Source of the DNA: Prolixibacteraceae bacterium
GTDB taxonomy: Bacteria; Bacteroidota; Bacteroidia; Bacteroidales; Prolixibacteraceae
Direction: 5' to 3'
Assembly (NCBI GenBank): GCA_009773765.1
Contig: WTWZ01000011.1
Location: 1 to 43,770 of the forward strand
DNA length: 43,770 bases
The notes below the pieces were generated by a model. It had not been told where the DNA came from. It saw only the letters and a program-made list of their open reading frames with translations, and searched no databases. Positions 1 through 43,770 of this stretch are shown piece after piece; the first letter of the stretch is position 1; every line of letters begins with the position of its first letter. Made by a program: the position numbers and the translations under genes.

Positions 1-990
1 TTCTATTTTTTCAAATAACTCAGAACTTGAACGATAAGTATAAAAATCGACATTGGGCAAAAAATTTTCAGGATAAATGCCGTCTTCACTAATCAAGAAA
101 GCTCCGCAACCTATAGTTTCATAGTTTCGCATATTGTCTTTAAATAAACCATTATAATTAGTAAAACCATTCACCACGATTTTACTTCTTGCAATAGTTT
201 CATATAGTTGCCGTCCATAGATAGGAAACAGTGAATTTTTAGTGATAATTCCTGGAGCAACCGGAATAAAACATGTAATCTTTCTAAAACCTCTTTTATT
301 GATTAATGGTTTTTTCTGATTAAAACCTTGCAAGTGAAGTTTGAAATTAAAGCCCTTAATCTTTGTCCATTTCACTAATTCCTGCAGAATTTTATTTCTT
401 TCCGAAAAGAAATATTCCCCATATTGGCCATAATAGAGAATGTCAATATCTTTCACTTTCTGGTTCAGTTCATCCCATGATTTCGGAAAAGCGGCAGGTA
501 ATAATGATGATTTAAAACCATGTTGATTCCAATATTTTATATATGGCTCAAACAATGAAAATCTTAGATCATATTTTTCATGGAAGGACGGGCTATTTGT
601 AATAATAGAATCCCAACATACCTTCACTAAATCTTTTTTGTGATGAACTTTTTCAATAAAATTATTGTCATAGTATGGTGAAAAATTATAAAACACATCG
701 GGTTTGAATTCTTCCAATTGAGCAAACTTAATTTCTTCCAGATTTTTTGTTTTAAGTCCATTTTCTGCCGCCCACCTGAATTGTAAAGCTTCATAGTTCC
801 AAATGGTACAAAAAACTTCTTCTGCCCTTCCTTCCAAAGCAGGTTGAAGCATATAACAACTTGAATAGCCATCATTAATTAATAAGTCCCTCCAATCTTT
901 AAAGGACAAATTATTCTGAATTGGTTTGTATCTATCTTCAAAATACTTAGTGTATTGATTGTATTTATGAAAACATTGATATACTTTCAT
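1..990 (-). CDS. CgeB-like glycosyltransferase, 3' end outside window
   Basis: An open frame runs from an ATG at 990 to the left edge without a stop, giving 330 residues of a partial protein that starts MKVYQCFHKYNQYTKYF. The C-terminal part carries NMRNYETIGCGAFLISEDG, which fits the C-terminal glycosyltransferase signature of CgeB-like proteins (Glyco_trans_1_2), where a conserved Asn/Arg/Glu cluster precedes a Gly-x-Gly turn. No signal peptide or membrane segment is visible, so it is probably a cytoplasmic sugar transferase acting on the polysaccharide made by this locus. It is the last visible gene of the minus-strand operon, about 60 bases after the TupA-like gene. The sugar donor and acceptor cannot be read from the sequence. 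Confidence 0.65.
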   Translation of the reverse strand, partial: MKVYQCFHKYNQYTKYFEDRYKPIQNNLSFKDWRDLLINDGYSSCYMLQPALEGRAEEVFCTIWNYEALQFRWAAENGLKTKNLEEIKFAQLEEFKPDVFYNFSPYYDNNFIEKVHHKKDLVKVCWDSIITNSPSFHEKYDLRFSLFEPYIKYWNQHGFKSSLLPAAFPKSWDELNQKVKDIDILYYGQYGEYFFSERNKILQELVKWTKIKGFNFKLHLQGFNQKKPLINKRGFRKITCFIPVAPGIITKNSLFPIYGRQLYETIARSKIVVNGFTNYNGLFKDNMRNYETIGCGAFLISEDGIYPENFLPNVDFYTYRSSSELFEKIE

Positions 991-1022
991 GATTTTCAGG
1001 TTCTAACTAGAAAGTTGGTTTA

Positions 1023-1064
1023 AATTCCAATTTAAATCGAAATATTTAAGTTTAAATTGGAATT
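1023..1064. repeat. AT-rich perfect inverted repeat at the end of the TupA-like gene
   Basis: Two perfectly complementary 14-base arms, AATTCCAATTTAAA at 1023-1036 and its complement at 1051-1064, are separated by a 14-base loop. The right arm contains the stop codon of the TupA-like gene. No T-run follows on the minus strand, so it is not a standard intrinsic terminator. It may stabilise mRNA 3' ends or reduce expression of the downstream glycosyltransferase. Confidence 0.6.
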
Positions 1065-1978
1065 CTTTTTCTGTTTCTTTTAGGTAAGATTAGCTGTTTA
1101 CCCATTAAATCAAGCGTTTCATCGGTAAAGTTGATCATCATTCCACCATGTGGTGTGAATGTCAACTCACCAAAATATAACCGCCCCTCAACTTCGTATA
1201 AATCAACTCTGACATATGGGAATGGTTCTGAAAGTGAAACTGCGATTTGCAGCATAGCATCCAAATTCTGAGGTTTTTCAAAATCCCCTCCTTCATTTTT
1301 CAGTACATTTATTCTTTCCCAATTTAAATTATAAGCTGTCCTCATTTTAGAATTTTCACTTCGGTTATAATAAACCAAAATACAAAATGGCTGACCGTTC
1401 AGACAGTGAATTTTAAAATCTGCAACAGAAGTTGAATTTACCGGATGTTCCAGGTATTTTTCACATATAATTCTTGGCTTTATTCTAGCATATTGCCATT
1501 CTCCTGTTCTTAAACCATAAATAGAATTAAGCCAGAAATTTAATTTCGTTTTTACATCTGCAATTTTCAAAGTACTCTTATCGCTACATATTATGTTATA
1601 TCCGCAACCATGAGTAGCTTTTAACGCAAACTTTTGAGGAAGATTATCGAAATCAATTTCATCAACTGTATCATAAACCCCATACAGTTCATTCAAAATA
1701 TTTGATAGTCTTTTTGAACCAAGGTATTCACGCACTAAAAACTTATCAGTACATTTAACTGTTAATTCATTTTCATAATATAATTTTAACCACATCAATT
1801 TTTCATTAATGCTTTTTGGAACCCGGAGATTTAAATATTTTCCTGTAAATACGTGGTAAATATATTTGGAAAACAAAACTTTAAAATTTTTCGAAAAAAA
1901 CTCAGGGGAACTTCTACAAATTATGAAAATTAATTTATAAACTATTTTTTTATAATATGCAGAAAAAAAATTCACCAT
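1052..1978 (-). CDS. TupA-like ATP-grasp protein (putative polysaccharide glycosyl/peptidyl ligase)
   Basis: This 308-residue protein matches the TupA-like ATP-grasp family, often annotated as a glycosyltransferase in capsule loci. Recognisable stretches are SINEKLMWLKLYY near residue 57, FALKATHGCGYNIIC near residue 117 (an ATP-grasp nucleotide loop) and PYVRVDLYEVEGRLYFGELTFTPHGG near the C-terminus, holding the acidic metal-binding positions. Family knowledge links TupA to joining an amino acid or acidic group to a cell-surface polymer; the exact reaction here is unknown. The ATG at 1978 lies about 70 bases downstream of wzt. The N-terminus is basic and hydrophobic (residues 1-25) and may lie against the membrane. 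Confidence 0.65.
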   Translation of the reverse strand: MVNFFSAYYKKIVYKLIFIICRSSPEFFSKNFKVLFSKYIYHVFTGKYLNLRVPKSINEKLMWLKLYYENELTVKCTDKFLVREYLGSKRLSNILNELYGVYDTVDEIDFDNLPQKFALKATHGCGYNIICSDKSTLKIADVKTKLNFWLNSIYGLRTGEWQYARIKPRIICEKYLEHPVNSTSVADFKIHCLNGQPFCILVYYNRSENSKMRTAYNLNWERINVLKNEGGDFEKPQNLDAMLQIAVSLSEPFPYVRVDLYEVEGRLYFGELTFTPHGGMMINFTDETLDLMGKQLILPKRNRKRIPI

Positions 1979-2051
1979 AATTAACAGATTTAATAAAATT
2001 AGTTAAGAAAAATCTTTTGTGACAATCAGTTCGGTTTTTTCCACAACAGGA

Positions 2052-3320
2052 TTACGACCATTCTTGTTCGAATAGAACTGTGCCAGCGCTCCAAACAACA
2101 CCTGAGTTATAAAAATCATTATCTATAACATCAAATTTTATTGATTCACTAATATAATATACTATTTCATTTTGAAACTTAATCTCAAAACCAACAAAAT
2201 AGGTTCCTTGATTAAGTGCAAGTCTATCAAATTCGACCTGCACTAAAAATTCTTCTTCTCCCTCAACTTTATAAATTTTTGATTTTAGTTTGGATGAAAA
2301 ATAATGAATGTAATAGCCTCGCTGATTTGTAATTCTCCCGGCAAGTTCCAAATTTCCCTTAAGTTTCATCGCATTTAAAATCTGCACTTGCAAAATGACC
2401 CTTTCGGTGTTAATTACTAAGCCACATTCACTTCCCTTTGAATTAATTGCTACTTTGCCAATTCTAAGGATTCCATTGTGCTTATAATCAGTTCTATTGG
2501 CAAGATTAAAACCGGAAACTGTTTGATGACCATCGGTTAAATATTCATTTACAATATCATGAATATTTCCGGTTTTATAAATTAGACCATCTTTTAACCA
2601 AATTCCTGCTTTGCATAATCCCTTAACTGAAGTCATATTATGACTAACAAACAAAACAGTTCTACCATAATCATTAGAAACTTCCTGCATCTTTCCAACT
2701 GCTTTTTTCTGAAATTCAGCATCTCCAACAGCCAGAACTTCATCAACGACAAGTATTTCGGGTTCAAGATGTGCAGCAATAGCAAATCCGAGCCTGACAG
2801 TCATCCCGCTTGAATACCGTTTTACAGGAGTATCAACATAGCGTTCCACACCCGAAAAATCCACAATCTCATCGAATTTTCGGGTAATTTCACCTTTGGT
2901 CATCCCCATAATTGAACCATTCATATAAATATTTTCACGTCCTGTCATTTCCTGATGAAATCCTGTACCAATTTCAAGAAGCGAAGCGATACGACCTTTT
3001 GCTTTAATAGTACCCTCTGTTGGTTTGGTTACTTTGGAAAGGATTTTTAAAAGTGTCGATTTTCCGGCACCATTTTTTCCAATAATACCCAAAACTTCTC
3101 CCTTTTTTAGCTCAAAGTCAATATTGCGAAGTGCCCAAACATAATCGGTCCCTCCTTTGTGGGCACGGTCATTAGTTTCACTTAACTTCAGATATGGATC
3201 TTCCATTCCCCTGATTTTATGAAACCATCTGTTTAAATCATGACTTAAGGTACCTGTCCCAATTTGACCAAGCCTGTATTGTTTACTTATATTTTGAAAT
3301 ATTATTGCAACGTCCTCCAT
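2052..3320 (-). CDS. wzt: Polysaccharide ABC exporter, ATP-binding subunit Wzt-like
   Basis: The 422-residue protein has an ABC ATPase domain (about residues 1-250) followed by a C-terminal beta-rich extension of about 170 residues, as in Wzt proteins that recognise the sugar terminus of the chain to be exported. Visible motifs are Walker A GIIGKNGAGKSTLLKIL, signature YSSGMTVRLGFA, Walker B ILVVDEVLAVGD and the switch histidine in VLFVSHN. It should energise export of an undecaprenyl-linked glycan across the inner membrane with the Wzm permease encoded just upstream. The C-terminal domain suggests export depends on a specific chain end. The two genes are 28 bases apart in the same operon. 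Confidence 0.9.
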   Translation of the reverse strand: MEDVAIIFQNISKQYRLGQIGTGTLSHDLNRWFHKIRGMEDPYLKLSETNDRAHKGGTDYVWALRNIDFELKKGEVLGIIGKNGAGKSTLLKILSKVTKPTEGTIKAKGRIASLLEIGTGFHQEMTGRENIYMNGSIMGMTKGEITRKFDEIVDFSGVERYVDTPVKRYSSGMTVRLGFAIAAHLEPEILVVDEVLAVGDAEFQKKAVGKMQEVSNDYGRTVLFVSHNMTSVKGLCKAGIWLKDGLIYKTGNIHDIVNEYLTDGHQTVSGFNLANRTDYKHNGILRIGKVAINSKGSECGLVINTERVILQVQILNAMKLKGNLELAGRITNQRGYYIHYFSSKLKSKIYKVEGEEEFLVQVEFDRLALNQGTYFVGFEIKFQNEIVYYISESIKFDVIDNDFYNSGVVWSAGTVLFEQEWS

Positions 3321-3348
3321 ATTGTTGTTTTTAACTTAAAAGAACGGA

Positions 3349-4227
3349 TCAGATAGTGTCCATAAATCCCTTTTCCACCTTATTAAATACCAAAGTTCCA
3401 ACCGATAGTATTAGAATCATAAATACAAAGCTGTATAACAAATGAGAAATTTCAAAAGATTGCTGATTCAGAAACCCATATTTAAAGGTTTCCACTACTG
3501 CAGTCATTGGATTTGCAACAATTAGCCATCTGTATTTTTCAGGCGTAGCACTTAACGGGTAAATTACTGGGGTGGCATACATCCAAAGCTGTACTCCAAA
3601 TTGCACTAAAAATACGAGATCTTTATACTTGGTTGTCATAGCGGTGATAATCATTCCAAACCCTAGCGCCAAACCTGCCATAATCAAAATCAACACAGGG
3701 AAAAATAAAACACCAGAATTAGGATGAACAGAAACACCTTGTAATAAATAGTATAAATAAATTGCTATGAAAAGAATAAACTGAATTCCAAAACGGACCA
3801 GGTTTGCAATAATAATAGATAAGGGAACCACAATCCGGGGAAAATAAACTTTACCGAAAATCTGTTGATTTTCTTTGAAGGTTGTTGATGTTCTGATCAG
3901 ACAATCAGAGAAATAATTCCAGCATAAAATTCCTGCCATATAGAACAAACCTTGCGGTAATCCATTAGTTGAAATTCCTGCCAAACCACTGAAAACAACA
4001 ATAAACATTAGCGTGGTGAACAATGGCTGAATAAAAAACCACAAAGGCCCCAGTATCGTTTGTTTATAAAATGTAACAATATCCCTTTTTACAAACATCA
4101 TTAATAAATCCCTATATCTCCATATCTCCTTCAAATCTATTTCAAATATGCTTGTTTGAGGTTTTATTATAATATCCCAATCCACTATTTTACCTTTTGA
4201 TAACCGGCTGTTTCTGCTTAAATCCAT
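3349..4227 (-). CDS. wzm: Polysaccharide ABC exporter, permease Wzm-like
   Basis: The 292-residue membrane protein belongs to the ABC-2 type permease family. A cytoplasmic N-terminus with the coupling-type sequence YRDLLMMFVKRDIVTFYKQTILGPLWFFIQP precedes about six hydrophobic segments from residue 60 to 285. This layout is typical of Wzm/KpsM-like exporters of O-antigen or capsule. It sits three bases after the aminotransferase stop codon and is followed by wzt, so the two exporter subunits are co-transcribed. Its presence beside a Wzx flippase further up the operon is unusual (see findings). Confidence 0.9.
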   Translation of the reverse strand: MDLSRNSRLSKGKIVDWDIIIKPQTSIFEIDLKEIWRYRDLLMMFVKRDIVTFYKQTILGPLWFFIQPLFTTLMFIVVFSGLAGISTNGLPQGLFYMAGILCWNYFSDCLIRTSTTFKENQQIFGKVYFPRIVVPLSIIIANLVRFGIQFILFIAIYLYYLLQGVSVHPNSGVLFFPVLILIMAGLALGFGMIITAMTTKYKDLVFLVQFGVQLWMYATPVIYPLSATPEKYRWLIVANPMTAVVETFKYGFLNQQSFEISHLLYSFVFMILILSVGTLVFNKVEKGFMDTI

Positions 4228-4230
4228 ACA

Positions 4231-5451
4231 TTAAAATTTATTCAGCATAGAAACAACTTGTTCAACTTCACTTTCAACCATAAACGGGCTTAATGGCAAA
4301 CTCAATACCTGCTCACTAATTTTTTCTGTAACAGGAAAGTCAAAATTGTTCCACTCCTTATATGCCAACTGTTTGTGCGGTGGTATAGGATAATGAATTA
4401 ATGTTTGAATTCCTTTTTCTGAGAAATATTTTTGCAGATTATCCCGACGTGGGTGGCGGATGACGAACAGGTGAAAAACATGAGAGGCCCCCCAACCCCC
4501 CAGGGGGGCGGGAAAGAAACTCTTTCCAAAACTATTTTCAGTTTTGACATATTTATCAGATGTTACATAAAAATCCTTGCTTACAGGTAATATGATGTCT
4601 TGATTTATGATATTTTCACAGTAGAATTGCGCGATTTCCTGGCGATGTTTATTATCCTCATCAAGTCGCGGAAGCTTTATGCGAAGTATTGCAGCCTGTA
4701 TTTCATCCAAACGGGAATTTAACCCTTTGAAATTGCATACATATTTTTTATTTGATCCATAATTTGCCAATGCCCGAATTACTGATGCCAGTTCATCGTC
4801 ATTGGTTGTAACAGCACCTCCATCACCCAAACATCCCATGTTTTTACCCGGGTAAAAACTGTGACCAGCAGCATTCCCAATTGCACCTGTCCTTATCAAG
4901 TTTTGCTCCTCTTGAAGTCCCCCTTTGGGGGATTTAGGGGGCTTGTAACATACTCCAACGGACTGAGCATTGTCCTCTATCAATTTTAAATTATATTTAT
5001 CAATCAACTGCTGAATTTCAGGGCGCATTGCATTCTGCCCGTACAAATGAACCAGCATAATTCCCCTGGTTTTTTCAGTAATCTTTTCTTCAATTTTAAA
5101 TGGATCGATATTGTAAGTATTTATATCAGCTTCAACCAGTACCGGAGTTAAACGATTGTCGCTTATAGCTAATATTGAAGCGATAAAAGTATTTGCAGGA
5201 ACTATAATCTCATCCCCCTCTTGCATTTGGCCAATTTCAATATATGCCTTTAAAATCAACCGTAATGCATCCAATCCGTTTGCAACGCCTATGCAATGTT
5301 TGGTTCCAATAAATGCTGCAAATTCATTTTCAAAAGCATTAACCTCGTTACCCTGCAAATACCAGCCTGAATCAAGAACACGTTTAACTGCCCTTGAAAT
5401 GTCAGGTTCGAAACTGTCGTTGATGGCTTTTAAATCGAGAAATTTGATCAT
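4231..5451 (-). CDS. fdtB: DegT/DnrJ/EryC1/StrS sugar aminotransferase, FdtB-like, with two repeat-derived insertions
   Basis: This PLP-dependent aminotransferase is expected to convert a dTDP-3-keto-6-deoxyhexose, the product of the FdtA-like isomerases of this operon, to the 3-amino sugar. Family hallmarks are [27 protein letters not shown] and the PLP-lysine region [20 protein letters not shown]. The protein is 406 residues long; typical members have about 365-375. The excess is explained by two tracts that look foreign: residues about 170-187 (with [10 protein letters not shown]) and about 300-322 (with PAPLGGWGA). Both are encoded by G/C-rich palindromic repeats at 4915-4944 and 4486-4512. 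Removing them restores the expected joins to [13 protein letters not shown] and to [10 protein letters not shown]. The symbol is inferred from context; activity with the insertions is uncertain. Confidence 0.85.
4486..4512 (+). repeat. C6/G6 palindromic repeat inserted in the aminotransferase gene (copy 1)
   Basis: The sequence has the form AGG-C6-AA-C6-A-G6-CGGG. It can fold into a six-pair G:C stem with a one-base loop. It lies in frame within the FdtB-like gene, encoding PAPLGGWGA on the minus strand. It resembles the copies at 4915-4944 and 42021-42048 but lies in the opposite orientation to copy 2. Confidence 0.75.
4915..4944 (-). repeat. C5/G5 palindromic repeat inserted in the aminotransferase gene (copy 2)
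   Basis: On the minus strand it reads AAG-C5-TAAAT-C5-AAA-G5-ACTT, a five-pair G:C hairpin preceded by a further C5 tract. It encodes [10 protein letters not shown] in frame with the aminotransferase. The same layout recurs on the plus strand at 42021-42048, so this is a dispersed repeat, not native coding sequence. Confidence 0.8.
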
Positions 5452-5557
5452 ACTTCAAAGATTGATTTTTATTGTTGATTAGTTAAGTCGGGATTACAAA
5501 ATTACATGTAATAAACAACCTTCTACCTGGCTAAGGTTGACGCACAGGCTGACCGTA

Positions 5558-6604
5558 TTACAAACTCTTAATTTTCTGCCCTATTTTATATTTATAATAT
5601 GCAATTTTCATTTTTGAAATATAACAAACCGACCACAATTTGCTATACAATGAACCGGATGGTTTTTTATATTCAGACAGATAAATGAATGGTTTTTCAT
5701 CTCTCTTATCATTGATATAGGAAGCAATGTTGTGAACATTATCAATCCAAATTCCATTAGTTGGATCACTCGCATATTTACAAATTGCCTCAAGTGTTAT
5801 TTTGGAAGTAACCAAATTATATCCAGTATCATTATGTTCTCCAACATCATGGCCTGTTAATATTAACCATTGTCCTTTTTTTCTGGCATTTTCAATTAAT
5901 TCCAATATTTCTTCAAACGATTTGTTGTCGATACTTTCAGCGGGTAGCTGAGCCATATCACAAAATACCGGATTAACAGTACCGGATGAATATAACCGCC
6001 CGCTTTCAAACATAGATGAAATTAGAGGCACGTAACTTTTGGCATTCACACCCATGCCTACAAATGTTTGTCCGCAGGGATAGGCAAATGAAACGGGCTG
6101 AACCCCCAGCACTTCTGCTATGATTTTATTTGCAGTGTTAATATCGTTATAAATATCGGTCAGACTGTAATTTTCCAATGTTTTTCTGCGATGCCATCCA
6201 AAATTAACTGAACACGGATGTGTAGTTGTATGATTTCCTATTTCATGGCCATTTTCTATTGCCCTTTTCCAATCATCAATATGTGGCGCCAAATTTTCTG
6301 GTGAAACATAAAAAGTACCCTTAACATCATATTTATCCAAAATTGAAATTCCACCACTGTCAATTTGTGAAATTCTTGCGTCGTCAAAAGTTATACTCAA
6401 GGCCATTTTATTATTGTCAGGCCAGAAAAAATTAACAGTGTCCCGTGTTGTATATTCCATTGGATAGAATTGTTCCGAAAAGTACACCTCCGTTTCATAT
6501 TTTAACACAAAGATGAACACCAGCAAAATCAAAACAATGTTAAAAGTTATGGATAGCCAAACAAATTGCTTTCTTCCAAAAGTCAATAATTTTCTAATAT
6601 TCAT
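5558..6604 (-). CDS. Membrane-anchored NodB-type polysaccharide deacetylase
   Basis: The 348-residue protein has an N-terminal transmembrane anchor (about residues 12-36) and a NodB homology domain. Motif 1 is visible as SITFDDARIS (metal-binding and catalytic Asp) and motif 2 as GHEIGNHTTTHP (metal-binding histidines). Later family elements are SFAYPCGQ and LILTGHDVG. The domain should face the periplasm and remove N-acetyl groups from, or otherwise hydrolyse, an amide on the exported glycan. Its ATG at 6604 immediately follows the stop codon of the acetyltransferase fusion (6605), suggesting translational coupling. Acetyltransferase and deacetylase side by side would allow partial acetylation of the polymer, which is inference. 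Confidence 0.85.
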   Translation of the reverse strand: MNIRKLLTFGRKQFVWLSITFNIVLILLVFIFVLKYETEVYFSEQFYPMEYTTRDTVNFFWPDNNKMALSITFDDARISQIDSGGISILDKYDVKGTFYVSPENLAPHIDDWKRAIENGHEIGNHTTTHPCSVNFGWHRRKTLENYSLTDIYNDINTANKIIAEVLGVQPVSFAYPCGQTFVGMGVNAKSYVPLISSMFESGRLYSSGTVNPVFCDMAQLPAESIDNKSFEEILELIENARKKGQWLILTGHDVGEHNDTGYNLVTSKITLEAICKYASDPTNGIWIDNVHNIASYINDKRDEKPFIYLSEYKKPSGSLYSKLWSVCYISKMKIAYYKYKIGQKIKSL

Positions 6605-7714
6605 TTACTTATATAATTTACGATAGGCTACTTCAATTGTACCATTGAACATTATATATGTTTTACCGCAACTGCTGCAAATTAATCGGCTGTCAAGCTT
6701 TTTTCCACATTCGCAAATATATGCTTTAAAACTGGCCGGATGACCGTACCATAAGTTATAATCAGGAACATTCTTTGTGATAACGCTTCCTGCTCCTATC
6801 ATTGCAAATTTACCAATAGTAACCCCTCCAATTATTGTTGAATTAGCTCCTATACTTGCACCTTCCTTAACTGTTGTTCTTAAAAACTGTAATGGATAGA
6901 GTTTTGATCGGGGTGAAATATCATTTGTAAATGCCACATTGGGGCTAATAAAAACATTGTTTTCAATTCTCAAACCATCCCAAAGCTGAACACCGGATTT
7001 TACTGTTACATTATCGCCGATAATAACATCATTTTCAACAAAAACATTAAAATTCAGATTACAGTTTTTCCCGATCACTGCGTCCTTTAAAACCACGCAG
7101 TATTGCCATATTGATGTCCCTTCGCCAATGTTAACCGATTGAACCTCGGCTGTTGGATGAATAAACAAGTTAACCTCCGGTTTTTTTGTTTTGGTATTAA
7201 AAAAAGGTATTTCACCCCTCCTTTTGAAGAAATTACCCTTTGATAACAAAAAGTAATAATTGAGTTCGTCCTCTCTCACCATTACTTTTTCAAAGTTTTG
7301 AAAATACCTCAAAACTGCTGTGTTCTTTTTACGAACTTCAAGACGGCAAAATTCTGCTTTTAATCTTTCAAATCCCAGTTCAAAACCAATGAATTGGGCT
7401 TTTATTGCCATTCCCAAAGGCGATTTTGGCAAGAATAACCAACTGCCAATTTCAAAGCTGTTATCATCAAAGTTGTATATGCGAATTGTACCATACTTTT
7501 CCCCTTTTTTATCTTCAGCAATAAAATAGTATTCCTGACCGGATTCCTCCCTTTTTTTATATTTTTTAATCCATTTGATTTGAGCTTCCAAATCGGGAAC
7601 AGTATGTGAAATAAACCTGCTAAGTTTGACATCTGTTCTCAGTTTCAGGATAAATTCTGCATCCTCTTCTTTAACTACACGAAGGACAATACCGTATTTT
7701 TCAATTCGTTGCAC
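6605..7714 (-). CDS. fdtC: Fusion of a GNAT domain and an FdtC/WbbJ-like hexapeptide acetyltransferase with a C-terminal zinc ribbon
   Basis: Residues 1-150 form a RimJ/RimL-type GNAT domain ([40 protein letters not shown]). Residues about 180-330 form a left-handed beta-helix acyltransferase with hexapeptide repeats such as [56 protein letters not shown] and the closing [13 protein letters not shown]. The last 40 residues carry two CxxC-type pairs (ICECGKK and ICSSCGK), suggesting a small zinc ribbon. The helix domain matches 3-N-acetyltransferases that finish dTDP-Fuc3NAc or dTDP-Qui3NAc. Those enzymes are usually about 180 residues and lack the GNAT part. The start is GTG at 7714, 14 bases inside the preceding fdtA; no ATG is available before the conserved GNAT region. 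Confidence 0.8.
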
Positions 7715-8135
7715 TGGTCAGACTTTTTTTGAATTGAACGAAAGCATTGTAATTCCTCATGTAATCGGACTTATCGTATTTATGGGAAGCCAGAACAATG
7801 CAGATTGCTCCCGAAGAAAATTCCATCAGTTCCCTCCAAATTCCCGGTAAAACCAGCAAACCAAAATTTGGCCTGTCCAACCTAACAATCTTCTTGTTTT
7901 CACCATCATCAAGCAGTACCTCGAAACTTCCGCTGGCAGCTACAATTAACTGATGCAATTCCCTGTGTGCATGTCCGCCACGACTTTCTCCTCCCGGAAT
8001 ATCATACAGATAATATATCCGGCGCAGGTTAAAAGGAATATTCCGGTTTCCTTCCACCACAGTTGTATTACCTGCCAAATCATTAATCTTATTTAACGGT
8101 ATTACATGGCAATCATAAACACTGGTTTTTCTCAT
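7701..8135 (-). CDS. fdtA: FdtA/QdtA-like dTDP-6-deoxy-hex-4-ulose isomerase (cupin), copy 1
   Basis: The 144-residue cupin matches the WxcM-like/FdtA family, which shifts the keto group of dTDP-4-keto-6-deoxyglucose from C4 to C3. It keeps [25 protein letters not shown]; the paired histidines of the HAH motif are the catalytic ones in characterised FdtA. A following [11 protein letters not shown] strand completes the cupin. It overlaps the second isomerase gene by 4 bases at its start and the acetyltransferase by 14 at its end, so it is tightly coupled to both. It should supply the 3-keto sugar to the FdtB-like aminotransferase. Whether the product is the galacto or gluco epimer cannot be decided from sequence alone. 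Confidence 0.85.
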
Positions 8136-8545
8136 AATCGTTTAAATTTTAAAAACTCCTGATAATCACGAATATAATCATCTTCGGAAAATATTGTTGA
8201 ACTCAGAATAATGGCCAGTGAATTGGTGGAAAAGTTATTAAGCTGTCGCCACAGCCCGTTTGGAATATATAATCCATAATATGAGCGATTCAGGGAGTAG
8301 GTTTTTGTTTCCATGCCATCATCCACGGCAACGTCAAAACTGCCTGACAATGCAACGATGAACTCATGTTGGTCTATAAATGCATGACCGCCATGCGATT
8401 GCCCACCGGGAACATCGTATATCCAGTATGTGCGTTCTATTGCAAAGGGAATCTGATTTTCTTCCTCAATGAAGGACAGACTTCCCCTTGGATCCTCAAT
8501 TTTGGGAAGGTTGATAAGTTTTATGTCTGTGATCGTTGTTTTCAT
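8132..8545 (-). CDS. FdtA/QdtA-like cupin, divergent copy 2
   Basis: The 137-residue protein is clearly paralogous to its downstream neighbour: RTYWIYDVPGGQSHGGHAFIDQHEF followed by ALSGSFDVAVDDG. The second histidine of the HAH catalytic motif is Phe here (HAF). It may be a partner subunit, an isomerase with different stereochemistry, or catalytically impaired. It overlaps the pyruvyl transferase upstream by four bases (ATGA) and copy 1 downstream by four bases, so the three are translationally coupled. Assignment to the FdtA-like cupin family is secure; the reaction is not. Confidence 0.75.
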   Translation of the reverse strand: MKTTITDIKLINLPKIEDPRGSLSFIEEENQIPFAIERTYWIYDVPGGQSHGGHAFIDQHEFIVALSGSFDVAVDDGMETKTYSLNRSYYGLYIPNGLWRQLNNFSTNSLAIILSSTIFSEDDYIRDYQEFLKFKRL

Positions 8546-9717
8546 ATACTTTTCAATACATCAATCAGTTTTTCCTTTGTAACTTGTCTCAGTAAATAGC
8601 ATTTCTCAATTCTATGAACAATTTTATTAATATCTTCCATATTCATGTCAATTACATTACTGTAATGATCATTCAATCCGTACTGATCAAATGATCCTGC
8701 AAATTTATAGCTGTAAGCCAATCCAAAAGCAGGCACATGAGAGTAAATTGCAGCAAAATTTGCATGCAGCCTTGTTCCAATGAAAAAATCGAACTTTGAT
8801 ATTATATATTTTAATTCAGGTGCGATGTAGTCTGCATCAATAATTTTTATCCCGGTTTTATTTTTTAATGATTGATAGATGTCTTTGGAAGCCTGAAGAT
8901 CGTCGGAATTAATCTCCGGAGTTTCATGGTTGTAAGTGTGTGGGATTAAATATACTGGCACTCTGTGTTCCTGAAAGAAATTTATAATTTTTATTATTAA
9001 ATCCTTGTAATATGGAAACCGGCCTTTTAAATCACTAAAATTATTATAAAAAGCCAAGCCGCTGATGTTAATTCCTACAGCATTTGTTTCAATGTTTATT
9101 TTTACTTCCTGCGGTATCATATAATATGAAACATCATTTGTCAGCTTATATGAAACCCTTAACCTGTTCAAATCATCTGCGAACACTAAATCTCTGACAA
9201 ATACTTTCTCAGCTTTTCTGATTGCGTATTCAGCTAATAGCCGGTTGCAGGTTTTTTTAAATGGACCAATAGTCTGTGGCAATAAAATAAGTTTTTTATT
9301 TAAAAAAGAGCCAATAAATGACGGCCAAAATAAATGTCTGAAGGATTTAGAACTATAAATATCGGAAAAACCATCTCCACCGCTAATATTAAATATATGT
9401 TCTACTCTGGTAATATCTTTATAAAACTTTCCAAATCCTATTTTACCACCAAAAAGTTTACATAAAATACTGGTAAAAATGATTTCAGGCGCCCAATAAA
9501 ATCTAATTGTTATTTCAACATTTTCATCTGTTGAAAGCTGTAAAACATGTTGTTCGTCAATTCTTTTCCTGCGATAATAATAAGAAGGAGATATAATTAT
9601 AGCATTATTTAATCCCAAAATTTGATTTATAAAGTGAAAACTGCCGTAAGTAAGGGCCTGGCAACCTCTGTTCGTATGGGTTGCAGAAAAATCTGAGAAA
9701 AAAATTATTTCATCCAT
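8542..9717 (-). CDS. Polysaccharide pyruvyl transferase family protein
   Basis: The 391-residue protein matches the polysaccharide pyruvyl transferase family, which adds a ketal-linked pyruvate from phosphoenolpyruvate to sugar residues. Supporting stretches are the N-terminal NRGCQALTYGSFHFI, the central LILLPQTIGPFKK, the nucleotide-type VFVRDLVFADDL and the C-terminal FFIGTRLHANFAAIYSHVPAFGLAYSYK, the conserved T-R-L-H region of the family. There is no signal peptide, so it acts in the cytoplasm on lipid- or nucleotide-linked sugars. Pairing with an F420H2-dehydrogenase-beta-like gene directly upstream is common in polysaccharide loci of many phyla. Confidence 0.85.
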   Translation of the reverse strand: MDEIIFFSDFSATHTNRGCQALTYGSFHFINQILGLNNAIIISPSYYYRRKRIDEQHVLQLSTDENVEITIRFYWAPEIIFTSILCKLFGGKIGFGKFYKDITRVEHIFNISGGDGFSDIYSSKSFRHLFWPSFIGSFLNKKLILLPQTIGPFKKTCNRLLAEYAIRKAEKVFVRDLVFADDLNRLRVSYKLTNDVSYYMIPQEVKINIETNAVGINISGLAFYNNFSDLKGRFPYYKDLIIKIINFFQEHRVPVYLIPHTYNHETPEINSDDLQASKDIYQSLKNKTGIKIIDADYIAPELKYIISKFDFFIGTRLHANFAAIYSHVPAFGLAYSYKFAGSFDQYGLNDHYSNVIDMNMEDINKIVHRIEKCYLLRQVTKEKLIDVLKSI

Positions 9718-9806
9718 ATAATGTATTTCTTTTAAATTATTCGGACAGGATTTTCTTGTCCTGAACTATGCATGTATTTTATTCACTTACGTTTAAAGGG
9801 GTGTAT

Positions 9807-11009
9807 TCAGGTTCTTCCCATTATTCCGATAAAATTTTTGATAAATGTTATTGGTTTTGACTTAAATGTGGCCCTCAAATAGAAATCTGAATTAAACCGG
9901 GGTGCAGGCTTGTTTAAAAATAGAAGCCCCAGCAATCTGGACAAGAAATAGATTTTTTTCCATAACTGTCCAGGCTGCATTTTATCAATATCCCTGTAAT
10001 CTTTAATTTCCTTATGAAAGATTATATCCTTTTTCTGCAATACCTCCTGAACTAATTCTTCGCCAATTTTTGTTCTTGAAATTATCAGGCTTTTCCCCGG
10101 TGCATTTCTAAATGTTGGAAATCCGCTTTTATCAAAATCTTCCCATGCGTCAGCACAAACAACATCCGCTAAATGTCCAATTCCATCAGCACAAATTTTA
10201 CACCTGAACTGCACCCTGGGGCCTAACAATTTCATCCATGTTAATGAATATGAAAGTTTGTATATCCGGTTTGCCTTATCAGTAACCTTAAAGAATCCGG
10301 GCCATCCATCTTTTCTGTAAGATACAGCTTTAATATCATCAATATTCAGGTCCATGGAACTGATTATATCAGTTGTAGCATTCAGACTAGGAACACCGGC
10401 ACAAAAAAATGATATATAATATTTTATTTTATTTTTAACTTCGGCATTGTAGCCGGAGTATTGTCGCAACGCAGCAATATCGCAGGGTTTACCAACGAAG
10501 GCGTAACTTTCGAATTGTTTTATGTTATCCAATATGTTTTGCAATGGAGCTGACGGAGCATAACGAGAATTTGCATTTTCTATAATTTCCGCTCTTGTTG
10601 TACTGATTTTTACTTCATTTAAATAGGGTATTTCTTTTGAAGCACCAATATGGATAATTGCTGATACTTTTTGGGTTTTCAGCAAATAAAACAATACAGC
10701 TGAAATTCCCCCGCCAGAGGAAGCTTCATTTCTTATCTCATCATCCGAAGAAGAGCAAATAAAACAAGAAAACATTTCGCCCCAAACCACATCTTTCTTT
10801 GGACAAACAGTTTTGTCTTTTTTAACAGTAATTGCGGGACAAACCTTTGACAATAATTTACCTTCGCTTTTATTTAATTTCTGATTAACATTTGGCCGGT
10901 AAAATCCATCGTTGTTCAATTTAACAGAAATTTTATTTTCACCAAAAATACTTTGGCAAAGGCCACAACCAGCACAAAGATTATTATTTAAGATTTTAGC
11001 GATCATCAT
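9807..11009 (-). CDS. Coenzyme F420 hydrogenase/dehydrogenase beta-subunit-like iron-sulfur protein
   Basis: The 400-residue protein carries an N-terminal cysteine cluster NNLCAGCGLCQSIF, then NEASSGGGISAVLFYLL, YAFVGKPCDIAALRQYS and a second cysteine group RCKICADGIGHLADVVCADAW. These are the hallmarks of the FrhB/FpoF C-terminal family, a flavin and iron-sulfur redox protein. Such proteins are frequent in exopolysaccharide clusters of organisms that do not use F420, next to pyruvyl transferases; their sugar-related role is not settled. The start has two adjacent ATGs (11009 and 11006). It lies about 45 bases after the flippase gene. Confidence 0.8.
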   Translation of the reverse strand: MMIAKILNNNLCAGCGLCQSIFGENKISVKLNNDGFYRPNVNQKLNKSEGKLLSKVCPAITVKKDKTVCPKKDVVWGEMFSCFICSSSDDEIRNEASSGGGISAVLFYLLKTQKVSAIIHIGASKEIPYLNEVKISTTRAEIIENANSRYAPSAPLQNILDNIKQFESYAFVGKPCDIAALRQYSGYNAEVKNKIKYYISFFCAGVPSLNATTDIISSMDLNIDDIKAVSYRKDGWPGFFKVTDKANRIYKLSYSLTWMKLLGPRVQFRCKICADGIGHLADVVCADAWEDFDKSGFPTFRNAPGKSLIISRTKIGEELVQEVLQKKDIIFHKEIKDYRDIDKMQPGQLWKKIYFLSRLLGLLFLNKPAPRFNSDFYLRATFKSKPITFIKNFIGIMGRT

Positions 11010-11053
11010 TTTTTGTATTTAAAATTACCGAACCAAGAAATTCAAATAACTTA

Positions 11054-12364
11054 TTAAAGTTTATGACGTACCACCCGCATTAATCCAAATACTAAAGAAT
11101 TGGATTGCATTTGAAATAAAAATTTATAGGGCCTAATAAAAATATGGGAAAAATAGCCCGTAAAAGACATTGTAAAAATTGTTGCCACAGCTGAACCTAT
11201 AATTCCATATTTTGGTATTAATACCAAATTGAGAATAATACTGATAAAACAGCCAAAAATATTTCGCAATACCGCAAATTTTTGAATATTTTCGATGATA
11301 ATTATTTGCCCGGAACTAACAAAAAGAGCTACAGAAACTGTTTTCCATGCCATGATTTGTAACACGGGTATTGCATCAAGATACTTAACGCCAAAAAGAA
11401 CCTTGATAGCAGGATTTGCTGCGACAAACATGATTATTGACATTCCAATAGAAATCCATATCATCATATCTATGAACTGTTGCCTTTTTTTTTTGTATAA
11501 TTCCAGGTTTTCCTGATGAGCTTTTACAAGTAACGGTGTAACAGTCTGGGCGATAACCATCGGTATAAATATGGCAAGTTCGGTAATATTTGAAGCAACT
11601 GCAAATTGCCCGACTGCATCATTGTCAATCATGTTTCGAATCATTACCTGATCAATTTTCTGATAAATAATGATTGCAGTTCCTGAAAGCAAAAGCGGGA
11701 AAGATTCCCTGATCAGATGTTTCGCTATTTCCCTATCATACTTCCAATCAAGCACTGATCCAACTTTTATTTTATATGAGAAAAGATAACCACTTGCCAT
11801 AAATAAAAAGTCGAACGCACTTGCGGCAATAAACCAACCAAGGGAAAAATGATAGTAAAGCAAAACTATTTTAATTACAGCGCCTGTTAGGGTTCTTGTA
11901 ATTTCAGTTTTTACAACATATTCATTTAAAACAATCGAGGTGAAATAGTTTCTGATAACATTTAAAGTACTTAATATTAAGGACGATGAATATATTAAAA
12001 CCATTAATACAGTAAAAGGATCAGACTCAAAAAAAAATAAAGTAACCGATATGAGTAAAATTGTTATGATTGAAAAAAACAATCTCAATCTGAACGCTGT
12101 TCCTAAAATTACCTCTTTAACGACTTTCTGTTTTGATAATTCCCTGATTTCAATATTATCCATTCCAAAATTAGCAAGAATGGAAAACAATGTCACATAG
12201 CTGATTACATAATTCATCAACCCATAATCTTTGGGTCCCAGATATCTGGCTACAAGTATTCCAACAAATAATCCACTTAAAATATTTATAATTTTTCCTA
12301 AAACAGCCCAGTAAACATTTTTGAAGATTTTCTTTTGATTACTGGTTAAGTTGAACCGTGACAT
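11054..12364 (-). CDS. wzx: Oligosaccharide flippase, Wzx/MATE-like
   Basis: This hydrophobic protein of about 436 residues has some 12 predicted membrane segments and the family-type opening NVYWAVLGKIINILSGLFVGILVARYLGPKDYGLMNYV. Flippases of this family turn undecaprenyl-diphosphate-linked repeat units to the periplasmic side. A GTG at 12385 would add seven residues, but the ATG at 12364 gives the usual short basic N-terminus and is preferred. It follows the HAD-type gene after about 40 bases. No Wzy polymerase candidate occurs in the window, and the locus also encodes an ABC exporter. Confidence 0.88.
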   Translation of the reverse strand: MSRFNLTSNQKKIFKNVYWAVLGKIINILSGLFVGILVARYLGPKDYGLMNYVISYVTLFSILANFGMDNIEIRELSKQKVVKEVILGTAFRLRLFFSIITILLISVTLFFFESDPFTVLMVLIYSSSLILSTLNVIRNYFTSIVLNEYVVKTEITRTLTGAVIKIVLLYYHFSLGWFIAASAFDFLFMASGYLFSYKIKVGSVLDWKYDREIAKHLIRESFPLLLSGTAIIIYQKIDQVMIRNMIDNDAVGQFAVASNITELAIFIPMVIAQTVTPLLVKAHQENLELYKKKRQQFIDMMIWISIGMSIIMFVAANPAIKVLFGVKYLDAIPVLQIMAWKTVSVALFVSSGQIIIIENIQKFAVLRNIFGCFISIILNLVLIPKYGIIGSAVATIFTMSFTGYFSHIFIRPYKFLFQMQSNSLVFGLMRVVRHKL

Positions 12365-12407
12365 AAAAATTTCTATAAATCTCACTGTAAAGATTTAGAT
12401 TTGCTTA

Positions 12408-12827
12408 TTACCCTTTCCACCAGGATTTTTTATTTTTGAACTGAGTCAGTTCCTCTTCCGGACAGAGCATGTTAAATATTTCTCCCCACGATGGAATACC
12501 GCCCAAATTGCGGTCATCAATATAAATATCTGCCAGAATTTTACGGCTTTCCTTTTCACCCCAAATCTCTTCAGGATAATTTCTGTTAACCGCATAAAAT
12601 TCAACCCCGTGTTTCATGCAAAAATTTATAGCCTCATCCAGTTCCTTACCTTTGCGATAAGTCCAAAGAATTAAACGATGACCTTTTGCCTGAAGCGCTT
12701 TTAATGTTTGAAAAGCCAATGGGCGTGCCATCCCGATATCAGGATAACGATGTTCAACTATAGTCCCGTCAAAATCAACGGCTATAACCAACGAGGATTT
12801 CAAAGAATTTGCCAACCGCATTATCAT
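12408..12827 (-). CDS. Small HAD-superfamily protein, Bacteroidetes capsule-locus type
   Basis: The 139-residue protein has VIAVDFDGTIVEHRYPDIG (HAD motif I), LILWTYRKGKELDEAINFC (motif II region with Thr) and ILADIYIDDRNLGG (acidic motif III/IV). The cap is minimal. Small HAD proteins of this form are familiar in Bacteroides capsule loci and are annotated as putative hydrolases or phosphatases. Its ATG overlaps the wzc stop codon by one base, so translation is coupled to the export kinase. A second ATG lies two codons in. The substrate is unknown; a sugar or nucleotide phosphate is a guess. Confidence 0.75.
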   Translation of the reverse strand: MIMRLANSLKSSLVIAVDFDGTIVEHRYPDIGMARPLAFQTLKALQAKGHRLILWTYRKGKELDEAINFCMKHGVEFYAVNRNYPEEIWGEKESRKILADIYIDDRNLGGIPSWGEIFNMLCPEEELTQFKNKKSWWKG

Positions 12828-15178
12828 TATTTGTTATAATAGCCATACCCCATTTGTTCGCTTACCAGTTTGTTGTCGTTTAAAATAATATAAACGTTGT
12901 TTATATTCTTATTCTTAAGTTCACCCAGTACAAGCCTAAGCAATTTCTTTTTTGTAACATTATAACGCACAATAATCAAATTCAAGTCGGCATATTGTAT
13001 TAAAGTAAATGCATCAGATACCTGTGCCATTGGCGGTGTATCGATGATAATATAATCATAGTTTTCCTTTAGAAAATTGAAAAGAGTATTTGTTCTTTCA
13101 TTTTCCATCAATTCCAATGGATTTGGGGGAACGGGACCTGCATTAATAACATCAAGGCTCTTGAAGTAGGACTTTTGGATTACTTCATCAAGATCTGCTT
13201 CATTTGATAAAAACATACTTAATCCGTTTGAATTATCCACATTTTTAATTATTGACTGAGAGTTTCGAAGATCAAAATTGATCAGGAGAGTTCTTTTCCC
13301 GATTTGTGCATATGCTGCAGCTATATTTAGTGCACTAAAAGTTTTTCCTTCACCCGACACGCAGGAACTCACTAAAATAGTTTTTGCTGATGCACCGCCA
13401 CCTAAGGCAAAGTTAAGGTTGGTTCTCATAGTGCGGAAATTCTCTGCTATTTTGTTGCCAGGAGATGAAACGAAAACATTTTGTTCCTTGCGGTTATTGT
13501 AGTGAAATACTTTTCCAAGAATAGTGGCATTTGTAATATGCTCAATATCTTCCTGTTCGCTAATTGTTGTTTTAAATAACATTTTAAATATCAAAATCAA
13601 AACGGGCAGGGTAAAACCCATTACTAAAGCTATTAGATAATTAAACATATATTTGGGCGAAACAGGAGAACCCCCAACCTGATGGGCAGGCTCGATAACC
13701 ACAATATCAGACAGGTTCGAAGCTTTAGTAATTTTAGCTTCTGCCTGCTTTTCAAGCAGGTAATTATAAATTGCATCGTTGAGGTTAAAGGTACGTTCAA
13801 TACCCCCCAATTGTATCTGAGTTGCCGGCAGCCTGCTAATTCGAGTATCCAACTGTTCCAACCGGTTTTGCATTTCGCTGATAGCCATGTCGTTTGCCCG
13901 TTCGGCTGAGGCGATATTCTCAGAAATGGTACTTTTCAGGTTTCTGATTTGAATTCTAAGCCGGTTTACCATTGGATTGCGCTCCTGATTGTTTTTAATC
14001 AGAATATCGAGTTGTGATTGCGCAGTAGCGAGTTCCTCAACAAGACTGTTTAATACCTGATCGGCAACTCCCATTGAAGCAGGTGTAACAATCTGATTTT
14101 CATCTGTACCGCTTAGATTATATTCTTTAATATAATCGTAATATCTTTTTTGTACCATTAGCTCGGCCAACTGGTTTTGCAGTTGCAATTGCTGTTCTGA
14201 TAACCGGGAGGCCTGCTCATCAACATTCATAGCCCTGTTTACAGCTTTAAAACGTTTAAGGTTATCTTCTGTTGAGGTCAATGATGACGTTACCTCTGCC
14301 AATTGATCTTCAATATAATCGATAGTAATATTTGCCAAATGGTTTTTTTCCTCCAGCTTTGAAGATACGTAAACATGCATCAATTCGTTTATAATATCTT
14401 CACCCAGTTTGACAGAGGAAGTTTTCATGCCGATTTCAATGATAGTCGCCGCCTTATCAGGAATATTAAATTCAAGTCCGTATTTAAACTGGTTTGTCAG
14501 TCCCCAAATAGTTGTGAGTTTAAAAGCAAAATTTCTCCCCTCATGCCACAATATGTTCTCTTCTTCATTGAGTGTAATTAACAATTTAAGATCGGGAGTT
14601 TCCAATATCTCCCCTATGTTTCCCTTTAAATTCATTTCCAGTTTTTCCCTGACGCCAATTTTCTGGCCGGTTTCATAATTATAAACAGTTGCATCCTGTT
14701 TTTTAACCTCAATCTGAAAGCTACCGTCAGAATTAAAAATTATATCAAATACCGTTTCAATCAACTGGGGATGATCTTTAAATATAAATACTTTAAACGG
14801 AGTCTTTTTATAGGCATTATAATATTGATAATCCCAGTATTCGTAATAAACCACTTCCAGTTCCAGATTTTTTACAGTTTGTTCGATTATTGGATAAGAC
14901 TGAAGGATCATCACTTCATTTTGCAGGTTTTGTGTTTGGGAAAGAAGATCATAATTGATAAATCTTGTGCCACTGTTTGACCAGTTATTATTTGAATCCT
15001 CCTTTAAAAGTACTGTGGAAGAAACGTAATACGATGGTACTGTGAATCTGTTATAAACATAAGCTATTCCAACGGCAACTACAACAAATGGAACAATTAT
15101 CCAGATGTTTCGAAAAATAAGTTTAATTATTTTTAAGATACTATCCGTGTCTTGAGCAGGGAATGTATTTTGGTCCAT
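12827..15178 (-). CDS. wzc: Wzc-like tyrosine autokinase / polysaccharide co-polymerase
   Basis: The 783-residue inner-membrane protein has an N-terminal membrane segment (about residues 28-48), a periplasmic Wzz-type domain, a long coiled-coil region (about 270-460, including ASRLSEQQLQLQNQLAEL), a GNVR-type loop (ATQIQLGGIERTFNLNDAIYNYL), a second membrane segment (about 512-532) and a cytoplasmic BY-kinase domain. The kinase shows Walker A SSCVSGEGKTFSALNIAAA, Walker A' LLINFDLRNSQ and Walker B YIIIDTPPMAQVSDAF. The C-terminus YGYGYYNK is a short tyrosine cluster, the usual autophosphorylation tail. It would control chain length and export together with Wza, encoded 28 bases upstream. Confidence 0.92.
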   Translation of the reverse strand: MDQNTFPAQDTDSILKIIKLIFRNIWIIVPFVVVAVGIAYVYNRFTVPSYYVSSTVLLKEDSNNNWSNSGTRFINYDLLSQTQNLQNEVMILQSYPIIEQTVKNLELEVVYYEYWDYQYYNAYKKTPFKVFIFKDHPQLIETVFDIIFNSDGSFQIEVKKQDATVYNYETGQKIGVREKLEMNLKGNIGEILETPDLKLLITLNEEENILWHEGRNFAFKLTTIWGLTNQFKYGLEFNIPDKAATIIEIGMKTSSVKLGEDIINELMHVYVSSKLEEKNHLANITIDYIEDQLAEVTSSLTSTEDNLKRFKAVNRAMNVDEQASRLSEQQLQLQNQLAELMVQKRYYDYIKEYNLSGTDENQIVTPASMGVADQVLNSLVEELATAQSQLDILIKNNQERNPMVNRLRIQIRNLKSTISENIASAERANDMAISEMQNRLEQLDTRISRLPATQIQLGGIERTFNLNDAIYNYLLEKQAEAKITKASNLSDIVVIEPAHQVGGSPVSPKYMFNYLIALVMGFTLPVLILIFKMLFKTTISEQEDIEHITNATILGKVFHYNNRKEQNVFVSSPGNKIAENFRTMRTNLNFALGGGASAKTILVSSCVSGEGKTFSALNIAAAYAQIGKRTLLINFDLRNSQSIIKNVDNSNGLSMFLSNEADLDEVIQKSYFKSLDVINAGPVPPNPLELMENERTNTLFNFLKENYDYIIIDTPPMAQVSDAFTLIQYADLNLIIVRYNVTKKKLLRLVLGELKNKNINNVYIILNDNKLVSEQMGYGYYNK

Positions 15179-15206
15179 ATAATTTCTTGTAAATGGTTAT
15201 TGAACT

Positions 15207-16004
15207 TTATTTTCCAAAGACAGAGTATAACAGTACCGCTGTGGATATTGTTGAAAACAGTATCGCCCATGGTAACTGGGCCAGACCCCAGAATCTTTTA
15301 TTCATTGGTTTTACATATATCATATCATTAGGGCGCAAATAATAATATTCTGAGGCCATTATATCAGAGGATGTCAAATCGATATTTATCCTCAAATTAT
15401 TACCGTTCTCGTTACGGATCAATATCACATCATTGCGGTCGCCATAAATGGTTAAATCTCCGGCCATGCCAATAGCATCGAAAACATTGAGTTTCTCTTG
15501 CGCGTATGAAAAATTTCCTGGCCTGACAACTTCTCCTAAAACTGATATATAGCGGTTTACCAATTTAATCGTAACGGTGGGGCTGCTTAAAATGTTGTTC
15601 AATGAATCCTGAAGCATGGAAATGACTTCAGGAATCGTTTTATCCTCCACATACATATTTCCAATAACGGGTAATTGTATAAAGCCTGATTTATCAATCA
15701 TATACGATGTTAATGACGCACTGTATGGAGTGGCATAACCACCGAAACTGCCTTGCTGATTACCAAGTGTTTGAAAAACATTTGTTGCCGGATCGTCAAG
15801 GCTTCTTATATTAATACTCAATTCGTCCTTTATCTTCAATTTGTAATCAGGAATTTTAGCCTCTACATATGATATTATTGTTTTGTCGTTCTTATCTTTA
15901 TTACGGAGGTACTCCAGATTTCGTTGGCTTACACAAGAAGAAAAAAATAGCATAATGATTAAAATCATCGTTGCATGTGATGCAATTCTTTTATACCCCT
16001 TCAT
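15207..16004 (-). CDS. wza: Wza-like outer-membrane polysaccharide export lipoprotein
   Basis: The protein has a lipoprotein signal MKGYKRIASHATMILIIMLF with lipobox FSSC, then a Poly_export domain (LKIKDELSINIRSLDDPATNVF), an SLBB domain (ISVLGEVVRPGNFSYAQEKLNVFDAIGMAGDLTIYGD) and a C-terminal hydrophobic segment after PNDMIYVKPMNKRFWG. It should form the outer-membrane export channel for the polysaccharide. A longer frame starts at ATG 16064, but the ATG at 16004 places the signal peptide correctly at the N-terminus and is preferred. About 225 bases separate it from the acyl ligase upstream, the largest gap inside the operon, so an internal promoter is possible. Confidence 0.9.
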   Translation of the reverse strand: MKGYKRIASHATMILIIMLFFSSCVSQRNLEYLRNKDKNDKTIISYVEAKIPDYKLKIKDELSINIRSLDDPATNVFQTLGNQQGSFGGYATPYSASLTSYMIDKSGFIQLPVIGNMYVEDKTIPEVISMLQDSLNNILSSPTVTIKLVNRYISVLGEVVRPGNFSYAQEKLNVFDAIGMAGDLTIYGDRNDVILIRNENGNNLRINIDLTSSDIMASEYYYLRPNDMIYVKPMNKRFWGLAQLPWAILFSTISTAVLLYSVFGK

Positions 16005-16230
16005 TTTAAATCTGTTACTATTTTGTTGATATTCCCATGTAAAACTATACATTTCTGTTTTCATTTTAATTTATTTTTGTTTTGCCGGATGTGTATTTCA
16101 GCTAATAAGTGCTTTCAATTTTGATGCTGCGAAGTGTTTTCACCGTTTTAATTAATGATCCTGTATTTTTTAACGCACATAAATCAACATTAATTATATG
16201 CAAGCCTAAAAATAGTTCGGTTTTACTGCG

Positions 16231-17691
16231 TTATATCCTCTTTACCTTTTTTCCTGTGTTACCAATTCTTAAACTATCAGCAAACTCAATGCATTTAGGC
16301 AATTTATGTATGGCAAGTTTGCCTGCACACCAGGCTTTAAGAACATCTTCTGTGATACTTTTTTCAAATCCTTCTGCCAAAACTACAACTGCCTTTACAG
16401 CTTCACCTGTTATTTCATCATCAACGGTTTCAATGGTGCAATCAACAATTCCCGGATACGAAACAATCACTTCCTCAATTTCTTTCGGGCTTACCCTTTT
16501 TCCGGCAATTTTAATAAATTCCTTGTTTCGTGCAGTAAGGTAAATGTAACCATCATTGTCCACAGTGCCCATATCTCCGGTATATAACCATCCATTTTTG
16601 ATGGTTTTATTGGTTTCGTCTCCATTTTTATAATATCTGAGCATGATATTTTCACCACGGGCAATTATCTCACCAGTTTCACCTGCCAGCACATTTTCAT
16701 TCAATTGGTTAACAACTTTTAGTTCCACATTTGGAATTCCTTTCCCAATTGAGCCCAGTTTCGACCTTAACAAATTGGGTTCCAGATATGACAGTCGGGC
16801 TGTTGCTTCTGTTTGCCCATACATTACATAAAAACTTATTTCAGGGAAAGTATTAATGAACTCTTCTATGAAACTGTTGTGTAGTTTTCCTCCTGCCTGT
16901 GTCACGTAGCGCAATGAGGGGAAATGAGTGTTTTTAAATCCTTCCGATTTTCGCAACAAAATCTGAAAATGACTTGGAACACCTGCAAAACCGGTACACT
17001 TGTATTTGTTAATATCATTAAAAACAGAACTGATAAAAATAAAATTGTTATTCAATACAAGTGATCCCCCAGCCCTTAAATGGGTATGCAAAAGCGAAAG
17101 CCCGTAGCAATAATAAAACGGAAGCACCACTTCCATAATGTCATTTTCGGAGAGATGAAGATATTGAAGGATAGAACTGGTATTTGCAATGATGTTCCGG
17201 TGACTTAATACAACCCCTTTTGGAACACCAGTTGAGCCCGAGGTAAAAATTATCTGTGCAGGAAGTTCAGAATTGAAACTGTCATTCTGATTGAAGTGCG
17301 GTTGATTTTTAATCAAATGGGTATAATTCCCGTCAGATATTGTTTTTAATGAACCTGTATTTATTCTATCCAGCAACCGCCGTTCAATCAAAACCAACGG
17401 AGCATCGCACTCCTGTAAAATATAATCAAAATTTTTCTGTTCGATGGATGGATCAATAGGCACACAAACATTCCCCGACATCATTACTCCCAAATAGCCA
17501 ATCAGAAAAAAGTTATTGTTATTGCTTACCAAAATGATATTCCGGTTACTTCCTAATGAAGATGAAAGGTACGAGGCCATTTGTGAAGCCTTATCGTAAA
17601 GATTGGTATATGAGATTGTTTCCTTATTTCCCAACACAAAATCCTTAGCCAGGTTAAAGGAATTTTCAAAAAGATACTGAACTACGTTCAT
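16231..17691 (-). CDS. AMP-forming acyl-CoA/acyl-ACP ligase (ANL superfamily)
   Basis: The 486-residue adenylate-forming enzyme shows the P-loop IIFTSGSTGVPKGVVLSHRN, the A5-type YGQTEATARLSYL, the A7/A8 region WLYTGDMGTVDNDGYIYLTARN with EFIKIAGKRVSPKEIE, and the catalytic lysine near the C-terminus in GNTGKKVKRI. It should activate a carboxylic acid as the adenylate and pass it to CoA or, given the neighbour, to the phosphopantetheine arm of the ACP encoded 3 kb upstream. It is the fourth gene of a compact ACP / amidotransferase / NadE-like / ligase block. The acid is unknown. ANL proteins with ACPs and amidotransferases also occur in exosortase-linked polysaccharide loci. Confidence 0.82.
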   Translation of the reverse strand: MNVVQYLFENSFNLAKDFVLGNKETISYTNLYDKASQMASYLSSSLGSNRNIILVSNNNNFFLIGYLGVMMSGNVCVPIDPSIEQKNFDYILQECDAPLVLIERRLLDRINTGSLKTISDGNYTHLIKNQPHFNQNDSFNSELPAQIIFTSGSTGVPKGVVLSHRNIIANTSSILQYLHLSENDIMEVVLPFYYCYGLSLLHTHLRAGGSLVLNNNFIFISSVFNDINKYKCTGFAGVPSHFQILLRKSEGFKNTHFPSLRYVTQAGGKLHNSFIEEFINTFPEISFYVMYGQTEATARLSYLEPNLLRSKLGSIGKGIPNVELKVVNQLNENVLAGETGEIIARGENIMLRYYKNGDETNKTIKNGWLYTGDMGTVDNDGYIYLTARNKEFIKIAGKRVSPKEIEEVIVSYPGIVDCTIETVDDEITGEAVKAVVVLAEGFEKSITEDVLKAWCAGKLAIHKLPKCIEFADSLRIGNTGKKVKRI

Positions 17692-17722
17692 GTCCGTATT
17701 TCTGGGTTTATTTAGTGGGTGC

Positions 17723-18736
17723 TTAGTATGATAAACCAGTACTCATATCTGTTTGATGAAAATGAATAGGGGAAAGCCGGAGGTATTCAGTAGTCCGCAC
17801 TTTTCTCTCAAAGCTGGTAAAAATGTTTAACACCTCATCAGCGGTATAACCCAATACATTACCAATTTGTTCGGCTGTGTAACCATTTTCCCAGCCATGC
17901 CAAATCAAATCCATGGTTTCAAATGGCAACTGGTAAAAGAAATCTTCCTGAGTTTGTTCGGCAGTATAAGTATCGGTAGTTGGTGTACGTTTTATAATTT
18001 CTTCGGGAACTCCCAGATGCCGGGCAAGTTCGTAAACCTGTGTTTTGTATAAATGGCCAATTGGCATTACATCGGCCCCACCATCGCCATATTTGACAAA
18101 GAACCCCTGTTGCACCTCATGCTTGTTGGGCGTACCTATAACCGCGTAATGATTTGCCTCGGCATGGTAATACAGCATCGACATTCTGCTTCTCTGCTTA
18201 AAATTGGATGCCGCCACAATTTGTAAATATGCTTTGGTTGGCAACATTTTACTTTCAATAGCTCCGTTTGCAAAATATACCGTTACATAAAAAATGGGGG
18301 GCAGTTTCATGTTTGAAACATTTTGCTTGATTTCTATCTTAAATTTATCCTTTAGCGGGTTAAAATCAGAAATTACACTTTTTACGGCTTCATCTCGTCT
18401 GGTGTAACATCCAAATCCTGACAAGGCAGAGGTAAGGTTTTCTTCAATGGTTTTAATATTGAATTTCCCGGCAAGTTCCAACGCCAGTATTTTACTATCC
18501 GGGCTCGAATCGTTTTCGGGCATCATGATTCCGATAACTTTATCTGGCCCCAAAGCCTTCACTGCCAATGCAAGGGTAACAGAAGAATCGATCCCACCGC
18601 TTATTCCAATGATAGCTCCCCTTCTTTTTAAAACATAAAATATATCGTTCCTGAGTTTTTCTGCAATTTCCGATGCAGATTGTTCTGCATTGTTCAATTT
18701 TATAATGCCTTTTGAAAATGTAAGTTTTGTTGTCAT
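17723..18736 (-). CDS. NadE-like ammonia-dependent amide ligase (annotated NAD+ synthase family)
   Basis: The 337-residue protein has the N-type ATP pyrophosphatase loop GISGGIDSSVTLALAV and NadE-like segments VIGTPNKHEVQQGFFVKYGDGGADVMPIGHLYKTQV. It lacks the nitrilase-type glutaminase domain, so it needs free ammonia. Instead of the KxPSAxLW-type substrate loop of housekeeping NAD synthetases it has IIKRTPTTDTYTAEQTQEDFFYQLPFETMDL. From memory this PTTDTY form is seen in polysaccharide-locus homologues; that is not checked here. It follows the AsnB-like amidotransferase by seven bases. It probably amidates a carboxylate on an ACP- or sugar-linked intermediate rather than making NAD+, but a true NadE role cannot be excluded. 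Confidence 0.75.
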   Translation of the reverse strand: MTTKLTFSKGIIKLNNAEQSASEIAEKLRNDIFYVLKRRGAIIGISGGIDSSVTLALAVKALGPDKVIGIMMPENDSSPDSKILALELAGKFNIKTIEENLTSALSGFGCYTRRDEAVKSVISDFNPLKDKFKIEIKQNVSNMKLPPIFYVTVYFANGAIESKMLPTKAYLQIVAASNFKQRSRMSMLYYHAEANHYAVIGTPNKHEVQQGFFVKYGDGGADVMPIGHLYKTQVYELARHLGVPEEIIKRTPTTDTYTAEQTQEDFFYQLPFETMDLIWHGWENGYTAEQIGNVLGYTADEVLNIFTSFERKVRTTEYLRLSPIHFHQTDMSTGLSY

Positions 18737-18743
18737 CGTTAAA

Positions 18744-20720
18744 TTAATTGTAATCTGATTCCGATCTGATAGTGCAATTAATCAAATCATTTTTATTCAG
18801 GTGTTTAAAATCCTCAATAAACTGTTTATGTAAAAGTTGGGTTGAAATAACAGCAGTAAGCGCCATGTTATCAATTTCTGAATATGACTTCCCTGAATTC
18901 ATCTTATCCAGCAATTTTGCAACAGATTCAGGATTAAAAATTCCAGTATTATTTAATGAGCCAGTAGAAAGAACTTCCCTCACATAATCCGGGGCACCTT
19001 CTCCCAGAAAACTACTTAAAATAGGCGCCCTGTAAGCCTGTTTGGGCCTGTTCAAAATTTCTTCAGGCAATCTACCTTTCATCAATTTTTTAAGCAGTAC
19101 TTTTTCATTCAGCCCTTTCAGTTTGTAATCGGGGGGTAAGGAAGCGCAAAACTCTATTATTCTGTAATCCAGAAACGGATATCTTCCCTCAACCGAATTT
19201 GCCATTCCAATTCTGTCGCCTTGTGATGACAATAAATATCCTGATAAGAAAACCGATATTTCAATATATTGTGCTTTTGCAAGTGGGTCAAGCTTATCCA
19301 ATTTACCGTCAAAGTCTGAAAACAATTTGAGGTACGGATCGAAAGATTTTAGCTTTTCCTGGATTGCCTTGCTAAAATGATTCGTAATGTTAGATGAATT
19401 TTTCCACCTTAACAGATGAGAATAAATTGGGGAACCAGTTTCATCAAGTTTGTAACCGAAAAACAATTTAAGCGCATTTGTGTCCGCATTTTGTAATGCG
19501 CTAATGTAAGGATAAAGCTTTTTCAACAGCAAAGGCCGAATCCTTGAGTTTCTATCTTTCGACCAAAAATGTCTTACTTTGTTTTCCTTGAAAATATCGT
19601 AACCAGCAAGCAGTTCATCAGCGCCTTCCCCCGTAATTACTACCTTAATGTTATTTTCCCTCACTTTTTTGGAAAGACTGTACATAGGAGAGGGAGATGT
19701 TCTTAACAGTGGGATTTCGCAATGCCAAACCACTTTTGGAAAATTATCAGCTATTTCCTTTGATGTGCATTTAAAACCAATATGTTTGGTATTAAAATAT
19801 TCTGAAGCCACATTTTGAAAGTAAGTTTCATCAAATTCATCTTCTGTAAACCCAACGGAAAATGTTTGCAATATATCAGGTTCAATTTCCCTAATAAATG
19901 CGGTGGTTACGCTTGAATCCAAACCACCACTCAAATATGCTGCAACAGGCACGTCAGCACGAAGCCGGATTCTGACTGAATCTTTAAACAGTTCGCTGAA
20001 ATCAGAAATGGCATCCTCAAAACTGCCTTTGTAATAATTATTTGGTGATGCAAAATTAAGTTCCCAATATTTTTGAACTTTAATATTGCCATTTTTGATT
20101 TTTATAAAACATCCGGGCGGACATTCTTTTATTCCTTTAAAAACGGTATCCGGTGTAATGGTTGTCCAAAATGTGAAAGTTTCTGCAAGTCCTTCAACCG
20201 AAATTTCCCTGTTTACATCCTGGTGTTCAAAAATGGCCTTGATTTCTGAACCAAAAACAAACAACTCCGGAGTATGCCAGTAAAATAAGGGCCTGATGCC
20301 AACCCTGTCGCGTGCCAGAAACATTTCCTGCTTTTTCCTGTCCCAAATTGAAAAAACAAATTGTCCGTTTAATTTGGAGAGACATTCTTCGCCATACTCA
20401 TCAAATAAATGAACTAAAACTTCAGTATCACTTTGTGTTCTGAAATGATGCCCTTTTTCTTCCAGTTCCCTGCGAAGTTCTATATAATTAAATATTTCGC
20501 CATTGAATACAATCCATAAATTAAAATCCTCATTTGGCATGGGTTGATGGCCTCCTTCAATATCAATAATACTAAGTCTTACATTTCCAAACCCCATATT
20601 TTTATCAACATATATTCCGCATTCATCGGGCCCGCGGTAATGAATGCGCGTTAGCATCCGGTTGATTACCGATGCCTCTGCATGATGGAACTTATCAATA
20701 TAACCAGCTATGCCGCACAT
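18744..20720 (-). CDS. asnB: Asparagine-synthase-like glutamine amidotransferase (AsnB family)
   Basis: The 658-residue protein begins MCGIAGYIDKFHH, which puts the class II glutaminase nucleophile Cys directly after the initiator Met. This fixes the start at 20720; an upstream frame to 20765 would bury that cysteine. The glutaminase domain (about 1-210) includes YRGPDECGIYVD and FNGEIFNYIELR. The synthetase domain (about 240-640) has the PP-loop VAAYLSGGLDSSVTTAFI and VVITGEGADELLAGYD. Housekeeping AsnB makes asparagine, but its place one base after an ACP gene and before a NadE-like ligase suggests amide formation on a polysaccharide building block. Similar amidotransferases accompany exosortase-associated EPS clusters. 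Confidence 0.85.
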   Translation of the reverse strand: MCGIAGYIDKFHHAEASVINRMLTRIHYRGPDECGIYVDKNMGFGNVRLSIIDIEGGHQPMPNEDFNLWIVFNGEIFNYIELRRELEEKGHHFRTQSDTEVLVHLFDEYGEECLSKLNGQFVFSIWDRKKQEMFLARDRVGIRPLFYWHTPELFVFGSEIKAIFEHQDVNREISVEGLAETFTFWTTITPDTVFKGIKECPPGCFIKIKNGNIKVQKYWELNFASPNNYYKGSFEDAISDFSELFKDSVRIRLRADVPVAAYLSGGLDSSVTTAFIREIEPDILQTFSVGFTEDEFDETYFQNVASEYFNTKHIGFKCTSKEIADNFPKVVWHCEIPLLRTSPSPMYSLSKKVRENNIKVVITGEGADELLAGYDIFKENKVRHFWSKDRNSRIRPLLLKKLYPYISALQNADTNALKLFFGYKLDETGSPIYSHLLRWKNSSNITNHFSKAIQEKLKSFDPYLKLFSDFDGKLDKLDPLAKAQYIEISVFLSGYLLSSQGDRIGMANSVEGRYPFLDYRIIEFCASLPPDYKLKGLNEKVLLKKLMKGRLPEEILNRPKQAYRAPILSSFLGEGAPDYVREVLSTGSLNNTGIFNPESVAKLLDKMNSGKSYSEIDNMALTAVISTQLLHKQFIEDFKHLNKNDLINCTIRSESDYN

Positions 20721-20721
20721 A

Positions 20722-20985
20722 TTAATCCAACCTGCTGTTCTGCTTTTTTGCAATATATTCCACAATTGCCTTTATTGATTTAAAATTGTCCTCGCTTAAT
20801 TCATCATTAGTCACTTCAACGCCATATTCCTCGTTCAGAAAACTAACCAATGAAAGAAAACCCAATGAATCAAAAATTCCCTCCTCAAATAAAAGAGTAT
20901 CATCTTGTATTTTATCAATATCCGAAAATGTAATTTCTGAGATAAAATTTCTAAGCTGCTCGATTTGTGAAATAATTATATCCAT
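20722..20985 (-). CDS. Acyl carrier protein
   Basis: This 87-residue acidic protein has the ACP layout: a first helix, then LLFEEGIFDSLGFLSLVSFL with the phosphopantetheine attachment Ser at about residue 40 in the DSLGF motif, and a final helix ending in SIKAIVEYIAKK. It is not the FabD/FabF-linked ACP; its partners are the amidotransferase (stop and start separated by one base), the NadE-like ligase and the ANL ligase downstream. It is the first gene of the polysaccharide operon, about 85 bases from an orphan transposase-like ORF. It likely carries an acyl or aminoacyl group made by this block. Confidence 0.88.
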   Translation of the reverse strand: MDIIISQIEQLRNFISEITFSDIDKIQDDTLLFEEGIFDSLGFLSLVSFLNEEYGVEVTNDELSEDNFKSIKAIVEYIAKKQNSRLD

Positions 20986-21070
20986 AATTAAAAATGTATT
21001 TGGTGCAAATGTGGCTGAATTGCAATGTTTTAAATATTATTAATATTAATAGAATCGTTAAGTGCAGAAA

Positions 21071-21340
21071 TCAATCTCTTCTTTCCAATTGCGACTTTAA
21101 CATCATATTCTCAAGGCTTAAATCGGCGTACATCCGCTTCAACCTGTCGTTCTCTTCTTTTAACTTATTAATATACAAACTATGGTCAAAAGAGGAATGG
21201 CTTCCATATTTTGCCCTCCAGTTGTAAAAAGTGGCCTGACTAATGCCATTTTCCCTGATGATAGTTTGAATCGTCAATCCGTTTTTATAATCCTGGAGAA
21301 TTCTTTGAATCTCAGATCTTTTAAATCTCTTTTTTAACAT
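21071..21340 (-). CDS. Orphan IS3-family OrfA-like helix-turn-helix protein
   Basis: The 89-residue protein has an N-terminal helix-turn-helix (FKRSEIQRILQDYKNG to ISQATFYNWRAKYG) and a C-terminal leucine-zipper-like coil (LKEENDRLKRMYADLSLENM), the exact layout of IS3-family OrfA. No OrfB with a DDE catalytic domain lies downstream on either strand; the next gene on this strand is the ACP. I cannot make out terminal inverted repeats. It is either the remnant of an insertion sequence or a DNA-binding protein derived from one. Its frame is intact and it lies just ahead of the polysaccharide operon in the same direction, so co-transcription is possible. Confidence 0.75.
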   Translation of the reverse strand: MLKKRFKRSEIQRILQDYKNGLTIQTIIRENGISQATFYNWRAKYGSHSSFDHSLYINKLKEENDRLKRMYADLSLENMMLKSQLERRD

Positions 21341-22074
21341 TTGCCCTGTTTTTTACTTTAACACACACTCTAAAAAATTTCTTTATTTTAAGAACCTCAG
21401 ATACCAATCTCATACAATATCCGTTTTTGTCCTGCTTCGTTATGCCCTGAAAATAAATTAAAGTAAAATCTAAAACTGACAGCCCCTATAACCAAAATGG
21501 ACAATTAAATGGTATATATTTTTTTGATAACTGTAAATTTTTATTAGAATTTTTCTATTTTATAATAAACCAATTAAAACATTCCACTATAAAAATTTCC
21601 TCCTAAAACATGATTTAATTGAAACAAAAAGTTAGGGGTTCCCCACAGTCACTTACATTTTGATGACTTTTTTGATGATAAATTGGATATTTTTCAAGAA
21701 TTACTGATTTTTAATAAAGGGTTTTTATGCCCACAGTTAAAAACTTCTTCTTAATAATGTTTGAAAGTTCTGAATTATATTTGAATTTTCCAATTCTAAT
21801 TTTGAAACAAAACCGGTTTTCAAATCCGATTTTTTTCTTTTTTTTGCAAATGAATATGCAGATTTTATTGATATTTAGAACCTTAATATTGAATTACTAC
21901 TTAATTTAATCTTATTTTATGAGGGATTCAATTGTTTCATATTGGGACAAACAAAACAATTTCGGGACTTCTGAATATACAAAGAATTACATATTCACCC
22001 ATTTCATAAGGTATTCGCCGCAATACAGACTTAGAATGTTTGTAAAAATTCAACAATCTGATAATTTTCTGTCG
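21341..22074. other. AT-rich spacer without a convincing gene
   Basis: About 730 bases of strongly AT-rich DNA between the OrfA-like ORF and the truncated peptidase. Short plus-strand frames at 21727-21909 and 21919-22215 lack recognisable features; the second runs into the antisense of the peptidase gene. I see no tRNA and no clear terminator. A short GGGGTTCCCC element sits near 21638. The region is plausibly scar DNA from an old insertion. Confidence 0.5.
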
Positions 22075-23262
22075 CTATTCACCAATCCCAATCAAATCAA
22101 AAATAAAGGCATATTCCAGAGCTGTATCTTTTATCCACTGAAACCTGCCGGAAGCGCCGCCATGTCCGTAATCCATGTTGATGTGAAAAATCAGCAGATT
22201 ATTGTCGGTTTTTAACTCACGGAGTTTGGCCACCCATTTTGCCGGCTCCCAGTATTGTACCTGCGAATCGTGCAGTCCCGTGGTAACAAGTAATGCAGGA
22301 TAATCTTTAGCAACCACATTGTCGTATGGAGAGTATGACTTCATATAATAGTAAAATTTATCTTCTTTCGGGTTTCCCCATTCATCGAACTCCCCTGTGG
22401 TAAGCGGAATACTTTCGTCGAGCATTGTTGTAATCACGTCAACAAACGGAACAGCGGCAACCACTCCTTTGTAAAGTTCGGGTTTCAGATTAATGCAGGC
22501 ACCCATTAAAAGTCCGCCAGCGCTTCCTCCTTTGGCAAACAATTTTTCAGGATTAGTATATTTTTTATCTATTAAATGCTGTGCGCAGTCGTTAAAATCG
22601 GTAAAAGTGTTCATTTTTTTAAGCAGCTTCCCATCTTCGTACCATTGGCGGCCATTAATTTGTCCACCCCTGATATGTGCAATAGCGTAAACAAACCCAC
22701 GGTCTATCAAAGGTAAAATTGAAAGCCTGAAACTGGGGTCTATGGTGGCGCCGTAAGAGCCGTAACCATAAATCAACGCCGGATTGTTTCCATTTTTCTT
22801 CAGGCCTTTCCTGTACACCAGCGACATCGGTATTTTTGTCCCATCGCCGGCAATAGCATAAATCCGGTGTGTTTCGTAATTATTTTTATCAAACCCGCCT
22901 AACACTTCTTCCTGCTTGAGTAGTTTGCGTTTTTTGGTTATCATGTTAAAATCGAAAATTGAATTTGGCGTTGTCAGCGATGTGTAGCTAAAACGAAATA
23001 TTTCGGTATCGAATTCGAGGTTTACATTTGAATACGCGGAATAAACTTCTTCTTCAAAATCAATATAATACCCGCCGCTGCCTTGCCAGGGTATTATCCG
23101 TAATTGCCTGATTCCCTCTTTTCGTTCTGATACCACAAGATAATCCCTGAAAATATCGATGTTGTCAAAATAAACATCGTTGCGATGAGGAATAACAATA
23201 ACTTTAAAAAGAACTTTTGGGTTAACGCCAAATGAAGAACCCTGTTTGAAAATAACCTTAAT
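22075..23262 (-). pseudogene. 5'-truncated prolyl oligopeptidase / oligopeptidase B (S9A) gene
   Basis: The frame encodes a complete S9 catalytic alpha/beta-hydrolase domain: nucleophile in AKGGSAGGLLMGA, Asp in LVTTGLHDSQVQYWEPAKW and His in NMDYGHGGASGRF. Full-length S9A enzymes have about 680-710 residues; here only about 395 are open. The frame has no ATG before the body of the domain: it runs back from GTG 23136 through IPHRNDVYFDNIDIFRDYL, still recognisable oligopeptidase sequence, to a stop at 23263-23265 inside the end of serA. The N-terminal beta-propeller half is missing, so a deletion or recombination probably joined serA to the 3' half. The catalytic residues are intact, so activity as a short hydrolase from a non-ATG start cannot be excluded. 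Confidence 0.75.
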
Positions 23263-24175
23263 TCACTTTGTAAGTGGTTATCCCATCTTCAAAAAAATCG
23301 ACAATTTGCCCTGCGGCGGCAACTCCGGCGTTAAGGTTGGCTTCTTCGGTTTGCGCGCCTGCTTTTTTCGGGGTAAAGAAAAAACGGCCTGCAAATTTTT
23401 CAGAAAACAAATCCATGCAATCCGGCGCAACATCCGAAATATATTTAATACCGGGCTTCTCTTCCATAACCCTCACTAAATCGGGTTCGTTAATTACCTC
23501 CTTCCGTGCGGTGTTTACCAAAATGCTTCCATCTTTTAAATGTTTCAGTACTTCGTAACTTACTGATTTAATATGCTCGCCCTTTGCCGGAACATGGATT
23601 GAAATTACATCGCTTTTTTCGTAAAGCTGTTCAAGCGAATGCACCACTTTTAACCCGATTGCAGCAGCGGCATCTTTACTGAAACGCGTGTAAACAATTA
23701 CTTTCATCCCCAAAGCTCGCGCAATCCTGAAAACATTTCGGGCCACAAAACCAAAGCCATGTAAACCGAGCGTTCGGCCGCGCAGTTCGCCGCCAATTTT
23801 TCCGCTGAAAAATTCGCGTATGCCATAAATAGCCAAACCAACTGCAAGTTCAGCCACAGCATTGGCATTTTGCCCGGGAGTGTTCATAACCACAATTCCT
23901 TTTTGGCTGGCTGCTTCTAAATTAATATTGTCATAGCCTGCGCCGGCACGCACGACAATTTTCAGGTTTTTGGCAGCGCTGATTACATCGGCGTCAATAA
24001 TATCGCTTCTCACAATCATGGCATCCGCACCCTTAACTGCACCGAGCAACTCCTGTTTCGATTTGTATTTTTCCAAAAGTTTCAGGGTGTATCCCGCTTT
24101 TCTGAAAACTTTTCCTATTTTATGAATTGCATTGGATGCAAAGGGTTTATCAGTAGCTATTAAAACTGTTTTCAT
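23258..24175 (-). CDS. serA: D-3-phosphoglycerate dehydrogenase (Bacteroidetes short type)
   Basis: This 305-residue D-2-hydroxyacid dehydrogenase catalyses the first step of serine synthesis, oxidising 3-phosphoglycerate with NAD+. Visible are the substrate-domain VRAGAGYDNINLEAA, the Rossmann loop TLGLHGFGFVARNVFRIA, VNTARKEVINEPDL with the substrate Arg, and FTPKKAGAQTEEANLNAG. The usual catalytic His (TPH) is Lys at about residue 270. From memory this is shared by Bacteroides-type and Entamoeba enzymes. There is no ACT domain, so feedback control by serine through that route is not expected. It lies downstream of serC, separated by a hairpin with a T-run. Confidence 0.88.
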   Translation of the reverse strand: MKTVLIATDKPFASNAIHKIGKVFRKAGYTLKLLEKYKSKQELLGAVKGADAMIVRSDIIDADVISAAKNLKIVVRAGAGYDNINLEAASQKGIVVMNTPGQNANAVAELAVGLAIYGIREFFSGKIGGELRGRTLGLHGFGFVARNVFRIARALGMKVIVYTRFSKDAAAAIGLKVVHSLEQLYEKSDVISIHVPAKGEHIKSVSYEVLKHLKDGSILVNTARKEVINEPDLVRVMEEKPGIKYISDVAPDCMDLFSEKFAGRFFFTPKKAGAQTEEANLNAGVAAAGQIVDFFEDGITTYKVN

Positions 24176-24190
24176 ACTATTTTTGATTTC

Positions 24191-24222
24191 AAAAAAAATG
24201 CAGGATTTTCACCCTGCATTTT
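24191..24222 (-). terminator. Intrinsic terminator or attenuator between serC and serA
   Basis: On the minus strand a stem AAAATGCAGG with its complement, broken by one mismatch and closed by a short A-rich loop, is followed by eight T residues. It lies between the serC stop (24228) and the serA start (24175). It can end serC transcripts or reduce serA levels. Confidence 0.7.
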
Positions 24223-24227
24223 CCTGG

Positions 24228-25298
24228 TTATTTTGTCGATTCAAATTCCTGCATTGTTTTTACGAGCGCTTTTACGCTTTCAACAGGCATTGCGTTGTAA
24301 AGTGACGCCCTGAACCCGCCAACCGAACGGTGTCCTTTCAACCCAATCATTCCCTGCGATTCGGCAAATACATCGAACTCTTTTTCGTACTGTGCATATT
24401 CAGGCGTTAAAACGAAAGTGACATTCATGCGCGAGCGATCTTCCTTGTTGGGGACTGTTGCCTGGAACATTTTGTTGCGGTCAATTTCGCCGTATAAAAT
24501 TTTGGCCTTTTCTATATTGGTTTTCTCCATCGCCTCCAGACCACCATTGGCTTTCAGCCAGCGTAGTGTTAATAAACAGCCAAATACTGATACGGTAGCC
24601 GGTGTATTAAACATCGATTCGTTATCGATGTGAGTTTTGTAATCGAGTATTGTTGGGATTGGCCTTGAAGTTTTGCCCAAAGCTTCGTTTTTAACAATTA
24701 TCAGTGTAGCGCCCGATGGTCCTAAGTTTTTCTGGGCACCGGCATAAATTAAATTGTATTTTGAAACATCCATCGGTCGGCTTAAAATATCCGACGACAT
24801 ATCGGCCAGCATTGGAACCGGCACATCAAGGTCGGTCAGGATTTCTGTCCCAAAAATGGTATTATTTGATGTAATGTGCAGAAAATCAACATCGTCCGGC
24901 ACACTGAAACCTTTGGGAATATAATTAAAATTGGCATCTTTCGACGATGCAACTTCAACCACTTCGCCAATCATTTTTGCTTCTTTCATGGCTTTGCTTG
25001 CCCACATTCCTGTATTCAGGTATGCTGCTTTTTTAACGAGCAGATTATACGGGGCCATTAAAAACTGAAGGCTTGCCCCCCCCTGCAGAAAAAGCACCGA
25101 GTACCCTTCGGGGACTTTCAGCAATTCTTTTACCAAAGCCTGAGCTTCTTCCATAACTGCCACAAACTCTTTGCTGCGGTGCGAAATTTCCATTACCGAA
25201 AGTCCGGTTCCTGCAAAATCGATTATTGCTTCGGCAGTCTGTTGAATTGTAAACTGGGGCAAAATGGACGGCCCTGCATAAAAATTATGTTTTTTCAT
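24228..25298 (-). CDS. serC: Phosphoserine aminotransferase
   Basis: The 356-residue PLP enzyme converts 3-phosphohydroxypyruvate and glutamate to phosphoserine (second step of serine synthesis; the family also acts in pyridoxal phosphate synthesis). It opens with [20 protein letters not shown], typical of SerC, has the cofactor lysine in [20 protein letters not shown] and ends with the conserved [27 protein letters not shown]. Length and ends match the family, so the gene is complete. serA follows on the same strand. A TATCTTTG element at 25432-25439 on the minus strand could be its promoter -7 box, but no good -33 box stands at the right distance. Confidence 0.95.
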
Positions 25299-25528
25299 TA
25301 TTACAATTATTAAAGGTTATTTATTATTGCCTGTTCGCCGTAATTCTGTTAAATATCGGTAATTTAATAATTTAAACCACTGGAATTTACTATTGTCCGG
25401 TTTAATTTTATTTTCAGATATTTAATGTCGTCAAAGATAAATGACTTAAACAATTCTCCTATTGATTTTAGGAATAATATGTTTTTAAACTTGTTTTTTT
25501 ACAGAAAAGTAACTTTAAAATCCAGTCA

Positions 25529-25567
25529 TAAAAAATGCCACCCTAAAAAAATCAGGGCAGCATTTAT
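25529..25567 (-). terminator. Intrinsic terminator of gcvT
   Basis: Downstream of the gcvT stop codon the minus strand folds as AAATGC-TG-CCCT, an A/T-rich loop, then AGGG-TG-GCATTT and a T-run. The stem is interrupted by one two-base internal loop. Its position after gcvT and before serC fits transcription termination. Confidence 0.65.
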
Positions 25568-25589
25568 ATCTGTAAGACAAAAATCTGCA

Positions 25590-26672
25590 TCAAATAAACG
25601 GCACCCTCACTACTTCAGCAGGAATGGCTTTATTTCTGATTTTCACAAAAACCTGTGTTCCAAAGGCTGAATATTCCTTGGCAATGTAACCCATCCCGAT
25701 TCCCTTGTTGAGTGTTGGCGACATGGTTCCCGAGGTTACCTGGCCAATCACATTTCCCTCAGAGTTTACAAGCTCGTAGCCATGACGGGGGATACCCCGT
25801 TCGAGCATCACAAAACCGCGTAACTGGCGGGTAACGCCTTCTGTTTTTTGCATCATTAAAAATTCCCGGCCGATAAATTTCCGGTCATTGTTAAACTTGG
25901 TAATCCAGCCCAGTCCGGCTTCAATGGGCGAAGTGGTGTCGTCAATATCGTGTCCGTACAGGCAGTAGCCCATTTCGAGGCGGAGTGTGTCACGGGCTGC
26001 CAAACCAATGGGTTTAATCCCAAATTCGCCTCCGGCTTCAAAAATTGCATTCCACATTTGTCCTGCCGCTTCATTGCGGAAATACAATTCGAAACCGCCG
26101 GCCCCTGTGTATCCTGTGGCTGAAATAATAACATCGTCAACCCCGGCCATTTTGCCGGTAACGAAGGTGTAAAACTTAATTTCCGACAAATTTATATGTG
26201 TGAGTTTCTGCAGTGTAGCTGTTGCTTTTGGCCCCTGCACTGCCAACTGGCTGATACGGTCCGAAGCATTTTCAATTTCTGCCCCAACACTATTGTGGCT
26301 TACCACCCAGTCCAGGTCTTTTTCAATATTAGCTGCATTAACAACCAGCATATATTTTTCGGGCTGATAATAATACACAAGCAAGTCGTCAACAATTCCG
26401 CCTTTTCCATTGGGAAAACAGGTATATTGAGCTTGCCCTGGCAATAAAACAGTTGGGTCGTTTGATGTTAATTTTTTAACCAGTTCGAGTGCGCTGGGGC
26501 CTTTCACCCAAAACTCGCCCATGTGCGATACATCGAAAACACCAACGGAATTGCGCACGGTAGTGTGCTCGTCAATTATCCCGGAATATTCGATGGGCAT
26601 TTCGTATCCTGCAAATTCAAGCATTTTTGCCCCTAATATTTTATGTTGTCCGTTAAACGCTGTAACCTTCAT
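25590..26672 (-). CDS. gcvT: Glycine cleavage system T protein (aminomethyltransferase)
   Basis: The 360-residue enzyme transfers the methylene unit from the aminomethyl-lipoyl H protein to tetrahydrofolate, releasing ammonia. Family hallmarks are [16 protein letters not shown], the folate-binding [12 protein letters not shown] with the catalytic Asp, [38 protein letters not shown] and the C-terminal [21 protein letters not shown]. It is full length. No gcvH or gcvP lies next to it. It is transcribed from a well-formed promoter at 26694-26724 and ends at a hairpin near 25550. Its neighbourhood with serC and serA links serine and glycine one-carbon metabolism. Confidence 0.95.
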
Positions 26673-26693
26673 TTTGCTTTAATTGTAGTGGTG

Positions 26694-26724
26694 CAAAACT
26701 ATTCAATCATTCAGAGCAAACAAA
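26694..26724 (-). promoter_or_regulatory. Bacteroidetes-type housekeeping promoter of gcvT
   Basis: On the minus strand TTTG (26724-26721) is followed, after exactly 19 bases, by TAGTTTTG (26701-26694), matching the known Bacteroidetes sigma consensus TTTG-N19-TAnnTTTG. The expected start of transcription lies about 15 bases before the gcvT ATG. Confidence 0.65.
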
Positions 26725-26796
26725 TGAAATATATCAGAAATTAAAGAGAACCGTTTTTATGAAATTTTGCTATTTTGCGCCATATTTTAAATCCAA

Positions 26797-27150
26797 ATGA
26801 GCAGCAACCAAAAAATCATTGATTTTAATCATCTTAACAGTTTGACAAACGGAGATGAAAGTTTTAAGAAAGAACTGTCCGCAATTTTTTTAAACCAAAT
26901 TCCGGTTTTCATTAATAACATGAAAAAATATCATGCCCATAACAATTTGGAGAACCTGGCGCGGGAAGCCCACACGGCAAAATCATCGGCAATGATTTTT
27001 GGCATGGAAAATACCGGGATGTTGTTAAAAGAGATTCAACTTCTGGCTGAAAATAATAATGTTTCGGAAATTGGACCTGCATTAAAGGAGGTTGAAAAAG
27101 ATTTGCTGCGGGCAAAAACAGAATTGGATGAAATTCTGAAAGAGTATTGA
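26797..27150 (+). CDS. Stand-alone histidine phosphotransfer (HPt) domain protein
   Basis: The 117-residue, mainly helical protein shows the HPt motif LAREAHTAKSSAMIFGMENTG, where the His of AHTAKSS is the phosphoacceptor and the nearby Lys and small residues fit the family. It should relay phosphate between a hybrid sensor kinase and a response regulator, neither of which is in the window. It is transcribed away from gcvT, with about 125 bases between the two starts, and is a single-gene unit. The partner proteins and the signal are unknown. Confidence 0.8.
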   Translation: MSSNQKIIDFNHLNSLTNGDESFKKELSAIFLNQIPVFINNMKKYHAHNNLENLAREAHTAKSSAMIFGMENTGMLLKEIQLLAENNNVSEIGPALKEVEKDLLRAKTELDEILKEY

Positions 27151-27287
27151 TTTCGGTCGTATTGAAAGGATAGTAATCATCACGCGCTTTGGAAATATTC
27201 TTGAATTATTTCAAATTGAGATTCAATGTCGTTTAGAAAGAAATCAAAAGGTATCTGAATAATAAACACACTTCGGCTACCTGCCTT

Positions 27288-27398
27288 TTCTGTCAGGCGG
27301 GCGCTGTCAATGACAGATTTCAGTTTTGTTGTCATCTCGACGATAGGAGAGATCTGTTCCTATGAAAGATTTCTCCTCGTTCCTCGTCGAAATGACAG
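27288..27398. repeat. Composite intergenic hairpin repeat
   Basis: The spacer between the HPt gene and clpB holds two adjoining imperfect palindromes. The second (27331-27397) pairs GTCATCTCGACGA...GGAGAGATCT with AGATTTCTCC...TCGTCGAAATGAC. The first (about 27288-27317) has CCTGCC opposite GTCAGGCGGG and then CTGTCAATGACAG. From memory, elements with GTCATTTCGACGAGGA and AGATTTCTCC are scattered in many Bacteroidetes genomes. The rest of the 27151-27528 gap shows nothing else convincing. Confidence 0.6.
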
Positions 27399-27528
27399 CA
27401 TTGTTGTAACTGTCATTTACCCATTAAGCCTAATGAAATTAGGTGAACTCTCAGGGCGACCAGATTATTCTTTTGTCTAACCATTTTTGCATTTCCCTGA
27501 CAAATTCCAAATCTGAAATACCCTGTCC

Positions 27529-30126
27529 TTAATTTACCATGTTTCTGAAAACCAATTCACCATTTTCCTCATCAATTACAATCGTTCCGCTTTTATCAAC
27601 AGCTCCGCTTAAAATACGTTTCGACAGCTCATTCAATATGTATTTTTGAAGGATGCGTTTTACCGGACGTGCGCCAAAATGGGGCTCGTAACCAACCTTT
27701 GTCAGCCAATCGATTGCAGCTTCGGTGATATCGATTTTCAAATCGGTTGCCGAAAGCCGTTTAATCACCTGTTCGAACTGCAAACGAACAACCTTGTTGA
27801 TATTTTCGCGCGAAAGTGGCGTAAATATGATGGTTTCGTCAATACGATTCAGGAACTCCGGACGAATGGTTCTTCGCAACAATTCCATCAATTGGTTTCG
27901 GGTTTCTTCCAAAATAAAAGCTTCATTACCTTTATTTATTTTTTCAAAGCTTTCCTGAATAATGTGCGACCCTAAATTTGAGGTCATTATTATAATGGTA
28001 TTCTTAAAATTTACCGTCCTCCCTTTGTTGTCGGTTAACCGGCCATCGTCGAGTACCTGCAGCAACACGTTAAAAATATCGGGGTGCGCTTTTTCAATTT
28101 CATCGAAAAGAACCACAGAGTAAGGTTTGTGTCGCACAGCCTCGGTAAGCTGGCCGCCCTCATCGTAACCAACATAGCCGGGAGGGCTGCCAATCAGCCG
28201 GGTTACGGAGAATTTTTCCTGGTATTCCGACATGTCGATACGGGTCATCATGTTCTCATCGTTAAACAGATATTCTGCAAGCGCTTTTGCCAGTTCGGTT
28301 TTTCCAACACCAGTTGAGCCCAGAAATATAAACGAACCTATTGGCCTTTTTTCATCCTGCAAACCGGCCCGGCTGCGGCGCACAGCATCAGAAACAGCGG
28401 TAATTGCTTCCTCCTGCCCCACTACCCTTCTGTGCAACTCTTCTTCCATGTGCAGGAGTTTTTCGCGCTCGCTTTGCAGCATTTTCGAAACCGGTATTCC
28501 TGTCCAGCGGGCTACAACTTCGGCAATATCTTCCGCATCAACTTCTTCCTTTATCAAACTTCCGCTGCCCTTTTGCCTTTCGAGTTCCTTTTTCAGGTTT
28601 TCAATTTCGCGTTCGGCCTCTTTCACACGGCCATAACGCAATTCGGCTACCCGCTCGTAATTTCCCTGGCGTTCGGCTTCTTCGGCTTCCTGCTTGTAAT
28701 CTTCAATTTCGAGTTTCTTTTTCTGAATGTCATCAATAACCGCCTTTTCCGATTGCCATTTTGCCCTCATCCGTGATTGCTCTTCTTTCAGATTTGAAAT
28801 TTCTTCGTTTAAAACAGCCAGTTTTTTTTCGTCTTTTTCGCGTTTAATGGCTTCGCGTTCAATTTCCAACTGTTTTACACGACGTTCAATTTCATCCAGT
28901 TCTTCCGGAACGGAATCCATTTCCAAACGTAACTTTGCAGCGGCTTCATCCATTAAATCGATGGCCTTATCGGGCAAAAACCGGCCTGAAATATAACGCT
29001 GGGAAAGCTCAACTGCCGCAATAATTGCATTGTCTGTAATCCTCACTTTATGGTGGTTTTCGTACCGTTCCTTTATTCCACGTAATATTGAAATGGCGCT
29101 CAAAGTATCTGGTTCATCAACATGCACCACCTGGAAACGGCGTTCGAGCGCTTTATCTTTTTCAAAATACTTCTGATACTCGCTTAAAGTTGTGGCACCA
29201 ATGGCACGCAACTCTCCACGTGCAAGCGCTGGTTTTAAAATATTGGCTGCATCCATGGCTCCCTCGCTTTTTCCTGCGCCAACCAAAGTGTGAATTTCGT
29301 CGATAAACAAAATTACTTCATCGTTCGAATTGATTACTTCGTTTACCACAGCTTTTAACCTTTCCTCAAACTCGCCCTTGTATTTTGCACCGGCAATCAA
29401 TGCGCCCATATCGAGCGAAAAAACCTGTTTCGATTTCAGATTTTCAGGTACATCACCACGAACAATCCGGTGGGCCAAACCTTCGGCAATAGCAGTTTTC
29501 CCGGTTCCCGGCTCACCTAAAAGAATAGGATTGTTTTTTGTTCTTCGTGAAAGAATTTGCAGTATTCGCCGGATTTCCTCGTCGCGGCCAATAACAGGAT
29601 CCAATTTGCCCGACCGCGCACGTTCGTTTAAATTAAGTGCAAAACGATTGAGTGAATTAAATTTGTCTTCAGCCGACTGACTATCGACTTTCGAACCTTT
29701 GCGCAGTTCCTTAACAGCCATTTTCAGTTCATCTTTTCGAATTCCGCTGTCGTTCATCAACCGGCTCACCGAATCGTTTGCATCGAGCATCGAAATTAAG
29801 ATATGCTCCACAGAAACAAACTGGTCGCCCATTTCCTGCGCCAGTCCTACTGATTTCTGCAAAACCCGGTTAGCTGCATTTGATATATATTGGTCGCCTC
29901 CGGTAACTTTTGCGTACGATTCGATAATTTTATCGATAGTTGTTTGAAAAAGGGCAACGTTGACATCGAGTTTTTTCAACAGAAAACTAATTACGTTTTC
30001 AGCCGAATGAAACAAACCCTTAAAAAGATGTGCCGTTTCAACTGCCTGCTGGTTGTTGCCCCGTGCAATTTGAAAAGCAAACTGAATGGCTTCCTGTGCT
30101 TTAATTGTGAAGTTGTTTAAATTCAT
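27529..30126 (-). CDS. clpB: ClpB ATP-dependent disaggregase
   Basis: The 865-residue Hsp100 chaperone starts MNLNNFTIKAQEAIQFAFQ. An in-frame extension to 30270 encodes an unrelated hydrophobic tract and is rejected. In order there are the Clp N domain (1-145), AAA1 with GEPGTGKTAIAEGLA and VILFIDEIHTLVGAG, the coiled M domain (about 400-525, rich in Glu/Lys), and AAA2 with FLGSTGVGKTELAKALA, LFDEIEKAHPDIFNVLLQ and the arginine region FLNRIDETIIF. It solubilises aggregated proteins with DnaK. It is a single gene, divergent from ppdK. I could not find a convincing heat-shock element upstream. Confidence 0.95.
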   Translation of the reverse strand: MNLNNFTIKAQEAIQFAFQIARGNNQQAVETAHLFKGLFHSAENVISFLLKKLDVNVALFQTTIDKIIESYAKVTGGDQYISNAANRVLQKSVGLAQEMGDQFVSVEHILISMLDANDSVSRLMNDSGIRKDELKMAVKELRKGSKVDSQSAEDKFNSLNRFALNLNERARSGKLDPVIGRDEEIRRILQILSRRTKNNPILLGEPGTGKTAIAEGLAHRIVRGDVPENLKSKQVFSLDMGALIAGAKYKGEFEERLKAVVNEVINSNDEVILFIDEIHTLVGAGKSEGAMDAANILKPALARGELRAIGATTLSEYQKYFEKDKALERRFQVVHVDEPDTLSAISILRGIKERYENHHKVRITDNAIIAAVELSQRYISGRFLPDKAIDLMDEAAAKLRLEMDSVPEELDEIERRVKQLEIEREAIKREKDEKKLAVLNEEISNLKEEQSRMRAKWQSEKAVIDDIQKKKLEIEDYKQEAEEAERQGNYERVAELRYGRVKEAEREIENLKKELERQKGSGSLIKEEVDAEDIAEVVARWTGIPVSKMLQSEREKLLHMEEELHRRVVGQEEAITAVSDAVRRSRAGLQDEKRPIGSFIFLGSTGVGKTELAKALAEYLFNDENMMTRIDMSEYQEKFSVTRLIGSPPGYVGYDEGGQLTEAVRHKPYSVVLFDEIEKAHPDIFNVLLQVLDDGRLTDNKGRTVNFKNTIIIMTSNLGSHIIQESFEKINKGNEAFILEETRNQLMELLRRTIRPEFLNRIDETIIFTPLSRENINKVVRLQFEQVIKRLSATDLKIDITEAAIDWLTKVGYEPHFGARPVKRILQKYILNELSKRILSGAVDKSGTIVIDEENGELVFRNMVN

Positions 30127-30671
30127 AACCGCTAATTTTAAATTTAATAGTTCAAAAAGCAAACCATAACCAATTGAAAGACAATATGTCAAAATAAAAA
30201 ATGAATTTAATGAAAATACGTCTGAAAAAAGAGAATTTGGGTGAAAAGCTGACAGTAACAAAAAAAACAAGGATGAAATTCACCCCTGTTTTCCAAATCT
30301 TACCAAACTTATCTCTATGAAAAAACTCTGCTACAAAATTTTATAATACAAATGTAGTTCAATAAAGAGTTAACACATCTGAATCAAAGTTAAAGAAAGT
30401 TAAGAGTTAATATTCAATATGATATACCAGCAGGACCTCAGTTTTACATCTTCCAAAATCTATATATTTGCAATCCGTTTTTTTAAAAAAATCAATTAAA
30501 TAAATGTTGCTTGTGCTTGGTGTTTACCTGCAAATTTAAATAAATGTTACTTGTGCTTAATGTTAACCTTCAAATTCAGGTTGCATTTTATTTCTAAAAA
30601 AATTGAGTTACTTTAGCACCCCGAAAAAAGAAATATATTTTTTAATTTATATAACTAAAAATTAAATGTTT
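30127..30671. promoter_or_regulatory. Divergent intergenic region clpB / ppdK
   Basis: About 540 AT-rich bases. For ppdK, TATATTTG at 30463-30470 matches the Bacteroidetes -7 consensus; only a weak TTTT (30442-30445) stands near the -33 position. For clpB, TACATTTG on the minus strand (30356-30349) is a possible -7 box without a good partner. A 40-base tandem repeat lies between the ppdK promoter candidate and its start codon. Confidence 0.4.
30496..30575 (+). repeat. Two-copy 40-base tandem repeat in the ppdK leader
   Basis: Units 30496-30535 and 30536-30575 share 35 of 40 positions, including TTAAATAAATGTT, CTTGTGCTT and CAAAT. They lie downstream of the candidate -7 box, so they would be part of the untranslated leader of pyruvate phosphate dikinase. 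They may be regulator binding sites or RNA elements. Confidence 0.75.
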
Positions 30672-33374
30672 ATGGCAAAACATGTATATACCTTTGGGGC
30701 AGGCCGTGCAGAAGGTAAAGCAGACATGAAAAACCTCCTGGGAGGTAAAGGTGCAAACCTTGCAGAGATGAACCTTATCGGTGTACCGGTCCCGCCGGGA
30801 TTCACCATCACAACCGAAGTTTGTGCAATGTACAACGAACTGGGTCAGGAAAAAACATTCGACCTGATTAAACCCGAAGTTGAAGCAGCAGTTGCGCTTA
30901 TTGAGAAATTAACAGACACAAAATTTGGCGACAAGGAAAATCCGTGCCTTGTGTCGGTACGTTCAGGTGCCAGGGCTTCTATGCCCGGCATGATGGATAC
31001 AGTATTAAACCTTGGGATGAACGACGTTGCAGTTGAAGCTATTGCAAAGAAATCGGGAAACCCGCGTTTTGCCTGGGATTCATACCGCCGGTTTGTTCAA
31101 ATGTTTGGTGATGTTGTTTTGGATATGAAACCACAAAGCAAAGAGGAAATCGATCCGTTTGAAGAAATCATTGAAGAGTTGAAAGAAGAAAAAGGAATCC
31201 ACCTTGATACCGATTTTTCAACTGAAGATTTAAAAGAACTGGTTGCCCGTTTTAAAAAGGCAGTTAAAAAAGTAACCGGAAAAGATTTCCCAACCGACCC
31301 ATGGGAACAATTATGGGGTTCGGTAGCTGCAGTGTTTAACAGCTGGAACAACGACCGCGCAATTTTTTACCGCCGCATGGAACAAATACCCGATGAATGG
31401 GGAACAGCAGTTAACGTTCAGGCAATGGTGTTCGGAAACATGGGCGACAACTCAGGAACCGGAGTTTGTTTTACACGCGATGCAGGTACCGGCGAAGATA
31501 TTTTCAACGGCGAATACCTGATTAATGCACAGGGTGAAGATGTGGTTGCCGGAATCCGCACACCACAGGAAGTAACTCTCGAAGGTTCGAAAAGATGGGC
31601 TGCCTTACAGGGGGTCAGCGAAGAGGAAAGGGCTTCAAAATATCCTTCACTTGAAGAAGCCATGCCAGAAATGTTCAGGCAATTGAATGAAACCCAGCAG
31701 AAACTGGAGGATCATTACAGCAATATGCAGGATATTGAATTTACCATACAGGAAGGTAAGTTGTGGATGTTACAAACACGTAACGGAAAACGTACAGGCG
31801 CTGCGATGGTGAAAATTGCTGTTGACATGCTTGAAGAAGGACGGATTGACGAAAAAACAGCCCTTGGACGGATTGACGCCGGTAAATTAGATGAATTGCT
31901 TCACCCCGTTTTTGAAACTTCGGCTATTAAAGCGGCAAAAGTTTTGGCCAAAGGATTGCCGGCATCTCCGGGCGCTGCCACTGGCCAGGTAGTTTTCTTT
32001 GCCGACGAAGCGGCAAAATACCCGGCTTCAATTTTGGTCCGCGTTGAAACTTCGCCCGAAGACCTTGAGGGAATGCACATTGCCAAAGGTATTTTAACAG
32101 CCCGCGGAGGTATGACATCTCACGCTGCCGTTGTTGCCCGTGGTATGGGTAAATGTTGTATATCGGGCGCAGGCGCTGTAAAAATTAATTACAAAACCCG
32201 TGTTATGACTATCGAAGGAAAAGAATACTTCGAAGGCGACTGGATTTCGTTGAACGGATCAACCGGAGAAGTTTACGATGGTAAAGTTGCAACCATGGAT
32301 CCCGACATCAGCGGCGATTTTGGAAAAGTAATGGAGTGGGCAGATAAGTTCACCCGCATGAAAGTGCGCACCAATGCCGATTCGCCGAAAGATGCAAAAA
32401 TTGCGCGCGAATTTGGAGCACAGGGAATTGGTCTTTGCCGCACGGAACACATGTTTTTCGAAGGCGAAAGAATTAAGGCTATGCGCGAAATGATACTTGC
32501 CAAAGAAGAAACTGCAAGGCGCAAAGCATTGGATAAATTGCTGCCTTTCCAACGTGAAGATTTCGAAGGAATTCTGGAAGCGATGGCTGGATATGGCGTT
32601 ACCATTCGTTTGCTCGACCCGCCATTACACGAATTTGTACCCCACGAACCTGCCAATCAGAAAATTATGGCCGAGGAAATGGGAATTTCGGTTGAACAGG
32701 TAAAAGCATTGGTTGAAGATTTACATGAATTCAACCCGATGTTAGGCCACCGCGGTTGCCGTTTGGGAATTACTTATCCTGAAATTACTGAAATGCAGGC
32801 GCGTGCCATTATTGAAGCAGCAGTTAACTTAACCAAAAAAGGAGTTGACGCCCGCCCTGAAATTATGGTGCCGCTGATTGGCACGGTTAAAGAATATAAA
32901 TTACAGGCCGATATAATTCATGCTACGGCAGCCAAAGTATTTGCCGAAAAAGGTGCAAAATGCGATTACCAGGTTGGAACAATGATTGAAATTCCACGCG
33001 CTGCCCTTACCGCTGATTTAATCGCAAAAGAAGCCGAATTCTTCTCTTTCGGGACCAACGACCTTACGCAGATGGCTTTTGGTTATTCGCGCGATGATGC
33101 AGGTAAATTTTTACCGGTTTACATTGAAAAAGGCATCCTGAAAACAGATCCGTTCCAGGTTCTCGATCAGGAAGGCGTTGGCCAATTGATCAGAATGGCT
33201 GTTGAAAAAGGACGCAGTGTAAAACCAGGCCTGAAAGTTGGTATCTGTGGCGAACATGGAGGCGAACCATCGTCGGTTAAATTCTGCGACAGCGTTGGAA
33301 TGGACTATGTTAGTTGCTCACCTTACCGAGTGCCAATTGCACGTGTTGCTGCAGCTCAGGCAAATTTGAAGTAA
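30672..33374 (+). CDS. ppdK: Pyruvate, phosphate dikinase
   Basis: The roughly 900-residue enzyme interconverts pyruvate, ATP and phosphate with phosphoenolpyruvate, AMP and pyrophosphate. Domains in order: an ATP-grasp nucleotide domain ([35 protein letters not shown]), the swivelling phosphohistidine domain ([21 protein letters not shown], where the His carries the phosphate) and the PEP/pyruvate barrel ([29 protein letters not shown], and the C-terminal [21 protein letters not shown] with the catalytic Cys). A second ATG six bases upstream (30666) is equally possible; MAKHVYTFG is the family-like start. It can serve glycolysis or gluconeogenesis with pyrophosphate. A hairpin terminator follows. 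Confidence 0.96.
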
Positions 33375-33395
33375 TATACTGAAAAGTAAAATATT

Positions 33396-33438
33396 AAAGC
33401 CGTCTTCTCAGGGGTAAAACCGGGGAGGCGGTTTTTTT
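33396..33438 (+). terminator. Intrinsic terminator of ppdK
   Basis: The arm AAAGCCGTCTTCTC (33396-33409) pairs, with three G-U pairs, to GGGGAGGCGGTTT, which runs into seven T residues. It lies between the convergent ppdK and buk genes and may also act weakly for buk on the minus strand. Confidence 0.8.
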
Positions 33439-33464
33439 ATTTTAATTCATTCTGCGGGTGGCAT

Positions 33465-34538
33465 TTATTTATCATACACTTTTGGCTCCACTTCGCCACG
33501 TGCAACCCGCAAGGCATTCATCGCAAGTGCTTCCAGTTCGTCTTCGCCAGGGTAGGAATAAACCGGTGCGATGAAACCGGCTTTTCCTTTGATGTATCTT
33601 TCTATACTTTTATTAAATGCCAGGCCGCCGGTAAGCAAAATGGCATCAACTTTTCCATCGAGAACCACTGCCATTTCGCCTATGGTTTTTGCCACCTGAT
33701 AAAATAGAGCTTCCTGGTAAAACCTCGCTTTTTCGTTGCCTTCTTTTGCCAAATCTTCAACTTCGCGGGCATTGTTTGTACCCATAAAACTTACAAATCC
33801 GCCTTCACCTAAAACCATTCTGTCCACTTCCCTTTTTGAGTATCTCCCGCTAAAACAAATTTCAATTAACTGCCCGGCAGGAAGCGTTCCCGATCGTTCG
33901 GGACTAAATGGCCCTTCGCCATTCAAAGCATTGTTTACATCAATTACCCGGCCTTTATTATGGGCGCCAACCGAAATGCCGCCGCCAAGATGGGCAACTA
34001 TTAAATTCAGTCCTTCATAGTTTTTACCAACTTTTTTTGCATGTGAACGGGCAATAGCTTTTTGATTTAACGCATGAAAAATGGAACGCCTTTCAAATTT
34101 TGAATGCCCCGAAACCCGGGCAATATCTTCCAACTCATCAGTAACAACCGGGTCGGCAATAAATGCCTGGGCAGCGGGTATTTGTAATGCTATATTACTG
34201 GCCAGCAGCGGGCCAAGATTGCTTGCGTGTTGCCCCGTCACCCCATCGCGAACATGTTGCAACATGCGGTTGTTCACCCTGTAAATACCCGATTCCACGG
34301 GGTAAGTCAATCCGCCGCAGGCAATAATGTATTTAATCGAAACAACCTCAATTCCTTCTTCAGTAAGCACATCGATTATTAAACCTTTCCTGAAATCAAA
34401 CTGGTCGATTATATTTTCATAGTGAAGCAGGTCGTTGAACGAATGACGGATTGTTTTGTTCAAAACACATTCCGTATCGAAGTAAACCGCAAATTTAGTA
34501 GATGTGGAACCCGGATTTATGGCAAGGATTCGGTGCAT
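33465..34538 (-). CDS. buk: Butyrate / branched-chain acyl kinase
   Basis: The 357-residue ASKHA-family kinase converts an acyl phosphate and ADP to the free acid and ATP. It begins with the phosphate-binding RILAINPGSTSTKFAVYFD and carries LIVAHLGGGISVGAHNKGRVIDVNNALNGEGPFSPERSG, LAGQLIEICF-type context and the adenosine segment DAILLTGGLAFNK. It is complete and follows ptb with a four-base gap, forming the classic Ptb-Buk pair that gains ATP from butyryl- or isobutyryl/isovaleryl-CoA. The actual chain length cannot be told from sequence. It is convergent with ppdK. Confidence 0.92.
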   Translation of the reverse strand: MHRILAINPGSTSTKFAVYFDTECVLNKTIRHSFNDLLHYENIIDQFDFRKGLIIDVLTEEGIEVVSIKYIIACGGLTYPVESGIYRVNNRMLQHVRDGVTGQHASNLGPLLASNIALQIPAAQAFIADPVVTDELEDIARVSGHSKFERRSIFHALNQKAIARSHAKKVGKNYEGLNLIVAHLGGGISVGAHNKGRVIDVNNALNGEGPFSPERSGTLPAGQLIEICFSGRYSKREVDRMVLGEGGFVSFMGTNNAREVEDLAKEGNEKARFYQEALFYQVAKTIGEMAVVLDGKVDAILLTGGLAFNKSIERYIKGKAGFIAPVYSYPGEDELEALAMNALRVARGEVEPKVYDK

Positions 34539-34542
34539 TTAT

Positions 34543-35445
34543 TTAGCTTAACAATGAGGCCAGAGCAATGGAATTTAATTTTGTTTTTTCGCTGTCGCCG
34601 CGTGACGATACCACAACCGGAACTTTTGCACCGGCAATTATTCCCGACATTTCGGCATTGGAAAGTTTCGAATTGGTTTTGTAAAACACGTTTGCCGCAT
34701 CAATATTCGGGAAAAGCAAACAGTCGGCATCGCCTGCAACCGGCGAAGTAAGGCCCTTTATTTCAGCCGAATTCCGATCGAGCGCCACATCCAATGCCAT
34801 TGGCCCGTCAACTATGCCGCCTTCAATTTGCCTGTGTTCCGACATTTTTGCAATAGTTGCCCCGTCCATGCACGACTGTATTGAAATGATGATCTGCTCG
34901 GTTGGCGCAATTACTGCTACTTTCGGATATTCAATGCCCAACAGTTTTGCAGCCTGAATCAGGTTTTCAGTCATTAATATTTTCTGTTTCAGGTCAGGGT
35001 ATGGAATCACTCCCGCATCGCTAAATATCAGCAGTTTATGGTAATTAGGGTTATCCATTACCGAAATGTGGCTAAGTGTTCCGCTGGCAGGCACCAAACC
35101 ATACTCTTTTTTGAGAAGTAAACGCATGAATTTGTCGGTGGTTAGCAAACCTTTCATAATTAAATCAGCTTTCCCGTTATTAACAAGCTCAATTGCTTTT
35201 TCGCCCGCTTCCTTGGGCGTATCGGCATGTACTATGTGGTATTTCTTCTTGTCGAAATTTAAACCCTCAAGTGCTTTTTCAATGGTTTTACTGTCGCCGG
35301 TTAAAATAGGGGTTACAAATCCCATTTCTACGGCAAGGTTAAGGGCTTCTATTGTATTTTCGTCAACACCGTTAACAACCACCAGCTTTTTTGCGGGTTG
35401 CTTTTGAGCTGCATCAAGCAAATCTTTAAAATTTTTAATGTGCAT
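34543..35445 (-). CDS. ptb: Phosphate butyryltransferase
   Basis: The 300-residue enzyme of the phosphate acetyl/butyryltransferase family exchanges CoA for phosphate on a short acyl group, supplying the acyl phosphate for Buk. Typical segments are KKLVVVNGVDENTIEALNLA, ADLIMKGLLTTDKFMR, the PNYHKLLIFSDAGVIPYPDL core, VDGPMALDVALDR and the C-terminal SGIIAGAKVPVVVSSRGDS. The frame opens at 35493, but MHIKNFKDLLDAAQKQP at 35445 gives the family-like N-terminus. It is the first gene of a two-gene operon divergent from acs. Confidence 0.93.
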   Translation of the reverse strand: MHIKNFKDLLDAAQKQPAKKLVVVNGVDENTIEALNLAVEMGFVTPILTGDSKTIEKALEGLNFDKKKYHIVHADTPKEAGEKAIELVNNGKADLIMKGLLTTDKFMRLLLKKEYGLVPASGTLSHISVMDNPNYHKLLIFSDAGVIPYPDLKQKILMTENLIQAAKLLGIEYPKVAVIAPTEQIIISIQSCMDGATIAKMSEHRQIEGGIVDGPMALDVALDRNSAEIKGLTSPVAGDADCLLFPNIDAANVFYKTNSKLSNAEMSGIIAGAKVPVVVSSRGDSEKTKLNSIALASLLS

Positions 35446-35813
35446 TGTTTTTTTGTCGAAGTTAAGCGAAACTGGGAATGTAAACGACAACATTGCTCAG
35501 GTTTTTTTATGTTGTAAACCATGACTCAAAATTTCATCCTTACAATCTCATTTTAAAAATCGTGTTTGAGTTCAAATTTTGAAACAGAATCTGTGATTTT
35601 ACTTTTATTTTATTATTTCTGAAACCGAATTGTGCTTGATTTCAACACATGACAAGCGCTGAAATTTAATAAAATAAATGCGGAAATATGTCATGTTCCA
35701 TCCTGTTTTCCAAAGAAAAAATGGGTGTTGTACAATATACCGGAAAAAGATTGGAATAGCCTTTTTTATTCTAAATTCAAACCCTCATATTTTTTAACTA
35801 AATCATTATTGCT
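35446..35813. promoter_or_regulatory. Divergent intergenic region ptb / acs with overlapping dyads
   Basis: This 368-base AT-rich gap should hold the promoters of ptb-buk and of acs. No full TTTG-N19-TAnnTTTG match is visible on either strand. A perfect dyad TTCAAA-T-TTTGAA at 35571-35583 overlaps a near-dyad TTTGAGTTCAAA, which could be an operator. Confidence 0.35.
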
Positions 35814-37736
35814 ATGATAAATAAAATTACAAGTTTGGCTGAATATTTTCAGAAGTATCAGGAAAGTGTGGCGGACCCTGAAGGATTTTGGGGAAAAATT
35901 GCCGAGAGCCATCACTGGCACAAAAAATGGGATCGCGTTGTTGACTGGCGGTTTTCGGGACCGGGTGCACCCGATGTAAAATGGTTTGTAAACGGGAAAT
36001 TAAATATTACCGAGAATATTTTCGAACGTAATATGTTTTTGCGTAAAAACCAGGTTGCCATTATCTGGGAGCCCAACGACCCAAAAGAACCTGTCATAAA
36101 ACTTACTTACGGCGAGCTTTTCGATAAAGTAAAACAGTTTGCCAACGGACTGTTAAAACTGGGGGTAAAACGCGGCGACAGGGTTGCAATTTATCTGCCA
36201 ATGGTTCCTGAACTGGCCATTGCAATGCTTGCCTGCGCCCGAATCGGGGCAATCCACTCCATCGTTTTTGCAGGTTTTTCGGCAACAGCGCTGGCCGATC
36301 GGGTAAACGATGCCACATCTAACGTTGTTATTACTTCCGATGGAGGTTACCGCGGTACAAAAAGCATCCCTTTGAAAGGCATTGTCGATGAAGCTGTTGC
36401 AAAATGTCCATCGGTAAAGAATGTTATCGTTTTAAAACATACAAACGAAGAAATCAATTTTGTTAATGGCCGCGATGTTTGGTGGCACGATTTAATAAAT
36501 GGTGTTTCAACTGAAAACATTGCCGAAGTAATGGATGCCGAAGACATCTTATTCATTCTTTATACCTCAGGATCAACAGGCAAACCCAAAGGAGTTGTGC
36601 ACACAACAGCCGGGTACATGGTTTATGCCGAATATACTTTCAAAAATGTATTTCAATACAGCGATGGCGATATTTTTTGGTGTACCGCCGATATTGGCTG
36701 GGTTACCGGCCACTCGTATATTGTTTACGGCCCTCTTTTAACAGGCGCCACAACCATTATGTTCGAAGGTGTGCCAACCTGGCCCGATGCCGGCAGATTC
36801 TGGGAAACAATTGACAAACACAAAGTTACACAGTTTTATACAGCGCCAACTGCTATTCGTGCATTAATGGCGCAGGGCGACAACTGGGTTTCAAATCACA
36901 ATCTGAGTTCGTTAAAAGTTCTGGGTACAGTTGGCGAACCTATTAACGAAGAAGCCTGGAGATGGTACCATGCTTTGGTTGGAAAAGGAAAATGCCCGAT
37001 TGTTGATACATGGTGGCAAACCGAAACAGGCGGAATTATGATTACTCCGCTTGCCGGAATAACACCTACAAAACCATCGCTTGCAACGTTGCCTTTGCCT
37101 GGCGTCCAGCCCATCTTAGTCGATCCAGAAGGAAAAGAATTAAAAGGAAATGGTGTCGAAGGGATTTTATGTATTAAATTCCCGTGGCCGGGAATGTTAA
37201 GAACAACTTACGGAGATCATCCCCGCTGTTTTCAGACCTATTTTTCGGCTTTTCCCAATTTATACTTAACCGGCGACGGCGCAAAACGCGACGAGGAAGG
37301 CTATTACCGCATCATAGGCCGAATTGACGATGTTATAAACGTTTCCGGGCACCGCATTGGGACCGCCGAAGTTGAAGACGCTATAAACCAGCACCCGAAA
37401 GTAATTGAATCGGCCGTGGTAGGATATCCGCACGATATTAAGGGATCGGGAATATACGCCTACGTAATTTGCGAAGACCTTACCGATGCTGAATTAAAAA
37501 CCATTGAAAACGAAATCAGGGAAACTGTAAATAAATTTATCGGGGCAATTGCAAAACCCGATAAAATTCAAATTGTCAGTGGCCTGCCCAAAACAAGATC
37601 CGGAAAAATCATGCGCCGGATCCTTCGTAAAATCGGGGAAGGCGATGCAACCAACCTTGGCGACACTTCAACCCTGCTCGACCCGGGTGTTGTGGACGAA
37701 ATTATAGATGGGGCAAAAGTTGCTGTAAAAAGGTAA
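35814..37736 (+). CDS. acs: AMP-forming acetyl-CoA synthetase
   Basis: The 640-residue ANL enzyme makes acetyl-CoA from acetate, ATP and CoA. It has the P-loop YTSGSTGKPKGVVHTTAGYM, the acetate-pocket and A5 region DTWWQTETGGIMITPLAG, the hinge region YLTGDGAKRDEEGYYRIIGR with DDVINVSGHRIGTAEVE and the catalytic lysine (about residue 598) in LPKTRSGKIMRRILR. In characterised Acs proteins that lysine is acetylated by Pat and deacetylated by sirtuins; genes for both types of enzyme lie downstream. It is full length. The OFA transporter follows after 33 bases, so the two are probably co-transcribed. Confidence 0.96.
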   Translation: MINKITSLAEYFQKYQESVADPEGFWGKIAESHHWHKKWDRVVDWRFSGPGAPDVKWFVNGKLNITENIFERNMFLRKNQVAIIWEPNDPKEPVIKLTYGELFDKVKQFANGLLKLGVKRGDRVAIYLPMVPELAIAMLACARIGAIHSIVFAGFSATALADRVNDATSNVVITSDGGYRGTKSIPLKGIVDEAVAKCPSVKNVIVLKHTNEEINFVNGRDVWWHDLINGVSTENIAEVMDAEDILFILYTSGSTGKPKGVVHTTAGYMVYAEYTFKNVFQYSDGDIFWCTADIGWVTGHSYIVYGPLLTGATTIMFEGVPTWPDAGRFWETIDKHKVTQFYTAPTAIRALMAQGDNWVSNHNLSSLKVLGTVGEPINEEAWRWYHALVGKGKCPIVDTWWQTETGGIMITPLAGITPTKPSLATLPLPGVQPILVDPEGKELKGNGVEGILCIKFPWPGMLRTTYGDHPRCFQTYFSAFPNLYLTGDGAKRDEEGYYRIIGRIDDVINVSGHRIGTAEVEDAINQHPKVIESAVVGYPHDIKGSGIYAYVICEDLTDAELKTIENEIRETVNKFIGAIAKPDKIQIVSGLPKTRSGKIMRRILRKIGEGDATNLGDTSTLLDPGVVDEIIDGAKVAVKR

Positions 37737-37769
37737 TAAAAACCAAATTATGAGAATAACAAAAAAATC

Positions 37770-39023
37770 ATGAACCGTTCACTTGTAATTGTTGGGGCTG
37801 TATTAATTCAGCTCGCACTTGGCAATTTATATGCCTGGTCTGTTTTTACTACCACATTGGTTGACAACGGTTGGACAAAAACCCAGACTCAGATAGTATT
37901 CTCGGTTGGAGTAGCTGTATTTGCCATTGTTATGGTTATTGCCGGAAAATTAATGCCCAAATACGGCCCGCGAAAATTAACCGTTGCAAGTGCAGTGGCG
38001 CTCGGGCTGGGCTATATAATCGCCGGCCTGCTTGGCGCTGAAAACTACATAACAACATTGATATTTGTCGGAATTCTTGGAGGCGCAGGAATGGGCTTTG
38101 GTTATGTAGTCCCTATTGCTGTTGGTATGCGCTGGTACCCCGATAAAAAAGGTTTTATTTCAGGACTTGCCGTAGCAGGATTCGGTTTCGGAGCAACTCT
38201 TTGGATGACACTTGCCGGTAAACTTGGCGCATTGGGTGGCGGTGAACTCATTACAAAAATCGGCTTGTCAAATACATTTATTGTATTGGGAATTACTTTC
38301 CTTGTCATTATTTTAATCGGAAGTATCTGGATGGTTTTTCCTGCAGCAGGGTGGAAACCAGCCGGATGGAAACCAGAAGTATCAAAAACGGCATCCAAAC
38401 CAGCCGGTTCAGTTGATTTCAGCAGTAACCAAATGCTGAAAACAAATCAATTTTATTTAATTGTTTTAACCTATGCTTTTGGAGCAGGGGCCGGATTGAT
38501 GAGTATAGGGCTGATGAAACTTTGGCCAATGGCTGCCATGAAGGCAAACGGAATCCCGACAGAAGTGGCAGGCGCTGCTGCAACAATGGCAATGGCAATA
38601 TTTTTCGCGCTATTTAACGGTTTGGGACGTATTATATGGGGAATGATAAGCGATAAAATCGGACGAAAATCATCAATTGCCGTAATGATGGCCACACAGG
38701 GCGCATTTGTAATCTTGTTTCAGTGGATGGCCGGAATGCAGGCCACACTTTACATTTTTGCAGTCCTAATCGGGTTCAACTATGGCGGTTTGTTCTCACT
38801 GTTTCCAACCATAACAGCCGATATTTTTGGAAATAAAAACTTTGGGCAGAATTACAGTTGGGTTTTTTTAGCTTATGCAATCGGGGGGATAATTTTCCCG
38901 ATATTAGGAGGAAAATTAGGCGATTTGGGAAACTTCCCGCTGGCTTTTACCATTTGCGGAACACTGTGTTTTGTAGCAGTCGTTACCATTTTAATGGTTA
39001 AACCAATAAAAAGTTCAAAATAA
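37770..39023 (+). CDS. OFA-family major facilitator (oxalate/formate antiporter-like monocarboxylate transporter)
   Basis: The 417-residue membrane protein has about 12 hydrophobic segments and the OFA-type N-terminus VIVGAVLIQLALGNLYAWSVFTTTLVDNGWTKTQTQ. The loop after the first repeat has GRIIWGMISDKIGRKSS, the MFS cytoplasmic motif of the second half, and FNYGGLFSLFPTITADIFG is typical of the family. A central hydrophilic loop (about 190-215) carries two WKPAGWKP-like units. Being directly downstream of acs, it probably moves acetate, pyruvate or another monocarboxylate; that is inference. A perfect hairpin terminator follows. Confidence 0.85.
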   Translation: MNRSLVIVGAVLIQLALGNLYAWSVFTTTLVDNGWTKTQTQIVFSVGVAVFAIVMVIAGKLMPKYGPRKLTVASAVALGLGYIIAGLLGAENYITTLIFVGILGGAGMGFGYVVPIAVGMRWYPDKKGFISGLAVAGFGFGATLWMTLAGKLGALGGGELITKIGLSNTFIVLGITFLVIILIGSIWMVFPAAGWKPAGWKPEVSKTASKPAGSVDFSSNQMLKTNQFYLIVLTYAFGAGAGLMSIGLMKLWPMAAMKANGIPTEVAGAAATMAMAIFFALFNGLGRIIWGMISDKIGRKSSIAVMMATQGAFVILFQWMAGMQATLYIFAVLIGFNYGGLFSLFPTITADIFGNKNFGQNYSWVFLAYAIGGIIFPILGGKLGDLGNFPLAFTICGTLCFVAVVTILMVKPIKSSK

Positions 39024-39042
39024 AATATATTGTGAACTAATG

Positions 39043-39075
39043 ATCAGAAAACCCGGAAATACCGGGTTTTCTGAT
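39043..39075 (+). terminator. Terminator of the acs-OFA operon
   Basis: Perfect 14-base arms ATCAGAAAACCCGG and complement surround a five-base loop (39057-39061). The descending arm contains TTTT inside the stem and is followed by AT-rich DNA. It begins 20 bases after the transporter stop. The following 250 bases up to 39327 show no gene and no clear promoter. Confidence 0.75.
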
Positions 39076-39327
39076 TTAATGCCCATCACATGTTTTTAAA
39101 CAGCGGAAAAATAAATTGTTATTAAACATGCAAAACCGGTTCTTGTGTGATTAACCAGATGCTATAATACTGATTTAAAATAATATTTATGTTTTCCCGA
39201 ATGTTCATCATGTATGATAAATAAATTTCCAAAACTGACTTTTTTTATTGAATTTTGCGGACAAAATCGAACACTTTTACAAATGAAAATTTTTATGCAA
39301 ATCTTTTAAAACCAAAAATATTACCAA

Positions 39328-42021
39328 ATGGCCATTAAGAAATTAAACAGCATTTTCAAGCCAAAGCGAATAGCGTTAATTGGCGTTTCAGATAATCCAA
39401 ACAGCGTGGGCGGAATTACGTTACGAAACCTTGTTGGCGGCGGCTTCAATGGTGTAGTTTATCCGGTAAACCCAAAACGCGAGGCAGTTTTTGGGATTCC
39501 ATGTTACCCCGATGTAAAAAGCCTTCCAAAAACTCCCGACCTGGCCGTTATAATGACTGCCGCCAAATTTGTTCCCGGAATTATTCGCGAATGTGGCGAG
39601 GCCGGCATTCATGGTGTAATTATCATGTCGGCAGGGTTTAAAGAATCGGGGGAAGAGGGAAGAATACTTGAAGACGATGTAAAAGCCGAAAAAGCCAAAT
39701 TCCCCGACATGCGGGTTATTGGCCCAAACTGCCTTGGTATTTTGGTTCCCGGATTAAACATGAATGTGAGTTTTGCCAATGGAATGCCAAAAAAAGGCCA
39801 CGTTGCATTTATATCACAATCCGGCGCTTTGTGTACTTCAGTTCTCGACTGGGCCTATGATTCAAATATCGGGTTCTCCTATTTCGTTTCTATCGGCAAC
39901 TCGATGGATGTTAATTTCGGCGATTTAATCGACTATTTTGGACAGGATCCAAATACAAAATCAATTGTTCTTTATGTTGAATCGCTTGCCAACGCCCGGA
40001 CGTTTATGTCGGCAGCCCGTGCTTTTTCACGCGGAAAACCAATCATTGTTTACAAATCGGGGCGTTTCCCCGAATCGGCGGCAGCAGCAGCTTCGCACAC
40101 GGGGGCCATGGCATCGGAAGATTCAATTTATGACGCGGTTTTCCGAAGGGCAGGGTTAGCCCGCGTGTTCGATTTTGGAAACATTTTCGAATTTACCGAC
40201 CTGGTTGGCCGTCGCCGGATTCCCAAAGGCAACAGGCTCGCAATTGTTACCAATGCAGGCGGCCCCGGTGTTATGGCAACCGACTCGCTAATTTCCCTGG
40301 GCGGAAAACTGGTTGAACTTTCTGAAAAAACAATACAGAGGCTGAATGAATACCTGCCGCCTTTCTGGTCGCACGGAAACCCGATTGATGTGCTTGGGGA
40401 CGCCACTCCTGAAAGATTTGCAGGTGCAACAGAAATAGTTTTGGAAGATGAAAATGTAGATGCCGTGCTGGTTTTACTAACGCCGCAAGCTATGACCGCA
40501 CCAACAGAAACAGCCACTGCAATCTCGCAACTGGCGGCAAAAACAACAAAATCGATTATGGCAGGCTGGTTGGGGGGCGCAAGCATGCGCGAAGGTATTC
40601 AGATTTTTAACCAGGCAGGAATTTCGAGTTTTACTGCCCCCGAACAAGCTATTCGCGCATTTATGACACTCTCCAATTATTCCGAAAATCAGGAGATGTT
40701 GTACGAAACGCCAAAGGAAGTACCGGTTTCTTTTCAGTATGACCGGCTGGAACTGCGTAAAAAATATTTAAAAGACATTTTCCCAAAAGCAAAAATTCTG
40801 AATGAAGACGATTCAAAAATGCTGGTGAACGATTACGGGATTAATACCACTCACCCCCAGCCGGCAGCTACCGAAGATGAAGCCGTTGCAATTGCCCGCA
40901 TAAAAGGATATCCGGTAGTGATGAAAATTTATTCACCCGATATTACCCACAAATCCGATGTTGGCGGAGTAGCGCTTAATATTAAAGACGATGAGATGGT
41001 AAGGGCAACTTTCCGTAATATGATGAAAACAGCAAAAGAAAAACGCCCTGATGCAAGAATTGATGGAGTTACCATTCAAATCATGGTAAATACAAAAGAG
41101 GGTGTTGAACTGATTGTTGGAACTAAAAAAGACCCGGTATTCGGTACAGTAATGCTGGTCGGAATGGGCGGGGTTACCGCTGAATTATTTAAGGACAAGC
41201 GCCTGGAATTCCCGCCTTTAAACGAGCAATTGGCTCATCAGATGTTAAAATCGCTGAAAATTTATCCACTCCTGACAGGATATCGCGGCGATACGCCAAA
41301 AAACATCGATAAACTTATCGAAGCGCTGATTCGCATGTCGTACCTTGCAGCCGATTATCCCGAAATTGCCGAACTCGATATCAATCCGCTGATAGTTACC
41401 CCTACCGATGTAATCGCCCTTGATGCGCGTATTGTTGTGGACGAGGAAATAATGAAAAAACCTGCAAAAGAATACTCACACCTGATATTACGGCCTTACC
41501 CTGAAAGTTTAATTAAAAAGGTAACCTTACGTGATGGTTCCGAAATATTGCTCCGCCCGATTAAACCAGAAGACGAACCTTTGTGGGTCGAGTTACTTTC
41601 CGGTTGCTCGAAAGAGGCAATTTATCAACGTTTCCGGTACGATTTTTACTTCGATTCGCACGATATTGCATCGCAATACTGCTTTATCGATTACGATCGT
41701 GAAATAGCCATTGTTGCTGAAGTGGAGGATGAGGGCAGGAAAAAAATAATTGGTGTTGGGCGGTTAATTGCCGATCCCGATGTGGAAGTTATGGAATATG
41801 CCATTTTAATAACCGATACATGGCAGAAAAAAGAACTTGGTTTTACCTTAACCAAATACTGCATGGAGATTGCGAAAATGAGGGGCGTAAAAATTCTGGC
41901 TGCCGAAACCACAAAAGACAACAAACCTATGATATCGGTATTCAGAAAGCTGAACTTTAAAATCAGGTTTAACGAAGACACTACCGTTTCGGTAAATAAA
42001 GATATTTCGGTTGAAGATTAA
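39328..42021 (+). CDS. ADP-forming acyl-CoA synthetase fused to a GNAT acetyltransferase domain (Pat-like architecture)
   Basis: The 897-residue protein has a CoA-binding domain (about 5-130, IALIGVSDNPNSVGG), a succinyl-CoA-ligase-like domain (about 145-450) with the phosphorylatable His257 in AAAAASHTGAMASED, an ATP-grasp domain (about 480-715, GYPVVMKIYSPDITHKSDVGGV) and a C-terminal GNAT domain (about 725-897). This is the layout of Salmonella Pat, the protein acetyltransferase of Acs. Pat is described as lacking the active histidine, whereas it is present here, so acyl-CoA to ATP conversion is plausible. The GNAT acetyl-CoA loop reads WQKKELG, with Glu in the usual Gly position. Neighbours are acs-OFA upstream and a sirtuin downstream. 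Its role may be catalytic, regulatory or both. Confidence 0.88.
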   Translation: MAIKKLNSIFKPKRIALIGVSDNPNSVGGITLRNLVGGGFNGVVYPVNPKREAVFGIPCYPDVKSLPKTPDLAVIMTAAKFVPGIIRECGEAGIHGVIIMSAGFKESGEEGRILEDDVKAEKAKFPDMRVIGPNCLGILVPGLNMNVSFANGMPKKGHVAFISQSGALCTSVLDWAYDSNIGFSYFVSIGNSMDVNFGDLIDYFGQDPNTKSIVLYVESLANARTFMSAARAFSRGKPIIVYKSGRFPESAAAAASHTGAMASEDSIYDAVFRRAGLARVFDFGNIFEFTDLVGRRRIPKGNRLAIVTNAGGPGVMATDSLISLGGKLVELSEKTIQRLNEYLPPFWSHGNPIDVLGDATPERFAGATEIVLEDENVDAVLVLLTPQAMTAPTETATAISQLAAKTTKSIMAGWLGGASMREGIQIFNQAGISSFTAPEQAIRAFMTLSNYSENQEMLYETPKEVPVSFQYDRLELRKKYLKDIFPKAKILNEDDSKMLVNDYGINTTHPQPAATEDEAVAIARIKGYPVVMKIYSPDITHKSDVGGVALNIKDDEMVRATFRNMMKTAKEKRPDARIDGVTIQIMVNTKEGVELIVGTKKDPVFGTVMLVGMGGVTAELFKDKRLEFPPLNEQLAHQMLKSLKIYPLLTGYRGDTPKNIDKLIEALIRMSYLAADYPEIAELDINPLIVTPTDVIALDARIVVDEEIMKKPAKEYSHLILRPYPESLIKKVTLRDGSEILLRPIKPEDEPLWVELLSGCSKEAIYQRFRYDFYFDSHDIASQYCFIDYDREIAIVAEVEDEGRKKIIGVGRLIADPDVEVMEYAILITDTWQKKELGFTLTKYCMEIAKMRGVKILAAETTKDNKPMISVFRKLNFKIRFNEDTTVSVNKDISVED

Positions 42022-42048
42022 AGCCCCCTAACCCCCGGAGGGGGAATT
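42021..42048 (+). repeat. C5/G5 palindromic repeat, intergenic copy 3
   Basis: The sequence AAG-C5-TAA-C5-GGA-G5-AATT starts on the last base of the stop codon of the acyl-CoA synthetase fusion. It has nearly the same layout as the repeat inside the aminotransferase gene at 4915-4944. Confidence 0.75.
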
Positions 42049-42113
42049 ATAGAAATAAATGTGAAAAGTTGCACAACTGAACGATGTATTTATTTTAGCA
42101 ATCAAAAACATTA

Positions 42114-42151
42114 TTCCCGGCAGTTGGTTAATTCCCTGCCGGGAAATTTTT
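42114..42151 (+). terminator. Hairpin with T-run directly before the sirtuin gene
   Basis: Perfect arms TTCCCGGCAG (42114-42123) and CTGCCGGGAA (42136-42145) enclose a 12-base loop and are followed by five T residues. It looks like the terminator of the acyl-CoA synthetase fusion gene, but ends only about 11 bases before the sirtuin ATG. Confidence 0.75.
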
Positions 42152-42162
42152 AATAAGAAAAT

Positions 42163-42906
42163 ATGGATTTCGAAAAACTTGAAATTGCTGCAAACCTCAT
42201 CCGAAAAGCAAAATATGCAATTGCTTTTACGGGGGCAGGCATTTCAGTTGACAGTGGTATTCCCCCTTTCCGGGGCGAAAACGGGCTTTGGAACAAAATG
42301 GATCCCATTTTTCTTGAAATCGGATATTTTCGAAAAAAACCGTTGCAGTCGTGGAAAAAAATAAAGGAGATTTTTTACGATACACTGGGCGATACACAAC
42401 CCAATATTGCCCACGAAATACTGGCTAAAATGGAAAAACGGAGTTTTCTGGAATCCATCATCACCCAGAATATCGATCATCTCCACCAAAAAGCGGGCAG
42501 CCGCTATGTTTACGAACTGCATGGCACATACAAACAACTGGTTTGCACCGAGTGCGGCTCTGAATTCGATATGAGTTTTGCCGACCTGAAATATTTACCG
42601 CCAACGTGTTATATCTGTAAAGGAATACTAAAACCCGACATGGTCTTCTTCAATGAGCCAATTCCTGCTTTTGCAAAAAAACGGTCGTTCGAAGAAGCCG
42701 GAAAAGCCGATGTTTTAATCATTATTGGCACAAACGCCGAAGTTTTACCGGCAGCCGAAATACCGGTTGTAGCCAAAGAAAACGGTGCAAAAATCATCGA
42801 AATCAACATCGAAGAGACTCATTTTACACGCGAAATAACCGATATTTATCTTCAGGGAAAGGCATCGGAAATAATGAAAGGTATTGGCGAATTGCTCTAT
42901 TTGTGA
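42163..42906 (+). CDS. cobB: Sirtuin, NAD-dependent protein deacylase
   Basis: The 247-residue Sir2-family protein removes acyl groups from lysines using NAD+. It shows the NAD motif IAFTGAGISVDSGIPPFRG, TQNIDHLHQKAG with the substrate/NAD residues, the catalytic His in YELHGTYKQLVC, a four-cysteine zinc site (CTEC and CYIC, 19 residues apart) and the C-terminal GTNAEVLPAAEIPVVAKENGAKIIEIN. No extra domains are present. Lying downstream of acs and a Pat-like protein, it is a good candidate for reactivating acetylated Acs. The symbol follows function by analogy. A strong hairpin terminator lies ten bases downstream. Confidence 0.92.
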   Translation: MDFEKLEIAANLIRKAKYAIAFTGAGISVDSGIPPFRGENGLWNKMDPIFLEIGYFRKKPLQSWKKIKEIFYDTLGDTQPNIAHEILAKMEKRSFLESIITQNIDHLHQKAGSRYVYELHGTYKQLVCTECGSEFDMSFADLKYLPPTCYICKGILKPDMVFFNEPIPAFAKKRSFEEAGKADVLIIIGTNAEVLPAAEIPVVAKENGAKIIEINIEETHFTREITDIYLQGKASEIMKGIGELLYL

Positions 42907-42915
42907 TTGTTGGGT

Positions 42916-42942
42916 AGCGCGGTTTGTAACCGCGCTTTTTTC
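42916..42942 (+). terminator. Intrinsic terminator of the sirtuin gene
   Basis: Perfect nine-base arms AGCGCGGTT and AACCGCGCT with a three-base loop are followed by a T-run. It lies ten bases after the stop codon. Confidence 0.85.
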
Positions 42943-42950
42943 TACTCCTG

Positions 42951-43027
42951 ATGGGAGTCGGACTTTCCAAAGTCCGGCATCTTTTCTGAGACTTGGGAAA
43001 AACTTCTATTTTCTGCGACTTGGGAAA
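42951..43027. repeat. Hairpin plus 19-base direct repeats in the spacer after the sirtuin
   Basis: A short perfect hairpin CGGACTTT-CC-AAAGTCCG (42959-42976) is followed by two copies of TTTTCTG(A/C)GACTTGGGAAA at 42982-43000 and 43009-43027 that differ at one position. The element looks like part of a dispersed noncoding repeat. Nothing else is evident up to about 43110. Confidence 0.6.
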
Positions 43028-43114
43028 GTCACAGTCACGGGGGATCAAACCTGAACTTAGGGCAGGGTAACTACTGCTCCCAATATGAGCAATCAGACCT
43101 TATAATTAGAAAGT

Positions 43115-43287
43115 TATGGTATCCGAAAATATATTTTAGTACACCCATAATCAGGAGACGGAAAACCAGAAGCATTGAAATACAATCTTGCCCCTGTATG
43201 TGGTTGCGCAGAATAAACAAAGTACACCGGTTGGTTTATGAAGTTTTAGATAACCAAATTTTGATACTCACCGCCAAAGGACATTAC
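43115..43287 (+). pseudogene. Decayed Txe/YoeB-family toxin
   Basis: Two frames together resemble the C-terminal two thirds of YoeB toxins. The first gives YILVHP, a stop at 43148-43150, then SGDGKPEALKYNLAPV. After a frameshift near 43193-43200 the second gives MWLRRINKVHRLVYEVLDNQ and ILILTAKGHY. E. coli YoeB has, in order, GKGKPEPLKHNLSGFWSRRI, EEHRLVYAV and a final RYHY, so the order and spacing match. The active-site Arg and the near-terminal His are still visible. The N-terminal part is not recognisable, no YefM-type antitoxin lies upstream, and the second frame reads past the usual end to 43365. It is a dead relic. Confidence 0.65.
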
Positions 43288-43384
43288 TTTAAAAACTTTG
43301 ACTTTAGAAAGTTAAAGTCCCTGACCAAATCCATTGTCAGTATCAAAAATAATTTCTACCATTGAACACTTAAATTTACACCAA

Positions 43385-43770
43385 ATGAACTACAATTTCG
43401 GAAAACTAATTGTCATCCTCATTTTACTTGGGATTTTTCAAAGCGGAAATGCCATTGCCGAAGCCCGTTTAATGCGCTTTCCCGACATCAATAACAACCT
43501 GGTTGCATTTGTTTATGCCGGCGACATTTGGACTGTTCAGGCAAACGGAGGCGAAGCGCGCCGTTTAACTTCACACGAAGGAATGGAACTGTTCCCCAAA
43601 ATTTCGCCCGATGGAAAATGGATTGCTTTTTCAGGCGAGTACTCAGGGACAAGACAGATTTTTATTATTCCATCTGAAGGCGGAAAACCAAAACAACTTA
43701 CCTGGTACAATTCGGTAGGTTTAATGCCACCTCGCGGTGGATTCGATAACGCAGTTTTGGATTGGACGCC
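43385..43770 (+). CDS. Tricorn-like protease, 5' end (continues beyond window)
   Basis: The open frame from ATG 43385 runs off the right edge, giving about 128 residues. It starts with a signal peptide (MNYNFGKLIVILILLGIFQS with AIAEA as the likely cleavage site) and continues with beta-propeller repeats typical of the N-terminus of bacterial tricorn homologues: LMRFPDINNNLVAFVYAGDI, TVQANGGEARRLTSHEG, FPKISPDGKWIAFSGEYSG and QIFIIPSEGGKPKQLTWY. It is expected to be a periplasmic S41-family peptidase processing oligopeptides, but the protease domain is outside the window, so a TolB/WD40-type protein is possible. It lies 20 bases after the end of the toxin-relic frame. Confidence 0.8.
   Translation, partial: MNYNFGKLIVILILLGIFQSGNAIAEARLMRFPDINNNLVAFVYAGDIWTVQANGGEARRLTSHEGMELFPKISPDGKWIAFSGEYSGTRQIFIIPSEGGKPKQLTWYNSVGLMPPRGGFDNAVLDWT

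What the first reader, a model, noticed from the sequence alone, without database searches (positions are those of the whole stretch)
24191..24222. Terminator-like hairpin between serC and serA
The two genes act in consecutive steps and are co-directional, but a stem followed by eight T residues separates them. Either serA has its own promoter inside serC, or the hairpin sets a serC:serA ratio.
Basis: seen in the sequence. Interest (0 to 1): 0.25.

Follow-up and report, generated by a model that had tools for sequence, protein, structure and literature searches.

The report
Transcription-stop hairpin between two serine genes
Between two neighbouring serine-making genes of a Draconibacterium-like bacterium sits a short RNA hairpin of the ordinary kind that makes RNA polymerase stop; most close relatives examined have one there, so it probably lets only part of the transcripts continue into the second gene, a known way of setting gene ratios.

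Summary
The hairpin is real. On the minus strand, the serC/serA sense strand, AAAATGCAGGGT-GAAA-ATCCTGCATTTTTTTT starts 5 nt after the serC stop and ends 15 nt before the serA ATG; it folds at -18.1 kcal/mol (z -4.7). In the near-relative clade 34 of 36 distinct serC-serA gaps hold a terminator-like hairpin, 29 of the 34 with GCAGG in the stem. Other co-directional gaps of 40-79 nt in samples of two genomes carry one in 2 of 55 cases. Base pairs co-vary. Outside the clade many serC-serA pairs are tight and have none. One near relative (L003 = L086) keeps the hairpin after serC although serA is not next to it, so it is first of all serC's terminator. Best reading: an ordinary intrinsic terminator inside the pair that lets part of the polymerases through to serA. 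Read-through is not shown. The rival, a full stop with a serA promoter inside serC, has no support from a promoter scan or synonymous-site conservation, but those tests are weak. A new instance of a known kind; the mild oddity is that stem letters are kept better than in two neighbouring terminators.

The parts
24228..25298 (-). serC, phosphoserine transaminase, 356 aa, stop TAA at 24230-24228
   Evidence: NCBIfam NF003764 and TIGR01364 above cut-off
24191..24225 (-). intrinsic-terminator-like hairpin: up to 15 pairs with wobbles, GAAA tetraloop 24210-24207, core GCAGG 24217-24213 with CCTGC 24204-24200, T-run 24198-24191
   Evidence: kept in relatives; covarying pairs
24176..24190 (-). 15-nt spacer from the T-run to the serA start; too short for a complete promoter downstream of the hairpin
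23258..24175 (-). serA, D-3-phosphoglycerate dehydrogenase type, 305 aa
   Evidence: best hit TIGR01327 PGDH 172 bits (cut-off 454, not reached), Pfam 2-Hacid_dh and 2-Hacid_dh_C above cut-off; next to serC in the near relatives except L003/L086

Best explanation
The hairpin is an ordinary intrinsic (Rho-independent) terminator at the 3' end of serC, inside the serC-serA pair. RNA polymerase leaving serC makes the hairpin and the U-run; a share of polymerases stops there, giving serC-only mRNA with a stable 3' end, and the rest read through and make serC-serA mRNA. The effect would be serC mRNA at or above serA mRNA. Shown: the hairpin, its position, its conservation, co-variation and replacement by other hairpins. 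Inferred: that it terminates, that termination is partial, and that serA depends on read-through.
For: Stable hairpin plus U-run on the sense strand. Terminator-like hairpin in 34 of 36 distinct serC-serA gaps of the near clade, a clade with SH-aLRT support 98 on a quick serC tree. With the background detector the clade scores 31 of 36 against 2 of 55 (gap 40-79, the window's own case left out) and 6 of 60 (gap 80-159) co-directional gaps in samples of two genomes. On 34 distinct aligned GCAG-type hairpins 432 of 442 cells pair (97.7%), 4 of 13 pairs change on both sides, slid controls fall to 43-60%. L008, L009 and L018 have another stem with a T-run in the same place. The core is slightly weaker than that of the gcvT terminator in the same genomes, median -13.5 against -16.1 kcal/mol, 25 paired rows, Wilcoxon p 0.037, not corrected for kinship. 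Only 15 nt separate T-run and serA ATG.
Against: No RNA data. The near relative L003/L086 (two records with the same sequence after serC) has the hairpin right after serC although no serA follows; its genome G023 has only distant relatives of this SerA, best 32% identity. So the hairpin does not need serA to be kept, which also fits a full terminator. The strength difference from gcvT is small and is absent against the terminator of the DUF1015-type gene (11 pairs, p 0.46). With about -13 kcal/mol and six to eight U it could stop nearly all polymerases. In the other serC clade 26 of 48 rows were labelled as having no such hairpin, 24 of them at gaps of 37 nt or less. L020, inside the near clade, has overlapping stop and start and no hairpin.
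Confidence: 0.52

Rival explanations
1. The hairpin is a full terminator of serC, and serA is transcribed from its own promoter lying inside the serC coding region (in some relatives, in the longer gap).
For: Stem and U-run are in the range of the terminators downstream of gcvT and the DUF1015-type gene in the same genomes. The hairpin is present after serC where serA is not adjacent (L003/L086). Some relatives have 51-107 nt between hairpin core and serA, room for a promoter there.
Against: Recalled Bacteroidetes consensus TTTG-N(18-22)-TAnnTTTG: 0 sites with 9 or more of 10 matches in 24151-25720, against 1.2 on average in 100 shuffles. Synonymous conservation is not raised at the serC 3' end over 32 sequences, the window's included. 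Both tests are weak: no strong site ahead of serC is found either.
Confidence: 0.27
2. The hairpin mainly protects or defines the serC mRNA 3' end after cleavage of a serC-serA transcript, so that differential mRNA stability and not termination sets the ratio.
For: Such a hairpin could block 3' exonucleases. Its letters are kept more than those of neighbouring terminators: GCAGG in 23 of 25 rows against 8 of 25 for the commonest 5-mer of the gcvT hairpin, which could reflect recognition of the stem.
Against: The U-run is kept along with the stem (columns 30-31 invariant, 32, 34 and 35 at least 90%) and the replacement hairpins of L008, L009 and L018 also have T-rich tails (the detector demands one), which points to termination.
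Confidence: 0.12
3. Chance palindrome or inherited relic with no role.
For: Tight serC-serA pairs without it exist outside the clade.
Against: Kept with co-varying pairs over species whose SerC proteins are about 74-85% identical to the window's; rare in comparable gaps.
Confidence: 0.03
4. A member of a dispersed repeat family or part of a riboswitch or leader attenuator.
For: A perfect inverted repeat; some relatives have a second hairpin after it.
Against: In the own genome one other place matches the stem with up to 3 mismatches, a hairpin in the convergent gap after a SusD-like gene (name recalled), and one other place matches GCAGG-N(4-9)-CCTGCNTTT, inside an ORF. No Rfam match at gathering scores in the window; 8 matches far below gathering scores in 24000-24400.
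Confidence: 0.03

Closest known systems
Internal intrinsic terminators of ABC importer operons in Ruminiclostridium cellulolyticum (PMC9045158; abstract and section list seen)
   Same: Stem-loop between an upstream gene and its operon partners that stops part of the transcripts and so sets their ratio
   Different: Other genes and organism; termination was studied by experiment there, not here. The abstract reports a lower U content in internal terminators, whereas this one has eight T
Read-through at termination sites in E. coli operons (PMC6131387; abstract and section list seen)
   Same: 40% of termination sites have read-through, giving operon variants (abstract)
   Different: Genome-wide transcript data in another phylum; whether serC or serA is treated was not looked up
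arsC-arsD hairpin of the Bacillus sp. CDB3 ars1 operon (PMC4562236; start of abstract in a search listing only)
   Same: Hairpin from inverted repeats between two operon genes lowers expression of the full operon
   Different: Different genes and organism; shown by experiment there

Membership tests
Intrinsic (Rho-independent) terminator | Stable stem-loop with G+C-containing stem | tested here: met
   -18.1 kcal/mol, z -4.7; 13 pairs, 4 G-C
Intrinsic (Rho-independent) terminator | U-run directly after the stem on the same strand | tested here: met
   Eight T at 24198-24191, partly able to pair with the A-run; kept in relatives
Intrinsic (Rho-independent) terminator | Transcripts end in the U-run | not testable with these tools
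   no RNA data
Intra-operon partial terminator | Lies between co-directional genes of one pathway with a short gap | tested here: met
   serC-serA gap 52 nt
Intra-operon partial terminator | Kept at this place across relatives more than in comparable gaps | tested here: met
   31 of 36 near-clade rows against 2 of 55 and 6 of 60 background gaps with one detector; 34 of 36 with the other
Intra-operon partial terminator | Kept because of the downstream partner gene | tested here: inconclusive
   L003/L086 has the hairpin without an adjacent serA: one lineage, against
Intra-operon partial terminator | Genes are co-transcribed and part of the polymerases read through | not testable with these tools
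   no RNA data; no promoter signal found for serA, weak test
Riboswitch or leader attenuator | Match to a known family, or a structured leader upstream | tested here: not met
   no Rfam match at gathering scores; the sequence upstream is serC coding sequence
Dispersed palindromic repeat | Many similar copies in the genome | tested here: not met
   one other place each

The most novel reading that the evidence does not exclude
The GCAGG stem is kept more strictly than neighbouring terminators because something reads it: the serC hairpin would be a regulated stop, or the stable 3' end of a small RNA cut from serC mRNA, by which the cell adjusts serA, the first enzyme of serine synthesis, to serine supply. 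That one lineage has the hairpin without an adjacent serA fits the small-RNA form of this idea as well as a plain terminator.
Probability: 0.1. Interest if true: 0.5.

Novelty: new member of a known kind. Interest (0 to 1): 0.25.

Why it matters
It is a conserved, testable case of a terminator kept inside a two-gene biosynthetic pair in Bacteroidota; of the 20 papers listed (of 144) by the one search that named a Bacteroides species with termination terms, no title is on termination in that phylum. If read-through is partial, a serC:serA ratio is built in; if not, serA must have a promoter inside serC. Either way 'serC-serA operon' should not be taken to mean equal expression.

Tried and rejected
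Rfam over the whole window (0 matches at gathering scores) and over 24000-24400 at E up to 10 (8 matches, all far below gathering scores) gave nothing. Dispersed-repeat idea: rejected. DNA-operator idea: spacers between the half sites vary (6 in L002, 12 in L011, counted by eye) and the only other copies found in the genome lie in a convergent gap and inside an ORF, so not pursued. Ribosome-coupled read-through (the serC stop lies 5 nt before the hairpin): possible here, but the distance from stop to hairpin core ranges from 4 to 32 nt in 34 rows, so not a general rule. The start-site element CTAAATTTTATGAG and the loop GTTTTCAAGTT of some relatives are not genome-wide families: in three genomes matches are at the level of the reversed-pattern control. 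Paper searches: among the rows listed (20 of 47, 1 of 1, 20 of 144, 20 of 75, 10 of 4,834) no title or abstract start deals with a serC-serA hairpin in Bacteroidota. A crude comparison of stem letters (mean identity 0.61 serC against 0.49 gcvT, 24 rows; bootstrap difference 0.006-0.233) was replaced by the 5-mer count. In one search rows L012 and L103 were labelled as lacking the GCAG hairpin by too strict a pattern, though both have it, so its change counts are slightly too high; the labels of 20 rows were set by hand.

Full report
What is there. On the minus strand, serC (25298-24228, 356 aa) is followed after 52 nt by serA (24175-23258, 305 aa). The gap holds AAAATGCAGGGT-GAAA-ATCCTGCA followed by eight T. 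The stretch 24185-24232 folds at -18.1 kcal/mol on the sense strand, with 0 of 200 shuffles as good (z -4.7); the other strand gives -13.0 with 2 of 200. The built-in scan lists the hairpin only on the plus strand. The first four T can pair with four A, so the stem may be read as short with eight U or long with fewer.

Conservation. 80 genome loci and 29 relatives' loci (L083-L111) were checked for a serA downstream of serC. Fourteen of these 109 loci gave no serA hit and were left out of the gap counts; they are read below. Identical gaps were collapsed, and with the window's own 84 distinct serC-serA gaps remained. On a quick maximum-likelihood tree of the 84 SerC proteins the window falls in a clade of 36 (SH-aLRT 98). 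There a detector that scores stem energy and T-run finds a terminator-like hairpin in 34 of 36 gaps; 29 of the 34 have GCAGG in it, 26 both GCAGG and CCTGC. The five without GCAGG are L005 and L087, with GCAG variants, and L008, L009 and L018, with another stem. The two without a detected terminator are L014, which folds into a hairpin that did not pass, and L020, whose serC stop and serA start overlap. In the other 48 rows 9 were labelled GCAG-type, 13 another hairpin, and 26 none, 24 of the 26 at gaps of 37 nt or less (labels partly set by hand).

Wider look. Stretches downstream of serC in 60 further genomes were read: 27 and 33 of the 70 other genomes with a match. In 25 of 60 a serA-like gene of 45% or more identity follows; 9 of the 25 gaps are 34 nt or less, the other 16 (61-456 nt) hold hairpins of various kinds or none and were not counted. 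Of the 4 same-genus genomes among them, 3 (L161, L162, L164) have the GCAGG hairpin and one (L163) has a 326-nt gap without it. L162 repeats the gap of L019.

serC without serA. Of the 14 loci without a serA hit, 12 (serC 68-71% identical) have a gene beginning MA-[IV]-LKPF at once after serC, at 1-3 nt, and no room for a hairpin; by its start it is the DUF1015-type gene that follows serA elsewhere (by eye). The other two, L003 and L086, are near relatives (78%) with the same sequence after serC. They carry a hairpin of the same type, AAAAATGCAGGATTGTTTCTGCATTTTTTT, right after serC, but the next co-directional ORF is a 259-aa protein that looks like a methionine aminopeptidase (recalled, not searched), about 165 nt downstream. 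That genome (G023) has only distant relatives of this SerA, best 32% identity. So in one lineage the hairpin outlasts, or does not need, a serA neighbour. This counts against a pure ratio device and for a plain serC terminator.

Background. A simple gene finder (ATG-started ORFs of 100 aa or more, greedy) was run over 20 stretches of the window's genome plus the window, and over 20 stretches of G006. Co-directional gaps of 40-79 nt with a terminator: 2 of 24 and 1 of 32; one of the 2 is the finding itself, so 2 of 55 without it. Gaps of 80-159 nt: 1 of 25 and 5 of 35. With this detector the near clade scores 31 of 36 and all 84 rows 49 of 84. So a hairpin here is unusual for such gaps.

Structure under selection. 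On 34 distinct aligned 40-nt hairpins, 432 of 442 cells form a standard pair. Five of 13 pairs never vary or depart, 4 vary on one side, 4 change on both sides. Shuffled partners give 91.3%, slid partners 43 to 60%. The alignment holds 35 of the 39 pattern hits; the four of other length were left out (L004, L011, L034 and L205, the last not a serC hairpin). The hits were picked by a GCAG pattern, so the invariance of those letters is partly by construction; the figure not tied to the pattern is 29 of 34.

Letters kept more than in neighbouring terminators. In the same genomes the hairpin after gcvT shares its commonest 5-mer in 8 of 25 rows and that after the DUF1015-type gene in 6 of 11, against 23 of 25 and 10 of 11 for the serC hairpin. 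The control is small and the rows are related. It suggests, without showing it, a constraint on the stem beyond pairing.

Strength. Median core energy is -13.5 kcal/mol for serC (34 rows) and -16.1 for gcvT (26 rows); 25 paired rows differ at p 0.037, not corrected for kinship. Against the DUF1015-type gene (11 pairs) p is 0.46. Mean T-run score is 3.46 for serC, 3.91 for gcvT and 3.58 for the DUF1015-type gene. This fits a slightly leaky stop but does not prove one.

A serA promoter? From the T-run to the serA ATG is 15 nt, so a promoter must lie within or before the hairpin. The recalled Bacteroidetes consensus has no match of 9 or 10 of 10 in 24151-25720; 100 shuffles average 1.2. Over 32 serC sequences, the window's included, synonymous conservation is not raised at the 3' end. 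Both tests are weak: the scan also finds no strong site in the region ahead of serC.

Reading. An intrinsic terminator at the end of serC, most likely partial because serA follows at 15 nt with no promoter signal, is the plainest account (0.52); a full terminator with a serA promoter inside serC is the main rival (0.27). Co-transcription and read-through are inferred. It would work like the internal terminators of PMC9045158 (abstract and section list) and the leaky sites of PMC6131387 (abstract and section list). Membership in 'intrinsic terminator' is met on sequence features only; transcript ends are not testable here.

Verdict. Real, conserved, functionally plausible and ordinary in kind. 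Interest 0.25.

Noticed in passing
window 22075-23257 (-): Directly after serA lies an S9 peptidase ORF matching only the C-terminal half of oligopeptidase B (profile positions 330-675 of 686), so 5'-truncated. In 15 of 18 relatives' loci listed a 416-aa protein (DUF1015-type, name recalled, not searched) follows serA, in L015 after one small ORF; L009 ends too soon, L022 and L051 do not show it. In the window's genome that gene (84% identity) lies on another contig, G000:C42.
   Followed up: partly
L006, L017, L019, L021, L088, L092, L093, L102, L104, L107, L111, L164 (serC-serA gap): A second small hairpin between the terminator and serA with changing stem and a constant TCAAGTT in the loop, about 17-20 nt (by eye) ahead of a constant TTTATGAG; 4 of 7 predicted pairs change on both sides in 10 of these 12 rows that were aligned (L102 and L107 left out as copies or near copies). 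L016, L090, L096 and L098 lack it as if cleanly deleted (by eye). Not a genome-wide repeat in three genomes.
   Followed up: partly
window 25530-25566 (-): The upstream gene gcvT (26672-25590) ends in its own terminator-like hairpin, ATGCTGCCCTGATTTTTTTAGGGTGGCAT plus T-run, -16.9 kcal/mol, so serC is probably not read mainly from gcvT.
   Followed up: partly
window 30262-30294 (-): A 15-pair terminator-like hairpin at the listed TTG start of the clpB-like ORF (gene name recalled): a leader hairpin or the end of the upstream gene.
   Followed up: no
L023, L024, L025, L027, L028, L030, L031, L038, L040, L041, L042, L066: In these relatives serC is followed at 1-3 nt by the DUF1015-type gene, with no serA between (by eye): serA is gained, lost or moved between serC and that gene.
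   Followed up: no
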